Virus record (IMG/VR): IMGVR_UViG_3300009088_000002 | Coordinates: 1-49,453 of that record | Source: a virus | Strand: one strand, 5' to 3' | Length of the DNA: 49,453 bases | Shown: piece by piece, positions 1 through 49,453 of the stretch | How the letters are laid out: the number at the start of each line of letters is the position of its first letter | How positions within the stretch are numbered: position 1 is the stretch's first letter | Position numbers and translations under genes: made by a program | The notes under the pieces: model-generated | Databases searched by the model: none | What the model saw: only the letters and a program-made list of their open reading frames with translations | What the model was told of the DNA's origin: nothing

Positions 1-36
1 GCCCCGCAGCTGCAGTGTCCGTCGTCTACGTCGTGT

Positions 37-447
37 TCAGTCAAAGATGTCCTGTCCTTCCCAAGCGTGTTTGAACATCTGTACAAAGTGCTTGAGCTTA
101 CCCAGAGTGTCGAGCCCCAAACTCAACAAAACGTTCATGCAGGCATCACAAGATTTCACCCCGACAATCAAGATGCTATCCAGCCCCTGGGCGTCGTAGG
201 AGCCTCCGCACGTCTCGCAAGTATATCCTATAAAAGGCAACAACTCGTACCGGAAGTATAGGTCATTGACCGTGTCGGCTGCCTCTTCTGCGGTTCGGGC
301 CTTGGCCCAACGACCAGACTGACGAAAATTACCGTCGGGGAGATGCTCTCGGTAACTCGCTATGTGCTCGTCACCAAATTTCCAGACCATCGCTCGACCT
401 CCGACCACGAAAACCCAGTGGGGATACCAAATTTCCTGCCTGTTCAT
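37..447 (-). CDS. Hypothetical protein with two CxxC pairs
   Basis: The product is 136 residues and I do not recognise a family. Two cysteine pairs (CETC near residue 77 and CDAC near residue 99) could form one zinc site. The N-terminus is rich in Trp and aromatic residues. The start ATG (445-447) overlaps the stop of the upstream gene as ATGA, so the two are probably translationally coupled. It is the last minus-strand gene visible at the left edge, and no further start codon is seen in bases 1-36. No function is proposed. Confidence 0.75.
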   Translation of the reverse strand: MNRQEIWYPHWVFVVGGRAMVWKFGDEHIASYREHLPDGNFRQSGRWAKARTAEEAADTVNDLYFRYELLPFIGYTCETCGGSYDAQGLDSILIVGVKSCDACMNVLLSLGLDTLGKLKHFVQMFKHAWEGQDIFD

Positions 448-677
448 ACATCAGCTTTTTGCTTCAGATTCCTAAGAACCTGCCGTCCGATTTCTTGCTC
501 GCGCTCTGTGGTTGACATGAGACCTTGTAGGCTGTTTAGGTCAAGTCCCCGGGCGCTTTTCACTTCAGGGAACTTCTTCAAAAACTCTTCCAAAGTCATC
601 AACATTGATTTGTCCTCAGCTGGTTCAACCCAGATAGTAGTTCCAGACAAAAAACACCATCCGGGAACGGGTTTCAT
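444..677 (-). CDS. Hypothetical protein, 77 aa
   Basis: Unrecognised small soluble protein. A longer frame runs upstream, but the start at 677 (MKPVPGW) makes an exact ATGA overlap with the stop of the gene above, as at other junctions in this block, so I prefer it. The C-terminal half is charged and helical in character and includes an REQEIGRQVL stretch. No catalytic motif is visible. Confidence 0.7.
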   Translation of the reverse strand: MKPVPGWCFLSGTTIWVEPAEDKSMLMTLEEFLKKFPEVKSARGLDLNSLQGLMSTTEREQEIGRQVLRNLKQKADV

Positions 678-1114
678 AAAATCTTCCCGATGGGCTCCAT
701 ACCTTCGAAAAGCTTCTTGTTGACAATCTTGATTTGAAGGACCCTGATGACTGTGGGAATCCACTGCATGGAATACGGCGAGGTCTCGACCATCTGGTAG
801 AACTCGACCTGAGGGGCAGCGTAGAGGGCTCCACCGTTCTCGATTTCCAGACGCTCAGGAGTCGAGTAGTCGATGACCAATTCGGCGCTCACTCTCGGGC
901 CGTCTTGCCAGGTACTGGCATACCCGATTAGCTTCTCCCCAGAAAAGACCGGTACCGACGGAGCATGCTCGACCTTAGCCCTCAGGGCTTCGCCGGTCAA
1001 CTGAAAGAGAAGAGCCTTGGTTCTAAAAAGCTTAGTTTCTTCCTGAGTGAAGACCTTCTCAATAGCTACGACTTCGTCAGATACGGATTCGATGTTCTCG
1101 GTATTTTCGCTCAT
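674..1114 (-). CDS. Hypothetical protein, 146 aa
   Basis: Unrecognised. The start at 1114 (MSENTENIES) gives an ATGA overlap with the upstream stop. The 60 residues of open frame further upstream only shadow the neighbouring gene. The acidic N-terminus (about 1-25) is followed by a mixed alpha/beta region. No cysteine pairs or membrane segments are seen. It belongs to the overlapping small-gene block that ends with ThyX on its upstream side. Confidence 0.72.
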   Translation of the reverse strand: MSENTENIESVSDEVVAIEKVFTQEETKLFRTKALLFQLTGEALRAKVEHAPSVPVFSGEKLIGYASTWQDGPRVSAELVIDYSTPERLEIENGGALYAAPQVEFYQMVETSPYSMQWIPTVIRVLQIKIVNKKLFEGMEPIGKIL

Positions 1115-1440
1115 GCTAGCCCCGGAGCCTGGGTTGGAATCAAACCGCCCTGTACATATTCTACCAAACCCTTCTTCTGAATTAGCTCTGCCAGAAGAAT
1201 GACCAGGCCACAATACATGGGGTCTTCGCGCATCTGCTGCGGCTGGACGTCCTTGAAGTATGCGGGCGCGCATTGATTCAAAAGGGAGAGGCACATGTTG
1301 ACATCATCGCCTTTGAGATATTCGTGGCTCAAACAGACCAGGACTTTGAAATAGTCGTTGTCAGCTACCGACTGAGCCCGACGCATGTCCTGGATAACCA
1401 GCAGTTGATGCTCGCACTTGGCTTTGATTTCAGTGTCCAT
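1111..1440 (-). CDS. Hypothetical protein, 109 aa
   Basis: Unrecognised. Leu-rich and probably mostly helical. Four cysteines are spaced irregularly and do not form a clear zinc motif. The start codon directly abuts the stop of the upstream gene at 1441, and its own stop overlaps the next start as ATGA. Confidence 0.72.
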   Translation of the reverse strand: MDTEIKAKCEHQLLVIQDMRRAQSVADNDYFKVLVCLSHEYLKGDDVNMCLSLLNQCAPAYFKDVQPQQMREDPMYCGLVILLAELIQKKGLVEYVQGGLIPTQAPGLA

Positions 1441-1662
1441 TTAGTAATCCAGGATGTCATCTTCGGAGTCTTTCTCATCTTCGAAGAATTCATCATCGTA
1501 TCCGATGTATTGAGGTTCAGGGTAAAAGTCCTCAGGAGACTCCTCGGCCCGGGTGTTCAAGAGCTTATCTAGCTCTTTGCTGAGGACCTTCTTCTGCGCC
1601 GGAGTCGCGGTCTTCATCTTCTCGGCAATCTCGGCCAGTTTCTTTTTGATGTCGTCGGTCAT
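1441..1662 (-). CDS. Small charged protein, helical N-terminus and acidic tail
   Basis: The product is 73 residues. Residues 1-35 are Lys/Glu-rich with heptad-like spacing, suggesting an amphipathic helix. Residues 38-73 are strongly acidic (many D and E with aromatics), typical of a disordered tail or a DNA mimic, but nothing decides the role. It overlaps the upstream gene by four bases. Confidence 0.7.
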   Translation of the reverse strand: MTDDIKKKLAEIAEKMKTATPAQKKVLSKELDKLLNTRAEESPEDFYPEPQYIGYDDEFFEDEKDSEDDILDY

Positions 1663-1919
1663 TTGCCACCTGCAGCCGGCAGAGGAGGGGCGGGCGGTCG
1701 ACCAATCTTCAGGAACCGCTCTCGACTCAAGATTGCCACTTCCTCAAGGTATTGAAGCTCGGGGGTGACACTGAGATAATGCGCATCGCCTTTGTTCAGG
1801 TCGTAGTCTGCCAAGGCCTTGTACAGGTCCACCAGGAAAGTGTCGAGTTCCCGGACCGTTTCCCGGCGGTCCATGGTCATCAGGTCCTGGACCAACGCGT
1901 CTCTGATTGTTCCCCTCAT
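1659..1919 (-). CDS. Hypothetical protein, 86 aa, downstream of thyX
   Basis: Unrecognised, mostly helical. The start at 1919 (MRGTIRDAL) forms an ATGA overlap with the thyX stop, so it is probably co-translated with ThyX. The C-terminus is a Pro/Ala-rich tail. No enzymatic motif is seen. Confidence 0.72.
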   Translation of the reverse strand: MRGTIRDALVQDLMTMDRRETVRELDTFLVDLYKALADYDLNKGDAHYLSVTPELQYLEEVAILSRERFLKIGRPPAPPLPAAGGK

Positions 1920-2767
1920 GATATCCTCCGAAGTCCTTCGAAGGACCGGTTTTCGTTGGGAAGGAAATACCGGTACTGCATCCAACCCCGGAAGTTGCCA
2001 GAGCCAGTCTCATCATCTATCGCGGGCCTGGCTTGGTGTTCGAACGGCGAGACGTGGCCATTGTTTTTCAGCTGGTCATGAAGCTCTATATCTCTACCCA
2101 GATTATGGGTTGTCCCGTCGTGGTTTACAAGCGAAACTCGGGCGCATCGGGCTACACTAACTTTCATGGCATTCGGGAACAGGAGAATACGACGGTCTTC
2201 CTCGCTGATATACGGAAGATGCCAGTTAATTTCTTCATCGGCCCAGGAGGGTTCGCGAGAGACTGGGGTGCTGGCATTGTGGGCTTCGAGCATAGTATCA
2301 GCCAGCACCTTCATTTCCGGTTGGGCCATTTTGTCTGTTCGCAGAGCGTAAAAGTTTTCCCATTCAGTGCCTGTACAGACAACATGCGCGTTCATCCATA
2401 ACTCGACTAATCTGTTACTGAGTTGCTTATGGATTCCATTGTAGTCGAACCATTCTGCCTCGTGGACAGCATCGTCCCGGAACCGAAGCCAACGCCTGAT
2501 GGCAATATCTTTGACTCCGCCGGAAATCTCTTCCTCAGCCAACATGCCCGGTTGATTCTTGCCCCAGAACACCGGCATTGCGGGGTCTTCTCTGACCATC
2601 TGCAGTACCTTCTTGACCGGGATGGCCCGGCTGGAACTTGCATTCCGGCTCAAGGCCCGATGAGTGTTGAACTCAGCCAAGATGAAACGCGGAAACTTCA
2701 GCTGAAAGGTCGTCAGCCGATGGCCATTGGCGATGCTGTCGGCAAGAACTTTGGCTTCAATGGCCAT
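1916..2767 (-). CDS. thyX: Flavin-dependent thymidylate synthase ThyX
   Basis: ThyX makes dTMP from dUMP with methylene-tetrahydrofolate, FAD and NADPH. The product is 283 residues, in the family range. The signature is at residues 35-50 (THRALSRNASSSRAIP). This matches the RHRxxSxNxxSxR family motif but with Thr in place of the first Arg. Further family-like segments follow, such as ARCARVSLVNHDG and HVSPFEHQARP near the C-terminus. The gene sits in an overlapping operon of unknown small genes, four bases downstream of the 251-residue gene and probably read from the promoter at 3533-3543. Phages often carry ThyX to raise dTTP supply during replication. Family assignment is confident; activity is inferred. 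Confidence 0.93.
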   Translation of the reverse strand: MAIEAKVLADSIANGHRLTTFQLKFPRFILAEFNTHRALSRNASSSRAIPVKKVLQMVREDPAMPVFWGKNQPGMLAEEEISGGVKDIAIRRWLRFRDDAVHEAEWFDYNGIHKQLSNRLVELWMNAHVVCTGTEWENFYALRTDKMAQPEMKVLADTMLEAHNASTPVSREPSWADEEINWHLPYISEEDRRILLFPNAMKVSVARCARVSLVNHDGTTHNLGRDIELHDQLKNNGHVSPFEHQARPAIDDETGSGNFRGWMQYRYFLPNENRSFEGLRRIS

Positions 2768-2770
2768 TGT

Positions 2771-3526
2771 CTACTCACGATTGCGGAAGGAGCCCCCGAA
2801 ACGATAGCGGCCCAAGAGGAAAAACCAATTGTAAACCCGAGTCCAAAAACTGACCGGAATAATCTTACCACCGAGCGAAGTCGCAGTCTGTTCCGAGGTC
2901 TTGGGCTCAACTTTGAAGCTGGTAAGCCTGTGATTCTTGTCGACATCGACGATATACGTTCCTGGGTCAATGCGGGCCTGGGCCGAATAGCCCTCAAAAG
3001 CAGCAGCGAGTGTATTAGGAACATCAACCGACCCCCCGCTAACTTCATCGATTTCCGTGGTCATGTGATTTAACCTGGGATAGGCCCCACCACGAAGCTG
3101 AGCCGCAAGCTCAACCTCTTTCTGAAGTTCTGCGTTAATGGCTTCCAGGCGCTTCAGCTCTTCAGAGTGCTTGCCACGTCGGCGCACAAACTTGGCGTAG
3201 TTTTTGCCAAGTTTCTCTCGGAGTAGATTCTCAACGAAAACAAACTCCTGAACATTACCTCGGCCAAGAGCATCGCGAAGACTGACAAGGTACTGAGCAT
3301 CAATATCACTGAGAGGGCCTTTTGCTGCCATTCCTTCAAGATTGGCAATTTGGAGCCTAACCCAAGCTGGCGAACCCTCCGCAATGTCACCGGTAAAATC
3401 CAGCGGATAGCCTTGCTGTTGGGCTCGCGCCACGAAATCCTGCACTTCGTCAAAATCCAGTTTCTTCGCTTCTTGCTGTTCCATTTCAATCTCCGGGTCT
3501 TCGATGCAGTCGTACTTTCCAAACAT
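2771..3526 (-). CDS. Hypothetical protein, 251 aa, with helical middle and hydrophobic C-terminal segment
   Basis: Not recognised. Residues 85-140 are charged and likely helical or coiled coil. About residues 150-215 look like a beta-rich domain. A short aromatic segment (SFWTRVYNWFFLLG, near 228-241) could touch a membrane but is short for a spanning helix. The ATG lies only six bases after an extended -10 element (TGTGATATACT), so the transcript may be leaderless. First gene of the run leading to thyX. Confidence 0.72.
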   Translation of the reverse strand: MFGKYDCIEDPEIEMEQQEAKKLDFDEVQDFVARAQQQGYPLDFTGDIAEGSPAWVRLQIANLEGMAAKGPLSDIDAQYLVSLRDALGRGNVQEFVFVENLLREKLGKNYAKFVRRRGKHSEELKRLEAINAELQKEVELAAQLRGGAYPRLNHMTTEIDEVSGGSVDVPNTLAAAFEGYSAQARIDPGTYIVDVDKNHRLTSFKVEPKTSEQTATSLGGKIIPVSFWTRVYNWFFLLGRYRFGGSFRNRE

Positions 3527-3532
3527 GCGCGT

Positions 3533-3543
3533 AGTATATCACA
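3533..3543 (-). promoter_or_regulatory. Extended -10 promoter, possibly leaderless
   Basis: Read on the minus strand this is TGTGATATACT, an extended -10 (TGnTATACT). I see no -35 hexamer. The hexamer ends six bases before the ATG at 3526, so initiation about seven bases downstream would put the 5' end at or next to the start codon. The same element recurs elsewhere on the minus strand. Confidence 0.6.
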
Positions 3544-3961
3544 ACCTGCGGCCGGCCGTGGACCAAGGCGAGACTCGGTGATAATATTCTTGGAGTTCCT
3601 CGGGTGTCATTTCCCTGGACATCGTGCAGCCAAGCTTCTCGTCAAAGTACAGCTTCCAGACCATTTCCAAGTCGGGAGCGTTGACGTAAAAATATTCGGC
3701 CAAATACGCCTTCCAGCCCAAAGTTGGCTGCCCGGTTATAAGGACACGCTGATTCCACTGATGCTCGTCGCAGATATACCCCTTCCAACGTGGGCACGGA
3801 GACTTGGCGTTGTGGACCCCGTGGTTGTTGGTACAGTCAAAATAGTCCGTGACCGGGTCGTAGAAAACGCGCTGGTCACATTTCTTGTGGAAGACCTCGG
3901 TGCCGGGGTCTGATTTGAGCTTTTCCAGGTCAATTCCAGTTGCACTCCGGCGCGTGGTCAT
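3539..3961 (-). CDS. Hypothetical Cys/His-containing protein, 140 aa
   Basis: Unrecognised. Cys and His residues between about 28 and 66 (CDQRVF, CTNNHGVH, SPCPRW, CDEH) could bind zinc. The C-terminal half is Tyr/Trp-rich. It overlaps the upstream 44-residue gene as ATGA. Its 3' end contains the promoter of the next gene. Confidence 0.7.
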   Translation of the reverse strand: MTTRRSATGIDLEKLKSDPGTEVFHKKCDQRVFYDPVTDYFDCTNNHGVHNAKSPCPRWKGYICDEHQWNQRVLITGQPTLGWKAYLAEYFYVNAPDLEMVWKLYFDEKLGCTMSREMTPEELQEYYHRVSPWSTAGRRL

Positions 3962-4092
3962 TTTTCAGTCCCCAGAAGATTGGTTACAATCGCACAGAGA
4001 CGTTTGAAGCCGTCTGGCAACGCCAGGTGAATGTCGTTGCCTTGAATTTCATGTTTACATCGAGCACAGACACGAATTTCTTTAGTGTCCAT
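3958..4092 (-). CDS. Small CxxC protein, 44 aa
   Basis: A 44-residue frame with a CARC pair near the N-terminus followed by KHE, resembling half a zinc ribbon. It is supported by the ATGA overlap with the gene below and an 11-base overlap with the gene above, the same coupling as its neighbours. Function unknown. Confidence 0.6.
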   Translation of the reverse strand: MDTKEIRVCARCKHEIQGNDIHLALPDGFKRLCAIVTNLLGTEK

Positions 4093-4693
4093 AGTTGAAC
4101 CCTAGCAGAAAGGTTCGAGGCTTCCCAAAGATGGGCTTGTACTCGACCTCGGTGTCGTACGAACCGCAGCAGCCGCTGTCCCGGGCGCGCTTATACCTCC
4201 GGACTTCCCCATTTTTCTTTTTGTCCGCCCAGCGCCAGTTGTTATTGCAGTGGTCACCGTGCTCTTTGACAAGGTCACGGAGTTCATCCTGAATCCAGAA
4301 ATCAATCTTCGGACCATACTTCGGGCGTGGAGGATTCTCCAATTGATACTTGGCGCGCATTCGACGGATAGCCTTTGCCGGCATATAAACCACAGTCTTC
4401 ATCACCGGAACTTGCCGAGTCCGAGTCGTGGCGTAGTCCCAAGTCGAAGGTATACGCTCTTCCTTGTAATGGTCCAATTCTTGCTCGCGCAGGGGCAACG
4501 CTTCAGCATTTGCGCGCCTGGTGATTTCTGCCCAATAGTTCGGATACAACCTGACATCCCGGTCCAAGTAAATATCTATCTTGTTTATCCACTCATTGAA
4601 TGGGATTTTCTTTTGCTCCCAGGTCCTTTGCGGAATCTTCGAACAAGCGTTGGCGTCTTGGTCCCAACGGATTTTGGCTTCAATATCACCCAC
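4082..4693 (-). CDS. Hypothetical basic protein, 203 aa
   Basis: Not recognised. Rich in Arg, Lys, Trp and Tyr (for example MRAKYQLENPPRPKYGPK and NWRWADKKK), so nucleic-acid binding is plausible but unproven. Two adjacent cysteines (GCCG) lie near residue 172. It overlaps the upstream gene by eight bases. Confidence 0.72.
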   Translation of the reverse strand: MGDIEAKIRWDQDANACSKIPQRTWEQKKIPFNEWINKIDIYLDRDVRLYPNYWAEITRRANAEALPLREQELDHYKEERIPSTWDYATTRTRQVPVMKTVVYMPAKAIRRMRAKYQLENPPRPKYGPKIDFWIQDELRDLVKEHGDHCNNNWRWADKKKNGEVRRYKRARDSGCCGSYDTEVEYKPIFGKPRTFLLGFNYGH

Positions 4694-4901
4694 GGTAAGA
4701 AGCCTTCAATTGTTCTTGAGCCACGGTCTCGGCAATTTCCGCCAAGCGCTGAATGACTTTTTTCGTGTTGACGCTATACTCTTCCCAGCGAGCATCCTCA
4801 CAAAGGATACCATTAAAAAGCAAAGGACCTGCGTTCTTCTCCAACAATGCCTTCATGGCATCGCGACGAAAAGCATCGAGTCGTTCTTCTGCAGTGGCCA
4901 T
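4686..4901 (-). CDS. Small helical protein, 71 aa
   Basis: Unrecognised acidic helical protein. An AGGAG ribosome site lies upstream of the ATG at 4901, and an extended -10 element lies about 20 bases upstream, so it is probably the first gene of a transcription unit. Confidence 0.7.
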   Translation of the reverse strand: MATAEERLDAFRRDAMKALLEKNAGPLLFNGILCEDARWEEYSVNTKKVIQRLAEIAETVAQEQLKASYRG

Positions 4902-4920
4902 GATAGTCTCCTAAGCTAGG

Positions 4921-4931
4921 AGTTTACCACA
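4921..4931 (-). promoter_or_regulatory. Extended -10 promoter
   Basis: The minus-strand sequence is TGTGGTAAACT, matching the recurring TGTGRTAnAnT element. It sits in the 32-base gap between genes and leaves a leader of about a dozen bases that contains AGGAG. No -35 is evident. Confidence 0.55.
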
Positions 4932-4933
4932 GT

Positions 4934-5389
4934 CTACGGTTTTACCTCAACCGGTTTTGGCTCTTCCGAGACTTGGTCGTAGTTCACGGCCGCGTGCTTC
5001 TTGAAATACAACCGGACCTTCCGGATGACGGCATCAGAAATATTATTGTCATTGAGAATGTCCCGCCAATCATGCAGCGGAACTTCTCCAAAGCCTTTCG
5101 GATTCCGATACCCGAGGATGAAAATTGGCGGGTCCGAGTAGATGTGCATTCCCTCGTCCAGAACCGACGGTAGAATTTCCAGGACCCCGTCTTCTTCATC
5201 GGTCCTGTGAGTTATCTCCACGGTGTCCACGACCGCATTGACGTCAGAGCTGCAGTAGCGAACCACTCCCAGATGGTCTTTGAAGGCTCTGAGATTCCGC
5301 CGGACGGCAAGAATCTTTTCAACCCGGGGCAAAATCAGAGCCGCAGTCTCGCGTAGCTCTTTCAAGTGCTCTGTCAGGTCGAGAAACAT
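4934..5389 (-). CDS. Hypothetical protein, 151 aa
   Basis: Unrecognised. The N-terminal 35 residues look helical, the middle (about 45-105) looks beta-rich and the tail is acidic and Pro-rich. There are no cysteine pairs or P-loop. It follows the 111-residue gene by nine bases and is probably in the same unit. Confidence 0.72.
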   Translation of the reverse strand: MFLDLTEHLKELRETAALILPRVEKILAVRRNLRAFKDHLGVVRYCSSDVNAVVDTVEITHRTDEEDGVLEILPSVLDEGMHIYSDPPIFILGYRNPKGFGEVPLHDWRDILNDNNISDAVIRKVRLYFKKHAAVNYDQVSEEPKPVEVKP

Positions 5390-5398
5390 TCACGCTCC

Positions 5399-5734
5399 CT
5401 AAAGGATAGATTGACTCCCGGGCGAAGCGGAGATTGTGTCAGAGAGCAACTGGACGCCTTTATCTTCCTTGAAACTCATCACGTGTTTTCCGCCGATGTG
5501 CACAGCCCAGAACAGAGGACACTTACAGTCCGGGCGGTAATGATTGTTGTCGGCAAAATGTCGATGACTGATGTCCTTGAAAAAACGGAACTTCTTCATG
5601 GCCTCGCGGGTTTTGTCAAGTGGGTAGAAGTGAGGTATGCCCTGACCGTCAGCAAATTTCTTGACCTCAGCGCAGGTACACTCACAGTAGAATATACGGT
5701 GCCGCGGAGGGCCTATTGACAAAAAATATTCCAC
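5399..5734 (-). CDS. Hypothetical Cys/His-rich protein, 111 aa, GTG start
   Basis: The open frame runs upstream to 6067, but that part only shadows plus-strand genes. I place the start at the GTG at 5734 (MEYFLSIGPP), eleven bases after an extended -10 element. CECTC near residue 20 and CKC near residue 73, with several His residues, suggest metal binding. Function unknown. It is divergent from the plus-strand operon that begins at 5774. Confidence 0.65.
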   Translation of the reverse strand: MEYFLSIGPPRHRIFYCECTCAEVKKFADGQGIPHFYPLDKTREAMKKFRFFKDISHRHFADNNHYRPDCKCPLFWAVHIGGKHVMSFKEDKGVQLLSDTISASPGSQSIL

Positions 5735-5744
5735 GTTGGATAAA
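5716..5744 (+). promoter_or_regulatory. Plus-strand promoter, TTGACA plus GATAAA
   Basis: TTGACA (5716-5721), a 17-base spacer and GATAAA (5739-5744). The -35 is followed by an AAAAATATT tract shared with promoters at 6916 and 7760. It reads into the gene at 5774 and overlaps the start of the divergent minus gene. Confidence 0.7.
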
Positions 5745-5745
5745 G

Positions 5746-5756
5746 AGTCTACCACA
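5746..5756 (-). promoter_or_regulatory. Extended -10 promoter, divergent
   Basis: The minus-strand reading is TGTGGTAGACT, eleven bases before the GTG at 5734. It lies just beyond the plus-strand promoter in a 39-base divergent gap. The two polymerases could not both occupy it, so the arms may be mutually exclusive. Confidence 0.5.
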
Positions 5757-5773
5757 AACGCCTGGAGAGCCAA

Positions 5774-6058
5774 ATGGCAAAGTTGAACGCGCGGGGCAGA
5801 ACGGAGTTGGTCAGATTGAGCAAAGTCCGCGAGGACCCCACCGACGACCTCACGAACTGGAGTCGAACCACGGTCGCGCTGATGAGCGATGGTTCTATCC
5901 TCCGGAAGCGCGACATCCGGTTCTCGTCCGATGGCCGCCGGCACAGCTACGGTTGGAAGAAGTTTGGCAAGATGCGGGACGCGGTTGCAGTCCCCGCCGA
6001 GGCCCTCCTCAAACAATTCGTCGACGCCTACCTGAAAGTGGGATATACCCGTGAGTAG
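5774..6058 (+). CDS. Hypothetical basic protein, 94 aa, first gene of the rightward arm
   Basis: Unrecognised. Lys/Arg-rich N-terminus, with a beta-strand-like middle (TVALMSDGSILRKRDI). First gene downstream of the promoter at 5716. Its end overlaps the GTG start of the next gene by eight bases. Confidence 0.72.
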   Translation: MAKLNARGRTELVRLSKVREDPTDDLTNWSRTTVALMSDGSILRKRDIRFSSDGRRHSYGWKKFGKMRDAVAVPAEALLKQFVDAYLKVGYTRE

Positions 6059-6395
6059 CAAAGTCATCTATCTCCATGGAGAGAATCGCCTGGCCGTCAC
6101 TGTCCATGGTCGAGACCTATCCGGCACTGAATTGGCCGAGCTTGTAGACGAGTTCGTGAACAAGGCCAACGAGAGCGACATGAAGGAGTTTGCCGAGCAA
6201 TTGACGACCCGGACCCATCGAACCCTACAGCAGAAGGCGATGAGGTTATTCCTGGTCGCTATTGAGGCCTGGGCTGACATCTTCGAGAAGGGCTCGGGGT
6301 GGTACGACCCCCGCAATGAGGCCACGGTCAAGCTCGCGGCCAAGATTGTGAAGGCGACCGGCGACAAGTACGACCGTTTTCTACCCCTCATCTAA
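6051..6395 (+). CDS. Hypothetical helical protein, 114 aa, GTG start
   Basis: Unrecognised. After a short beta-like start the protein is predicted helical from about residue 25. The GTG at 6051 is inside the end of the upstream gene, which suggests coupling. No motif seen. Confidence 0.72.
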   Translation: MSSKVIYLHGENRLAVTVHGRDLSGTELAELVDEFVNKANESDMKEFAEQLTTRTHRTLQQKAMRLFLVAIEAWADIFEKGSGWYDPRNEATVKLAAKIVKATGDKYDRFLPLI

Positions 6396-6403
6396 GGTCT
6401 GAC

Positions 6404-6919
6404 ATGCCCGCTAATCCTATGCCAATTGACGACTTCTATCAACAGGGCTCCGGTCGTCTCATCGCACCCGGTCACACGTCAGACATTTTCAACCCACTGA
6501 CGCTCCCGAAACTCGTGACCAGACTCGCGAGGAAAATCCGCCGCCTGCAGGCAACCCACGGAGTCAATACCTTGGCCGGTTGCGGTCAATCCGGACTCAT
6601 CATCGCCATCCTGGGGTACAAGCTCAAGCTCCCGATTCTATCTGTACGCAAGGAAAGGGATGACTCCCACGACAGCCACAGGGTGAACGGATTCGCGTCC
6701 GACGGGACCCGTTATCTCATCGTGGATGACCTCATCGACACCGGCCGTACAGTCAAGCGCATCTACACCTCCATCAAGAAAACTTCCGCAGACTACGGGG
6801 TGACCGACATCAAGCCCGTTGGAATCCTGCTCTACCACAGCTGCTACGGTAGCCCCTACACCTTGGAACACGACGCGAACTTGAAGCCCGTGGTCCAAGT
6901 CCCCACATTCGGCAGTTGA
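6404..6919 (+). CDS. Phosphoribosyltransferase-like protein
   Basis: The PRPP-binding signature is at residues 104-117 (YLIVDDLIDTGRTV), with two acidic residues followed by the DTGRT loop that binds the PRPP phosphate in type I phosphoribosyltransferases. The preceding region (about 56-85) fits the family core. The natural substrate cannot be told; salvage of a purine or pyrimidine base is the usual role. The product is 171 residues, normal for the fold. It ends inside the next promoter. Confidence 0.88.
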   Translation: MPANPMPIDDFYQQGSGRLIAPGHTSDIFNPLTLPKLVTRLARKIRRLQATHGVNTLAGCGQSGLIIAILGYKLKLPILSVRKERDDSHDSHRVNGFASDGTRYLIVDDLIDTGRTVKRIYTSIKKTSADYGVTDIKPVGILLYHSCYGSPYTLEHDANLKPVVQVPTFGS

Positions 6920-6944
6920 CAAAAATATTTTCGCTTGCTAAAGA
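6916..6944 (+). promoter_or_regulatory. Plus-strand promoter, TTGACAAAAATATT type
   Basis: TTGACA (6916-6921) continues as AAAATATT. At 17 bases the -10 would be TAAAGA (6939-6944). Aligned with the sister promoters, the conserved box is GCTAAA (6937-6942). It overlaps the last codons of the upstream gene and leads into the ATG at 6952, so the leader is very short. Confidence 0.65.
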
Positions 6945-6951
6945 AGGAACC

Positions 6952-7425
6952 ATGAAAACGAGAGACGTTCCACCACTCAAGGGCATCGTGGCCTTCGCGG
7001 AATGGTCATCGAATGATGACCTAACGGCGGCAATATGGCCCAAAGTCATCCCATTCCCGGCGCCTATTACCGACGGTCGAGTCCGCTTCGACGTTAGCTG
7101 GCACCAGGACGGCACTATCAAGAAGCTGGTCGGCTTGGTCATTGAAGTCGCGCGCAACGGCTTGCGAGTCTACGGTCTACGGTATCTGCAAAGACCGCAA
7201 ATGAGCGGACATGACGTTGAGGGTCGAGTGAATGTCGGGGGCAAGAACTACCGGGCGTTCACTTCCACCAGAGACTTCCTAGTCGAAGGCCAGCCAGTAA
7301 CCGCAGCCGTGCTCTACCTCTGCCGGCCGACGGAGACAGCCAAGGCCCGCAACCAGAGGCTATCCAAGGGAATCGGCAAGCTCATCACGGACCTGAAAAA
7401 ACTCGAAGCTGAAGGGACGGCATAA
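6952..7425 (+). CDS. Hypothetical protein, 157 aa
   Basis: Unrecognised. I use the ATG at 6952 after AAGAAGGAACC rather than the upstream in-frame ATG at 6916, because that one lies inside the promoter. The middle (about 40-120) looks beta-rich and the C-terminal 30 residues are a charged helix. Confidence 0.75.
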   Translation: MKTRDVPPLKGIVAFAEWSSNDDLTAAIWPKVIPFPAPITDGRVRFDVSWHQDGTIKKLVGLVIEVARNGLRVYGLRYLQRPQMSGHDVEGRVNVGGKNYRAFTSTRDFLVEGQPVTAAVLYLCRPTETAKARNQRLSKGIGKLITDLKKLEAEGTA

Positions 7426-7428
7426 CCA

Positions 7429-7686
7429 ATGTGGCTGATTAAACAGACGCGGGACGGCGGAGCGTTCATGGTGCTTCGAGAGACCTCGGGCGATGGCTGT
7501 ACTGAATTCCTGGCTGTCTTCAAAACTGCGACGGATGCTCAAAGGTTCATTGACGAGAACCAGTATCTACCAGAAGACGAAGTCAGCGTCCTCAAGCGCA
7601 TGCAGAGCATGTTCCAGAGCTGGGACAACGGCACCGTCATTAGTCAAGCCAAAGGTACCAGGATTTCTTTTAAGATGGACTTATAG
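7429..7686 (+). CDS. Hypothetical protein, 85 aa
   Basis: Unrecognised small alpha/beta protein. The stop codon (7684-7686) overlaps the first two bases of the CAT tRNA acceptor stem, so the mRNA and tRNA share bases. A processing cut at the tRNA 5' end would remove the end of this reading frame. Confidence 0.72.
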   Translation: MWLIKQTRDGGAFMVLRETSGDGCTEFLAVFKTATDAQRFIDENQYLPEDEVSVLKRMQSMFQSWDNGTVISQAKGTRISFKMDL

Positions 7687-7758
7687 CAGCCGAGTGGAAC
7701 GGATAACCAACGCGGGCCTCATAAGCCTGAGATATCGGTTCGACTCCCGGGGCTGCTA
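7685..7758 (+). tRNA. tRNA with CAT anticodon (Met or Ile2)
   Basis: Acceptor arms AGCAGCC (7685-7691) and GGCTGCT (7751-7757) pair perfectly. A five-pair anticodon stem (CGGGC with GCCTG) encloses CTCATAA, giving anticodon CAT. The D-loop has GG. The T-arm (TTCGACT loop) pairs poorly and looks as if it has one extra C. CCA is not encoded directly after it. Whether it reads Met or, after lysidine modification, the AUA codon cannot be decided. Confidence 0.75.
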
Positions 7759-7759
7759 C

Positions 7760-7786
7760 TTGACAAAAATATTATCTTCGGATAAA
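7760..7786 (+). promoter_or_regulatory. Plus-strand promoter directly after the tRNA
   Basis: TTGACAAAAATATT begins at 7760, and GATAAA is at 7781-7786, fifteen bases after the TTGACA box. It starts two bases beyond the tRNA and leads to the ATG at 7796, nine bases after the box. The transcript is therefore leaderless or nearly so. Confidence 0.65.
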
Positions 7787-7795
7787 ACCAGAATC

Positions 7796-8068
7796 ATGGC
7801 TAAGCGCCTTGCAGTCACAGCCGGCGACCTGACCGTCGCCACGCCACAATCCAACGGCGGCTACATCATCTTCCAGGACACTGGCCTCATGGGTCATACC
7901 TGGACGTCGGTGGGCTATGCCCGGAACCGCGATGAGGTTCTCTACTTCTATCCCAAGGCCACTATCATGGACGTAGAGGAATTCGTCCGGGTCTGCTCCA
8001 GACCGAATTGCCTTCGAACTGACACCAATCCTGGCCGGCACTGCCCGGAGCACGCGGAGATTCCATGA
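7796..8068 (+). CDS. Hypothetical protein, 90 aa, C-terminal Cys/His cluster
   Basis: Unrecognised. A C-terminal cluster (CSRPNC, then HCPEH, about residues 70-87) may bind zinc. The ATG at 7796 lies right after the promoter with no clear Shine-Dalgarno sequence. It overlaps the next gene as ATGA. Confidence 0.72.
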   Translation: MAKRLAVTAGDLTVATPQSNGGYIIFQDTGLMGHTWTSVGYARNRDEVLYFYPKATIMDVEEFVRVCSRPNCLRTDTNPGRHCPEHAEIP

Positions 8069-8262
8069 CCCCAGATGAAGTTCTCGCCAAAATCAAACGC
8101 CCTGGCAATTGGAGCCTGGCAGAAATCATGGAAATGACCGGTGGGTCTCAGATGGAAGTAGACCACGCTTTGAATATGCACTATCGACCGCGGGTCAAGA
8201 AAGGCCAAGCCGGTCCCCGGTGGAGTGCTGAACGCAACTGCCACCTGTACCCATTCGGATAA
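8065..8262 (+). CDS. Small HTH-like protein, 65 aa
   Basis: Residues 15-42 (SLAEIMEMTGGSQMEVDHAL) resemble a helix-turn-helix, but the match is short and weak. The tail is basic. DNA binding is a guess. It overlaps the upstream gene as ATGA. Confidence 0.65.
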   Translation: MTPDEVLAKIKRPGNWSLAEIMEMTGGSQMEVDHALNMHYRPRVKKGQAGPRWSAERNCHLYPFG

Positions 8263-8267
8263 ACCCC

Positions 8268-8528
8268 ATGAGCTACTCCCCGAAACCCTGGCGCGGCACC
8301 GTCGACATCAAGGTTTTCCTAAACGATAACACCCTCGACTGGCGGCAGACCGCGGTGAAGATTGCCGGCAAATTGGCGGAGAATCCTACCCTCTTCAAGG
8401 ACACGGACCTTGACCAGGACTTCCGCGACCTGGCTGAAGATTCCGAGGCAGATGTCGAAGACTTTGACAAAAAACTCGACGAGTTGTATGATTTCGCAGA
8501 CTACTACCGAATCTGGCTGGGGCCATGA
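8268..8528 (+). CDS. Hypothetical acidic protein, 86 aa
   Basis: Unrecognised. The C-terminal half is very acidic (a DLDQDFRDLAEDSEAD region). A sequence matching TTGACA-17-TATGAT lies inside the frame at 8464-8492 and could drive the next gene, though it is made of codons that also fit the protein. Confidence 0.72.
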   Translation: MSYSPKPWRGTVDIKVFLNDNTLDWRQTAVKIAGKLAENPTLFKDTDLDQDFRDLAEDSEADVEDFDKKLDELYDFADYYRIWLGP

Positions 8529-8890
8529 CCGAATTTAAGAAAAAATTGAACCGATTTTTCCGGGACCTCCGCAAGGAGGGCTTCCTGGCTAAACAGAATT
8601 GGATGTGTTGCCTCGGCTGCGGCTTCGAGGCACTGACCGAGGAAGAACTCAGAGACAAGAAGGGTGTCGTCTTCTACCACAAACAGGATAGCGAACGCCT
8701 AGAAGACAGCAAGGAAGTCTACCTGGCGTTCGACGTCGGCCCCGGGGCATCCGGACTGACACAGAAGAACATCGGCCATCTGGTCTACTGTACCGCCAAG
8801 AACTTGAATGGCCTTGTAGTAGAATGGGACGGCAACCCAGACAACCGTATCCGCATCGCGGAAGGTAGGAGCAGTGTAGCATGGGCATAA
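8525..8890 (+). CDS. Hypothetical protein, 121 aa, with a CCLGC motif
   Basis: The pattern of a helical N-terminus, CCLGC near residue 28 and a DKKGVVFYHKQD segment recalls the DUF6891-type family seen in bacteria. I recognise it only loosely. It overlaps the upstream gene as ATGA and the next gene by ten bases. Confidence 0.72.
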   Translation: MTEFKKKLNRFFRDLRKEGFLAKQNWMCCLGCGFEALTEEELRDKKGVVFYHKQDSERLEDSKEVYLAFDVGPGASGLTQKNIGHLVYCTAKNLNGLVVEWDGNPDNRIRIAEGRSSVAWA

Positions 8891-9129
8891 TTGGACCAAG
8901 AACCCTAGACGACCGAGTGGATGAACTGTTTGAACGCTTGTTTCCCGAATGGAAATCTCAATTCACGTTTAACCAGGTCACAGAAACTCGGGCCTTGATT
9001 CGCGAGCACCTTGACTATCTGGTCCGGGGTATCATCGGCAAAGTTGAGTCAGAATTCGACAGTTATGAAAGCAGCGGGTATGCCCGCGAGGCCTTGAAGG
9101 AAATTCTCTACCATAAGAAAGGATTCTAG
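8881..9129 (+). CDS. Hypothetical helical protein, 82 aa
   Basis: Unrecognised and almost entirely helical in character. The stop TAG ends on the same base (9129) where the GTG of the next gene begins. Confidence 0.7.
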   Translation: MGIIGPRTLDDRVDELFERLFPEWKSQFTFNQVTETRALIREHLDYLVRGIIGKVESEFDSYESSGYAREALKEILYHKKGF

Positions 9130-9479
9130 TGCGCCTTCTTCTCTTCATGCTTCTCTTGTCGGTGGGCGCCTGCGCGGAAGTCGACTCGCCGCCGGTGGAC
9201 ATCGAAGGTCGACCGATGAGCGAGCGAGAGCTGGCGATAGTCGAGGTCCAACAGCATTTCGCTGACTCAAAGTTCCTGAGGGCAAAAGTCGATTGCATGC
9301 CATTCCGTAGTTGGTTTCTCTGCGGGGCTGTGCTCGAAGACCCCGAAGCCCTCAGATGGGCAATACTCATCACCTACGTTTGCTATCCTTCGTCGCCATG
9401 CCAGGGCTACGACGCGCTGTTCATTCCGAACGAACTCAATCTCGACCCGGTGGCAAGGGCACTGCAGGAGCTACGCTAA
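9129..9479 (+). CDS. Putative lipoprotein with signal peptide
   Basis: The N-terminus is MRLLLFMLLLSVGAC: a short basic start, a hydrophobic core and a VGAC lipobox at residues 12-15, typical of a signal peptidase II substrate. The mature part of about 100 residues contains several cysteines and ends in a helix. Small phage lipoproteins sometimes block superinfection at the envelope, as T5 Llp does, or act in lysis. Neither role is shown here. It starts with GTG and its stop overlaps the next ATG as TAATG. Confidence 0.68.
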   Translation: MRLLLFMLLLSVGACAEVDSPPVDIEGRPMSERELAIVEVQQHFADSKFLRAKVDCMPFRSWFLCGAVLEDPEALRWAILITYVCYPSSPCQGYDALFIPNELNLDPVARALQELR

Positions 9480-10090
9480 TGGGCATGTTCGATTCATTCC
9501 GCTTCGAGACCCCGCGACTATGCCGCAACGGGCATGTGATGCGCGAAGAATGGCAGACCAAGGACCTGGACTGCTCGCTGGACAACTACCGCATCATGGC
9601 AGACGGTCGAATTCTAGAGGAGTGCAACACCGCGGACATCGACAACTGCCGTGCTGCTGGTCTTAATCTCGACCCTCCACGACCGCTCGTAGCTACAGAT
9701 TCTGCGTATTCTGGGACAGTTCATATCTACCAAAGTTGCGACAAATGTCCTCAGGCAGGTTCCCATTGGGAGAATTTCTGGCTTGACATCCGCGACGGCC
9801 GAGTTTTTCGCATGACTACTTTTGCTCCCAACGAAGAGCGTGACGACGGGGAGCGGGAAATATTTTTCACTGCTGTTTCTTCCGCCAGGGTCTACCTTCT
9901 CCAAGAGAAAGGTTTGGATATTTTGGATGATATCGAGATTCTGGGAGTCTTCCAATCGTGGAAAGGCGCCGCGGAATACGCCGAGCACCATGGTGGCGAC
10001 ATGCTCGACTGGGGGAAACACTATACCCAAGGCAGATGGGAAGCTATCGACAGAGAATTTGTCATCATCGAAATGGAGTTGAGACCATGA
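9479..10090 (+). CDS. Hypothetical protein, 203 aa, with cysteine pairs
   Basis: Unrecognised. CRNGH near residue 15 and CDKC near residue 85 could be zinc ligands. The ATG at 9479 shares its A with the stop of the upstream gene. The upstream open frame is a shadow. It overlaps the exonuclease gene as ATGA. Confidence 0.72.
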   Translation: MGMFDSFRFETPRLCRNGHVMREEWQTKDLDCSLDNYRIMADGRILEECNTADIDNCRAAGLNLDPPRPLVATDSAYSGTVHIYQSCDKCPQAGSHWENFWLDIRDGRVFRMTTFAPNEERDDGEREIFFTAVSSARVYLLQEKGLDILDDIEILGVFQSWKGAAEYAEHHGGDMLDWGKHYTQGRWEAIDREFVIIEMELRP

Positions 10091-10683
10091 GCATCAGACT
10101 CGTATGGTTGGACCTTGAGACTACCGGCCTCGACCCGCAGCGTGACGAGATTCTCGAAATCGCGTCAATCATCACAGACAAGTATTTCCAGGAACAAGAC
10201 CAGGCTCGCTTCCATAGCCTAGTGAAGCCAATAACCCATCCGTTTGAAAGCATGACCTTTGCTTCGCACCTGACCACCGGACTCTACCAAGAGGCTGTTG
10301 AATTTGGATTCAGCATCGGCGCAGTTCTCGGCGACCTGGAGGGCTTCTTCCGCAAGCAGTTGGCCTACAACGATGACATCTACCTCGCCGGGAACAATCC
10401 TCATTTCGACAAGAGCTTTCTACCAGCGGACCTGTTCAGACGGTTCTCGTATCGGCACCTGAACATGTCGGTCTTCAAAGCCTTTTCAGACCTTGGCCAT
10501 ATCCAGACGTTCTATCCCAGCACCGGCAGTACCAAGCACCGGGCCATGGGTGACTTGGAACACAGTATCGCACACGCCAAGTTCATCATGGACAATTACC
10601 TGGCCAAGGGCAAAGACTGGAAGCCACCGTTCGGAAATACCATAAAACCAAGCACTTGCGGCGAAGACCCTTCGCATCCTTGA
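10087..10683 (+). CDS. Oligoribonuclease-like DnaQ-family 3'-5' exonuclease
   Basis: Residues 7-14 read WLDLETTG, the ExoI motif with the two catalytic acids. An ExoII-like segment lies at GNNPHFDKSF. The ExoIII segment is HRAMGDLEHSI, giving a DEDDh set. The length (198) and the ETTGLDPQRDEILEIA start are very close to oligoribonuclease (Orn), which degrades 2-5 nt RNAs. It could recycle nucleotides from host RNA and also hydrolyse pGpG, a product of c-di-GMP breakdown. That is of interest given the GGDEF gene elsewhere in the window, but no link is shown. Confidence 0.88.
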   Translation: MSIRLVWLDLETTGLDPQRDEILEIASIITDKYFQEQDQARFHSLVKPITHPFESMTFASHLTTGLYQEAVEFGFSIGAVLGDLEGFFRKQLAYNDDIYLAGNNPHFDKSFLPADLFRRFSYRHLNMSVFKAFSDLGHIQTFYPSTGSTKHRAMGDLEHSIAHAKFIMDNYLAKGKDWKPPFGNTIKPSTCGEDPSHP

Positions 10684-10707
10684 CAAGTTAAAGAAGACTG
10701 AGCTAAG
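10680..10707 (+). promoter_or_regulatory. Plus-strand promoter before the DUF932 gene
   Basis: TTGACA (10680-10685) and GCTAAG (10702-10707) are separated by 16 bases. The AAAAATATT tract of the sister promoters is missing. It lies in the gap before the gene at 10748, which has its own site (AAGGAACAGACACA) before ATG. Confidence 0.55.
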
Positions 10708-10747
10708 GTCAACTCAACCTCAATCCAGAGGCCAAGGAACAGACACA

Positions 10748-11713
10748 ATGAATCGAATCCCCGGCATCGACGTTTCGGAAGCAAAGACCTCGTCTGATGC
10801 GCTGGCAATCGCCAAACTCAACTGGGAAGTAGCCACCGTACCTCTGTTCACGGCCTCGAACGGACCCGTGACCAGCCACAAGGCTATTATCCGGGTCAAC
10901 GACGGCAAGCCTCTCGGGGTCGTAGGCAAAAACTACTCCCTCGTCCAGAACGCGGACATGTTTAGCGTCGCCGACGTTCTAGCCCGCGACGAAGGCGTCA
11001 AGTTCGCCCGCGCCGGCAGCTTCGAAGATGGAAAGAAGATTTACCTGAGCCTTCAACTCCCAGGCGAAATCCGCCTTGGCAATGATGTAACCCGGAAGTA
11101 CCTCACGCTCTTCAACAGTCATGACGGAACCTCGGCTCTGTCTGGACTCATCAACGCCATCCGGTTGTTCTGCACCAACCAGCTGCCGAATCTTCTACAT
11201 AGCGGCTTCCTGCGGACAAACTCCTCGGACCGAGTGAGCATCCGCCACACCGGAGGCATGGACGAGAAACTCGACGTAGCCCGACAGACCCTTGGTCAGG
11301 CCATGGGCTTTTACAGGGCCTATGAACGAGTCGCCAATCGTCTCTACGAGACCCGATTCAGTGCTGGCAACATGCTGGCCCTGACCAAGATGCTCTTCCC
11401 TGTCGGCCCTGGTGTCGCTGAGATTCCGACCCGGACGGTCAACAATCGCCTGACGCTCCTGGACCTATTTGAAAACGGCGCCGGCCACGAGGAAACCCGT
11501 ATCCAGGGCACCGCCTGGGCAGCGCTGAACGCGGTTGCTGAATACGTGGACCACAAGCGCACGACCCGCGTCCGTCGAGGCAATCCGAACACGGTCGACG
11601 AGCAACGAACCGCAAGCGCCTGGTTCGGCACCGGTGCCCTGATGAAGCGTCACGCCTTCGACTTCATCACGTCCACGACGGGAATCGACGTCAAGCAAGT
11701 TGTCCTGAACTAA
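10748..11713 (+). CDS. DUF932 / TIGR03299 phage-plasmid protein
   Basis: Typical family features are visible: an N-terminal PLGVVGKNYSLVQN segment (about residues 56-69), then SLQLPGEIRLG, then FNSHDGTSALSGL, then IRLFCTNQLP. The family is common in phages and plasmids. It is a DNA-metabolism-associated protein of unsettled activity. The product is 321 residues, normal length. Its stop overlaps the next start as TAATG. Confidence 0.85.
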   Translation: MNRIPGIDVSEAKTSSDALAIAKLNWEVATVPLFTASNGPVTSHKAIIRVNDGKPLGVVGKNYSLVQNADMFSVADVLARDEGVKFARAGSFEDGKKIYLSLQLPGEIRLGNDVTRKYLTLFNSHDGTSALSGLINAIRLFCTNQLPNLLHSGFLRTNSSDRVSIRHTGGMDEKLDVARQTLGQAMGFYRAYERVANRLYETRFSAGNMLALTKMLFPVGPGVAEIPTRTVNNRLTLLDLFENGAGHEETRIQGTAWAALNAVAEYVDHKRTTRVRRGNPNTVDEQRTASAWFGTGALMKRHAFDFITSTTGIDVKQVVLN

Positions 11714-11886
11714 TGGCCTACAAGGTCCGATGGGGATGGGGTGTGTTTTTCAAGCACCCCACCACCGGCAGGTCGACCTCGATTGTCTTCCCCAGGATGG
11801 AAGATGCCGAGGAAGTCCAGGCCATACTTGACAATCCCACCCCGGAAGGAATAGAGAGGATGCTGCGAAAATGGAAGCTCCACTGA
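11713..11886 (+). CDS. Small basic protein, 57 aa
   Basis: Starts MAYKVRWGWGV and ends LRKWKLH. Unrecognised. The ATG shares a base with the upstream stop and the 3' end overlaps the next gene by 16 bases. The neat packing supports a real gene. Confidence 0.65.
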   Translation: MAYKVRWGWGVFFKHPTTGRSTSIVFPRMEDAEEVQAILDNPTPEGIERMLRKWKLH

Positions 11887-12161
11887 CACCGGAAATGCTG
11901 GCCAATGCATCGGATGAGGTCCTCGACCAAGCTGCAGCCAAAGTCAAAGCTGAACGTCAAACCAAAGAGAAGGCCAAGCGCCGCACCGCGCGAAGGATGT
12001 CCCGAACCCAGCAACGAGTTGCTGCAAAGAAGCTCGGTCACAAGCTCGGTCACAATAACGTCAGGTGCAAGCGATGCCTGGGTGACAAGACAGTATTCTC
12101 CGGGACCTGCGCTCCGGCAATCCGTTCCTCGACTGGCCTCAGGGCCAAGAAGCAGGCCTAG
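11871..12161 (+). CDS. Small very basic protein, 96 aa
   Basis: Unrecognised. Residues 25-60 are Lys/Arg-rich (AKVKAERQTKEKAKRR) and helical. A CKRC pair follows at about residue 68, with a further Cys in GTCAP. Nucleic-acid binding is plausible. Confidence 0.68.
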   Translation: MEAPLTPEMLANASDEVLDQAAAKVKAERQTKEKAKRRTARRMSRTQQRVAAKKLGHKLGHNNVRCKRCLGDKTVFSGTCAPAIRSSTGLRAKKQA

Positions 12162-12163
12162 CC

Positions 12164-12376
12164 ATGGATACAGGGAAAATACATCAGCTCCTCGACGAAG
12201 TGGAACACGAGCTTGGGTCTAATTACAACGGCGTCGGAGGAAACCGCTGGGCTCTGGCCAAGATGATGAAGCTTACCGCCGAGCTACGCTGGGAACTCAA
12301 GGACTACTACCATCGCAGCGGCACCACAATCAGCGGTACCAGACCCCCACCTTCAGGAGTCCCACAGTCTCCATGA
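12164..12376 (+). CDS. Hypothetical protein, 70 aa
   Basis: Unrecognised. A helical N-terminal 50 residues is followed by a Pro/Gly/Ser tail. It starts two bases after the previous stop and overlaps the next gene as ATGA. Confidence 0.66.
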   Translation: MDTGKIHQLLDEVEHELGSNYNGVGGNRWALAKMMKLTAELRWELKDYYHRSGTTISGTRPPPSGVPQSP

Positions 12377-12552
12377 AAATCTACGTCACGTATCACGTCG
12401 AAGGACAGGGCCTGACCCCTGACGGAGAGCCTAAGAAGTTCGAGTCAGGTCCATACGACAACTGGTCAGAAGCTGCGTACCAGCGGCGGGATATCGAGGG
12501 CTACGAAGGAGTTTACGGAGTAGACTACCGGTACGAGGAGGACTTATTTTGA
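12373..12552 (+). CDS. Small acidic Tyr-rich protein, 59 aa
   Basis: Starts MKIYVTYHVEG and is Tyr/Glu/Asp-rich. Unrecognised. It overlaps the previous gene as ATGA and the next as TTGA. A GAGGAGG site near its end serves the following TTG start. Confidence 0.65.
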   Translation: MKIYVTYHVEGQGLTPDGEPKKFESGPYDNWSEAAYQRRDIEGYEGVYGVDYRYEEDLF

Positions 12553-13001
12553 AACCCACTGGCTATCTCACCACCCGGGAACAAGCCACCGCCTATGCTG
12601 CGGAGTTGTGTCAGAATCTAGGCCCGGGCTGGGAATCCCATGTCTTCGAAAATCTGGGCTGGCACTACTGTGCCCTCCTCAAGGGCCTGACCGTTGTACC
12701 AGGTCACTGTCTTGATAAGACGAAGCCGGCGGAATGGTTTACCGCATTCCTGGGCGACGGGAAATATCCCGGCAGCGGCACCTGGGCTGAGTCTGGTGAC
12801 ACCCCGCAAGAAGCGGTTCAAAACGTCCGCAACAAGGCCAGGAAGTTCATCAGCGAGAGACAGAAGCTCCTCTTCGACGCCGAAATGGCTCTCGGGGTGA
12901 GCCTGGGCATCAGCCAGCTGCAGGACCTTATCAGAAGTGACCCCAGCCCGAAGAAAACAAAGACCCTAAAGAAAGCCAAGAGATACCTCAAACGCAAATG
13001 A
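12549..13001 (+). CDS. Hypothetical protein, 150 aa, TTG start
   Basis: Unrecognised. The TTG at 12549 is preceded by GAGGAGG at a good distance and is fused to the upstream stop as TTGA. The N-terminal 90 residues look like a small alpha/beta domain. The C-terminal 25 residues are a Lys-rich tail. Confidence 0.7.
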   Translation: MKPTGYLTTREQATAYAAELCQNLGPGWESHVFENLGWHYCALLKGLTVVPGHCLDKTKPAEWFTAFLGDGKYPGSGTWAESGDTPQEAVQNVRNKARKFISERQKLLFDAEMALGVSLGISQLQDLIRSDPSPKKTKTLKKAKRYLKRK

Positions 13002-13192
13002 GCGAGACCAAAAAACAATATGAGCTGCGAATCAGCAGACAAGCTATAGCCCTGAGAGAAGCCGCAAGAAACTGGACGAATGCTCCTCTTCCAACGCGCG
13101 ACGACCCTAAAGATAGAGTAGGTCTTCGTTTCTGGCGGAGATTGGCCAAAGCTGCTATCATCTACGCCCGAATGGCAAAGGAAACAAAATGA
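12998..13192 (+). CDS. Small basic helical protein, 64 aa
   Basis: Unrecognised, strongly basic, with two likely helices separated by a Pro/Asp turn. ATGA overlaps on both sides show it belongs to the operon. Confidence 0.68.
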   Translation: MSETKKQYELRISRQAIALREAARNWTNAPLPTRDDPKDRVGLRFWRRLAKAAIIYARMAKETK

Positions 13193-13587
13193 GACCCGAC
13201 CTAATTGAATCAGCCCGACGGTCCATTGCCCTGGGCCGACGACTCATCATCAAAGACGGATGGACAAGAAGAACTCTCCAGGACCTGTCCGGCAAGCGGT
13301 GTATTGGCGGAGCGCTCATGGGCATTGAAATCCGCCCCCACCTCAAACGTAAAGAGTTTTCTAAACACTGGGAAATACCTTCGCAAGACATCGCAAGCCT
13401 TTTTATAAAAGAAGTCATTGTGGACACTCTTACCGCTACCGAAAAGCAGGAGTTAGAGACCATTATACCTTGGCAATTCATGGTCGAGTGGAACAACCGA
13501 GTAGCCAAATCCACCTGGGATGTAGTGACTGTTCTTTCAAGAGCCGAGAACCTGGCAGTGAAGGAACTGGAGAAACAAAATGGCTGA
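13189..13587 (+). CDS. Hypothetical protein, 132 aa
   Basis: Unrecognised. The RCIGGALMGIEI segment (about residues 37-48) resembles a conserved patch in small phage proteins described only as hypothetical. The rest is helical. ATGA overlap upstream, eight-base overlap downstream. Confidence 0.7.
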   Translation: MRPDLIESARRSIALGRRLIIKDGWTRRTLQDLSGKRCIGGALMGIEIRPHLKRKEFSKHWEIPSQDIASLFIKEVIVDTLTATEKQELETIIPWQFMVEWNNRVAKSTWDVVTVLSRAENLAVKELEKQNG

Positions 13588-13816
13588 CGCAAAGACGGGA
13601 GCAAACAAAGGCAGCAAGACCCCCATCGTCAGCGGCGGTGGAACTCTTGCTCGGATGGCGGGCCGGAAGACCAACAAGGGCACCGGGAAACCCCGCGGAC
13701 TCCGGACCCATCGGCTGCCGTGTGCACATTTTATTATGATGGCCACCAGTCAGCGACCGACCGAAGGCGTCTGCCCTACCTGCAAGAAGGATTATCTGGT
13801 ACAATCGCCGTCATGA
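13580..13816 (+). CDS. Small basic zinc-ribbon-like protein, 78 aa
   Basis: A Gly/Lys/Thr-rich basic first half is followed by LPCAH and a CPTC pair, so CAH and CPTC could make one zinc site. Function unknown. Overlaps the next gene as ATGA. Confidence 0.68.
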   Translation: MADAKTGANKGSKTPIVSGGGTLARMAGRKTNKGTGKPRGLRTHRLPCAHFIMMATSQRPTEGVCPTCKKDYLVQSPS

Positions 13817-14190
13817 TGCGTCTATTTAGGAGCTTCAACGCGGAATGCGACCGGCTCATCAGAGAAGGCGCCAAAGAAATCCAAGACGAACTGGACGAGG
13901 AAGAGCGCCGGCGCGGCTATTGGAAGGATGGGGTGCTCATCAAACCCGAGCCCAAAGTAGAAGTCCCCTGGCTTTGCCGGTTGGGATTTCATCTCTGGGT
14001 AATCTACACCATTGGCCCGGACAATCCGGACTATAAGTTCAGGCGCCCTTACACCCGGCGTCGACACTGCGAACGTTGTCACCAGGTAGAGTATTCGGGA
14101 CGCGGCGCTTATCTCCAGGCCTGGGATGACAACAACTGGCGCCTGGAAGAGAACCACCCCGACCATCCCTGGCGCAAGACATCACGATGA
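13813..14190 (+). CDS. Hypothetical protein, 125 aa, with Cys/His pairs
   Basis: The start at 13813 gives an ATGA overlap. The upstream open frame is a shadow. Residues 1-40 are a charged helix. LCRLGFH near residue 55 and HCERCH near residue 83 suggest one zinc site, as in zinc-ribbon proteins. ATGA overlap with the next gene. Confidence 0.7.
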   Translation: MMRLFRSFNAECDRLIREGAKEIQDELDEEERRRGYWKDGVLIKPEPKVEVPWLCRLGFHLWVIYTIGPDNPDYKFRRPYTRRRHCERCHQVEYSGRGAYLQAWDDNNWRLEENHPDHPWRKTSR

Positions 14191-14321
14191 AAGCCAAGTA
14201 CGGACCAATCTGCAGGGTCTGGTGGCATCGGGTCGTGCTCTGGGTTGGGGGCCTCGGGACTTTGGCATATTTCATCCTCGATCGGGTCTTGCACTTTTTC
14301 GGCATCTGCATCGGGTTCTGA
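14187..14321 (+). CDS. Small single-span membrane protein, 44 aa
   Basis: Residues 14-31 (VVLWVGGLGTLAYFILDR) form one membrane span after a basic start, so the N-terminus is probably cytoplasmic. It is fused to the upstream stop by ATGA. A holin-like role cannot be judged from this length. Confidence 0.6.
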   Translation: MKAKYGPICRVWWHRVVLWVGGLGTLAYFILDRVLHFFGICIGF

Positions 14322-14323
14322 CC

Positions 14324-14389
14324 ATGCTCTTCTGGAAAGACGTCCAAGCAGGACACTACCACCAAGGCCGCGATGGGAAGCTGACATGA
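14324..14389 (+). CDS. Possible micro-ORF, 21 aa
   Basis: Starts two bases after the previous stop (MLFWKDVQAGHY) and ends with an ATGA overlap into the next gene. The packing fits this operon, but the frame is very short and could be chance. Confidence 0.4.
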   Translation: MLFWKDVQAGHYHQGRDGKLT

Positions 14390-14673
14390 AAGCCAGAGCC
14401 ATCATCGAAATCGTCCGAGACGAAGACGGTGACATCTACGACCTTAACCCGGTCAACCCTGAGATGCATTTAACCTTCCGTCGACTCCTCAATGGCCCGT
14501 ACGCCTATGAACAGGTCATCACCGAGGGCATGGGCGCGCACTGGGACTTGAACACTGAGGCCCCCGATGCCGAGACCCTGGACAGCAACCCCGAACTCCA
14601 CGGCAAAATTTGCCACAGCATGAAGTTCAGGGAAAACCAACTGCTAGTCCTGGAGTTGATTTCAGACCCCTGA
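14386..14673 (+). CDS. Hypothetical protein, 95 aa, last gene of the rightward arm
   Basis: Unrecognised. The ATG at 14386 matches the operon's ATGA pattern. The longer frame upstream is a shadow. Acidic, beta-like N-terminus. It converges with the DUF4326 gene; the 64-base gap holds a six-pair hairpin but no clear T-tract. Confidence 0.7.
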   Translation: MKARAIIEIVRDEDGDIYDLNPVNPEMHLTFRRLLNGPYAYEQVITEGMGAHWDLNTEAPDAETLDSNPELHGKICHSMKFRENQLLVLELISDP

Positions 14674-14710
14674 GCATCTTCATCCGGCCGGCGAAATCCA
14701 CGAGCACATG

Positions 14711-14727
14711 CCCATGACACGCATGGG
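14711..14727 (-). other. Hairpin downstream of the in-frame TGA
   Basis: Read on the minus strand: CCCATG, loop CGTGT, CATGGG. The stem begins ten bases after the TGA and the loop 16 bases after it, with G as the second loop base. As I recall them, bacterial SECIS elements need a short stem-loop about 16-37 bases after UGA with a G in the first two loop positions. It would fit at the limit. It could equally be a chance hairpin. Confidence 0.45.
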
Positions 14728-14737
14728 GGTCGCACCA

Positions 14738-14959
14738 TCAACCCAGGACCTTGTCAATCAGTTCCCCGAGGTCGGCCACAAGATGAGACTGCTGGGGGAA
14801 CCACTCACGATACCGGGCCACGGCTTCCTCACGGGTAGCGACCCGGAACTGAGCTAAGGTGCCGGACTTGTGGCTGAAGGGATTGCCCCATTTTGAGGGC
14901 CTGCCGATGTAGACGTCAAATTTATCCCGCTTGCAGTGGACAACTCTGGGGGAGGACAT
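14738..14959 (-). CDS. DUF4326 protein interrupted by in-frame TGA
   Basis: The frame up to TGA encodes 73 residues with the hallmark VVHCKRDKFDVYIGRPSKWG segment of DUF4326 at about 6-25. It then stops at LG. The family normally continues as LGCWCxPxxCHGDVL. Reading through the TGA (14738-14740) gives WCDPHACHGHVL in the same frame, so the stop sits exactly where the first Cys of that motif belongs. The read-through frame ends at 14627. Possible readings are a nonsense mutation (TGC to TGA), a sequencing error or recoding to selenocysteine. A hairpin lies ten bases beyond the TGA. Confidence 0.8.
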   Translation of the reverse strand: MSSPRVVHCKRDKFDVYIGRPSKWGNPFSHKSGTLAQFRVATREEAVARYREWFPQQSHLVADLGELIDKVLG

Positions 14960-15231
14960 AAGACACTCTCGTAGTTCTTCATTGCCTGGAGAAGACGACT
15001 GTTAACCTGCGGCGGACGCTTTATCAACTTGATGACAAACTCACTCTCCAGACGACTCAGAACCCCACGGGCCTGGCGTTCGTACTTGCGGGCACGTTCT
15101 GCGGCCCAGACAGCAACATCGAAGGCACCTTCCTGGACGATTATACGATAGGACCGAAGACAGAGGCCGCATATGACGCCTGCCGGCGCCGGACGCGAAT
15201 TACAGATTCGACACTGACGTACGCGCTTCAC
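14854..15231 (-). CDS. Zinc-ribbon protein, 125 aa, overlapping DUF4326
   Basis: CRIC and CGLC near the N-terminus (residues 7-24) form a plausible zinc site. A helical basic region follows. The last 35 residues, Ser/Thr/Pro-rich, are encoded in the 106 bases that overlap the start of the DUF4326 gene in another frame, so the tail may be an unselected extension. Function unknown. Confidence 0.65.
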   Translation of the reverse strand: MKRVRQCRICNSRPAPAGVICGLCLRSYRIIVQEGAFDVAVWAAERARKYERQARGVLSRLESEFVIKLIKRPPQVNSRLLQAMKNYESVLCPPPELSTASGINLTSTSAGPQNGAIPSATSPAP

Positions 15232-15249
15232 GAGAAATCTTCCATCGAG

Positions 15250-15453
15250 TCATCGGGCGCGAACGCCAAACCGATACCAGAGGTACACAGCTCGTCCCCA
15301 AAGGTTCGACCGCTCCTGGCCAATGACCTGCCAGCAATCGCAACAAAAGTTCACCTGGTGGTTTACCGGCGTTGGATACTCAGGGTCAGGGTCAGCGCGT
15401 TGCTCGTCAAAGTTGATGAGCTTCCGCATCTGATGCTCATGCTTGCAGCCCAT
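15250..15453 (-). CDS. Small zinc-ribbon-like protein, 67 aa
   Basis: CKHEH at the N-terminus and CCDCW in the middle provide possible ligands. Unrecognised. Its start codon shares a base with the stop of the upstream gene. Confidence 0.65.
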   Translation of the reverse strand: MGCKHEHQMRKLINFDEQRADPDPEYPTPVNHQVNFCCDCWQVIGQERSNLWGRAVYLWYRFGVRAR

Positions 15454-15995
15454 TACGCAGACTCGCCGGTCTTGAGAACGCCCTTAAAGGAATCGGCCAA
15501 GTCCTTCAGAGTCTGCCCGCTCGTGGACATTGGACAGAAATCATAACAGACTTCTCCAATCGAACCTTCACGTCTGACGGTGACGTCATTGGCATTGGCG
15601 ATGGCAGTAGCCAGGTATTCTTCCTCTGCCGGTACATGCACAAAGCACAGATACGCGTAGCCGTAAACCGGCTCCCCGGTCCATTTCAGGTCCTGGTAAC
15701 CACCGAAGATGATGGCCTCAATTCGGCTGAAGGTGACCAAGTGCCCTTCAAGGAGATTGAACTCGGCGAGCTGATTCAAAATTCCGGCAAAGTGCTCCGC
15801 AACCCGTTCCTCGATACTGACCTTGGGTACAAGCTTCGAAAGAAAGATGCACTTGATTCGACCTGAGGCTTCACGGGTTTCATCCCGGTACCGTTCCAGA
15901 GACTTGAACGACTTCTCAGGCGCGAAAGCTGCTTTTGCCTTTTCACTGAGAAAAGGCTCCATAACCTGTTGACGATTTTCGACTATCATTGTCAT
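15453..15995 (-). CDS. Hypothetical protein, 180 aa
   Basis: Not recognised. The start at 15995 (MTMIVENRQQ) is chosen for the ATGA overlap with the upstream gene. The upstream frame extension is a shadow. An alpha-helical first third is followed by a beta-rich region (about 100-150). A YDFCPMSTSG segment lies near the end. Confidence 0.72.
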   Translation of the reverse strand: MTMIVENRQQVMEPFLSEKAKAAFAPEKSFKSLERYRDETREASGRIKCIFLSKLVPKVSIEERVAEHFAGILNQLAEFNLLEGHLVTFSRIEAIIFGGYQDLKWTGEPVYGYAYLCFVHVPAEEEYLATAIANANDVTVRREGSIGEVCYDFCPMSTSGQTLKDLADSFKGVLKTGESA

Positions 15996-16396
15996 ATCCA
16001 GACCTCGTTTTTCCGCGGCAAGCGGACCGGGAGAATGCTCCGGTGCATGTTGGGCTTCAACTCCAGGAACTTCCCGGAGATGTAAAAAATAATTTTCTTT
16101 CCGCAACCGGGGCAGGTGTGCTCCCAGAGGCCTGGGCTCAGGCTAATCATTGACGGAGGCAGGTGCTCACGGTCGCGGCAGGGCTCCGGGGAGTCAGCGA
16201 TTTTTCTCAGTATCATCGATTCATATCTCTCTGGCCTGTCACCGGGAATCATCTGATAAGTACAGAACAGCTCCGGGGCGAAGTGTTCCTCCGGTCCGGA
16301 GCCACAATTCACGCAGTCGTTTAGACGATGATTATACCCTGCCTGGCGGAGAAAACAGGCATCATCGTGACTGTGCTTGCTGGCTCCGCCAATCAT
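15992..16396 (-). CDS. Hypothetical zinc-binding protein, 134 aa
   Basis: The start at 16396 (MIGGASKHSH) is preceded by GAGGATAGC. CVNCG near residue 28 and CPGC near residue 96 are two pairs. NCGSGPEEHF-like text recalls small zinc modules common in phage accessory genes. Function unknown. Confidence 0.68.
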   Translation of the reverse strand: MIGGASKHSHDDACFLRQAGYNHRLNDCVNCGSGPEEHFAPELFCTYQMIPGDRPERYESMILRKIADSPEPCRDREHLPPSMISLSPGLWEHTCPGCGKKIIFYISGKFLELKPNMHRSILPVRLPRKNEVWI

Positions 16397-16551
16397 GCTA
16401 TCCTCAGGACGTGAATATTGGCCGTGCGACGGCACGACGGACACACTATCTTAGCACGGTCGGCCCGAACATAGAACTTCTCCAGGCAGGCGCACTCGAC
16501 TTCAACCATGTTGACCACCGGGGTCCAGTAGGCCCGGTTGGTCAATTTCAT
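16393..16551 (-). CDS. Small zinc-ribbon protein, 52 aa
   Basis: CAC near residue 21 and CPSC near residue 38 give a compact four-Cys ribbon. It overlaps the downstream gene as ATGA and starts eight bases after the 100-residue gene ends. Probably a real small zinc protein of unknown job. Confidence 0.62.
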   Translation of the reverse strand: MKLTNRAYWTPVVNMVEVECACLEKFYVRADRAKIVCPSCRRTANIHVLRIA

Positions 16552-16558
16552 ATTTTCG

Positions 16559-16861
16559 CTACGCAAGCTCATCTGACTCCCGGAGGATAACGGTTTCCTT
16601 CGTTCTCCACACCAACTGATTGTAAGCCTTCAGGTCGTCAGCATTCATGTACACGATGGTAACCGGTAGCCCGATACCTTCGAATAGAACCCAGGCTTCC
16701 TCGATGTCACGTTGGGTGCTGAGTTTGGTCCAAGGCCAGAGTTTCCCACCGGCTTCGACCACGGCTATTCCCGCGGTCGTGGGGTCAATTCCGGGCGCGA
16801 ATTCCATGTCCGGAGTCAGGGTTTTGATTTCTACGAAACCGTCAAGCTTTTTCATTTTCAT
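16559..16861 (-). CDS. Hypothetical protein, 100 aa
   Basis: Unrecognised alpha/beta protein. It could start at 16861 (MKMKKLD) or two codons later. It overlaps the upstream gene by 20 bases. Confidence 0.7.
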   Translation of the reverse strand: MKMKKLDGFVEIKTLTPDMEFAPGIDPTTAGIAVVEAGGKLWPWTKLSTQRDIEEAWVLFEGIGLPVTIVYMNADDLKAYNQLVWRTKETVILRESDELA

Positions 16862-17120
16862 TTCTCCTCAAAAACAATTCGATGCCTTTTGGCGTAAACT
16901 TCCAGCGACTGCATTCAAAGAATTCATCGAAAATCTTTTTCACGATGTCCGGGGTCGTGCCTGCAATCTGAGCGTAGAGATTCAAATGCCCTTCATCTCG
17001 GGTGTCGGCCTCCAGACGCCGGAGGTCACCGGCAATGAGACGGTTAGGCCTCGTGCTCTCATAACCTTCCAGGAGGTTGTTGCGGTTGATAACCCGCCGA
17101 TAGGTCATTGGATAGCCCAT
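16842..17120 (-). CDS. Hypothetical basic protein, 92 aa
   Basis: Unrecognised, with helical character and many Arg residues. A second ATG four codons in is also possible. It follows the 453-residue gene by three bases, with GGGGA upstream. Confidence 0.7.
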   Translation of the reverse strand: MGYPMTYRRVINRNNLLEGYESTRPNRLIAGDLRRLEADTRDEGHLNLYAQIAGTTPDIVKKIFDEFFECSRWKFTPKGIELFLRRNENEKA

Positions 17121-17123
17121 GGG

Positions 17124-18485
17124 TCACGTCCCCTTGTAGTCAGGTGATAGGCCGAGCTTGTCGACCTCTGGAAGCTTCCGGCACTTGGCGCAGTAGTCCT
17201 GGCGGACGTCATCCGGATGCCCGTACCAATGGTCCAGGGCGTCGCAGAGTTCAATTCCACAGCGCATGCAGTCCGGGGCATCACCTTCATCAGGCTCGTC
17301 GTCGATGACCGGAGTCTCTTCGTTCTCTTCTTCCTCGTCGAGGTCAATCCAATTGCCGGCCGCGTTCACGGTGCCGGCAAAGACTTTGTCGGAGCCACGG
17401 TAGACATTCCAGTATTTCGAACCTTCGGGTAGCTCCGGGAGCTGGATACCGAGACCACTAAATTTCTTCTTCTCGGACTCTTCAATAATATCCTGATAAG
17501 CCTTCAACTCTACCGGGTCCATGACAAAATCGTGGTCGCGCCAACGGCCATGGTCATTGAGAGCGTGTATCCATGCATCTTCAATCATCTTCATGGTCAA
17601 GGGGCCTGGAGGCTTGAAATCGCAGGTAATGGAGTCGATGTCCCCGAAAATGCTCTTGTCGGTCAGGAACAGGTCGCCTTCGGCGCTGAGGTCTCGGTCG
17701 GCTTCGCAGGCCTTTTGCGGGTCTTGGATAAGTTCCTCCGCGATTTCAATCTTTTCGACCGGAAAGGTAAACACCGGTCCTGTTACCCGCTTAACGCTGT
17801 CATAGTACTGCGGCACATTCTTCACTGCCTCTTCAGCGGAAATAAACTCAACTCTTGCCGGCGGAGTCCCGGAGTCATTGATAAGCTCTCCAGATTCGCT
17901 ATGCGATGACTCCCAGGTCACAGCCCTGTACACTGCTTCAGCATCCCCGGGGCTGTATTCAACGGGGTCGGTCTTGCCGAGAATAAAGACGGGCTTCGTG
18001 TCGTAATTCATACTCCAGGAAACATTGTTGAGAGGGATAATCTCGCGTTCCGTACCGTCATCATTCCTGATGATGAGCTTGGCCACCGCGCCGGTCAAGA
18101 CCTTGGTCTTTGCAGGTTGAAACTTCTCGTCGGGCAGGTCGTAAACAACATCTTCCTCTACAGCCGGTAGCTCACTGAGGTCAGGGTTCAGTTCCTTGAT
18201 GAAATCTTCATCCTCGCGATAGCCGGGAACCAAGTACCCAAGAACTGCATCCAGATTGGGGAACTCATCAGAAATAGGGTCGTCATCAACACTCGACGTC
18301 ACGACCGCTTTTGCCAGGGGGTCCCAAACATCGTAGTCGCAGTAAATCCTGTGCAGGTTAACCCATGAAGTCCCGGGTCCCTGAAGGTCAATCCAGCCCT
18401 CGTTGGGGTCAGCAGCCCTGACGTTCAGAATCTGCCGGCAGCTGAACGGACAGATGAAAACGAAAGATTTTCCACTATACGGCAT
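17124..18485 (-). CDS. Hypothetical acidic protein, 453 aa, C-terminal zinc module
   Basis: Not recognised. The start at 18485 (MPYSGKSFVF) follows GAAGGAG. The long N-terminal part is strongly acidic with beta-like stretches. About residues 385-415 are a run of Glu and Asp. The last 40 residues contain CMRCG and CAKC pairs that probably fold around zinc. It is the largest gene of this accessory block. The acid-rich linker plus zinc tail suggests a modular binding protein, but no activity is visible. Confidence 0.72.
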   Translation of the reverse strand: MPYSGKSFVFICPFSCRQILNVRAADPNEGWIDLQGPGTSWVNLHRIYCDYDVWDPLAKAVVTSSVDDDPISDEFPNLDAVLGYLVPGYREDEDFIKELNPDLSELPAVEEDVVYDLPDEKFQPAKTKVLTGAVAKLIIRNDDGTEREIIPLNNVSWSMNYDTKPVFILGKTDPVEYSPGDAEAVYRAVTWESSHSESGELINDSGTPPARVEFISAEEAVKNVPQYYDSVKRVTGPVFTFPVEKIEIAEELIQDPQKACEADRDLSAEGDLFLTDKSIFGDIDSITCDFKPPGPLTMKMIEDAWIHALNDHGRWRDHDFVMDPVELKAYQDIIEESEKKKFSGLGIQLPELPEGSKYWNVYRGSDKVFAGTVNAAGNWIDLDEEEENEETPVIDDEPDEGDAPDCMRCGIELCDALDHWYGHPDDVRQDYCAKCRKLPEVDKLGLSPDYKGT

Positions 18486-18945
18486 CTGGATTCTCCTTCG
18501 GAGGAAATCCGCAGAGAGGAATCCAGGCCCAAACTTCAGTCCGGGGATAAGCGTTGTATCCAATCGTTACCTTTTCCCTCTTCCAAGAAGATTGTTGCGT
18601 CATAGGCTCCTCAGGTGTTAGGAATAGTCTCGGAATCCAATGGCCAGGGTAGTGGTTAAGGTAGAGCGTTCCACCAACCGAATAGCAGTCAGGATGCGGG
18701 CAGGGCAGGAACGGGGCTCTGATAGTCAAGTGATTGCATCTGCCCATATTCTGTTCCGCGTTGACGAGGTCGTTCGTCAGTTGGATAATCTGCTTTCGGA
18801 GCAGAGGAAGTTCTCGCCATAGGTATGGCGTCAATAGCTGGCTCCAGAAGGTACGCCAACGGAGCCCGAAGACCCGCCAGTCAAGTTTGACCGTGGTCCA
18901 GAATCCGTACCGGAAGTAATACTTGATTCCAGCCACGGGGTTCAT
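18475..18945 (-). CDS. Hypothetical protein, 156 aa
   Basis: Unrecognised. The N-terminal 45 residues are aromatic and basic (YYFRYGFWTTVK), possibly membrane-associated. The middle has a CNHL...CPHPDC pattern that may bind zinc. Overlaps both neighbours by a few bases. Confidence 0.68.
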   Translation of the reverse strand: MNPVAGIKYYFRYGFWTTVKLDWRVFGLRWRTFWSQLLTPYLWRELPLLRKQIIQLTNDLVNAEQNMGRCNHLTIRAPFLPCPHPDCYSVGGTLYLNHYPGHWIPRLFLTPEEPMTQQSSWKREKVTIGYNAYPRTEVWAWIPLCGFPPKENPDAV

Positions 18946-19181
18946 TTTGGCTCAAAGCCTTCCCAAATGGTTCTCACCTTCACGTCGTAGATACTGATGT
19001 GACCCTTTTCGGTCCGAAAGCCCAGGACCGCGGAATCCCCGCTGAGATGAAAATAATAATCCTTCGTCTTGCCGCCGACGAGGGACTGGAAGACGCCCCG
19101 TGTCCACTCCAGGCGGTCGGCCTTGGTGACTCGCTTGGCATTGTCCCAACGAAACTTTTTGAGCCATTTAGGAGGGAACAT
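18942..19181 (-). CDS. Hypothetical protein, 79 aa
   Basis: Start at 19181 (MFPPKWLKKF), directly after the upstream stop. Basic N-terminus then a beta-like domain. Unrecognised. Confidence 0.67.
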   Translation of the reverse strand: MFPPKWLKKFRWDNAKRVTKADRLEWTRGVFQSLVGGKTKDYYFHLSGDSAVLGFRTEKGHISIYDVKVRTIWEGFEPK

Positions 19182-19182
19182 C

Positions 19183-19413
19183 TTAACCTCGACCCTGCAG
19201 GTTCCCGGGGGTGAAGTGCGGAACAAACTGGCTCTGAACCCTGACCGTGCCAGTCTCTACCAGCTTGTAGATAGCCACCGGCGAGCCGGCAGAAATATCA
19301 TCAACTCCGTCACCGTTGTTCACTAACAGGTTAACGACACCCGAATGCAACTCTTCGTCGGCGAATACATAAATCACACGTGGAAACGGGCTCGGCTTAG
19401 CTTTCTTCTTCAT
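19183..19413 (-). CDS. Hypothetical protein, 76 aa
   Basis: Start at 19413 (MKKKAKPSPF), preceded by GGAGG. Upstream frame is the overlapping neighbour. A small beta-rich protein; unrecognised. Confidence 0.67.
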   Translation of the reverse strand: MKKKAKPSPFPRVIYVFADEELHSGVVNLLVNNGDGVDDISAGSPVAIYKLVETGTVRVQSQFVPHFTPGNLQGRG

Positions 19414-19894
19414 TTTCTTCTGCCTCCGGCATCCTGAAATCGAAATCAACCCAGAATTCTACCACAGCCGAGCCATCAAGTTGAGGCCGCGGGTGGCGGA
19501 TGTCGATATCCGGTCCATCGCCCTGGCAGCAGGTGCATCCGATTCTGTGTACGGCGTCGGGAACAATAAAATGCATGTCGTCTAGGCCCTGCTTCCGAAA
19601 AGGGTCTAGGATTTCGTAGTACGCACTGCTGGTCTTGGTGGCCAGCATCTTTGCCATGATGTCTTTATCGATGACCACGGCGTGAACCAGCTGGCGACCG
19701 TGACGAGGCCCGTTGTAGAGCCGGATTTTCATTTTGTCCAGAAGGTAATAAAGCGTCATCCTGCCAATCTCATCCAGAGCCCATTCGACTGCAGTCATCC
19801 CGCTGTGCGGACGGGCAGCAATCTGCCACGTGCAGCACCAGTTGACGAAGTCATTCTTGAGCTTCTCAATTTCCGGCTGATAGGATTCACTCAT
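19397..19894 (-). CDS. Hypothetical protein, 165 aa
   Basis: Unrecognised. WCCTW near residue 19 and CTCCQGDG near residue 119 are Cys-rich patches. The middle looks alpha/beta (YNGPRHGRQLVHAVVIDKDI). A TGTGGTAGAAT element lies inside its 3' end, 40-50 bases before the next start. Confidence 0.7.
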   Translation of the reverse strand: MSESYQPEIEKLKNDFVNWCCTWQIAARPHSGMTAVEWALDEIGRMTLYYLLDKMKIRLYNGPRHGRQLVHAVVIDKDIMAKMLATKTSSAYYEILDPFRKQGLDDMHFIVPDAVHRIGCTCCQGDGPDIDIRHPRPQLDGSAVVEFWVDFDFRMPEAEENEEES

Positions 19895-20171
19895 CTGGGA
19901 AATCCTCTACGGACGGGTCCATAAAATTCAATTGGAACGCGGAGAGAATGACCTGGGCGTTCGTATCAGAAAGTTCCTCAAGATTCAGCTGGACGAACTT
20001 CACAGGGTTGGGCAGCTTCAGGACACAGGTGAACCGCAGCGGGAAGACGTCAAGTTGGTCAGAACGAACCGGCTCGACTTGAATCGAAGCCGGCTCAACT
20101 CCATAGAATCGAAGCGTTTCAATAATCTTGTTGGTCAGTAGCTGAACCCCGGCCATCTTAAGCGCGTCCAT
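19887..20171 (-). CDS. Small protein carrying a portal-derived segment, 94 aa
   Basis: Residues around 67-80 read LSDTNAQVILSAFQ. The phage's own portal protein contains LSDTNARVILSAFQ. The DNA is also near-identical: 41 bases at 19933-19973 match 37720-37760 with four differences, three of them silent. The remaining 65 N-terminal residues do not resemble the portal. It is probably a fusion of a portal fragment to an unrelated small domain. It could compete with portal contacts, but no function is shown. Confidence 0.78.
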   Translation of the reverse strand: MDALKMAGVQLLTNKIIETLRFYGVEPASIQVEPVRSDQLDVFPLRFTCVLKLPNPVKFVQLNLEELSDTNAQVILSAFQLNFMDPSVEDFPDE

Positions 20172-20457
20172 TCAAACGCTCCTTGATGCTGTAGAACTTG
20201 CCCCTATAGGCCCGGGCGCGGCGTTCCTGGTGGTAGACCCGCTTCCAGACTTCCTTCAACCGTTCCTCGGCGTTAAGAAGTTGCTTCTTCCGAGCTTCTA
20301 CCTCATCCTTGAGTCTTTCGGCTTCAGACTTACCGACGAAGTGTTGGTCATGCCCATTCGGACAGTAAAAGGTATCGTGCCGGTCCCGACGGTTATCAAC
20401 CCAATTGTCTGGACAACCGAAGACAATTCCACAAAGGTAGCAGGTAATGTTTTCCAT
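20158..20457 (-). CDS. Zinc-finger and coiled-coil protein, 99 aa
   Basis: CYLC at residues 6-9 and CPNGH near residue 32 form one zinc site. Residues 43-98 are a long charged helix, likely a coiled coil. Small proteins with this layout recur in phage accessory genes without known function. It ends just inside the portal-segment gene. Confidence 0.74.
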   Translation of the reverse strand: MENITCYLCGIVFGCPDNWVDNRRDRHDTFYCPNGHDQHFVGKSEAERLKDEVEARKKQLLNAEERLKEVWKRVYHQERRARAYRGKFYSIKERLNGRA

Positions 20458-20465
20458 CAGAACCC

Positions 20466-20624
20466 TCAGTCAGGAAGAACGACAGTAGTCAAACCCAGTA
20501 CCGCGGTGGTCGCGGACAGGAACACAAAAGGGTTTGCTTCCCGCCACATGAGCACGGTCATGGTGCCAAATGACAGAAAAATAAAAAATCCAAGAACCTT
20601 AGATACAAAAGCGGCGTCCTTCAT
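20466..20624 (-). CDS. Small two-span membrane protein, 52 aa
   Basis: Two hydrophobic stretches, about residues 8-26 and 32-50, are separated by a short WREANP turn. It overlaps the PQ-loop gene upstream as ATGA and may act with it in the membrane. A holin-like role is possible, but no endolysin is nearby. Confidence 0.62.
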   Translation of the reverse strand: MKDAAFVSKVLGFFIFLSFGTMTVLMWREANPFVFLSATTAVLGLTTVVLPD

Positions 20625-20983
20625 GTTCTTGACCGACCGGCTTCGTCTATGGCCCGGATGAGATTCTTCGAGGACTCAGCGCTCTTCCGGAAGGCTTCAG
20701 AAATGACCTCAAGTACCGGCTGGCGCCTAAACAGTCGGTAGAAACCCAGGACTCCCCAGCTGGCAGCCTCGACACTGTAATTCACAGCCAGGACCCAATC
20801 GAAGCCTCGGGTCCAGGTCAGGTACGTGTACATGACCATGGTGCCGCCAAGGATGGCCGCTACGAGGTCCAGGGGCACGCCAAGGTGTCTGCCAGCCCTG
20901 ATGGTCCTCAGAGCCTGTGGGACGGCAGCGTAGGCGAATAGGGAGCCACCGGCGAGGCCTAGGACGGTTTGCAGGAAGGACAT
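20621..20983 (-). CDS. PQ-loop / SemiSWEET-like membrane protein
   Basis: Three hydrophobic helices (about residues 5-24, 38-57, 63-83) and a VPQALRTIRAG motif at the end of helix 1 match the PQ-loop fold of three-helix SemiSWEET sugar transporters. A charged 35-residue tail follows. SemiSWEETs act as dimers; the substrate here is unknown. It is unusual for a phage. It overlaps its downstream two-span neighbour as ATGA. Confidence 0.68.
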   Translation of the reverse strand: MSFLQTVLGLAGGSLFAYAAVPQALRTIRAGRHLGVPLDLVAAILGGTMVMYTYLTWTRGFDWVLAVNYSVEAASWGVLGFYRLFRRQPVLEVISEAFRKSAESSKNLIRAIDEAGRSRT

Positions 20984-21267
20984 GTTCTTGCCTCCAAGTC
21001 GGCTTTCAATTTCTTTATTTCTGCCAACAACGTCCCGACGTCCTCACGGGAATGGGCAATGAACTCTGTGTCAGCAAGACTGTAGACTGTCGCAAAATAT
21101 TGAGGTCGTGCAGAACACCTAGCTTCCCGGCGACGTCGATATGCGTCTACTTCAACAACGCGATAAACTCCGCGGGGGTGCGTAGAGTCCTCTTCAGCGG
21201 TCCAGGGTCCAGACGTTGCTGCAGCCCAACGACGCCAGATTGCCATAAGGTCGACTTCCGGGGTCAT
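20959..21267 (-). CDS. Hypothetical protein, 102 aa, C-terminal CPSC
   Basis: Start at 21267 (MTPEVDLMAIW) gives an ATGA overlap. The WRRWAAATSGPWTA start, followed by SLADTEFIAHSREDV, resembles the ead/Ea22-like proteins of phages, which share a SGPW...FIAxAREDVP layout. The tail is a helix ending CPSC. Function of that group is unclear. Confidence 0.72.
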   Translation of the reverse strand: MTPEVDLMAIWRRWAAATSGPWTAEEDSTHPRGVYRVVEVDAYRRRREARCSARPQYFATVYSLADTEFIAHSREDVGTLLAEIKKLKADLEARTCPSCKPS

Positions 21268-21464
21268 GATTTTCTCTGTAGCTTTAGGGCAAGGTATTTT
21301 TGAACATAGACCGCGAAGCGTTTCGGTAGCTCGATATAATTCCACTCCAGCTGCGTACCGCCACGGTCAACGCCGACCTGAATTACCACGCCGCCGCGAG
21401 ATAGTCTGTCCATCCGCAATTCATTGCCGCGCCAGCGGATTATGAGTTCAGCTGGCAGTTTCAT
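21264..21464 (-). CDS. Hypothetical protein, 66 aa
   Basis: Start at 21464 (MKLPAELIIRW) in ATGA overlap with the upstream gene. Small beta-rich protein, unrecognised. Confidence 0.66.
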   Translation of the reverse strand: MKLPAELIIRWRGNELRMDRLSRGGVVIQVGVDRGGTQLEWNYIELPKRFAVYVQKYLALKLQRKS

Positions 21465-21643
21465 ATCTTCCACCGGTGTGGTTGACCAAAACGTTTGGGG
21501 TCCAAGCCCCGGGGAGGGCAGTATTCAGGCGATTCCAGGGCCTGGAGGCCGGCAAGGTAGCCCATCCGGAATTCAAATAAAGAAAGTCCGATTATGGCCA
21601 CCAGGACCAAGAAGGCAAACCAGCCCGGGACAGAATATCTCAT
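21461..21643 (-). CDS. Small single-span membrane protein, 60 aa
   Basis: A membrane span at about residues 7-24 (GWFAFLVLVAIIGLSLF) is followed by a soluble Pro-rich tail. The ATG is six bases after an extended -10 element, so it may head a leaderless transcript. ATGA overlap with the upstream gene. Confidence 0.68.
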   Translation of the reverse strand: MRYSVPGWFAFLVLVAIIGLSLFEFRMGYLAGLQALESPEYCPPRGLDPKRFGQPHRWKI

Positions 21644-21885
21644 GACCTGATTGTATCACAGCCGCAGGCCCTGCAGAGTTCACAGCTGTCACAGAGCCAA
21701 TGCTTCCCGGACGAACAACGGCCAGTAGCCGGTTCCGCGCACTCATCACAGGGTAGCTTCATCTTCTCAGCGTCCCGGAGGTCGCGGCACAGGCCCTTGA
21801 TGACCTTCTTGGCCCGGGCGCGCAAAGCTATTTCATGGGCCCACTTCGCGGCGTTATCCTCTTTCTTCTCTTTCTTAGTAGTCAT
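21640..21885 (-). CDS. Cys-rich zinc protein, 81 aa
   Basis: A Lys-rich helical N-terminus is followed by CDEC, GRCSSGKHWLC, SCELCRACGC: eight or more Cys plus a His, enough for two interleaved zinc sites, as in B-box or RING-like fingers. Function unknown. Confidence 0.72.
   Translation of the reverse strand: MTTKKEKKEDNAAKWAHEIALRARAKKVIKGLCRDLRDAEKMKLPCDECAEPATGRCSSGKHWLCDSCELCRACGCDTIRS
21650..21660 (-). promoter_or_regulatory. Extended -10 promoter, possibly leaderless
   Basis: Minus-strand TGTGATACAAT, inside the end of the Cys-rich gene and six bases before the ATG at 21643. Same element as at 3533 and 23272. Confidence 0.5.
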
Positions 21886-21924
21886 ACCATTTACCCGGAC
21901 ATCCGAAACGGCTACTTGGGCCTC

Positions 21925-22053
21925 TTAACTTGCAAAGCACACAAAGCCAATAACCCAATAACCCAATACCTGCCAGCCATCGATTTCGGCGCCGGGCACA
22001 AGAAACCACCGATGGTCACAATGTTTAGAGTCGGCAGTGAGTTCCTTGGTCAT
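21925..22053 (-). CDS. Small protein with hydrophobic C-terminus, 42 aa
   Basis: Starts MTKELTADSK, then a likely membrane segment (VLGYWVIGFVCF). The ATG overlaps the upstream stop as TAATG. The coding DNA for the hydrophobic part contains a short tandem repeat of about seven bases (TTGGGTTATTGGGTTATTGG on this strand). Confidence 0.52.
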   Translation of the reverse strand: MTKELTADSKHCDHRWFLVPGAEIDGWQVLGYWVIGFVCFAS

Positions 22054-22340
22054 TAGCTGCTCAGGGGCTCAGGGGTCTTGCCATCATTGCCGGCGGGTCT
22101 ATTTCCAGGCCATTTCTGATGGTCAGGGCCGCGGGCTTTGTCGGCTGGACAGGGAAGCTCATTGGCGTCAGGAGTCCAACCGGTAAAGGCAATACTCCAG
22201 GCCATCCTCAGTTCCTGCCATTCAGGATGACGGTCACAGAACTCGCATTCCTCCGGCGCATGGAGGATGCGCTGGTCGCAATGCGGAAACCGCTCAATGT
22301 ACCGCCCCGTTCTCTTCTTCGGCCCTATCGTCTTGTGCAT
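22053..22340 (-). CDS. Hypothetical Cys/Trp-rich protein, 95 aa
   Basis: CDQR and CEFC pairs at about 21-35 could bind zinc. The remainder is Pro/Trp-rich with low structure. Overlaps the upstream gene by 48 bases. Function unknown. Confidence 0.65.
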   Translation of the reverse strand: MHKTIGPKKRTGRYIERFPHCDQRILHAPEECEFCDRHPEWQELRMAWSIAFTGWTPDANELPCPADKARGPDHQKWPGNRPAGNDGKTPEPLSS

Positions 22341-22500
22341 TGTAGTACTCCAAGTAACATTCGTCGCAAATCTGTACCGGCCACGACTCTGTGTCCGCCA
22401 TCATCGGCCGTTGACGATTGCAGTAGGCACACCGCCAGGCACAGACGCAGAACGCCGGACAAAGTGTGTGACAGCCCACGGTGATTGAGTGGTTGTGCAT
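22294..22500 (-). CDS. Cys-rich small protein, 68 aa
   Basis: Eight cysteines, including CAYC and CDEC, with CVCAWRC between, suggest one or two zinc sites. The acidic tail lies in the overlap with the next gene. Its start overlaps the antitoxin stop. Confidence 0.65.
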   Translation of the reverse strand: MHNHSITVGCHTLCPAFCVCAWRCAYCNRQRPMMADTESWPVQICDECYLEYYNAQDDRAEEENGAVH

Positions 22501-22715
22501 CAGTCTTCTTTCAAATCCGCCATCAACTTGGACACGGTATCGAACGAAGGCAGACCGCCTTGCTCCGCTTCTTCCATCGCGGCTCGTGTCTTGGCATTCG
22601 GAACCTCAATCGAGAGGGGAACTGGGTTCAAGGAAACAACCACGTCTTTGCAGGCTTCCAGTTCCGAACTCGTGATTTCTTTTTCTGAAAGTCCTTCCAG
22701 GACTTCATCAGACAC
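22500..22715 (-). CDS. Orphan RelB/DinJ-like antitoxin tail, 71 aa
   Basis: Residues 38-71 (VPNAKTRAAMEEAEQGG, then PSFDTVSKLMADL) closely follow the C-terminal toxin-wrapping region of RelB/DinJ family antitoxins (consensus IPNAETxAAMxEAxxGxLPxF...LLADLxxxD). The N-terminal ribbon-helix-helix needed for autorepression is absent, replaced by an acidic 30-residue segment. No toxin gene is adjacent. This fits a phage anti-toxin that neutralises a host RelE/YafQ-type RNase. GTG start; an in-frame TGA lies two codons upstream. Confidence 0.74.
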   Translation of the reverse strand: MSDEVLEGLSEKEITSSELEACKDVVVSLNPVPLSIEVPNAKTRAAMEEAEQGGLPSFDTVSKLMADLKED

Positions 22716-22781
22716 GCTTCAAGGTACGAGCCAGCTTCTGTTTTTCCTGTCAACGAAAATCCACACGATTGACCTCCCTAA

Positions 22782-23264
22782 TCAAAGAGCTTTGTTGAGA
22801 ATCGTCAGGGCCTGGTCGTAGTGTTCCTGCGTAAAACCTGTGACCATGCTTGTCTGTACCTGCCTGCCCATGTCCAAGTACCGGGTCTTGATATCATCAA
22901 CGACCACGAACGACTCCAGCCCGGGATTCGCCGCCAACCAGGCCTGGATTTCATCGCTACGGTCACCGCGCTTAGAGGGCAGGCCAAAGCCTACCTGCTC
23001 GTAAGACTTCGGGGTTTCACCGACAACCTCACCGGTGAATCCACGCTCGTTGAGGGTCTTCTGAAGTTCTTGAGGTTTGAAGTTTTCTCGCCAGCTGGAA
23101 CTGATGATGACCTTGGCGCCGGTTTCCTGGACGAGCTTGGAGAGCAGCTGGACCTTATCATTGTCCAGGCCCAAGAATGTCTGATTCCAGGGCGGGAACA
23201 CAATCCGGTCCGTGGTGTCATAGCAATTCAGGACTCCGTCCATGTCGAGGAAAATAATTTTCAT
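22782..23264 (-). CDS. HAD-superfamily phosphatase, RNA-repair type
   Basis: The start FLDMDGVLNC gives the DxD motif (D6, D8). ISSSWRENF is the second motif and VVVDDIKT the acidic third. The 160-residue length and SSSWR spacing resemble the HAD domain found in Swiss-army-knife RNA repair proteins. Its likely chemistry is removal of a phosphate from a small molecule or RNA end. It lies directly downstream of two tRNA genes, which would fit tRNA repair after anticodon-nuclease attack. Its ATG is seven bases after an extended -10 element. Confidence 0.82.
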   Translation of the reverse strand: MKIIFLDMDGVLNCYDTTDRIVFPPWNQTFLGLDNDKVQLLSKLVQETGAKVIISSSWRENFKPQELQKTLNERGFTGEVVGETPKSYEQVGFGLPSKRGDRSDEIQAWLAANPGLESFVVVDDIKTRYLDMGRQVQTSMVTGFTQEHYDQALTILNKAL

Positions 23265-23271
23265 GACCTTC

Positions 23272-23282
23272 AGTATACCACG
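23272..23282 (-). promoter_or_regulatory. Extended -10 promoter for the HAD gene
   Basis: Minus-strand CGTGGTATACT, just beyond the 3' end of tRNA-Asn. Seven bases separate the hexamer from ATG, and the leader (GAAGGTC) contains AAGG. Confidence 0.58.
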
Positions 23283-23286
23283 AAAG

Positions 23287-23359
23287 CTCCACAGGTTGGA
23301 TTTGAACCAACATCTTCCTAATTAACAGTTAGGCGCTCTCCCGATTGAGCTACCGTGGA
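23287..23359 (-). tRNA. tRNA-Asn (GTT)
   Basis: A complete cloverleaf: acceptor TCCACGG with CTGTGGA, D-stem GCTC with GAGC, anticodon stem CCTAA with TTAGG around CTGTTAA, T-stem GTTGG with CCAAC around TTCAAAT. Anticodon GTT. CCA is not encoded. Confidence 0.95.
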
Positions 23360-23362
23360 ATA

Positions 23363-23435
23363 AGCTCGGAGAAGGATTCGAACCCTCGACAGCCGCATTA
23401 CAGGTGCGGTGTTCTGACCGCTGAACTACCCGAGC
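23363..23435 (-). tRNA. tRNA-Thr (TGT) with C at position 33
   Basis: Acceptor GCTCGGG with TCCGAGC, D-stem GTTC with GAAC, anticodon stem CCGCA with TGCGG, T-stem GAGGG with CCTTC around TTCGAAT. The anticodon loop is CCTGTAA, giving anticodon TGT, but position 33 is C where almost all tRNAs have U. It lies three bases from tRNA-Asn and overlaps the end of the endonuclease VII gene. Confidence 0.9.
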
Positions 23436-23964
23436 AAATGAGGAAAGATTTGAGATAGTCGATGGCTTTTTGGAGGAGGTCTGTAGATTCTTTGAAGCCA
23501 CCGAGAGAAGTATTGCAGGCATGACAAAGAAGACCTCTGGGCTTGCCGGTTTCATGGTCGTGGTCTACGTGAAAGTAACCATTGGTGGCTGCGCCTCCAG
23601 GTTCTTTTGTTCCGCAGATGGCACAACCATTACCTTGCTTCGATAAAGTCTCATTGTACCAATCGAGGTCGATGCCATAGTGACTTTTTAGACGGTTGTT
23701 CTTTACGTTGTCGGGATGATTTTTAATCCATTCTATATTCTTCTCAGGGTGCTCAGCATTGTATTGCTTTTGATACTCCAAAATATCCTCTCGATGCTTC
23801 TGGTAATACCTTCTATTGCTTTCAGCAACCCTCTCTGGATTCTCTAGTCGCCGCTTTGCAGCCCTCTCAGCAGCACGCTTCAAATCTTCTTCCGTTGGAG
23901 GATGTCGTTCCCTCCATCGCCTTTGTCTCTCTGCGTTTTTCTTTTTTCTTTCTTCATCTGCCAT
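23398..23964 (-). CDS. Endonuclease VII-family HNH nuclease
   Basis: The C-terminal domain has CAICG, then HVDHDHETGKPRGLLCHACN, then LGGFKES and a final helix. This is the treble-clef core of recombination endonuclease VII (Pfam Endonuclease_7), with four zinc Cys and catalytic His/Asp. The N-terminal 90 residues are a long charged helix with RRYYQKHREDI-type repeats common in homing versions. T4 gp49 resolves Holliday junctions; stand-alone copies beside tRNAs may be mobile. The last 12 or so residues are encoded inside tRNA-Thr. Confidence 0.87.
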   Translation of the reverse strand: MADEERKKKNAERQRRWRERHPPTEEDLKRAAERAAKRRLENPERVAESNRRYYQKHREDILEYQKQYNAEHPEKNIEWIKNHPDNVKNNRLKSHYGIDLDWYNETLSKQGNGCAICGTKEPGGAATNGYFHVDHDHETGKPRGLLCHACNTSLGGFKESTDLLQKAIDYLKSFLICSGSSAVRTPHL

Positions 23965-23974
23965 GGTGACGAAG

Positions 23975-23985
23975 AGTATATCACA
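23975..23985 (-). promoter_or_regulatory. Extended -10 promoter
   Basis: Minus-strand TGTGATATACT, ten bases before the ATG at 23964 and directly after the capsid terminator. It restarts transcription for the endonuclease-tRNA-HAD block. Confidence 0.62.
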
Positions 23986-23998
23986 AACCTCAAAAACG

Positions 23999-24032
23999 AA
24001 GCCGGGCGAGCTTTTTAGGGCTCGCCCGGCTT
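23999..24032 (-). terminator. Strong terminator after the major capsid gene
   Basis: A perfect 13-pair G+C-rich stem (AAGCCGGGCGAGC with GCTCGCCCGGCTT) has an eight-base loop. In the minus direction it is followed by CGTTTTTG. It isolates capsid transcription from the accessory genes below. Confidence 0.9.
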
Positions 24033-24058
24033 GGAAGAATCTAAGTTTTTACGGTTTG

Positions 24059-25450
24059 TTAGAATGCGCCTCTGAGATTGTCTACCAGAACATTCTTTCT
24101 CGGATGCATAACGGCTAGCGTTACAAACCTGAAGTGCGCTTCAGGTATACTCAGGTCCGTAACTGCAAGCTTCAGCCTAGAATACGGGGCTAACTCCTTC
24201 AAAGCCATCGTATCGCCCTGAATCAAGAAGCCGGTGACGAAACCAGGATTCTTGTTGAACAGGTCGAGGAAGGTTGTCGTCGCAGCGCCGCTGTTGGACA
24301 CACGGCCGATGAACCGCGAGGTCGCATCGTTGCCGCCGGCATTCGAACGGAACACGTTGAAGTACCGAACCACGCCGGAACCCGGAGGAGTGATGGTAAC
24401 CGTCACGCTGTCGCCAGCGGCAATGGTCACAGTCACAGAGGTCGACTTGACAGACTCACCACGCTCGTTGACAGCTGAAGCGTAGTAGTTGTAAGTACCT
24501 GCCGGAGCACTGGTGCCTTGAGCAGCGTTGTCCGTCAGCGCGATGGAAGGCGCGCCAGGCGAAGAAGACCGTGCCGTTGCCGGACGGGTCTTGCCAGAGA
24601 GGAATCGAGAAGCCTCGACGTTGACGGTTCCACCGGACACCCACTGACGCCGAAGGTCGGCGCTGGTGGCGTCCTGAGGAGCCCCGGCGAGGATGATTCG
24701 CTCTTTGCCGAACGAAATCTTGTTGTAGGCGCTGAGAACCTTCGGGTCGACGACTAACTTGTCCGCCATACCGAAGTTCATCGAGGACCGGACACTGGCG
24801 TCTTCGATGTTGTCCTGCGTCAGGGTACCGCCACCTTGGATGACCACGGTGTCGTCAGACCCAAACTCGCCGAACATCAAGTCCGTTGCGTTCCGCTGAC
24901 CGTCCGACATCCGGACCTGGGCATCCAGGCCGAGAATGTTCGGAAGACCGGGGATAGCAAGCATGGAGCCGTCGAAAAGACCCGCGTTCGAGAAGTCCGC
25001 CTTACCGCGGAAGCTGTCGAACTCGATATCGCCGGCAATTTTCTTCGCACCGTCGCTGGCTGCCCGCTCTTCGGCTTTGACGCCGTCGACCGTTGCCACG
25101 AGGTTTGCGACCACCGTCACACGACGAACATGGCTATAATAGGCCATCGGGACCACGATACGAACGTATTCGCTCATTTCCTCTTGACCGACTGCGCCTT
25201 CGTTCTGGGCGGTAGCCCCGAAGATGCCGTAGCTGAGCTGACGGTCGAATTGGGCCAAGGTACTCTTGACCGGGTCGACTTTCAGCATCTTCTGCAGCTT
25301 AATGTGGCTGTCATCGTAGGTGACGTTGTTCATCACCGGCGAGAGGTCTTCAATCTGCAATGCGGAACCCTGGACCAAAGTCGAGGGAGCTGCATTGTAG
25401 TTGCCCGCCTCTAGGGCCTTCAGCAATGCTTGGGTGACTTCACTTGCCAT
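24059..25450 (-). CDS. Major capsid protein with Ig/FN3-like insertion
   Basis: The HK97-fold assignment rests on position after the scaffold gene, length (463 residues) and typical segments: a helical N-arm, YVRIVVPMAYYSHVRRVT at about 93-110, and a P-domain-like middle with DLMFGEF. Residues about 290-400 look like an inserted FN3/Ig-like beta sandwich (YNYYASAVNERGES, VRYFNVFRS). The N-terminal 55 residues contain two elements shared with other proteins here: KALEAGNYN...ALQIED (11-35), also in the protease polyprotein, and VTYDDSHIKLQK (43-54), also at the end of the gene at 35412. This region may be a cleaved or scaffold-docking segment. A strong terminator follows. Confidence 0.82.
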   Translation of the reverse strand: MASEVTQALLKALEAGNYNAAPSTLVQGSALQIEDLSPVMNNVTYDDSHIKLQKMLKVDPVKSTLAQFDRQLSYGIFGATAQNEGAVGQEEMSEYVRIVVPMAYYSHVRRVTVVANLVATVDGVKAEERAASDGAKKIAGDIEFDSFRGKADFSNAGLFDGSMLAIPGLPNILGLDAQVRMSDGQRNATDLMFGEFGSDDTVVIQGGGTLTQDNIEDASVRSSMNFGMADKLVVDPKVLSAYNKISFGKERIILAGAPQDATSADLRRQWVSGGTVNVEASRFLSGKTRPATARSSSPGAPSIALTDNAAQGTSAPAGTYNYYASAVNERGESVKSTSVTVTIAAGDSVTVTITPPGSGVVRYFNVFRSNAGGNDATSRFIGRVSNSGAATTTFLDLFNKNPGFVTGFLIQGDTMALKELAPYSRLKLAVTDLSIPEAHFRFVTLAVMHPRKNVLVDNLRGAF

Positions 25451-25487
25451 GACGTTTCTCCTGTTTTAAGAAAAGTTTCCTTCAGTG

Positions 25488-26783
25488 TTACTCGAAAAAT
25501 TTTGCCAACTGTTCCAGACTTGCTCGCCGCTCGTACCAAGCCGTGATGAGTTCACGGTCGGACTTGGCCAACTTGGGGTCTTGGGTCAGTTGATTCAGCC
25601 GAGCCCGGACATCGCTCAGATTCTGTGGAGCTTTCTTTTCCTCAGCTGCAGGCGCGGGGGCCGCGTCGGCGCGGGGGATGAAAGAAATGCTGGTCACAGC
25701 CTTGCGGACCGGAGTCTCAAGGACGTGTTTCACGGCCTTGGTAAGAATTTCCACATCCTCTTGAAGAGTCTTGATAAGGGAGTCTTTCTCCGCTTCGGAC
25801 TTCTTGAGGTTGTCTTGTTCTTGTTCGGACTTGCCCATGGCCTTGTTTCCTTTGGTTGCTGGGTCCGTGCTTTCCATGTGTTCCTTGCTCGGAGCCACAT
25901 CAGCGAGTCTGCTCGGGCCTGCGGATTTGGCGTCCGTGGGCTTCACATCCAGAAGGCGGTTCTGTCCGCCATTGGCCTTACTCGGGGACACTGCGTCCAG
26001 TCGGTTCTCATTCTGAGCCAAGGGGCTGGGAGAAGGAGCCGGTGCCGGTGCTGCCGGGGAAGGGCTAGCCGGGGGTTGAGCCATAGCATCAGGAGCCGGT
26101 TGCTGCTGCGCACCGGCTTGCTGTTCTTTGGCCGCCATAGCAGCTTGAAGATGGATATCCAGTTCCTCGGGAGGAAGTTTCAGGTACTCAGACATCAGTT
26201 CCTCAGGGCTATATGACTGCATCGCACCTGGGTCCTGGGGTTGGTCACCGTTCTCGGGCGGAGCCTGGTCGGGTTGAGCCTCAGCACTCAATTCGCTGTG
26301 AAGGTCTTCAGGGGACTTATCACCGCCGCTGGCACTACCTTCGCTGGCAGCGCTCGGAGACCCATCAGAAGGCGACTTGTCGCCAAAATCCGGTGAATCC
26401 TTGCTCAGTGAACCACTGGTCGTAGAAGATTCGCTCGCAGACCTCTCAGCCTTTTGAGCCGTAGAAGAATGAGAGCCTTCTCTAACCTTCGACCATTCCG
26501 GGCCGCCGTGAGCAGAATCTTCAGCCTTTCGGGCAGACCTACTGGCAGAAGTACTGGATTCACTTGCAGACGGAGAGGCCTTGTGAACTTCAGGCAGAAC
26601 TTCTTTGTCGTGATGTTCGGGGCTGTCGTGATAGCCATCGTGTTCCTTGGCTTTACGACCTTCCTCTACGAACTCACGCTCTTCAGCTTTGGCAAAGTTC
26701 CCTTTAGACGAATCGAAGGCCTTCGCTAGGTCGGCTTCGACGTCTTCGAGAATTGCCATAAGCTCTGAGTTTTTGATTTTCAT
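25488..26783 (-). CDS. Putative scaffolding protein, 431 aa, low complexity
   Basis: Located directly upstream of the capsid gene, where scaffolds usually lie. It is highly charged and Ser/Ala/Pro/Glu-rich: residues 60-210 are SASESST-type runs and residues 220-280 are Pro/Ala/Gln-rich. The C-terminal region (about 290-431) is helical and ends with an RASLEQLAKFFE helix, the usual place for capsid contact. No enzymatic motif. The scaffold role is inferred from context and composition. Confidence 0.68.
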   Translation of the reverse strand: MKIKNSELMAILEDVEADLAKAFDSSKGNFAKAEEREFVEEGRKAKEHDGYHDSPEHHDKEVLPEVHKASPSASESSTSASRSARKAEDSAHGGPEWSKVREGSHSSTAQKAERSASESSTTSGSLSKDSPDFGDKSPSDGSPSAASEGSASGGDKSPEDLHSELSAEAQPDQAPPENGDQPQDPGAMQSYSPEELMSEYLKLPPEELDIHLQAAMAAKEQQAGAQQQPAPDAMAQPPASPSPAAPAPAPSPSPLAQNENRLDAVSPSKANGGQNRLLDVKPTDAKSAGPSRLADVAPSKEHMESTDPATKGNKAMGKSEQEQDNLKKSEAEKDSLIKTLQEDVEILTKAVKHVLETPVRKAVTSISFIPRADAAPAPAAEEKKAPQNLSDVRARLNQLTQDPKLAKSDRELITAWYERRASLEQLAKFFE

Positions 26784-26815
26784 TGACGTTTCCCGTCTTG
26801 AAAAAATCTTTTGGA

Positions 26816-27271
26816 TTACAAGCTCGCCAATTGCCGGTACTGGAGCGAAGCGCCGTCGTACACTGCAACGGGGTTGCCCGTGATACCTGCTGCCGAAGGA
26901 CCCGTGAGATTTGCGGTCATGAACAATTCAACTCGGGTCCCGAATTTCGCGATTTCATCGCTAAGCGGAATCAGGGTCGCAGATTGCAGAAGCGCAACGT
27001 TGGCGATGGTGCTGGTTTCCAGGACCATCTGAATCAGCGTCGGGCTGTAAGACTGTTGCTGCAGACCAAGGACATCTGCTCCAATGTTCGGGAACGCGCT
27101 GACCTTGATGAGCGCCGACTGGCTGCCGGCCGTACCGGGACCGTACTTAATGAGACGGTTTCCGTCCGTGTCCAAGCCACCGTCAGTAGCGGTCGCCTTA
27201 CCAAAACGCTTTTGAAGCGCGTCAAGTAGTTCGCCTGCGATGCTGTTTGCTTTCGAGGAAGTGAGCCCCAT
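26816..27271 (-). CDS. Probable virion protein, 151 aa
   Basis: Unrecognised. A helical start is followed by beta-rich, Ala/Ser/Thr/Gly-rich sequence resembling small head or decoration proteins. GAAGGAGAAAG precedes the ATG. Its place between the GGDEF gene and the scaffold suggests a head component. Confidence 0.66.
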   Translation of the reverse strand: MGLTSSKANSIAGELLDALQKRFGKATATDGGLDTDGNRLIKYGPGTAGSQSALIKVSAFPNIGADVLGLQQQSYSPTLIQMVLETSTIANVALLQSATLIPLSDEIAKFGTRVELFMTANLTGPSAAGITGNPVAVYDGASLQYRQLASL

Positions 27272-27346
27272 GGTCTTTCTCCTTCAGAGAAGTTGGTTGA
27301 AAAGTCTTGTGCAAAGGATTAGATTGCCTCTCAGCTGGAACAAAAA

Positions 27347-27688
27347 TTGTGTGAAGCGACAATCTTTTGTTTCGTGAACTACGTCTGCTCAAAGTGTGGC
27401 CTCCCCAAGCCCAAGAATCAGTTCCACGAGAGTCCCCACCGGGACAGGAAGAGAGAGGTTACGTCCTGGTGCCGGAAGTGCCGAAGCCAAGAATATTATC
27501 GGCGCCAGTACCCGGATACGGTCTGTGAAGTCTGCGGGAACAACCGGCCCCTGGACGTGAACAGAGCCTGCCGGCGGTGCAACGCCAGGCGAAACCTGCG
27601 GCAATGCCAAACCTGCTTGGAAGTCCTGTCAGTGGACTTGCAGTTCTACGGCCGGAAGAAAATCTGTAAGGATTGCGCTAAGAAATAG
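27347..27688 (+). CDS. Plus-strand multi-zinc-finger protein, HNH-like N-domain
   Basis: Six CxxC pairs (CSKC, CRKC, CEVC, CRRC, CQTC, CKDC) make about three zinc ribbons. The CSKCGLPKPKNQFHESP start is typical of the N-terminal zinc region of many phage HNH nucleases, but no HNH core follows. It may be a remnant or a free DNA-binding module. It faces opposite to all its neighbours. The start is uncertain: TTG at 27347 or GTG near 27374. Confidence 0.66.
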   Translation: MCEATIFCFVNYVCSKCGLPKPKNQFHESPHRDRKREVTSWCRKCRSQEYYRRQYPDTVCEVCGNNRPLDVNRACRRCNARRNLRQCQTCLEVLSVDLQFYGRKKICKDCAKK

Positions 27689-27787
27689 CGTGTTGGCGAA
27701 CCCAGGTCCTTTAGCCGATGGCAGTTCGAATACACATACCTTTGGCATAGTGCGGAAGTTCCAAACACCCGCAAGTTTTGTTTATCC

Positions 27788-28924
27788 TCACAAGGCTCCC
27801 TCAGAACCCGGAACTAAACTATGGACGTGATGCTGAGCCTTGCCCGGCTGATAATTGGCCTGGTGGCTGGCTTCCTTGGCCTGTTGCAGTGCTGCTTCGG
27901 CATGCTCCGGAACCATTCCGAATCCCATTGACACGCTGAGGCCATGAGTACCGCCGACAGGCGGCAGGGCTTCGAGCTTGGACCTCAGGACTCTAGAGAA
28001 ATGAGCCGCTTCCTGGTGAGTTGGCACATGGACCACGAATTCATCACCGCCGGTACGAAAGGACTTTGCTTTGGCGCGTCCGATCGCTTCATCGAGAGCT
28101 GAACGAATTGCCATCCCGATACCCCTGATGGCCTGATTACCGACTTCGTGACCGTGGGTGTCGTTGATGGACTTAAATTGGTTCCCGTCGATGTGGACGT
28201 GGATGCCCCGCCGCGGGCGACTGAGAAAATCTCGGTACGCTTTCAGATTCCCCATGACCGGAACCAAGGTGTCCTTGAATAGATGCCGGGCAATTTCCTC
28301 AGCGACGTAAGATTCGATGCGGCCATCCTTCTGGGCCTTGCGGAGTTCTTGCATGGCCCTGCCGAGGCCAGACTCGCCAACGCCGTCAAGACTCATTAGC
28401 AATGCCTCCATCTTCTGCATGGCCTGGTCTTCGTGGTCCTGGGGATAACGGATTGTGGCAACGCCCTGCGCTGCGTTCTGGAGAAGTCTCTGGACTTCCT
28501 CGGGGATAAGCTCGTGGCCATCAAGGAGGACGGTGCCATCTTCATTGACGGTGACGGTCTGAGGCGCTTCCATGCCCTGTCGATGGTACTCGAAAACATT
28601 CTCTCCCTTTGGCTGTTCGACATCTTCGAGTTTACCATGAACCATTGTCAAGTACGGCTGTAGGTCAGGATGTTCGCCCTGCTTCAGCTCTTCGAGACTG
28701 ATGAGCTGCAGGTATGGTGAATGCTCCATAGACCAGATTTTCCGCGTCGCCACGGCCGGAGGTTGCCGCTCCAAGTCCCTGAGAAAACCTACATGGTCTT
28801 CCAGGACGTCCAGTCTGCCATCATGTAGGCTGAATTTCCCGACAAGGCTTCGCTCTATCGTGTCACTTCCATCTTTGGGATGCACGGCAAAGACCAGCCA
28901 GATGTTCTCATGTTGAATGTCCAT
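27788..28924 (-). CDS. GGDEF-domain protein in the head operon
   Basis: The C-terminal domain (about 238-362) has the marks of a diguanylate cyclase: VHIDGNQFKSINDTHGHEVG with metal Asp at 246, SFRTGGDEFVVHV with intact GGDEF at 292-296, and LSVSMGFG. The inhibitory RxxD site that normally lies nine residues before GGDEF reads RAKA, so product feedback may be lost. The family makes c-di-GMP from two GTP. The N-terminal 235 residues are unrecognised and no membrane helix is seen. The ATG overlaps the polyprotein stop as TAATG, so it is co-expressed with head proteins. A degenerate or other cyclase is also possible. Confidence 0.85.
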   Translation of the reverse strand: MDIQHENIWLVFAVHPKDGSDTIERSLVGKFSLHDGRLDVLEDHVGFLRDLERQPPAVATRKIWSMEHSPYLQLISLEELKQGEHPDLQPYLTMVHGKLEDVEQPKGENVFEYHRQGMEAPQTVTVNEDGTVLLDGHELIPEEVQRLLQNAAQGVATIRYPQDHEDQAMQKMEALLMSLDGVGESGLGRAMQELRKAQKDGRIESYVAEEIARHLFKDTLVPVMGNLKAYRDFLSRPRRGIHVHIDGNQFKSINDTHGHEVGNQAIRGIGMAIRSALDEAIGRAKAKSFRTGGDEFVVHVPTHQEAAHFSRVLRSKLEALPPVGGTHGLSVSMGFGMVPEHAEAALQQAKEASHQANYQPGKAQHHVHSLVPGSEGAL

Positions 28925-31900
28925 TAGTAATCCTCGGGACCACGGTAAGCGTGTGAATTCCAGAGTTTCATCCTCGGAAGTCCGTGCTTGAATTTCTCGT
29001 CATCGTTTATTTCCTTTGCCTTCCGGAGTCTTTCCATCGTCTGTTCGATGATATGCTGCGGGGCCTGATGCCTGACCATCTCATGACGGAGAGCATCCTC
29101 GTCAATGTCTCTGATGAATTGACGGGCGCTATCGTGCACCGGAGCGCCGGTCCAATTCCGGGCAAGTTCGGTAAGCTCGTGAGGCTTCATGCTTTTGAAG
29201 TCTCTGCCCAGAAATGAATACCGCTCGATATAGTCGGGAATGTTGCCCGGGTCCTCAAAAGCATATCCATGGTCAAGGACCTTCATTCCTTTGGGCGTTA
29301 CCATCCAGTTGTGGTCATGTCGGTCTGGCACTCCCAGGATAAGGTCTTGAGCCATCAACTTGTCGAGTTCACCGCTATCACCCAATTGCTGAAGCATTGC
29401 CCGGTGTTGAGGAGAATCATGGTAATGCTCGCCGCCTTTGATTTTCTCGATGACTGCAAGTTCGTCGCCGGAATCTGGATGGTGTACCACCGAGACCGTG
29501 GGCAGGTAATTGCCGAGCTTGAAAACGTTGTGGGCTAGGTTATGAAACAATCCCTCGCGCCGTGCTTCGTTGAAAGCTTCGTGAGGCTCAGTCAGGGCCT
29601 TGCCACCCCCCGCAGGCGTATAGGCGCTCCGGTGTATGATAGAACTCCCTTTTACAAACGCCCAAGACCCAGTTGGAGCTTTCCGCCAATGAGACATTTC
29701 GCTTTGAGCCGTAGGGGCTTCCGGTCGTCTGCCTTCCTTGTTGAAATCAAGGCCGTGGACAAGCTTATGTTGTTCCGGGCGCTGATTGTACTCACCGACA
29801 CTATGACGCTGAGAATCAACAATATTTCGCAGCCGGTTCTGCTCATTCTTTTGAGCAAATTCCTGAGCGTAAGCTTTCGCCCGTTCCGGAGTACCCAATA
29901 CCGCCTTAGCCGGCGACTTAAGACCCTGTCGGTCAAAAATATTCGGGTCGCCGAAAGCCTTCCGGAGTTCAATGGTCATGGCCTCGAACTTCATCACCGG
30001 ATTCGGTTTCTTATTTAACCGGCGCTTGGCAGCCTCTAACAGCTGCGGTGCCAGGTATCGATAGTAGAGCATCATTGCCGGAACTTCGCCATATTCCTTG
30101 ACCCAAGAATGCATGGTTATGGCAGTCTTCTCGGGCAAAGACGTATCCAGGGATTCGCCTTCGTTCTTGGTCAGATGCGGAGCAATTGCTTCCCAGAAAG
30201 GTCGATGGTCGGTGGCCTCATTATGAGCCAGAGTCGACAGGCCGCGGAATTTTTCGTGAGGAGCGATGGCAACCCAATTCTTCCAAAACGCTGGGAAGAT
30301 AGCGTCTTCGTCTGATTCAAATTCCGAGCCCCAACGCGGATGCTCGCGCATGTGCTTGACGGCGTCATGGTGCTTGGCGTAATAGCGGTCGATGGCGTTC
30401 AGGACTTCACTGTTGTTCGGATTCCAGAGCAGGTCCTTGACGTAAGAAATCGTCGGATTGTCTTTGCCCTTCTCCAACCCGAACAGATACCGGCTCATGT
30501 GCGTATCCGGGACTATGACGTTTCCACCACCCATCATCCCGTACGTATACCTGGCCGTCTTGGGAGCAAGACCAGGAACCACTGGGCCTTGGTATTCGCC
30601 AGGGTCTGGAAGACCTTTATCGATGTCCCGATTTCGCTTCGAATTCCAGAGCATGGCGCGGTGTTTGTGGTCCATCAGCTCCTGGACGGCGGAGCGGGCA
30701 TCATGGCGATGGCGATTTACCAATTCCACAAGACCTTGGTGGAGAGTATGGTACTTCTCCATGTTCTTGAACTTATTGTTCGCCAACATGAAGCTGCTGA
30801 TATCCCCGGCCTTGCGGTTAGTGAGCTTCGAGTCTCTCTTATTCCGGAGTTCTTCTTGGAGCCGTTCGAAATGGCTGCGGCCATGCTCTGGGAACACTGA
30901 CGGATTGTCTCGACCTAGCCAATCCTGACGGATGTTCGAAAATTCGGAATGTCGAGGGTCCAGGCCCGTGTGCTTCATCGAATCCACAAGATGACCGTAC
31001 ATCAATTCCTGCACCGGCACCGGAGTATTAGGGCTGAGCTGGGAGAAGAGAACTCCGTGCATAATGACTTCCTCGGGGAGTTTCCCTTCTTTCAGAAGCT
31101 TATGAACCTGGGCCCAGTTCTCAGTAGCATAATCGTGAAACTTGCTGAGTTTGGGGTCATTGAGGATATTGTGGAAAGCTTCACCAGCGCCCTTGTTCTC
31201 TTTATCCCGAGAGGGGATATACATCGGAAAGCTGCCCTTTGGGGTATGCAGAATTCCGGCTTTCTCGTCGAAATGAGGTTGCTTGATTTGAGGATTCGGC
31301 TGCACGGGTTTGCCGCGGATGGTGGCTTGCTCAGTCTCGGCCTTGCCACTTTCTACCCATTTCTTAAATGACGGGGCTTGACTGCCACGGCTACCAGGCT
31401 TTCGAGGTTCACCTTCCTTCTTGTAAAGTTTCCATTCCCCAGAATTATGATGCTGAGAAGCAAGTTCTTTGGCATTCTCAAGAGTGGAGGCTTTAGCAGA
31501 TGACCTTAGAGAGTCGTGCCCTTTTTTGTAATACTGGACGTCAAAACCTCCCGATTGGTGTGGCAATACGTGGTATTCTCCATGACGGGCTCCGGCAGAA
31601 TGTACTTTTGTTTCCCCAGCCCATGATTGCTTTCCGGCAGTCCAGTTCAATGATTCTTTTTCGGCTTTCTGAAGAGTTTCCCCAGGAGCCTCACCATACT
31701 TACTTCCGACCCGGGCGTCAGTCAGCTTCCGGACAAAGTCGATGTCGTCTTGGTGCTTTTCTTCCCACTGAGGCCAATGGTCTTCGCAGAACCAGACCCT
31801 GGCCATGCCTTCAGCCCACCGGGCCTCGTATCTGGGCGGCTTTGAGCATTCCATGCACTTGGAAAAAGATTCCTGAGCCTTCCTGAGCTTCATCGTGTAA

Positions 31901-32772
31901 TTATCGACGAGGTTCGAGAATCGGTCGATGAAATCGTCACTGGCCTCTGGGAGCTTGTGCTTCAGGACCTCACGAAACGGCGTCTTCCGGTCCCAGTCCC
32001 TAAGTGCTGCCCGGGCCTGATTGCGGAGATGAGCCAGGTGCAGACTTCGGTCTTCGACTTGAAGGGCAGCGCCGCCGGTCATAGCCGAAGGAGCCACGTT
32101 ATAGTTCCCGGCTTCAAGAGCCTTCCGGACGGATTCAACTTTGGCCAATGCCCGCTGGAGGACATCACCATCCAGAACCGGATTGAACTGTAACTCAGAG
32201 CCGCCGAGTCGAGTGTAATTAGGGTGCTCGTTAAGCTTCAGGCTGTCATCTGGTTTCTGTTTGAAGCCCTTCGGGGCGTTGGGGTCTTCCACGACGCCGA
32301 CAACGCAGGATTTGTTACAGGGCTTGACCGTCAGAGCCGCCTTCCGACACACGGTCCTGAGCAGTCTCTTGTCTTTGGATTCGAGCGTTGAACCCTCGAT
32401 GGAAAAGCCGACGATGATGGGCTCGTCATTGGCCAGGTAGTCGCGAATCTGAGCGGCCAGAGCTACTGCATTCGGATGACCGGAACCGTCAAAGAGGCGC
32501 CCGATGCCGTAAATCAACGGCAACCTGACCTTATGATAGAACTCAAGCTCCCGGTCGTTGTCGCAGTCTTTCTCGGAAAATATTTTCTTGGCGTAGATTA
32601 TTTTCCCAACAATGTCCTGACTGCCCTGGTCTCCGTTGTGTTCCCAGTTGAGAATACCTTTGCCCTCAACAAGGTCGGAAATGTCTGCGCCTTTGATGTC
32701 GAGGATTTCACCGGAGCTGTCAATGGCCTCGGACGCGAGGACGCCGTCAAGTACCATTCCTGTAGACGCCAT
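28924..32772 (-). CDS. Prohead protease fused to glycosylase-like and kinase-like domains, 1282 aa
   Basis: Residues 1-165 resemble phage prohead serine proteases: NWEHNGDQGSQDIVGKI with likely catalytic His45, and VGFSIEGS with likely Ser124. At 217-241, KALEAGNYN...ALQVED repeats the capsid N-terminus and may be a cleavage or docking site. Residues 306-332 (CMEC...CEDH) may bind zinc. About 570-810 look like an HhH-GPD DNA glycosylase: SQLSPNTPV at 578, the hairpin PGLAPKTA at 733-740 and VPDTHMSRYL with the candidate catalytic Asp756. About 1070-1190 resemble a PI3K/HipA-type kinase: GVPDRHDHNW at 1147-1156 and VLDHGYAF with Asp1167. Protease fusions this long suggest a multi-domain protein packaged in the head. 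Confidence 0.8.
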   Translation of the reverse strand: MASTGMVLDGVLASEAIDSSGEILDIKGADISDLVEGKGILNWEHNGDQGSQDIVGKIIYAKKIFSEKDCDNDRELEFYHKVRLPLIYGIGRLFDGSGHPNAVALAAQIRDYLANDEPIIVGFSIEGSTLESKDKRLLRTVCRKAALTVKPCNKSCVVGVVEDPNAPKGFKQKPDDSLKLNEHPNYTRLGGSELQFNPVLDGDVLQRALAKVESVRKALEAGNYNVAPSAMTGGAALQVEDRSLHLAHLRNQARAALRDWDRKTPFREVLKHKLPEASDDFIDRFSNLVDNYTMKLRKAQESFSKCMECSKPPRYEARWAEGMARVWFCEDHWPQWEEKHQDDIDFVRKLTDARVGSKYGEAPGETLQKAEKESLNWTAGKQSWAGETKVHSAGARHGEYHVLPHQSGGFDVQYYKKGHDSLRSSAKASTLENAKELASQHHNSGEWKLYKKEGEPRKPGSRGSQAPSFKKWVESGKAETEQATIRGKPVQPNPQIKQPHFDEKAGILHTPKGSFPMYIPSRDKENKGAGEAFHNILNDPKLSKFHDYATENWAQVHKLLKEGKLPEEVIMHGVLFSQLSPNTPVPVQELMYGHLVDSMKHTGLDPRHSEFSNIRQDWLGRDNPSVFPEHGRSHFERLQEELRNKRDSKLTNRKAGDISSFMLANNKFKNMEKYHTLHQGLVELVNRHRHDARSAVQELMDHKHRAMLWNSKRNRDIDKGLPDPGEYQGPVVPGLAPKTARYTYGMMGGGNVIVPDTHMSRYLFGLEKGKDNPTISYVKDLLWNPNNSEVLNAIDRYYAKHHDAVKHMREHPRWGSEFESDEDAIFPAFWKNWVAIAPHEKFRGLSTLAHNEATDHRPFWEAIAPHLTKNEGESLDTSLPEKTAITMHSWVKEYGEVPAMMLYYRYLAPQLLEAAKRRLNKKPNPVMKFEAMTIELRKAFGDPNIFDRQGLKSPAKAVLGTPERAKAYAQEFAQKNEQNRLRNIVDSQRHSVGEYNQRPEQHKLVHGLDFNKEGRRPEAPTAQSEMSHWRKAPTGSWAFVKGSSIIHRSAYTPAGGGKALTEPHEAFNEARREGLFHNLAHNVFKLGNYLPTVSVVHHPDSGDELAVIEKIKGGEHYHDSPQHRAMLQQLGDSGELDKLMAQDLILGVPDRHDHNWMVTPKGMKVLDHGYAFEDPGNIPDYIERYSFLGRDFKSMKPHELTELARNWTGAPVHDSARQFIRDIDEDALRHEMVRHQAPQHIIEQTMERLRKAKEINDDEKFKHGLPRMKLWNSHAYRGPEDY

Positions 32773-32821
32773 ACTGGATAGCTCCTGGGTTCCTTAAGGA
32801 AAGATTGCTGCCAGATAGACA

Positions 32822-32856
32822 AAGAGCCCGACTGACGGAAAGCAAGTCGGGCTCTT
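32822..32856 (-). terminator. Terminator between the 609-aa gene and the protease gene
   Basis: A perfect 12-pair stem (AAGAGCCCGACT with AGTCGGGCTCTT) and 11-base loop. In the minus direction it is followed by TGTCT, a weak T-tract. It may act as a partial terminator that lowers protease expression relative to virion proteins. Confidence 0.78.
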
Positions 32857-32883
32857 AGGTCCTAGTCTAGCGAAGCAGGATTA

Positions 32884-34713
32884 TTAGATGGAGTCGTATC
32901 CGCCGATGGTCACAGACTCAAGGGTAGTCAAGCCACCAGCTGCCGCAAACTGAAGGGTCATGCTCGTTGCCGCAGAACCGACGATATTCAAACCAGTGAT
33001 GTCGATGGCTCGAACATCGCCCACTGGAGCTGTCAAGTATTGACTCCACACAATCGCAGCACCGTCCAAGAGGTTCACCAAGATTGCGGCGCCAGCCGTC
33101 GCGCCAGCGGCGAAGCTTGCTGAAATCGAGTTGCAAACGTGCCGGACACCGGCAGCACCAGCAGCCTTAATCGCAGACGCCTGAGTATTAGCCGCAGGGG
33201 TACTGACAACAGTCCAGTTACCTGGAGTCGTAGTCAGTTCAGAACCGGTAGCGCTTTGAGCCGCAAGAGTAGCAGCAGAACCGCTACGGCCACGGTCAAA
33301 CGTTGCACCGTTCCAAAGAGCCGGGTTCTCCATGACAACGTTCTGGCCGCTGACCGCATCCTGGGTCGCAGAACGCTCCAGGTAGAAGAGGTTGGACACG
33401 GGGTCCCAGAGTGCCTCTTCTGCGATGGCGATACCAGTTGCCAGGAATCCGGCGATGCCCGGGCCTTTATTGACATAAATATCCCAAGCTGCAGCGACGC
33501 CGTTAGCGTGGGTGGCGACAGTCGGAGAAGCAAGAGGAACTGCCGTCGCAGTCAGTGGCAGAGTTGCCGTAGTAGCAACGTAGACAACTTCTTCGTTTGC
33601 CAGGCCCTGTTCGATGATAATCGGAGAACCAGGCATCAAGCCAACAACCGCAGCCAGGTTCAAGGACGTAGAACCAACGGCCAGAGTACCGGCCTGGGCC
33701 AGAGTAGAGGTTCCTCGACCTTTGCCCTGAAGATTGCGGGCTCGGTCATACCCTAACTGACTGGGTGTAACAGCGCCAGTCAACAGAGGACCGCCACTAT
33801 TGAACAAGTATTCTGTGGCAACCGCTGTACCGACGCCGGTTGCACCATCTTGTTCACCGGCGGCGCTTCGTTCGCTTTCCCATCCACCGGCACCGGTATT
33901 CAAGGTACCATTGAAAAGGAATGTTGCGCCGGCCGCAAAGCCTTGACCGGTAGAACCATCCGGGGCCGTGGCATCACGAGCTTGATTATACGCAGCTGTG
34001 GTCACAGCACCGTTATTCAAGTGACTGTTCAAGAAGATACCGGTCACTCGGGCAGGGCCGGTTGCGACCGCGGTAACAACCACGGCCTCAGCTGCAGCCA
34101 GGCCCGGCTCCACTAAGAGCACAGTCCCGGGTTGGATATTCCAGGCAGCGCCACGGTTCGTACCGCTGATAGCTGAGACGTTGACAGTCTGAGAAGCCAC
34201 GTTGCCGGTTACCACCTGAGCCAAAGTGATGGAAATCGGCGAAGCCAGTTGCTGAGACCCAGAGGCGATGCCAGCCGCCGGGGCATTATCAGTCCCGGTT
34301 TCACGCTGACGGTCAACACGACCACCGGCGTTCAGGAGCTGAGCCACGCCACCGGTGTTCAAACCGAAAGACGAAGCGCCGAGGGCCTGATTGTCAGCGT
34401 TGTGGAATTGGAAGACGTTGGCAATGTTGCCGGTAGCGTCCGTCAACTTTGTCGGCCAGCCGTTAGCCGCCACCGCGTTCGGAGCGCCTTGCTGCACGAG
34501 CTGAGCCAAAGTTGTACTAGGAATGAGTCGGACCGCGAGACCCATTTCGGTTCCCGTCAATGCGGCTGTCGAGGAAGCAATAGCACTACCGCTTCCGGAA
34601 TCGACAAGGGCAATACCTTGAGCTTCAACAGGGGTGCCGCCGACAGTGTTAAGAAAGGTCTGGACCGCTTTACCGGTACTATCGGGTGCGACCTTGACGA
34701 AATCGTTTGCCAT
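32884..34713 (-). CDS. Probable virion surface or fibre-like protein, 609 aa
   Basis: Ala/Gly/Thr/Ser-rich, nearly no Cys, beta-rich, as in phage decoration or fibre proteins. Two internal units look alike: GTVLLVEPGLAAAEAVVV near residue 200 and GSPIIIEQGLANEEVVYV near residue 370. The last 100 residues look like a compact beta domain that could be a receptor- or capsid-binding head. It lies between the 174-residue fibre-like gene and a terminator. Exact virion place is unknown. Confidence 0.68.
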   Translation of the reverse strand: MANDFVKVAPDSTGKAVQTFLNTVGGTPVEAQGIALVDSGSGSAIASSTAALTGTEMGLAVRLIPSTTLAQLVQQGAPNAVAANGWPTKLTDATGNIANVFQFHNADNQALGASSFGLNTGGVAQLLNAGGRVDRQRETGTDNAPAAGIASGSQQLASPISITLAQVVTGNVASQTVNVSAISGTNRGAAWNIQPGTVLLVEPGLAAAEAVVVTAVATGPARVTGIFLNSHLNNGAVTTAAYNQARDATAPDGSTGQGFAAGATFLFNGTLNTGAGGWESERSAAGEQDGATGVGTAVATEYLFNSGGPLLTGAVTPSQLGYDRARNLQGKGRGTSTLAQAGTLAVGSTSLNLAAVVGLMPGSPIIIEQGLANEEVVYVATTATLPLTATAVPLASPTVATHANGVAAAWDIYVNKGPGIAGFLATGIAIAEEALWDPVSNLFYLERSATQDAVSGQNVVMENPALWNGATFDRGRSGSAATLAAQSATGSELTTTPGNWTVVSTPAANTQASAIKAAGAAGVRHVCNSISASFAAGATAGAAILVNLLDGAAIVWSQYLTAPVGDVRAIDITGLNIVGSAATSMTLQFAAAGGLTTLESVTIGGYDSI

Positions 34714-34748
34714 TTGTTTCTCTCCTCTAAGGAATTAAGATTGTGTCT

Positions 34749-35273
34749 TTAGTAGCTCGGGTACCAGGAGGTACCGTCGAAAGTGACCGTTAGGGCTCGA
34801 CTGACTACCGCGGTCGAAGCCAAGGCAATGTTCCCGCCGGTGGCCAGAGTCCAAAGGCCATCTGGAATCAAGCGAATGGAACCGGTAAAACCGGCATAGG
34901 GCGGGGTGATGGTGTTGATAGCAGCTGTCCCGGTGACGTGATGAACGCCGGCAAAGGGAGCAATGGTCGCAGCCGATGCAATCGCAGAACCGGCTTGCAC
35001 TCCCCAACCGTGTGAATGGTCAGAGCGCGAGCTGGAGAAGGCAGTACCAGCGGCTGGAGCCCCGAGAATGGAAGGAAGGTTGTTCGAGGGCGGGACCGCG
35101 TTGTCCAAAAGGGCAGAAATGCTGTCGGAGATAGCGTCTCTGCGGAATTGCGCCAAAGGCAGCAGGTTGGTGAAAAACTGGTCAAGGGCCTGCTTCTCTG
35201 ATAGAGTAAGCATGCCGGATTGAGCCGGTGGTCCCGGGTCAAATTTGCTGTTGAGCAGTGTGAGTAGCGACAT
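34749..35273 (-). CDS. Small fibre-like virion protein, 174 aa
   Basis: A helical N-terminal 70 residues may trimerise or dock. The C-terminal beta region (about 110-174: NTITPPYAGFTGSIRLI, NIALAST, LTVTFDGTSWYPSY) matches the repeat style of phage fibre tips with ITPP...G...DG..WY. It is probably exposed on the virion. Confidence 0.68.
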   Translation of the reverse strand: MSLLTLLNSKFDPGPPAQSGMLTLSEKQALDQFFTNLLPLAQFRRDAISDSISALLDNAVPPSNNLPSILGAPAAGTAFSSSRSDHSHGWGVQAGSAIASAATIAPFAGVHHVTGTAAINTITPPYAGFTGSIRLIPDGLWTLATGGNIALASTAVVSRALTVTFDGTSWYPSY

Positions 35274-35340
35274 GCGCCGGTCCCCTTCTTCCCGCAGAGG
35301 TAAGATTATCGCTATAATGAAACAAAAAGTTGGACAGAGC

Positions 35341-35366
35341 TTGACTTTTCCAGGAGTCGGGTGTAG
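35341..35366 (+). promoter_or_regulatory. Candidate plus-strand promoter
   Basis: TTGACT (35341-35346) followed after about 16 bases by TGTAGA. It lies in the 138-base divergent gap and reads into the gene at 35412, which has AAAGGAG before its ATG. Confidence 0.42.
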
Positions 35367-35411
35367 AAGACTTATTGATGATTTTTATTTTTCGACTTAA
35401 AGGAGTCGTAC

Positions 35412-35867
35412 ATGGGCACCAGCTACTCTAGCGCCGCAGCGGAAACCCTCCGGAAATGGACCGCGGCTTGTCTGATTTCCACCAAGAGCCAAAATACCTA
35501 CACGGTCAAAGGTAAGGCCTATTTCTGGGAATCCAGTAACCGTGAGCACGACGACGGAGCCATAACCGGCAGCGTCTACCGGGTGACTGAGACCCGAAGC
35601 GATGGCCGGGAAATGGTTCGACCAGCCGGAGCCTTTCGAATCAATGGCGATGGCGCCGTGGCGCTGGCGCCGAAATTCCTCCGCGATGCAGCCGAAAGCC
35701 GAGTCGTGGTCAACGGCGACTTCCTTGACGGGACTATTTCTGTAGAGGAAGGGGTTTCTACCTGGTCGAGGAAGCTTCCGGATATCAACGTCGATGGGGC
35801 CGGCGAGAACGTTCTCGACGTCACCTACGACGAAAGTCACGTCAAAATGCAGAAAGCTACCATCTAA
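35412..35867 (+). CDS. Plus-strand protein ending in a capsid-like motif, 151 aa
   Basis: Transcribed against the surrounding head genes. The body (about 20-130) looks like a small beta-rich domain and is unrecognised. The last 15 residues (DVTYDESHVKMQKATI) match the major capsid protein's VTYDDSHIKLQK at residues 43-54. The codons match at most positions. A C-terminal motif shared with the capsid N-arm could target this protein to the shell or its scaffold. AAAGGAG lies seven bases before ATG. Confidence 0.72.
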   Translation: MGTSYSSAAAETLRKWTAACLISTKSQNTYTVKGKAYFWESSNREHDDGAITGSVYRVTETRSDGREMVRPAGAFRINGDGAVALAPKFLRDAAESRVVVNGDFLDGTISVEEGVSTWSRKLPDINVDGAGENVLDVTYDESHVKMQKATI

Positions 35868-35914
35868 ACCGCTGGCTCGCGGCAATGGTCCAATTTTTTC
35901 TGAAAGAATTTGCC

Positions 35915-36064
35915 ATGGCAAATGTGAAAAGCGTAGTTGTCGAAAACGGCACGGTGGTTATTTACACGACGTCGGGAGTTGTTACCGTGGACCCCCAGAA
36001 ACGAAACGGGTATCTAGTGGCATACAACTCTAACAAGGGAACTCAGACTAAGATAATCAGCTAG
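35915..36064 (+). CDS. Small beta-rich protein, 49 aa
   Basis: Starts MANVKSVVVENG and is Val/Thr/Asn-rich, beta in character. It lies 47 bases after the previous plus-strand gene. Its stop and that of the MuF-like gene on the other strand share the palindrome CTAG (36061-36064). Unrecognised. Confidence 0.58.
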   Translation: MANVKSVVVENGTVVIYTTSGVVTVDPQKRNGYLVAYNSNKGTQTKIIS

Positions 36065-36816
36065 CTGTTCTGTTTGGCGTACTCATCATGGCCTGGGCCT
36101 TTGTATTCGACCATGCCATCCTTGTTGAACCCGTAGCCAGGCATAAGAGTCGTAAGCACGCAGCGACAAAGTGGATGCAATCCCCCGACCTTCGGGTCAT
36201 CTTCCCCTGGCTTGTGGTACCCGTGGCCGACTTCGGAAAGTTTATAGACTCGGGGAGTACCGCCAGCATTTAAGTGAAGACGCCGACACTCAGGGCAGAG
36301 AGAAATGTCCCGGACCACGACAAAAAATACGTTTGGGTCTTCGACTCCCGCGGCAGCATTTACCCGCACGATACCATCCATGATGCTCAGGTTTCGAGCC
36401 TGGGTGGTCTCAGTCTGAATGATTCGGCTGACATCGTTCGTGACTTCGCCCCAGAGCTTTGATAGCTGGCCCCCGAGCACCGTCTCAACGTTCGCCGGTA
36501 CACCCTGATGCGCGGCCCCGGTAATGAACGACTGGACCCCGTGGACTATCTTGGCCTTGGCCCGGAGCTTGCTCGCATCCAGGTAGTTGCCGGCAATTTT
36601 CAGGACTGTATTCAGGACATCTTCGCTTGGCTTCACGCCTTCTTCGGCCGCAGCCGCTTCGAAGACCCCAGGCAAGGTAAGTTCATGAAGGAAGCCAACA
36701 GCCAAGGTTTTGCCTCCGGCATAACGACCCAGAAGCCGGGTCTTGGCCCGGTTGAAGATTTCATCGACAGCATCTTCTATGATTTTGACCGCACCGGGAG
36801 AAAGCCTAGCCTTCAT
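36061..36816 (-). CDS. MuF-like minor head protein
   Basis: The layout fits phage Mu gpF-type head morphogenesis proteins: a helical first half, then VVVRDISLCPECRRLH, then GGLHPLCRCVLTTLMPGY near residues 170-235. The CxxC and HPxCRC set is diagnostic. The gene follows the portal directly, the standard position. Such proteins sit near the portal inside the head and are sometimes ejected with DNA. Confidence 0.87.
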   Translation of the reverse strand: MKARLSPGAVKIIEDAVDEIFNRAKTRLLGRYAGGKTLAVGFLHELTLPGVFEAAAAEEGVKPSEDVLNTVLKIAGNYLDASKLRAKAKIVHGVQSFITGAAHQGVPANVETVLGGQLSKLWGEVTNDVSRIIQTETTQARNLSIMDGIVRVNAAAGVEDPNVFFVVVRDISLCPECRRLHLNAGGTPRVYKLSEVGHGYHKPGEDDPKVGGLHPLCRCVLTTLMPGYGFNKDGMVEYKGPGHDEYAKQNS

Positions 36817-36818
36817 GG

Positions 36819-39029
36819 CTATTTCCTCGGCAGATGTTTCAGCGCGATATCGGTGATTTCCTTCAGCGTGTCCTGGCTATCTTTTTCCCAGGCTTCAAGG
36901 GCGCTGGTCACCAGCTTCCGTTGTTGAGCTATCAGGCGTCGTTTGGAAGGAGGCAATTGGTTTTCGCTCTTGCTAAGGAGTCCAATCATTTGGTCGATGG
37001 ACCGAGTCAGGTCCTGACCTTGGTCACCAGCAGATTGGTCAGAGCCGCCTTGTTCGCCCTGTTCCTTGACCTGCTCGCGGTCTGCTCCATGCTGCTCACG
37101 ACTCTTCGCCGGTCCACCATCACCACCACTATCCGAAGGGGGGCCTTCTTGTCCAGGCAGTGGCTGACCTTGAGCTGCGGCTTGCTTAGCCTGCTCGGCT
37201 TGCTGTTGCAGCTGCTGTTGCTGCATGAGATTCTGAACCTGCGTGAAATAGAACGGGTCCCGGAGATACGCATAGAGAGGGTCTTTGCTGGCGCCTGGGA
37301 CTTCAAAAAATTCCTCCATGATGACGCCCACGGGCACATACTTGTCAAGGACAGCCTGCCATTGAGGATTGAGGATAAACTTGCCGCCAAATTTCTTCCC
37401 AAGCGGCTTCTTCTCGACGCGCTCCAGAACATCGTCCATGGTCATGTGAATGCCCATGTCCTGCTGGAGTCTAATGGCTTCCTTTTCGGCAGTATCTACG
37501 TCGAGGCCAATGAACTTGATGGTACAAATCTTCGCCAGTTCCTCGTCAATCAGCGGGAAGATTCGGCTGTTAATAAAGTTCTGGAACTGGCCCACTAGGG
37601 GTCTGATGCCAACGTCACGGTGGGCTTCGAGCTTGTATTCGTTATTACTTTCTGAGAGAGCCTGATTGTTGGTACCACGACTCAGGTGTGCGTAGCCCGG
37701 GAGTTCCTCAGGACTCATCTGGAACGCAGAGAGAATAACCCGGGCATTCGTATCAGAAAGATACTGGAATTCCATGTCGCGGCTACTGTTGTCGATTGGA
37801 TACCAGCCAATCTCATCATCGCTGCCGACGCCAAAGATGGGCATACGCCATGCGTTGGCAACACTGTTGATGCTGGCGTTGAACTGCTGCCGAATCTTGG
37901 AGATAACTCCCTCGTCGACGTCATCCGACTTGATGACAATCATGCCACGGGCTGCGCGACCGGATTGGAAATAGAGCTTATTATGGTTCGTGATATTGAT
38001 ATGGGTCGTGACCGCAGCAATCATCGTGTCGATTGGCGTCAACGGATACCCGTCAAGTTCAACGTCAGAGACCGGATAGAAGTTGTGGACTAAGCATTCA
38101 TCAGGAGTGAAAGCCTGCACCGGACGACCGTGAACAACTTGGACCCAGGCGTATTCGTCATTCGCGAACTTCTCCGGCTCCAGTTTTCGGTTCTTGAGTT
38201 GCTCCAACAGCTTTCGAGCTTCTTGGCGGACGCTTTCCACTGCTTCCCTTTGGGGCGAAGCTTGGTAGATAGTACCGGCGTCGATGGGCCTGAAAGAATG
38301 GAATTCCCTATTACCATCCATGGTCTTCTTGAAAATGATTTCCGTTGCCGTCCGACCGAAGATGACCGCATTGCGGGCAGAGATGAACAGAAACTGATTG
38401 AAGGTCAGGGCCTCTTTGTCAGACCAGCCGGTGGTGCTACCGCAATTCAGGAGCCTCAATTCGGCCTTACGAATCTTCTCCTGGAGTTTTTTCTTCTCTT
38501 CCTTGTCCAACTTCTCCATATACCCGGGCTCAGCTTCAATCTTGAATCCGGTTCCGAAGCGGTCTGGCTGTGGACGTCCGAAGACAGCTACCTGGTTGCA
38601 GCGGGCGTTGGCAATAGACGCCACAAGGTCGTCTTGGATACTGATTCGCTTCAGGATGTCATCGGGCAGGAGCCGAAGCTTTACCCGGTAGACACTCTGG
38701 TAAATGTTGTGTTGGCTGGGGTCTGTCTCAAAGGCCAACCGCTCAATGCTGACCTTGCCTGGTCCGTTGAGGACGTTAAGAACCGACTTCACAAGAGGAC
38801 TGGAACTTGCTACTTTCTTATTCAGTTCCTCTTCGAGCTTCTTAAATTCCGCTGCCTCCAGGACGTTGAGGGTATCGTCAAAGGAAGGGTAATTCATCAT
38901 CATCTGGATGTTGCCGCTGCCCTTTTTTACAGACTTAGCCACCTTGGTCGGCCGATTGCTGACAACAGTCTCGATGAGGCTTTTAGCGAACGGTGAGAGG
39001 TCCGCTTCTATGGAAGTCTTTTTGGCCAT
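36819..39029 (-). CDS. Portal protein
   Basis: The 736-residue length, position between large terminase and MuF, and internal landmarks (AWRMPIFGVG, then MEFQYLSDTNARVILSAFQMSPEELPGY near the middle) fit the SPP1/HK97-type portal class. A Gln/Gly-rich disordered stretch lies at about 600-680 with a helical tail. It forms the dodecameric ring through which DNA enters and leaves. A 41-base piece is nearly duplicated in the gene at 19887. Confidence 0.9.
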   Translation of the reverse strand: MAKKTSIEADLSPFAKSLIETVVSNRPTKVAKSVKKGSGNIQMMMNYPSFDDTLNVLEAAEFKKLEEELNKKVASSSPLVKSVLNVLNGPGKVSIERLAFETDPSQHNIYQSVYRVKLRLLPDDILKRISIQDDLVASIANARCNQVAVFGRPQPDRFGTGFKIEAEPGYMEKLDKEEKKKLQEKIRKAELRLLNCGSTTGWSDKEALTFNQFLFISARNAVIFGRTATEIIFKKTMDGNREFHSFRPIDAGTIYQASPQREAVESVRQEARKLLEQLKNRKLEPEKFANDEYAWVQVVHGRPVQAFTPDECLVHNFYPVSDVELDGYPLTPIDTMIAAVTTHINITNHNKLYFQSGRAARGMIVIKSDDVDEGVISKIRQQFNASINSVANAWRMPIFGVGSDDEIGWYPIDNSSRDMEFQYLSDTNARVILSAFQMSPEELPGYAHLSRGTNNQALSESNNEYKLEAHRDVGIRPLVGQFQNFINSRIFPLIDEELAKICTIKFIGLDVDTAEKEAIRLQQDMGIHMTMDDVLERVEKKPLGKKFGGKFILNPQWQAVLDKYVPVGVIMEEFFEVPGASKDPLYAYLRDPFYFTQVQNLMQQQQLQQQAEQAKQAAAQGQPLPGQEGPPSDSGGDGGPAKSREQHGADREQVKEQGEQGGSDQSAGDQGQDLTRSIDQMIGLLSKSENQLPPSKRRLIAQQRKLVTSALEAWEKDSQDTLKEITDIALKHLPRK

Positions 39030-39032
39030 GAT

Positions 39033-40022
39033 TTACAGAGCCGAGATGACGAGGGCGTGTAGCGGGAAAACAGTTCGATTCACAATCGAAAGGGCGTACG
39101 CCGGGCCTTTCTTCATGTAGATGCCGACATTCAACGGGTCTGCGGGAATGATTGGTGCTACCCGCTGCGTTTGACCCACATCGTTGTTCACCTGGACGGC
39201 AGCTTCCTGGTCAACTTCGATGTACAAGAACGTCCGGCCAAGAGTGTAGAAAATCAGACCCGTGGCACCGGGAAGAACGCTGGTATCCAAAGCAATTGGG
39301 GTCGAAGCCACAATTTCAAAGAACGTAGCTGTCACGGTCTTGACCACAAACGTGGTTCGGGTCCCGATCGAGAATCCAGCGGTGATATCCACGATGTCAC
39401 CAACCTGGACTCCAGCAGCCGAGAAAGCTTGGACCTGAGAAGACGCCGTCAGGGTCTGGGTTTCGGAGGTCCCACTAAAAGACTGGCCAGGGGGCCTCGT
39501 CAAGACAAGGTTCTTACTGGTGACAACGGACAGGACCTGCCAGAAGCCCTGATTCAGGGCACTGAAAGGAGTTGCCGCGTCGCCGGTGATAGGTCCGGGG
39601 ATGAAGACAATGTCACCGACAATGGTTCCGGTAAAGTCTGCTGCCGAAACAACGCTGATGTTGACGGTTTGGTTGGCGTTGACGGCAATGGTAACGGCGC
39701 TACCATTGAGGGCTAGGTTTCTGTTGGTTCGAAGGCCTGGGGGAGTGCCGCTGACGGCAGTGAAACGATAAGTACTCGGGTCCAGGGACGAAAGAGTAAC
39801 CGTGAAAGCTGTGGTACCGTCGATGGCCGTAGTCCGCTGGCCATTGAAGACCAGAAACGTAGCCTGAGGGTCGATGGTGTACGGAGTCGCACGTGGGTCC
39901 GTGACCGGAATCCCAAGTTGCTCTCTGTCCCAATCGACGTTTTTGAGCAACGGATTGCTGTTGGAAATCGCGTCACTGAACGCCAGGACCTTGGCAATTA
40001 AGTTCATGAAGGCATTGGGCAT
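39033..40022 (-). CDS. Virion protein next to portal, 329 aa
   Basis: Unrecognised. After a helical N-terminus it is beta-rich with Thr/Val/Ser repeats (VTIAVNANQTVNISV, FVVKTVTATFFEIVA) like several Ig-type strands. The C-terminal 90 residues look like a compact domain. It lies four bases upstream of the portal, so a connector, head or decoration protein is likely. Confidence 0.68.
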   Translation of the reverse strand: MPNAFMNLIAKVLAFSDAISNSNPLLKNVDWDREQLGIPVTDPRATPYTIDPQATFLVFNGQRTTAIDGTTAFTVTLSSLDPSTYRFTAVSGTPPGLRTNRNLALNGSAVTIAVNANQTVNISVVSAADFTGTIVGDIVFIPGPITGDAATPFSALNQGFWQVLSVVTSKNLVLTRPPGQSFSGTSETQTLTASSQVQAFSAAGVQVGDIVDITAGFSIGTRTTFVVKTVTATFFEIVASTPIALDTSVLPGATGLIFYTLGRTFLYIEVDQEAAVQVNNDVGQTQRVAPIIPADPLNVGIYMKKGPAYALSIVNRTVFPLHALVISAL

Positions 40023-40070
40023 AGTTTGGTCTCGGGCTTCCTCGCGCCTACGGAGAAGATTGTCGCCGGG

Positions 40071-42014
40071 CTAACTGATATCCCAGACGAAACTTCCCTT
40101 CTTCCCCTTAGTCGTCGGTTGTTCAGATTCAGGAATTTCCTCGCCGGTGTTTTCGGCAATGATTTTGGACATCCAGTTCTCTTCGGTATACTGTTCCCGC
40201 TTTGCCGCCAGAACCTCCGGATATTCAGAGTCCACGTATGTCTGCACCATGCCTTCGGATTCAATACTGGATTTTATTTTTCCCTTCGGCGCGAAAACGT
40301 TCATGATGTAGTACCGAATGGCGTCACATTCGTCATCGTTTTCCTCGGCTGGTATTTCGCTGACAGTCCCGTCGGCATTGAGCTTGAAGTGATACTTGCT
40401 CATCATCTTCAACAAGAACTCGACACCAGCATCGCCCTTCAGGAAGAAAAGGGTCGGATTGCCCATGGCCGGCATGAGCTTCATCCGCACAACTTCAATG
40501 CCAGCCTTCACGCTTCCTGGATATTTGACCCACTCCTTCATTTTGAAGCCCTTGCGTTTGAAGGTCTTCGTATCCGCTGGAGCTTCGGGGTCGCCAAAGC
40601 AGGTCGGATTCCAGGGTCTGATTCTCTGGGTATGTTCTATCTTCTGGTCCAGTTCCAGACCAGCTATGGCTATAACGTCGAGAACGTAAGCATTTGCTCC
40701 GTCGACGGCACCGGTAACAACAGCATAGTTGTGACTGAAACCATAGTCGATGCCGGCAAAGAATCTCATTCCCCGTTCGAGCATAAGTTGAATGAGTTGT
40801 AGCTTCGTCAGATTTGGGTCGCACTCTTCGGCGGTTATTTTCTGCCACATCTGAGCAGCAGTAAGGGCATGGATTTCACGATTGAGGTTCGGATAAATCA
40901 AACCCGTGTCCGAGGGCTTCCAGCAAAGGAGTTGGGCTTTGGCGCCAGAAACAGAAACTTCCTTGAACTTGTCCTGAACGTAGTCAATGCCCTTCAAGAG
41001 TGGGGACTTGGACTTTTGCATGGTGGCGAGCCGCCCACGACAAACAGCAAAGAGCTTGCAATTCTTCAGACAGCCGGCGTATCCTTCATCCCGGGCATAA
41101 AGGGTCTTGTGCTCATCGTTTAGGTTCTCGTACTCAACTTCGCTGATGGCTCGGAGGTTCTCCCGGCTGTAGTAGATGGGAATCTTGGGCTCGGCTGGAA
41201 GATGTCTTCCCGGCGGGCAAGATTCTGTGACGTCGATAATGTTCCAATGCCGAACCTCAAGACCAGTGTTCGCAGCATTGTCGATTTCCCTTTGAACAAT
41301 AGCCCACGAGAATTCCCGAGTGGAAGTCAGAACGGTAATAGGTTGCTTTCCTTTCCAAGGAGCAGGGATGTACTTCGCGTCTTCATAGGCTTTCTTGTTT
41401 TCAGTCGGGATGACGTCAATTTCGTCCACGGACATGTAAGGGACGTGCTCGCTTCGGGAACCGGCGGTATTACAGATGACAATTTGAATGTAGTTGTAGA
41501 TTCTTTCGTACGTTTCCCGAACAGCTTCGGGAAGACCTTCCCATTGAGCCTGCGTCAGGTTCTCGCCAAGCTCTGGATTGAAAAAACGAAGATATTCCAA
41601 CCGGCGGTCGTTGCGGACCGTAACGAAAGGGGTTAGGAAAGATTTGTTGAAAAAGTCCTTGACGTAGCTCTGAGCTTTCTTAGACTGAATTTCAGTAGCT
41701 GCCATGTGAGCGCCACTGCGGCCCATGTGCAAAATCATTAACGCTTCAAGAATCGATGCGCCTAATGTTTTGAAACCGTCTCGGCAGCTGTAGGCCAGAA
41801 TTCGACTGAAAGCTGGCTTATTCTTGCGGCTCTCGTTGTAAACTTCCCAGACAAAGTCCATCGGGGAAGAAGTTGATTCAGGGTCAACGATACAATCCGG
41901 AAGGTCAAGACCTATGTAACACCGTATCCAATCCTGAAGGTCTTCCTTCGTCTCACAGGAAAAGAATACAGCATTGGCTAGCCGGGCCTTATCTGATTCT
42001 GTCAGGTCGCTCAC
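40071..42014 (-). CDS. terL: Terminase large subunit (TerL)
   Basis: The ATPase half has a Walker A-like SCRDGFKT at residues 76-83 and a Walker B region MSVDEIDVI at about 194-202. The nuclease half has FFAGIDYGFSHNYAVVTG, an RNase H-type first Asp, followed by CFGDPEAPADTKTF and a late DECDAIRYY motif. The length of 647 is normal. It pumps DNA into the prohead through the portal and cuts concatemers. GTG start, fused to the TerS stop as GTGA. Confidence 0.93.
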   Translation of the reverse strand: MSDLTESDKARLANAVFFSCETKEDLQDWIRCYIGLDLPDCIVDPESTSSPMDFVWEVYNESRKNKPAFSRILAYSCRDGFKTLGASILEALMILHMGRSGAHMAATEIQSKKAQSYVKDFFNKSFLTPFVTVRNDRRLEYLRFFNPELGENLTQAQWEGLPEAVRETYERIYNYIQIVICNTAGSRSEHVPYMSVDEIDVIPTENKKAYEDAKYIPAPWKGKQPITVLTSTREFSWAIVQREIDNAANTGLEVRHWNIIDVTESCPPGRHLPAEPKIPIYYSRENLRAISEVEYENLNDEHKTLYARDEGYAGCLKNCKLFAVCRGRLATMQKSKSPLLKGIDYVQDKFKEVSVSGAKAQLLCWKPSDTGLIYPNLNREIHALTAAQMWQKITAEECDPNLTKLQLIQLMLERGMRFFAGIDYGFSHNYAVVTGAVDGANAYVLDVIAIAGLELDQKIEHTQRIRPWNPTCFGDPEAPADTKTFKRKGFKMKEWVKYPGSVKAGIEVVRMKLMPAMGNPTLFFLKGDAGVEFLLKMMSKYHFKLNADGTVSEIPAEENDDECDAIRYYIMNVFAPKGKIKSSIESEGMVQTYVDSEYPEVLAAKREQYTEENWMSKIIAENTGEEIPESEQPTTKGKKGSFVWDIS

Positions 42015-42622
42015 TTGACTCTCTTCACGTAGCCCCTGATGGTCATCCGGGCTTCATCTGCCGTCATGGCCTTTGGGGGGCCTGGTTGCTCGACCGCCTG
42101 GGGATTGTGGTAAGGGTCAATCGGTGGAGCTTTCTTGGCCCCATCTTGTCCCGTGAGCTTGAGCAGCATGTCGACAAAATCCTTGTACGTCCTGAAGCTA
42201 GCGTTTTTGAACTCTCCCAACTCAGCCGGGTCGCCGGTCTGCAAGAACTTCTTGAACTTGTCACCCATAAGCTTGTGGTAAACAGCCATGGCGTCGGCGG
42301 CAAAGACCACAGCCTCAAGGTGTGATTGTTGCACACGACTGCGGATGCCCTTCATCAACTCCAGCATGTGTTCGTTACGGAGGTCATCCCAGTGGTGGTC
42401 AAGACGAGCCTTGACGACGATGCCGAGACCAAAGCCTGGGTTGAGCTTGGCAATCTCCTCACAGCTATGGCCCTGAAGAAATAGTTCAAAGAACTTCCCA
42501 GCCGTCGAGGGCGCCAACGGAGCACCGCCGCCACGGAGGTACTTCTCGTGGGCTTCCTGCTCTCGTATGTTTAGAAGCTGCTCAATTGGCTGCGATTGAA
42601 CTGTCAGAGATTGCTCTGTCAT
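42011..42622 (-). CDS. Probable terminase small subunit
   Basis: Directly upstream of and overlapping terL. Residues 36-75 (LAPSTAGKFFELFLQGHSCEEIAKLNPGF split over two helices) resemble the helix-turn-helix that binds packaging sites. A helical middle and Pro-rich tail follow. I use the ATG at 42622 (MTEQSLTVQS). Assigned by context and HTH. Confidence 0.75.
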   Translation of the reverse strand: MTEQSLTVQSQPIEQLLNIREQEAHEKYLRGGGAPLAPSTAGKFFELFLQGHSCEEIAKLNPGFGLGIVVKARLDHHWDDLRNEHMLELMKGIRSRVQQSHLEAVVFAADAMAVYHKLMGDKFKKFLQTGDPAELGEFKNASFRTYKDFVDMLLKLTGQDGAKKAPPIDPYHNPQAVEQPGPPKAMTADEARMTIRGYVKRVK

Positions 42623-42992
42623 ACTTTTCTCCTCGGTGGACTTGCACATTGCCGATTCTCACCTTGATGAGCCAATCACGACCGAGAAGTTTTCGAACTG
42701 AGTAATCCAGAATCGCCAAGTTGTTCTTCAGGTCTGAAGGCTTCCTTGCCTTAGGCTTGGGCTGAAGAATGAACGTGATTTCCTTGCTGTCAGTGTCAAC
42801 CCGAACCTCGTTCGTGGCTATGTGCTTGAACAAAACTAGAGGCCATAGCTTCAGGTTAGCGAGCTGGAATTCAAATACTTGCCCAGTCCACTCCGTCATT
42901 TTTCGCAGGCTCTGTACTTGCTGGAGAGCATTCTTGTCGACTAGCGACGAAAGAGCGCGCTCCATGTCAATATTAAGTGGATTAAGCGACAT
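42582..42992 (-). CDS. Hypothetical protein, 136 aa
   Basis: Unrecognised. The start at 42992 (MSLNPLNIDM) lies in the end of the metallophosphoesterase gene. The middle is beta-like (EVRVDTDSKEITFILQPKP) and the C-terminus basic. It overlaps the small terminase start by 41 bases. Confidence 0.7.
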   Translation of the reverse strand: MSLNPLNIDMERALSSLVDKNALQQVQSLRKMTEWTGQVFEFQLANLKLWPLVLFKHIATNEVRVDTDSKEITFILQPKPKARKPSDLKNNLAILDYSVRKLLGRDWLIKVRIGNVQVHRGEKYDRAISDSSIAAN

Positions 42993-44019
42993 GGCCAAAC
43001 AGCCTTTCTTCTGCCATTGCTTTCAAGATTGCCAGCTCCGTCCCGAACTTTGGCTGGTAAGCGGCCGCGAACTTTTGAAAGGCTACCGAAATGCCTTCGC
43101 TCTCTTTCACCCGGGCAACTTGCACGTCGGTATTGACCATTCGAGGACGAGCACGACCGGTCCACAGGGGTTTGCGAGATTCCAACCAAGCTGATGGTCC
43201 CCGAACGTTGATGACGTATTCATGATTTGGGTTGAGAGAGGCTTCATTGAAGGGACTTTCGGGAGTGTCATCAACTTCGACTATCTTCCGGCAGTACCCC
43301 TCCGTAGAGTGAGCGGTGGCGCTGGCAACGGTCCCATTTGGACCATGAGTTATGACCCACAAGGCCTTATTTTGATTGGCATCGCTGGCCGTCAGCCACC
43401 GCGGAGAACCCACGTAGAAAATCTTTCCAAAATTTTGGGCTTTGTGAATGTGGCCGCTGATGACTTGACTCTGGGGGATGTCCTCAGGGTTGACACCATT
43501 CTTCGAGAACAGGCCGTTCTCATATTCAGAGCCGTTAAATTCCTGGTGGCAGTACACGGTCAGGCAATCCTTGTACTGATTGCAGACTTTCACGAATTCC
43601 CGAGGGTCAGGATAGTAGGGAAGCATGAGCATCTTGTCTATGACCATGGGTCTGCTGACGATGGTGACCCCAGGGGTACCTTCAAACATCATCAAGGCAT
43701 TCAATTTGTCCGCGGTCGTGCCGTCGCCGGTCATATCATGGTTCCCGGGCGTGATGATGACTTCAAACTCCGGCGGGCAGACAATCCCGAGAGTACCTTC
43801 GATAGCTTTTGGCTGAGTCCACTTCTTGAAAGTATCCTTCCAATAGCGAATGACTTCCTGACGCAGGAGCGCAAAACTATGAAAACAATCGCCGGTCACT
43901 AGAATCTTGTCAACCTTCTTTGCCCGAGCCAGGGCAAGAACTTCATCCGCCAGGCGCCCGCATTCTTCCAATTCCGTGACCTTGACGTGCGGGTCGCCGA
44001 CGTCAAGATATGTCACCAT
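42982..44019 (-). CDS. SbcD/Mre11-like metallophosphoesterase
   Basis: The calcineurin-type motifs are in order: GDPHVK (residues 8-13), VTGDCFHS (about 42), TPGNHDM (about 90), VYCHQEF and SGHIHKA. The SbcD/T4 gp47 group acts in DNA end processing with an SMC-like ATPase partner. No partner is in this window. I start at 44019 (MVTYLDVGDPH), since the upstream frame overlaps the previous gene. A specific substrate is not known. Confidence 0.88.
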   Translation of the reverse strand: MVTYLDVGDPHVKVTELEECGRLADEVLALARAKKVDKILVTGDCFHSFALLRQEVIRYWKDTFKKWTQPKAIEGTLGIVCPPEFEVIITPGNHDMTGDGTTADKLNALMMFEGTPGVTIVSRPMVIDKMLMLPYYPDPREFVKVCNQYKDCLTVYCHQEFNGSEYENGLFSKNGVNPEDIPQSQVISGHIHKAQNFGKIFYVGSPRWLTASDANQNKALWVITHGPNGTVASATAHSTEGYCRKIVEVDDTPESPFNEASLNPNHEYVINVRGPSAWLESRKPLWTGRARPRMVNTDVQVARVKESEGISVAFQKFAAAYQPKFGTELAILKAMAEERLFGHVA

Positions 44020-44023
44020 GAAC

Positions 44024-44371
44024 TTAGGTTCCACGGCGCACCAATTGGATGAGAGCCTCGGGACAGAGAATGAACTTCTTTCCTTCCTGCTCATAGACGT
44101 TCTTGGCGAATGGCTGGGCGTAGTTGTCTGCCATCACGAAAACCGTATCGCCGGCAAGAAATCGATTATCTTCCGAGGGAAAGACAACCCTGAGACCCGT
44201 CAGAGTAGCCTTCTGGCGAATGGTCGTAAAACCACTGCGAGTGTCTTTCTCAATAGACATCGTCGGAAATGGCTCCAGGGCAAGAACTTTACCCACAGTC
44301 CAGGCCCCAAATGGCAGGACCTGCATGTAGCCGGTTACTTTCGCATTCGCGTTCAGCAAAGGCTCATTCAT
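44024..44371 (-). CDS. Hypothetical protein, 115 aa
   Basis: Unrecognised beta-rich protein (FGAWTVGKVLALEPF, NRFLAGDTVFVMADNYAQPF). The pattern recalls small SH3-like or OB-like barrels, but I cannot assign it. Its start lies within the end of the sigma-like gene. Confidence 0.7.
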   Translation of the reverse strand: MNEPLLNANAKVTGYMQVLPFGAWTVGKVLALEPFPTMSIEKDTRSGFTTIRQKATLTGLRVVFPSEDNRFLAGDTVFVMADNYAQPFAKNVYEQEGKKFILCPEALIQLVRRGT

Positions 44372-45419
44372 ACGAAACTCCTCGCATCCGCAACAATTTC
44401 TTTTCCATCATAGGAAGGTCCTGGATGGCAGCCTGCATGGCAATCATCGCGTCTGCTTTTTCTATTTTTTCCCCACCCTCTGTTGCCGGGTCCACGTACC
44501 TGCTGATTATACCATCTGGCTCGGATTCAGTTTCAGCATCAAGGCTCAGAACCGAGGCAGAAGCCAGTAAGTCAGCAATTTCCGCGGCGTTGGTTCGGTG
44601 AGCGGGATTGTCGACTTCAGCGTTGACAAGTTGCGACAGGGCCTCGTGGTCAATCTGGTCCGGAAATTGCCGAAGCCGTTTATTGGCACGATATATTTTC
44701 CGTTTGTCGACAGGGTAGAAGTGAATCAGAGTCTCAGAGTACTGCTCTATACGGTCTCCAATCATTCTTCCGATTGCCACGGCTCGGAACTTGCGATATT
44801 CCTCCAGGGCCTGTGTCTTAGTCATCCCGCGGGTGCTCCCGGGCACGAACTTGTCGATGGCTGCCAGGAGGCCGGCACAATGAATCTGAATCAGGTCCAT
44901 ATACGAGAGGTGAGACCTTGGGGTGCTGGACCAGAAAATTCGCGTCTGGCTGATAGCCAAGGGCATGTTCATTTCCATCAGTTCCCGACGGATGGATTCA
45001 ATTTGCTTCGCCAAGGCGACGACTTCGCTACCGGCCCGCCATCGGTAGCAACGGAGGGCAAAGAGCACGAACATGTAATTGAACCGGAATCGATACAGAG
45101 ACCGGTCGCGTTTCTTTTTCAGGGCGTTGCTGATGTACTTCGTGAAAACCGTCTGTCGTTCCCGGAAGTAGGGCCTGGCGGCGAGAATGTTTCGGCGTTC
45201 CTCGCAAATGAAGTGAACGAACCGGCGGTAGATTCCCGGACCCCAACGATGCTCCAGGAGAACCTTCCGGAACTTGGTCTCAAGGCTGATGAGGAGCTTT
45301 ATCTGTCGGCGTTGGCGCTCCAGGAGGGATTCGTCTTCGCCGGGGCCGTACTTCTCAATGCACTTCTCCAGATTGGAGGCAAATACCTGAAAATGCTCTG
45401 CTGATTCATCGACACTCAT
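44364..45419 (-). CDS. Sigma-70-like factor lacking region 4.2
   Basis: Residues 145-250 follow sigma region 2: RRELMEMNMPLAIS (2.1), YMDLIQIHCAGLLAAIDKF (2.2, about 173-191), then AVAIGRMIGDRIEQYSETLIHF (2.3-2.4) and a basic helix. After an acidic linker the protein ends at residue 351 with AAIQDLPMMEKKLLRMRG, which looks like region 4.1 cut short before the -35-binding helix-turn-helix. The first 130 residues are extra. Phage sigma factors of this kind, such as T4 gp55, recognise -10-only late promoters. This fits the extended -10 sites without -35 seen on this strand. Confidence 0.74.
   Translation of the reverse strand: MSVDESAEHFQVFASNLEKCIEKYGPGEDESLLERQRRQIKLLISLETKFRKVLLEHRWGPGIYRRFVHFICEERRNILAARPYFRERQTVFTKYISNALKKKRDRSLYRFRFNYMFVLFALRCYRWRAGSEVVALAKQIESIRRELMEMNMPLAISQTRIFWSSTPRSHLSYMDLIQIHCAGLLAAIDKFVPGSTRGMTKTQALEEYRKFRAVAIGRMIGDRIEQYSETLIHFYPVDKRKIYRANKRLRQFPDQIDHEALSQLVNAEVDNPAHRTNAAEIADLLASASVLSLDAETESEPDGIISRYVDPATEGGEKIEKADAMIAMQAAIQDLPMMEKKLLRMRGVSYE
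44506..44516 (-). promoter_or_regulatory. Extended -10 element inside the sigma-like gene
   Basis: Minus-strand GATGGTATAAT: a perfect TATAAT with TG one base ahead. It lies about 135 bases upstream of the gene starting at 44371 and inside coding sequence, so it may be chance or an internal promoter. Confidence 0.4.
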
Positions 45420-45921
45420 TAGAAACCTGATTCCCCTGACGTACTGTGATTATAGCACGTACAGCGGCACAGGTTTCTTCAAATGTAAGATGGTCGCTTT
45501 TTATTTTATTGCATGTGGGACAACAACTAACCACATTTTCCCTAGTATAACCAACGCTGTTGTCAACTCGGTCAAGGCCGTATCCGGTTTTGCTGCCGCC
45601 GAAAAAACCATTACAATAAGTACATTTTTGGGCTGCGAGCTTTAGAAAATCTTCAAAAGCAAGCGTACATTCCAGCCGACGTTTTTTAGATACTTGGAGT
45701 AGATTGCCAAAACGATGCTGTAAGGTACCCTTCGCTCTCGCCGCCCCCGGATTCCTTTTTCTCCAACCCCGCGAATACTCCCGAAATTGTTCTGAATTTT
45801 CGATGTATCTTTGCTGGTAGTAACCCTTTAGCTTTCGATTGTACCGCTCCCGGCGCCAACACGACTCACACAAGCCTTTGGCATAATGTCGTCGTTCGGG
45901 ATGACAAAGTGCGTTTTTCAC
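45406..45921 (-). CDS. HNH homing-type endonuclease
   Basis: The core CTYCNGFFGG, then GLDRVDNSVGYTRENVVSCCPTCNKIKSDHL, is a classic HNH/treble-clef nuclease with two Cys pairs and Asp-Asn motifs. The N-terminus has LCHPERRHYAKGLCESCW, another zinc finger, plus a basic helical region. It lies between the helicase and sigma-like genes, overlaps the latter and starts with GTG, consistent with a mobile insertion. Confidence 0.88.
   Translation of the reverse strand: MKNALCHPERRHYAKGLCESCWRRERYNRKLKGYYQQRYIENSEQFREYSRGWRKRNPGAARAKGTLQHRFGNLLQVSKKRRLECTLAFEDFLKLAAQKCTYCNGFFGGSKTGYGLDRVDNSVGYTRENVVSCCPTCNKIKSDHLTFEETCAAVRAIITVRQGNQVSNECR
45449..45459 (-). promoter_or_regulatory. Extended -10 promoter before the sigma-like gene
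   Basis: Minus-strand CGTGCTATAAT, a perfect extended -10, 30 bases upstream of the ATG at 45419 but inside the end of the HNH gene. It would let the sigma-like gene be transcribed separately from the endonuclease. Confidence 0.6.
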
Positions 45922-45924
45922 ATC

Positions 45925-47436
45925 TCATTTTCCCAGACTCATTCGCCAGTCTACGTCCTCCACGGGACCATAAATCTCCTCATACACCTTCTTCCGGAAC
46001 TTCGCATGCCGGCTCACCGGTTCAACGTTCGCGACGTCGAAGTCAAAGATATTGCAGGCTATTTTCTCTCCGGGCTTATGAAGTCTCGTACATCTACCTA
46101 CAGATTGGCGGACCTCGATTTCTGATTTTCCGCCGCGGAGGTTTATCATCGTCTTCACTGCCTGTACGTCAGTACCCGTACTGATGCAGCTGGTACCGAC
46201 GAGGATAGGCAAACGCAGATTATTAAATTCTCGAACCAGAAAGTTCGGCTCACTGACATGATAGGCGTCAGGGACCTTGCCTTTGTTCTCAGCGTCCAAA
46301 GGCCCATGAGCAAATCCGACCCGATGCCGGAGCTGAGGCAGAAGTTGGACGAACTGCTCAATCTCATCCACGAGAATCAATACCGGGTGACCGTAGGCCG
46401 CCACGGAATTGTTGGCAATCAAAGCCGCTTGGCTGACAACCACAGGGTTGTAGTACAGATGCGTCCGGGTCATGTCATTCACGTCCTGACCCCGGAACGG
46501 AGACTGAGAAAAAGTCTTGACCATCCTGAACACGGGCTTGGCAAGGTACGGAGGATTGTGGTCAACTCCTTCACGGACAGTCATGCGAAGAACGACTGGC
46601 CCGGTTATAGCGCCAAGGAGCGTATCCAGGCCGTCGTTTCGCATCTGGGTACCCGAGAAGAAGAATCGGTAGGGAGCGGCCTTCATAAGCCCAAAGCAGA
46701 CGTTTGCCAGGGTCTGTGCTGGGCAGAGATGGGATTCATCGGCAATAAAGACCTGGACCTGGCTTAAGGCCTGCTGCTCCGGGGAATCTTCTTCGATTCT
46801 AATCAGGGACTGCGGAATGCCCACGGTTATGAGCTTGTGGACTTCTTTCCGGCCGTCAAAAAACTGTCCAACCCGACGCCGGCCGAAGTGTTCAATGAAC
46901 AGGTCCCGAATCTGCTCAGCGATACTGAGACTCGGGGCCATGACCAAAGTCTTCAAACCGAGTTCCTTCACCAGATGAAGAATAATAAAAGTCTTCCCGA
47001 GGCCGGTCGCGAGTTCCACGGCACAGTGACGGTGGTGGAGCATTTTCTCGGTGGCCGTGAACTGATACGGATACCTCTCATTCACGGGCTTGGCGTCCCA
47101 GGCCATGAGTTTTGGCTCTGGATATTCGATTTGGGAACGGATTTCGTCGGATCGGACAATGGACTCGACAAAGGACTTGAGACCGGAGTAAGTCCACATT
47201 CCTTCTTCGTCGATGAAGAGCAAACACTTCTTCCGCTCAGCCTTGAGGGTTTTCATCTTTTCCTGGTAGGCTTCTTCTCCATACTTTCGCCGGAACCAGT
47301 GAGCGTGCCTGTGCCTCTGAATCAGGTAGTCGACTTTCTTGTCTACGTACGTGAGACCGGTCTGAAGTTCTCCCAGACGGTCTTCGTATCCGCGGATGTA
47401 CATCCGTACCGGGTCAACAACGTCAAGAATGCTCAT
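45925..47436 (-). CDS. SF2 helicase, UvsW-like
   Basis: Helicase motifs in order: ELATGLGKTF (I, residues 141-150), VMAPSLSIAEQ (Ia), FIADESHLC (II, DESH), FFSGTQ (III), GTSCISTGTDVQAV (V) and RQSVGRCTRLH (VI). About 120 N-terminal residues precede the core, including FIDEEGMWTYSGL. Similar to T4 UvsW, which unwinds branched DNA and drives late replication. The product is 503 residues, normal. A 51-residue gene overlaps its start as ATGA. Confidence 0.92.
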   Translation of the reverse strand: MSILDVVDPVRMYIRGYEDRLGELQTGLTYVDKKVDYLIQRHRHAHWFRRKYGEEAYQEKMKTLKAERKKCLLFIDEEGMWTYSGLKSFVESIVRSDEIRSQIEYPEPKLMAWDAKPVNERYPYQFTATEKMLHHRHCAVELATGLGKTFIILHLVKELGLKTLVMAPSLSIAEQIRDLFIEHFGRRRVGQFFDGRKEVHKLITVGIPQSLIRIEEDSPEQQALSQVQVFIADESHLCPAQTLANVCFGLMKAAPYRFFFSGTQMRNDGLDTLLGAITGPVVLRMTVREGVDHNPPYLAKPVFRMVKTFSQSPFRGQDVNDMTRTHLYYNPVVVSQAALIANNSVAAYGHPVLILVDEIEQFVQLLPQLRHRVGFAHGPLDAENKGKVPDAYHVSEPNFLVREFNNLRLPILVGTSCISTGTDVQAVKTMINLRGGKSEIEVRQSVGRCTRLHKPGEKIACNIFDFDVANVEPVSRHAKFRKKVYEEIYGPVEDVDWRMSLGK

Positions 47437-47588
47437 TCATCCCACCAGGAACCATTTCGATAAACCAGGCGACGCGGCTCTGTCAGGTACTTCCACTTTG
47501 GGCAGTTAGGGAAGTGTCGGGCCACCCAGATTCCTGGTTGCCGATGCTTGAACACTCTCTGACAAATAAAGCAACGAACTTTTTTCAT
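47433..47588 (-). CDS. Small zinc-finger protein, 51 aa
   Basis: CFIC at residues 6-9 and a HFPNC group form a C-x2-C...H-x3-C finger. ATGA overlaps with both the ATPase gene above and the helicase below make it part of that operon. Unknown role, perhaps DNA binding near the helicase. Confidence 0.68.
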   Translation of the reverse strand: MKKVRCFICQRVFKHRQPGIWVARHFPNCPKWKYLTEPRRLVYRNGSWWDE

Positions 47589-48241
47589 TCACATAACCTT
47601 CGGTAAACCCATTCCAAGGCATCGGTAAGTCTTCGCTGAGTGTCACCGGTCAACCAAATCCAGCGGGCTTCCTTCCATTCCCCAAGTGCCTCCAGAAAGA
47701 CTCCGGGTTCTGTCAGCAGTCCCAATCCGGTTTGATTCATGACGTCAATGAGTTGACTATCGATTTTCTTAATCTGCTCTAAGTCATGGGCTCTGTTAGG
47801 GTCGGGGATGTTGCGGTCACGGTCTACCGGGGCACAGATAAACGTCAGGGACTTTGGTAGACCACATGGACCTTCCATTAGCCGTTTGGTTCTTTCCACG
47901 AGGTCTTGAATCAAGGGGTTCTGGCGAAATTCCGGAGTCATGTAGAGAAGAGAGTTCAATGGACTTCCATCGCTGATAATCAGAGAATCTCTTCCTCCGT
48001 TGATGACCATCGTGTACTCTGTCCTGTATTGACGGTCCATGATTTTGCATTGGTCTAGGTCGTAGAGAACCGGCATTTCCAAATTCTCCAGAGCCAGAAA
48101 AAACTTTCTTTCAGCGATGTAGTAACGAGCTACTTCGGTGATGAACTCAGCTGCCAATCCTCTTTCCTTCAGGGTAGCAAAGAGCATAGCCGCGGTAGTG
48201 GTCTTCCCACTTGCTGGACTACCGACGAAGTTCACGAGCAT
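47585..48241 (-). CDS. P-loop ATPase, NadR/AAA_28-like
   Basis: FVGSPASGKTTTA at residues 5-17 is a P-loop. ITEVARYYI, shortly after, matches the conserved EVAR segment of AAA_28/NadR-type kinases. DRQYRTEY and LIISDGSPLNSLLY follow the same pattern. These proteins phosphorylate small substrates such as nucleosides or NAD precursors; the substrate is unknown. The start at 48241 is preceded by GAGGTGG. It is divergent from the gene at 48569. Confidence 0.84.
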   Translation of the reverse strand: MLVNFVGSPASGKTTTAAMLFATLKERGLAAEFITEVARYYIAERKFFLALENLEMPVLYDLDQCKIMDRQYRTEYTMVINGGRDSLIISDGSPLNSLLYMTPEFRQNPLIQDLVERTKRLMEGPCGLPKSLTFICAPVDRDRNIPDPNRAHDLEQIKKIDSQLIDVMNQTGLGLLTEPGVFLEALGEWKEARWIWLTGDTQRRLTDALEWVYRRLCE

Positions 48242-48263
48242 TGTCATCCACCTCAAGACTTTG

Positions 48264-48274
48264 AGTATACACCA
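48264..48274 (-). promoter_or_regulatory. -10 element for the P-loop ATPase operon
   Basis: Minus-strand TGGTGTATACT, a TATACT hexamer with TG directly before it. It lies 22 bases before the ATG at 48241 and leaves room for the GAGGTGG ribosome site. Confidence 0.45.
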
Positions 48275-48407
48275 AACCGGGGCTCTGACGCGAAAAAGAA
48301 AATTTTTCCCATTAAGGCGCAGCCAATTTGTTAAGCTGTCAGAATTCTACGAACTCAAAAAATCACCTTCTTATATGTGTCATGATAATAGGATTTAGAT
48401 AGTGACA

Positions 48408-48441
48408 CTGAAGCCTCATCAAAAATAAACTGAGGCTTCAG
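48408..48441. repeat. Inverted repeat, 11-base arms
   Basis: CTGAAGCCTCA (48408-48418) and TGAGGCTTCAG (48431-48441) are perfect complements around a 12-base A-rich loop. The arm recurs in the second inverted repeat at 48517. Confidence 0.9.
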
Positions 48442-48476
48442 ATCCGGGGAGAGGAAAAATAAACTGACGCTTCAGA
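48421..48476. repeat. 22-base direct repeat, two copies
   Basis: 48421-48442 and 48455-48476 both read AAAAATAAACTGA then G or C then GCTTCAGA, with that one mismatch. The spacing start to start is 34 bases, about three helical turns. A weaker inverted copy (GAAGCACCGTTTTATTTTTT) lies at 48491-48510. Confidence 0.85.
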
Positions 48477-48516
48477 GATGTAGGTACTGTGAAGCACCGT
48501 TTTATTTTTTCTTTCG

Positions 48517-48547
48517 GATGAGGCTTCAGTGTTGGTGAAGCCTCATC
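48517..48547. repeat. Inverted repeat, 12-base arms
   Basis: GATGAGGCTTCA (48517-48528) and TGAAGCCTCATC (48536-48547) are perfect complements around GTGTTGG. It ends 21 bases before the GTG at 48569, so it could be an operator or an mRNA hairpin in the leader. Confidence 0.9.
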
Positions 48548-48568
48548 GTTCGTGCTACCATACCGGCC

Positions 48569-49276
48569 GTGACAGAAGCTTGGAAAGGCAGAATTTTTAC
48601 CTTCGCGGACCCCAGAAACGGGAAAGTTTTTTACGTTGGGTCTGTAGACTCCGGAGAACCATCCCCGGAAGAACAATGGCTCAGGATGAAGGCCTTGACC
48701 CCGCCAGGAATTCTTCCGGACAGGGTCGTTTACCAGGAGCTAGTTGAGTTCGCTTCTCACGAGGAAAGACAAAAGAGCCTCTGGTCATTCATGAAGATGT
48801 ACCCTGACCTTCTCAACGACCGAATCGGGAAAGAGGTCAATAGAAAAGAAGTCCTGCTCATGATTCTCGGGAGGAGAAATCCCTGCACCATGAGTGATAA
48901 ACAACTTGCTGCAGCCTCGGGGTTGAGCCGAAGTCAAACTCAGAGATACCTGAAAAAGTTCCAAGAAGGTGGTATAATCTCCGTTCGACGCAAAAGATAT
49001 TTTTTGGGACAAGGATGGGCCAACGACCGGACCATCATCGTCAACGAGGACCAAGATGCAATATCAGAAGCCAAAGTCAGTAAGCAAAGACATGTTCGTA
49101 AAAGGTCCGCAGCTGCAGAAGAAAGTTCTCAGCACCCTGAAGACCTGCGCGGACATGGTGGGGGCGACTCTGGGACCGGGCGGGATGCCGGTGCTCATCG
49201 AGAGACAGGAAGTGGGACTGCCGCCAATGGTCACGAAGGACGGGGTAACGGTATTCAGGCACCTTGGGTTCAATGA
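48569..49276 (+). CDS. Protein with GIY-YIG-like start and winged-HTH-like middle
   Basis: The N-terminus (RIFTFADPRNGKVFYVGS) resembles the first strands of a GIY-YIG nuclease, but the rest of that domain is not clear. Residues about 105-150 (MSDKQLAAASGLSRSQTQRYLKKF, broken over two helices, then GGIISVRRKRYFLG) look like a winged helix-turn-helix. The last 70 or so residues are Gly/Arg-rich and lie over the start of groEL in another frame, so they may be a by-product. GTG start. It may bind the repeats just upstream. Confidence 0.68.
   Translation: MTEAWKGRIFTFADPRNGKVFYVGSVDSGEPSPEEQWLRMKALTPPGILPDRVVYQELVEFASHEERQKSLWSFMKMYPDLLNDRIGKEVNRKEVLLMILGRRNPCTMSDKQLAAASGLSRSQTQRYLKKFQEGGIISVRRKRYFLGQGWANDRTIIVNEDQDAISEAKVSKQRHVRKRSAAAEESSQHPEDLRGHGGGDSGTGRDAGAHRETGSGTAANGHEGRGNGIQAPWVQ
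48968..48978 (+). promoter_or_regulatory. Extended -10 promoter before groEL
   Basis: Plus-strand GGTGGTATAAT, a perfect TGnTATAAT, about 78 bases before the groEL ATG and inside the upstream gene. It is the plus-strand counterpart of the minus-strand elements. No -35 seen. Confidence 0.55.
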
Positions 49277-49453
49277 CAGCACCTCGCAACTCATCATGGA
49301 ATCGGTTCGTGATGCTGCGGTCCGGACGGCCAACGAGGCCGGCGACGGGACCACGACCGCAACCGTGCTCGCAGAGGCCATTACCCGGAAGATAAGCGAA
49401 TATTGCCAAGCAAACCCAAAGATTTCTCCACAGCGAGTTGTCAGAACCCTGGA
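49056..49453 (+). CDS. groEL: GroEL-like chaperonin, N-terminal part (runs off the window)
   Basis: The visible 132 residues carry the family start: KTCADMVGATLGPGG, then TKDGVTVFRHLGF, then a SVRDAAVRTANEAGDGTTTATVL stretch with the DGTTT nucleotide loop and its catalytic Asp. GAGGA lies five bases before ATG, and a second ATG twelve codons in is also possible. Phage chaperonins can fold capsid proteins in place of, or alongside, host GroEL. The gene is cut by the window's right end. Confidence 0.93.
   Translation, partial: MQYQKPKSVSKDMFVKGPQLQKKVLSTLKTCADMVGATLGPGGMPVLIERQEVGLPPMVTKDGVTVFRHLGFNDSTSQLIMESVRDAAVRTANEAGDGTTTATVLAEAITRKISEYCQANPKISPQRVVRTL

Follow-up and report, generated by a model that had tools for sequence, protein, structure and literature searches.

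A prohead protease whose capsid-protein-like pro-segment may serve as a cargo slot for enzyme modules in SPO1-related phages

Described systems closest to the fusion protein

Polyvalent proteins are large phage proteins in which unrelated enzyme domains are joined; their genes lie near late or virion genes and the products are predicted to enter the host by injection along with the DNA (Iyer 2017, PMC5512222). GGDEF, kinase, GNAT and ParB-like domains are found among them, assemblin-like peptidases always occupy the C-terminus, the kinases lack a C-terminal subdomain, and the word glycosylase is absent from that paper (PMC5512222). This is the closest class for the protein described here, which is encoded in a window of 49,453 nucleotides (the whole stretch of DNA analysed) and in which several enzyme-type domains of mutually unrelated families likewise share a single chain made next to virion genes. 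Of the domains named there, GGDEF recurs here and the ParB-like and GNAT-like parts of relatives stay below the cut-off; the kinase of the window is of another type, its glycosylase-like domain is not named among polyvalent proteins, and its carrier is an N-terminal prohead protease with a motif of the major capsid protein (MCP) type. In one relative, L073, the C-terminal module has matches among annotated phage proteins, one labelled "large polyvalent protein" and others lysin, RelA/SpoT or hypothetical; as a whole chain L073 matched 201 records.

Alt and IPI-III of phage T4 reside inside the head, where the prohead protease trims them, and leave it together with the DNA; T4 ejection proteins carry N-terminal capsid-targeting sequences (PMC7411985). 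In the window protein, by contrast, the cargo lies within the protease chain itself, the N-terminus is the protease and the motif is internal; no N-terminal capsid-targeting sequence of the T4 type was found in it. In SPN3US the protease gp245 cleaves itself after A-X-E, the motif at which other head proteins are cut, and thereby loses a C-terminal propeptide whose proposed role is to bring the protease into the prohead core (PMC10052503, PMC7411985). Gp245 differs from the window protein by a propeptide of 64 residues and by the motif A-X-E in place of A-L-x-x-E.

SPO1 gp3.2 and the other proteases of the SPO1 group resemble the window protein in their protease domain and in their position between portal and scaffold/MCP. 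Gp3.2 also has an MCP-like pro-segment near its C-terminus followed by a short tail, but it is only 256 amino acids long and stops after that tail, without enzyme modules. We propose, with a probability of about 0.6, that the cleavable C-terminal pro-segment of the window protease is a cargo slot, and that self-cleavage within the prohead frees enzymes which are carried to the next host.

The gene and its genome context

28924..32772, minus strand: whole gene, prohead protease plus C-terminal cargo, 1282 amino acids (open reading frame, homologues)
36819..39029, minus strand: portal protein, upstream context (family matches)
24059..25450, minus strand: major capsid protein (phrog_752)

The gene is read as a single frame of 1282 codons with an ATG start, while stops interrupt the plus strand in the same register. 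It is a real gene and not a chance ORF, since four full-length homologues with 43-52% identity are present in virus contigs. One of these belongs to Myxococcus phage Mx1 in GenBank, for which the literature search found no paper. The first-pass annotation was aware of no described protein in which the domains follow this order. Mx1 has the same order over its full length in a GenBank record labelled just "putative prohead protease", and among the paper titles listed none was on such a fusion.

The protease gene sits between the portal and MCP genes, as in SPO1. The scaffold gene of the window is named from its position only, family searches having given no match. Searches with the whole 1282-residue chain found no match in NCBIfam or by PDB sequence profile.

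The protease domain and its pro-segment

32263..32772, minus strand: prohead protease domain, residues 1-170, with His45 and Ser124 (alignments A4 and SPO1, tblastn, PHROG)
32050..32130, minus strand: MCP-like pro-segment motif, residues 215-241, predicted cut after Glu240 (ALQVE/D; the slash marks the cut)
25346..25426, minus strand: matching pro-segment in the MCP N-arm, residues 9-35, predicted cut after Glu34 (ALQIE/D)

By homology, residues 1-170 are a prohead protease of the SPO1 type. His45 and Ser124 do not vary across alignment A4, whose 12 sequences include the window protein, and align with SPO1 gp3.2; a tblastn search with the window protein finds 18 SPO1-group Bacillus phages (E 4e-5 to 8e-4). 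The match of residues 1-170 to the PHROG head maturation protease is weak (E 0.0013). The alignment with gp3.2 and the tblastn matches bear out the protease N-domain with these two residues that had been read from the sequence. Membership of Peptidase_S78 is rejected, the Pfam profile PF04586 giving no match in seven records, Mx1 included, and the domain is placed with SPO1 gp3.2 by homology; its PDB sequence profile gave no match either.

The linker between protease and cargo resembles the N-arm of the phage's own MCP, residues 212-244 matching the MCP N-terminus with E 7.7e-7. This likeness is new relative to the first-pass annotation, whose domain calls hold. A profile built from 35 MCP arms only was run against 6285 ORFs (stop to stop, 60 amino acids or more). 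At E<=1e-3 it returned 44 rows outside the MCPs, and 43 of them lie in protease chains. Those 43 include Mx1, and one protein among them is counted twice; the remaining row is an ORF of 161 amino acids. The whole-MCP profile gave 24 rows in protease chains and one other. When a matrix derived from the 35 arms was applied to 54 protease chains (the short rows L056 and L069 excluded) and to 270 shuffled controls, 50 of the 54 chains scored above every control; no motif above the controls was found in L025, L026, L070 and L083. SPO1 gp3.2 and the SPO1 MCP have their own diverged version of the motif in common. In Mx1 the site reads ALQSE in the protease chain and SAMQIE in the MCP. Because of its presence in 50/54 chains and, diverged, in SPO1, a chance match or a recent duplication is rejected as the source of the likeness.

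Among the 50 chains above the controls, Ala is found at P5 in 49, Leu at P4 in all and Glu at P1 in 48. Entropy in these chains is 0.3 bit at P1 and climbs to 2.4-3.5 bits over P1' to P10', whereas in the MCPs it stays at 0.2-1.4 bits over P1' to P10', bar one position at 2.5. The matrix covers the motif through P1', so that conservation up to there partly reflects selection while the drop behind P1' does not. Conservation that ends right behind the P1 Glu is as at a protease site, judging from the sequences. An alternative is that the protease is never cut from its cargo, the motif being a docking segment common with the MCP and the chain working or being discarded whole. The shared stretch of about 27 residues, which exceeds the usual length of a protease recognition site, speaks for docking. 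Against it, conservation stops at the P1 Glu in proteases but continues in MCPs, and SPN3US gp245 frees itself of its C-terminal propeptide at the motif used on other head proteins (PMC10052503, PMC7411985). We regard an uncut chain as quite unlikely.

Domains carried behind the pro-segment

29938..31323, minus strand: OGG2-like HhH-GPD region, residues 484-945, with Lys738 and Asp756 (AlphaFold2, VIA-align, conservation)
28978..29817, minus strand: PI4KII/CtkA-like kinase domain, residues 986-1265 (fold and sequence matches)

The HhH-GPD-like block called in the first-pass annotation contains PGLAPKTA at 733-740, with Lys738, and VPDTH, with Asp756. With the window's own chain counted, Lys738 is kept in 27/28 and Asp756 in 28/28 of the chains that span the respective column. 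The AlphaFold2 model of residues 484-945 is of middling confidence (pLDDT 74). Its alignment to 733 chains by VIA-align places three OGG2 glycosylases first, namely 3fhf (MjOgg; Z 10.2, rmsd 3.4, 182 residues aligned), 3knt_A (Z 9.8) and 3n0u_A (TmOgg; Z 9.5), then endonuclease III as the next family at Z 4.5, with unrelated rows under 4. The predicted fold and the hairpin Lys and Asp are like those of MjOgg and TmOgg, with no sequence-profile match. The Ogg-HhH profile PF22175 found nothing in 10 records and the HhH-GPD profile PF00730 a single match outside the gene (E 0.02); control profiles in these searches matched in 7 and 14 of 14 genomes. Across 11 members of the region, Pfam gave a best E of 0.035, at chance level, the PDB sequence profile one chance match (E 0.9), and one scan of cellular genomes 125 pattern matches with no relative. 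Membership of the OGG2 family is rejected and the region is filed as "fold and active-site like", because the curated profiles PF00730 and PF22175 do not match it. On the strength of the one middling-confidence model and the Lys/Asp motif, the predicted structure of residues 484-945 matches the OGG2 8-oxoguanine glycosylases.

A helical domain with only a chance likeness to HhH-GPD would explain why sequence profiles give no support and why plain Foldseek has nothing at E<=0.001, with TmOgg only at rank 50; VIA-align itself cautions that, with helical models, Z values below about 13 may be commonplace. Yet the OGG2 trio and endonuclease III head 733 chains, with 5-6 Z units between the OGG2 entries and unrelated rows. 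In endonuclease III the hairpin Lys and the Asp are 18 residues apart, and the spacing to the VPDTH Asp in the window protein is the same. Coincidence appears highly improbable here.

Fold and sequence agree for the C-terminal block, which had been called a kinase of the PI3K/HipA type. GVPDRHDHNW and VLDHG are present with Asp1150, Asn1155 and Asp1167 in place, and the predicted model of residues 986-1265 has a PI4KII/CtkA/HipT-like kinase fold (PI4KII Z 17.3 over 246 residues, CtkA 13.4, HipT 11.6). Foldseek returns 25 matches at E<=0.001, mostly PI3K and PI4KII with some CK2. The PI3_PI4_kinase profile finds 7/8 members at E<=1 (down to 8e-8, with 2e-5 for the window copy); the window protein stays below the PF00454 gathering score (22.8 and 25 bits versus 27.1) and is filed as kinase-fold. 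The PDB sequence profile of an early 8-row kinase alignment gave no match, and a 24-row kinase alignment did match. The glycosylase and kinase calls had been left to structural comparison, which gave fold matches for both regions.

The domain shares its fold and the DRHxxN and DHG motifs with PI4KII, CtkA and HipA/HipT, from which it differs by its fusion to a prohead protease and by the degeneration of several relatives. Asp1167 is kept in 25/25 chains covering the column and Asp1150 in 20/25; since the catalytic Asp is lost in 5/25 and the ATP Lys in 4/28 covering chains, some kinases of the family may be inactive.

Module exchange among relatives and the GGDEF gene

27788..28924, minus strand: GGDEF gene, diguanylate-cyclase type (Pfam GGDEF 1.5e-15)

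Three scans (12 loci; 62; and the best 80 of 155, 39 of them taken as new and 41 on contigs already in the set) gave 90 distinct chains, the window's included. Duplicates were removed by the first 1000 or 300 residues, L048 substituting for its cut copy L047; 74 chains are complete and 16 are ended by a contig end. Using profiles trained on members of the same set (E<=1e-4), the glycosylase-like domain was called in 36 of the 90 chains listed, the kinase in 40 and a fused GGDEF in 11. Among the matches listed, 7/74 complete chains stop after a short tail, and the C-termini of another 19/74 mostly received no module. Of the 56 listed chains that have both modules and, by a loose pattern, the motif, 53 carry the modules behind it; L067, L103 and L133 are the exceptions. 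On the protease tree the glycosylase-like domain changes at least 7 times, the kinase at least 10 and GGDEF at least 6; these are minimum counts on a quick tree in which 29/87 inner branches are open and SPO1 and L147 sit on long branches. ParB-like and GNAT-like modules of relatives are matches below the cut-off. HExxH-like motifs in L163, L164 and L165 look zincin-like by eye but had no Pfam match, and they were not counted.

Such exchange bears on whether the C-terminal domains instead help to build the prohead core, as scaffold-like elements or DNA-binding spacers, and do not work as enzymes once the head is assembled. HhH folds bind DNA, which would suit a spacer, as would the widely varying chain lengths of the relatives and the loss of the kinase catalytic Asp in some of them. 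The near-complete retention of the glycosylase-type Lys and Asp argues against it, and swaps for unrelated domains, GGDEF included, are hardly compatible with a fixed structural part; we consider a purely structural role very unlikely.

In the window phage the start of the GGDEF gene overlaps the stop of the cargo gene (TAATG). The fusion of GGDEF to the protease-cargo gene in related phages suggests that this downstream cyclase is part of the same cargo set. GGDEF is a separate downstream gene in at least 20/56 loci, the window's included, a lower bound owing to contig ends, and no carrier signal was recognised in the separate gene in these 20/56 loci. Alternatively, the cargo might act in the phage-producing cell, before or without packaging, the fusion merely coupling its expression to the late genes. 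The late-operon position agrees with this, as do the mere coupling of the GGDEF gene in the window phage and its separate state elsewhere. Against it, such a protease must be inside the prohead to do its work and would carry along whatever is joined to it, and the modules follow a cleavage-type motif within one chain. Action in the producing cell is judged unlikely.

Proposed loading and delivery

Under the cargo-slot reading, the whole chain would be built into the forming prohead as one piece. The protease would cut after Glu240 (ALQVE/D), a site of the type used in MCP trimming (ALQIE34/D), and free a fragment of 1042 residues (about 120 kDa) with the glycosylase-like and kinase domains. 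This fragment would be too large to exit the head, stay with the DNA and enter the next host alongside it. There the HhH-GPD domain would most likely act on base-damaged or modified DNA, a first guess being that it repairs oxidised guanine of the genome that has just entered. The kinase would phosphorylate host proteins, and the GGDEF cyclase would be a member of the same set. The first-pass annotation had suggested that the parts released by cleavage might end up inside the head, be injected along with the DNA and act on modified host or rival DNA or on host proteins; its packaging step gains indirect support from the MCP-like motif.

There is perhaps an even chance that the pro-segment is a general, exchangeable loading platform in a large SPO1-related phage group, a built-in capsid "secretion signal" by which domains behind ALxxE enter the head, are cut free and are delivered: in the window phage the glycosylase-like and kinase domains and, through the next gene, probably cyclic-dinucleotide signalling. 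If so, ALxxE behind a prohead protease would be a simple rule to find proteins delivered with phage DNA, with kinase, glycosylase-like, cyclase, ParB-like, GNAT-like and other modules as candidate early effectors. It would also offer a means of loading chosen proteins into laboratory phage heads. A base-excision-type domain and a cyclic-dinucleotide enzyme would then be present at phage entry, where host defences act.

Segments between the motif and the glycosylase-like region

31333..31875, minus strand: stretch with a Cys/His patch (306-332) and a weak DUF2188-like part, residues 300-480
31879..32025, minus strand: conserved tail segment behind the motif, residues 250-298 (RDWDRKTPFRE..LPEASDDFIDRF; alignment with relatives)

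The DUF2188-like part within residues 300-480 is weak (E 0.067, below the cut-off). The Cys/His patch noticed in the first-pass annotation exists (Cys306, Cys309, Cys329 and His332), but it falls outside the common design because residues ~300-480, patch included, are absent from the four other full-length relatives aligned. The segment of residues 250-298 also makes up the end of the short relative L053.

Gene, relatives and genome neighbourhood

The 1282-residue frame that the first-pass annotation had placed in the window, a virus record of 49,453 bases, is genuine. An identical protein (100%) is encoded on a virus contig 164,871 bases long. Four full-length relatives were aligned (43-52% identity), three from other virus contigs and one from Myxococcus phage Mx1 (GenBank OR576727.2, 169,621 bases), where the annotated product is only 'putative prohead protease'. 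The cargo gene is surrounded by head genes, with portal and a minor-head-like protein on its upstream side.

28924-32772, minus strand: prohead protease with C-terminal cargo
downstream of it: GGDEF gene, whose start overlaps the cargo gene's stop codon (TAATG) in the window phage
downstream: 151-aa ORF
downstream: scaffold-like gene, named by position only, without family match
downstream: major capsid protein gene (phrog_752, E 9e-49)
23398-23964, minus strand: ORF adjoining the capsid gene; by eye it resembles a recombination-endonuclease VII-type homing endonuclease
32884-34713, minus strand: gene for a 609-aa protein without family match, located between those for the minor head protein and the protease

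Residues 7-204 match head maturation proteases from 18 SPO1-group phages of Bacillus (E 4e-5 to 8e-4). The protease N-domain was correctly recognized at first pass, His45 and Ser124 being invariant in 12/12 sequences of the protease alignment, aligned with SPO1 gp3.2. The Pfam S78 profile has no match in 7 records, Mx1 included.

Capsid-arm motif

When the window record was searched with the protein, a second match joined residues 212-244 to the amino terminus of the major capsid protein encoded by the same phage. The two copies of the motif are VRKALEAGNYNVAPSAMTGGAALQVED (protease) and LLKALEAGNYNAAPSTLVQGSALQIED (capsid protein); SPO1 carries a version of its own on both proteins, LDKSLEAGYEVDPEKMEGGDVFRKES (protease) and LNKALEAGHTVNPLDLEGGGAFRVES (capsid protein). 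A profile built from 35 capsid arms only was run against 6285 ORFs of these loci. At E<=1e-3 it gives 44 rows outside the capsid proteins; 43 belong to protease chains, with one protein counted twice, and the remaining row is a 161-aa ORF. The whole-capsid profile, made without protease rows, yields 24 protease-chain rows plus one other. Scored with a matrix from the same 35 arms, 50 of 54 protease chains exceed all 270 shuffled controls; the motif does not rise above these controls in the chains of relatives L025, L026, L070 and L083.

Three positions of the 50 chains are nearly invariant: P4 (Leu, 50 chains), P5 (Ala, 49) and P1 (Glu, 48). Entropy in these chains is 0.28 bit at P1 and 2.4-3.5 bits at P1' to P10'; conservation up to P1' is partly due to the choice of hits, which does not apply to the drop behind it. 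Capsid proteins have 0.2-1.4 bits at P1' to P10', with one position at 2.5. Judged from sequence, the pattern is the one expected of a shared segment that a single protease recognises.

Two ORFs are possible capsid-arm mimics, judging by their residues:

35412-35867, plus strand: 151-aa ORF whose carboxyl terminus VTYDESHVKMQK copies the capsid stretch VTYDDSHIKLQK, slightly behind the predicted cut; present in 2/8 records, the window and its near-identical contig
L028:1018-1503 (virus contig 3300012363_000001, ~10517-11002): 161-aa ORF holding EGSALQIEDLCPIMECVTF, a capsid-arm copy that includes the cut site

Predicted cargo domains

The AlphaFold2 model of residues 484-945 (10 sequences) has pLDDT 74 and pTM 0.71. 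VIA-align ranks OGG2 8-oxoguanine glycosylases at the top (3fhf, Z 10.2, rmsd 3.4, 182 aligned; 3knt_A, Z 9.8; 3n0u_A, Z 9.5), followed by endonuclease III (Z 4.5) and then unrelated proteins (Z <=3.9). Plain Foldseek on this region gives no match at E<=0.001. The Ogg-HhH profile has 0 matches in 10 records (positive in 7/14 control genomes), and the sole match of the HhH-GPD profile in 10 records lies outside the cargo gene, at E 0.02 (positive in 14/14 control genomes). The hairpin Lys738 is conserved in 27/28 chains and Asp756 in 28/28. Because of the OGG2 fold matches and these conserved residues, the region is read as a predicted HhH-GPD fold with a glycosylase/lyase-type active site.

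Residues 980-1270 are modelled at pLDDT 84.8 and pTM 0.85 (AlphaFold2, 24 sequences). The top structural matches are PI4KII (Z 17.3), CtkA (13.4), and ATM and HipT (11.6-11.9). Foldseek finds 25 matches at E<=0.001, mainly PI3K and PI4KII with some CK2, and sequence profiles concur around the catalytic loop (best 6e-5, to PI4KA), the window copy scoring below the Pfam cut-off. Lys1041, Asp1150, Asn1155 and Asp1167 are all present in this copy; 5/25 chains lack the catalytic Asp. The two cargo blocks named at first pass are thus borne out, the PI3K/HipA-type kinase by fold and catalytic-loop residues, and the HhH-GPD-like block by predicted fold and retained residues, with no match by sequence profiles.

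Inteins or intein-like inserts interrupt the glycosylase-like domain of relatives L025, L026, L041 and L045 at two conserved sites, SPN/TPVP and ELMY/HLVD. Intein family support is over the cut-off for L025 and weak for L026 and L041; L045 has none and was assigned by eye. The terminase and gp7-like genes of locus L003 (47-2731 and 5766-7766) likewise resemble intein carriers by eye. At L025:13254-15287 the end of the glycosylase-like part and the kinase are read in a different frame, which shares ~19 bases with the cargo frame; this is either a split gene or a frame change. Mx1 has a second, separate kinase-domain copy, possibly further head cargo, near its capsid genes (L007:28782-30707, E 2e-46); it adjoins a 1480-aa protein annotated as NUDIX hydrolase.

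Proposed mechanism and known systems

According to PMC10052503 and PMC7411985, protease gp245 of Salmonella phage SPN3US cuts after A-X-E and cleaves itself, removing its own C-terminal propeptide, which the authors propose to target the protease to the prohead core. The predicted folds, motif, conservation pattern and module exchange come from computation; precedent suggests that the whole chain would enter the prohead and be cut after Glu240, and that a cargo fragment of 1042 residues (120 kDa, computed) would be retained in the head and later ejected. The HhH-GPD domain might then mend oxidised bases of the incoming DNA and the kinase might phosphorylate host proteins, both being guesses. 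The complete series, from prohead entry through cargo activity, is given a probability of about 0.6.

The term polyvalent proteins denotes large phage proteins with multiple domains that are believed to be injected. Iyer et al. 2017 (PMC5512222) describe their assemblin-like peptidases as always C-terminal; a term search of that paper gives 0 occurrences of the word glycosylase. The arrangement was not found among literature titles on prohead proteases combined with a kinase or glycosylase, or on injected proteins of the head, in a collection that covers only a minority of subscription journals. The statement that no protein of this domain order had been described holds for those titles, but a chain with the same order is in GenBank (Mx1) as 'putative prohead protease'. 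Since polyvalent proteins are known but no title on this arrangement was found, the carrier and release device appear new and the delivery theme does not.

Exchange of putative cargo modules

The matches listed in three scans comprise 90 distinct chains, counting that of the window. Among these, 18 have glycosylase-like and kinase modules, 10 glycosylase-like and GGDEF modules in one chain, and 8, 22 and 1 have a glycosylase-like, kinase or GGDEF module alone (in total 36/90, 40/90 and 11/90, respectively). In seven complete chains (284-319 aa) there is nothing more than a short tail; other C-termini occur in 19 longer chains, also complete, and 5 chains are cut and unclassified. Kinase and fused GGDEF never share a chain among those listed (0/51). 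A loose motif pattern is present in 80/90 listed chains, and in 53/56 chains having both, the motif so defined precedes the start of the module.

Other modules include a ParB-like insert (L041, L044) and a GNAT-like insert (L064), both below cut-off, and DUF6321 (L044, L083, L148, L157). The C-terminal domain of L073 matches annotated phage proteins, one named 'large polyvalent protein'. On a quick protease-domain tree of 92 rows, at least 7 changes are needed for the glycosylase-like module, at least 10 for the kinase and at least 6 for GGDEF; all labels together require 19 changes versus a shuffled mean of 46. The modules are therefore inherited yet also exchanged.
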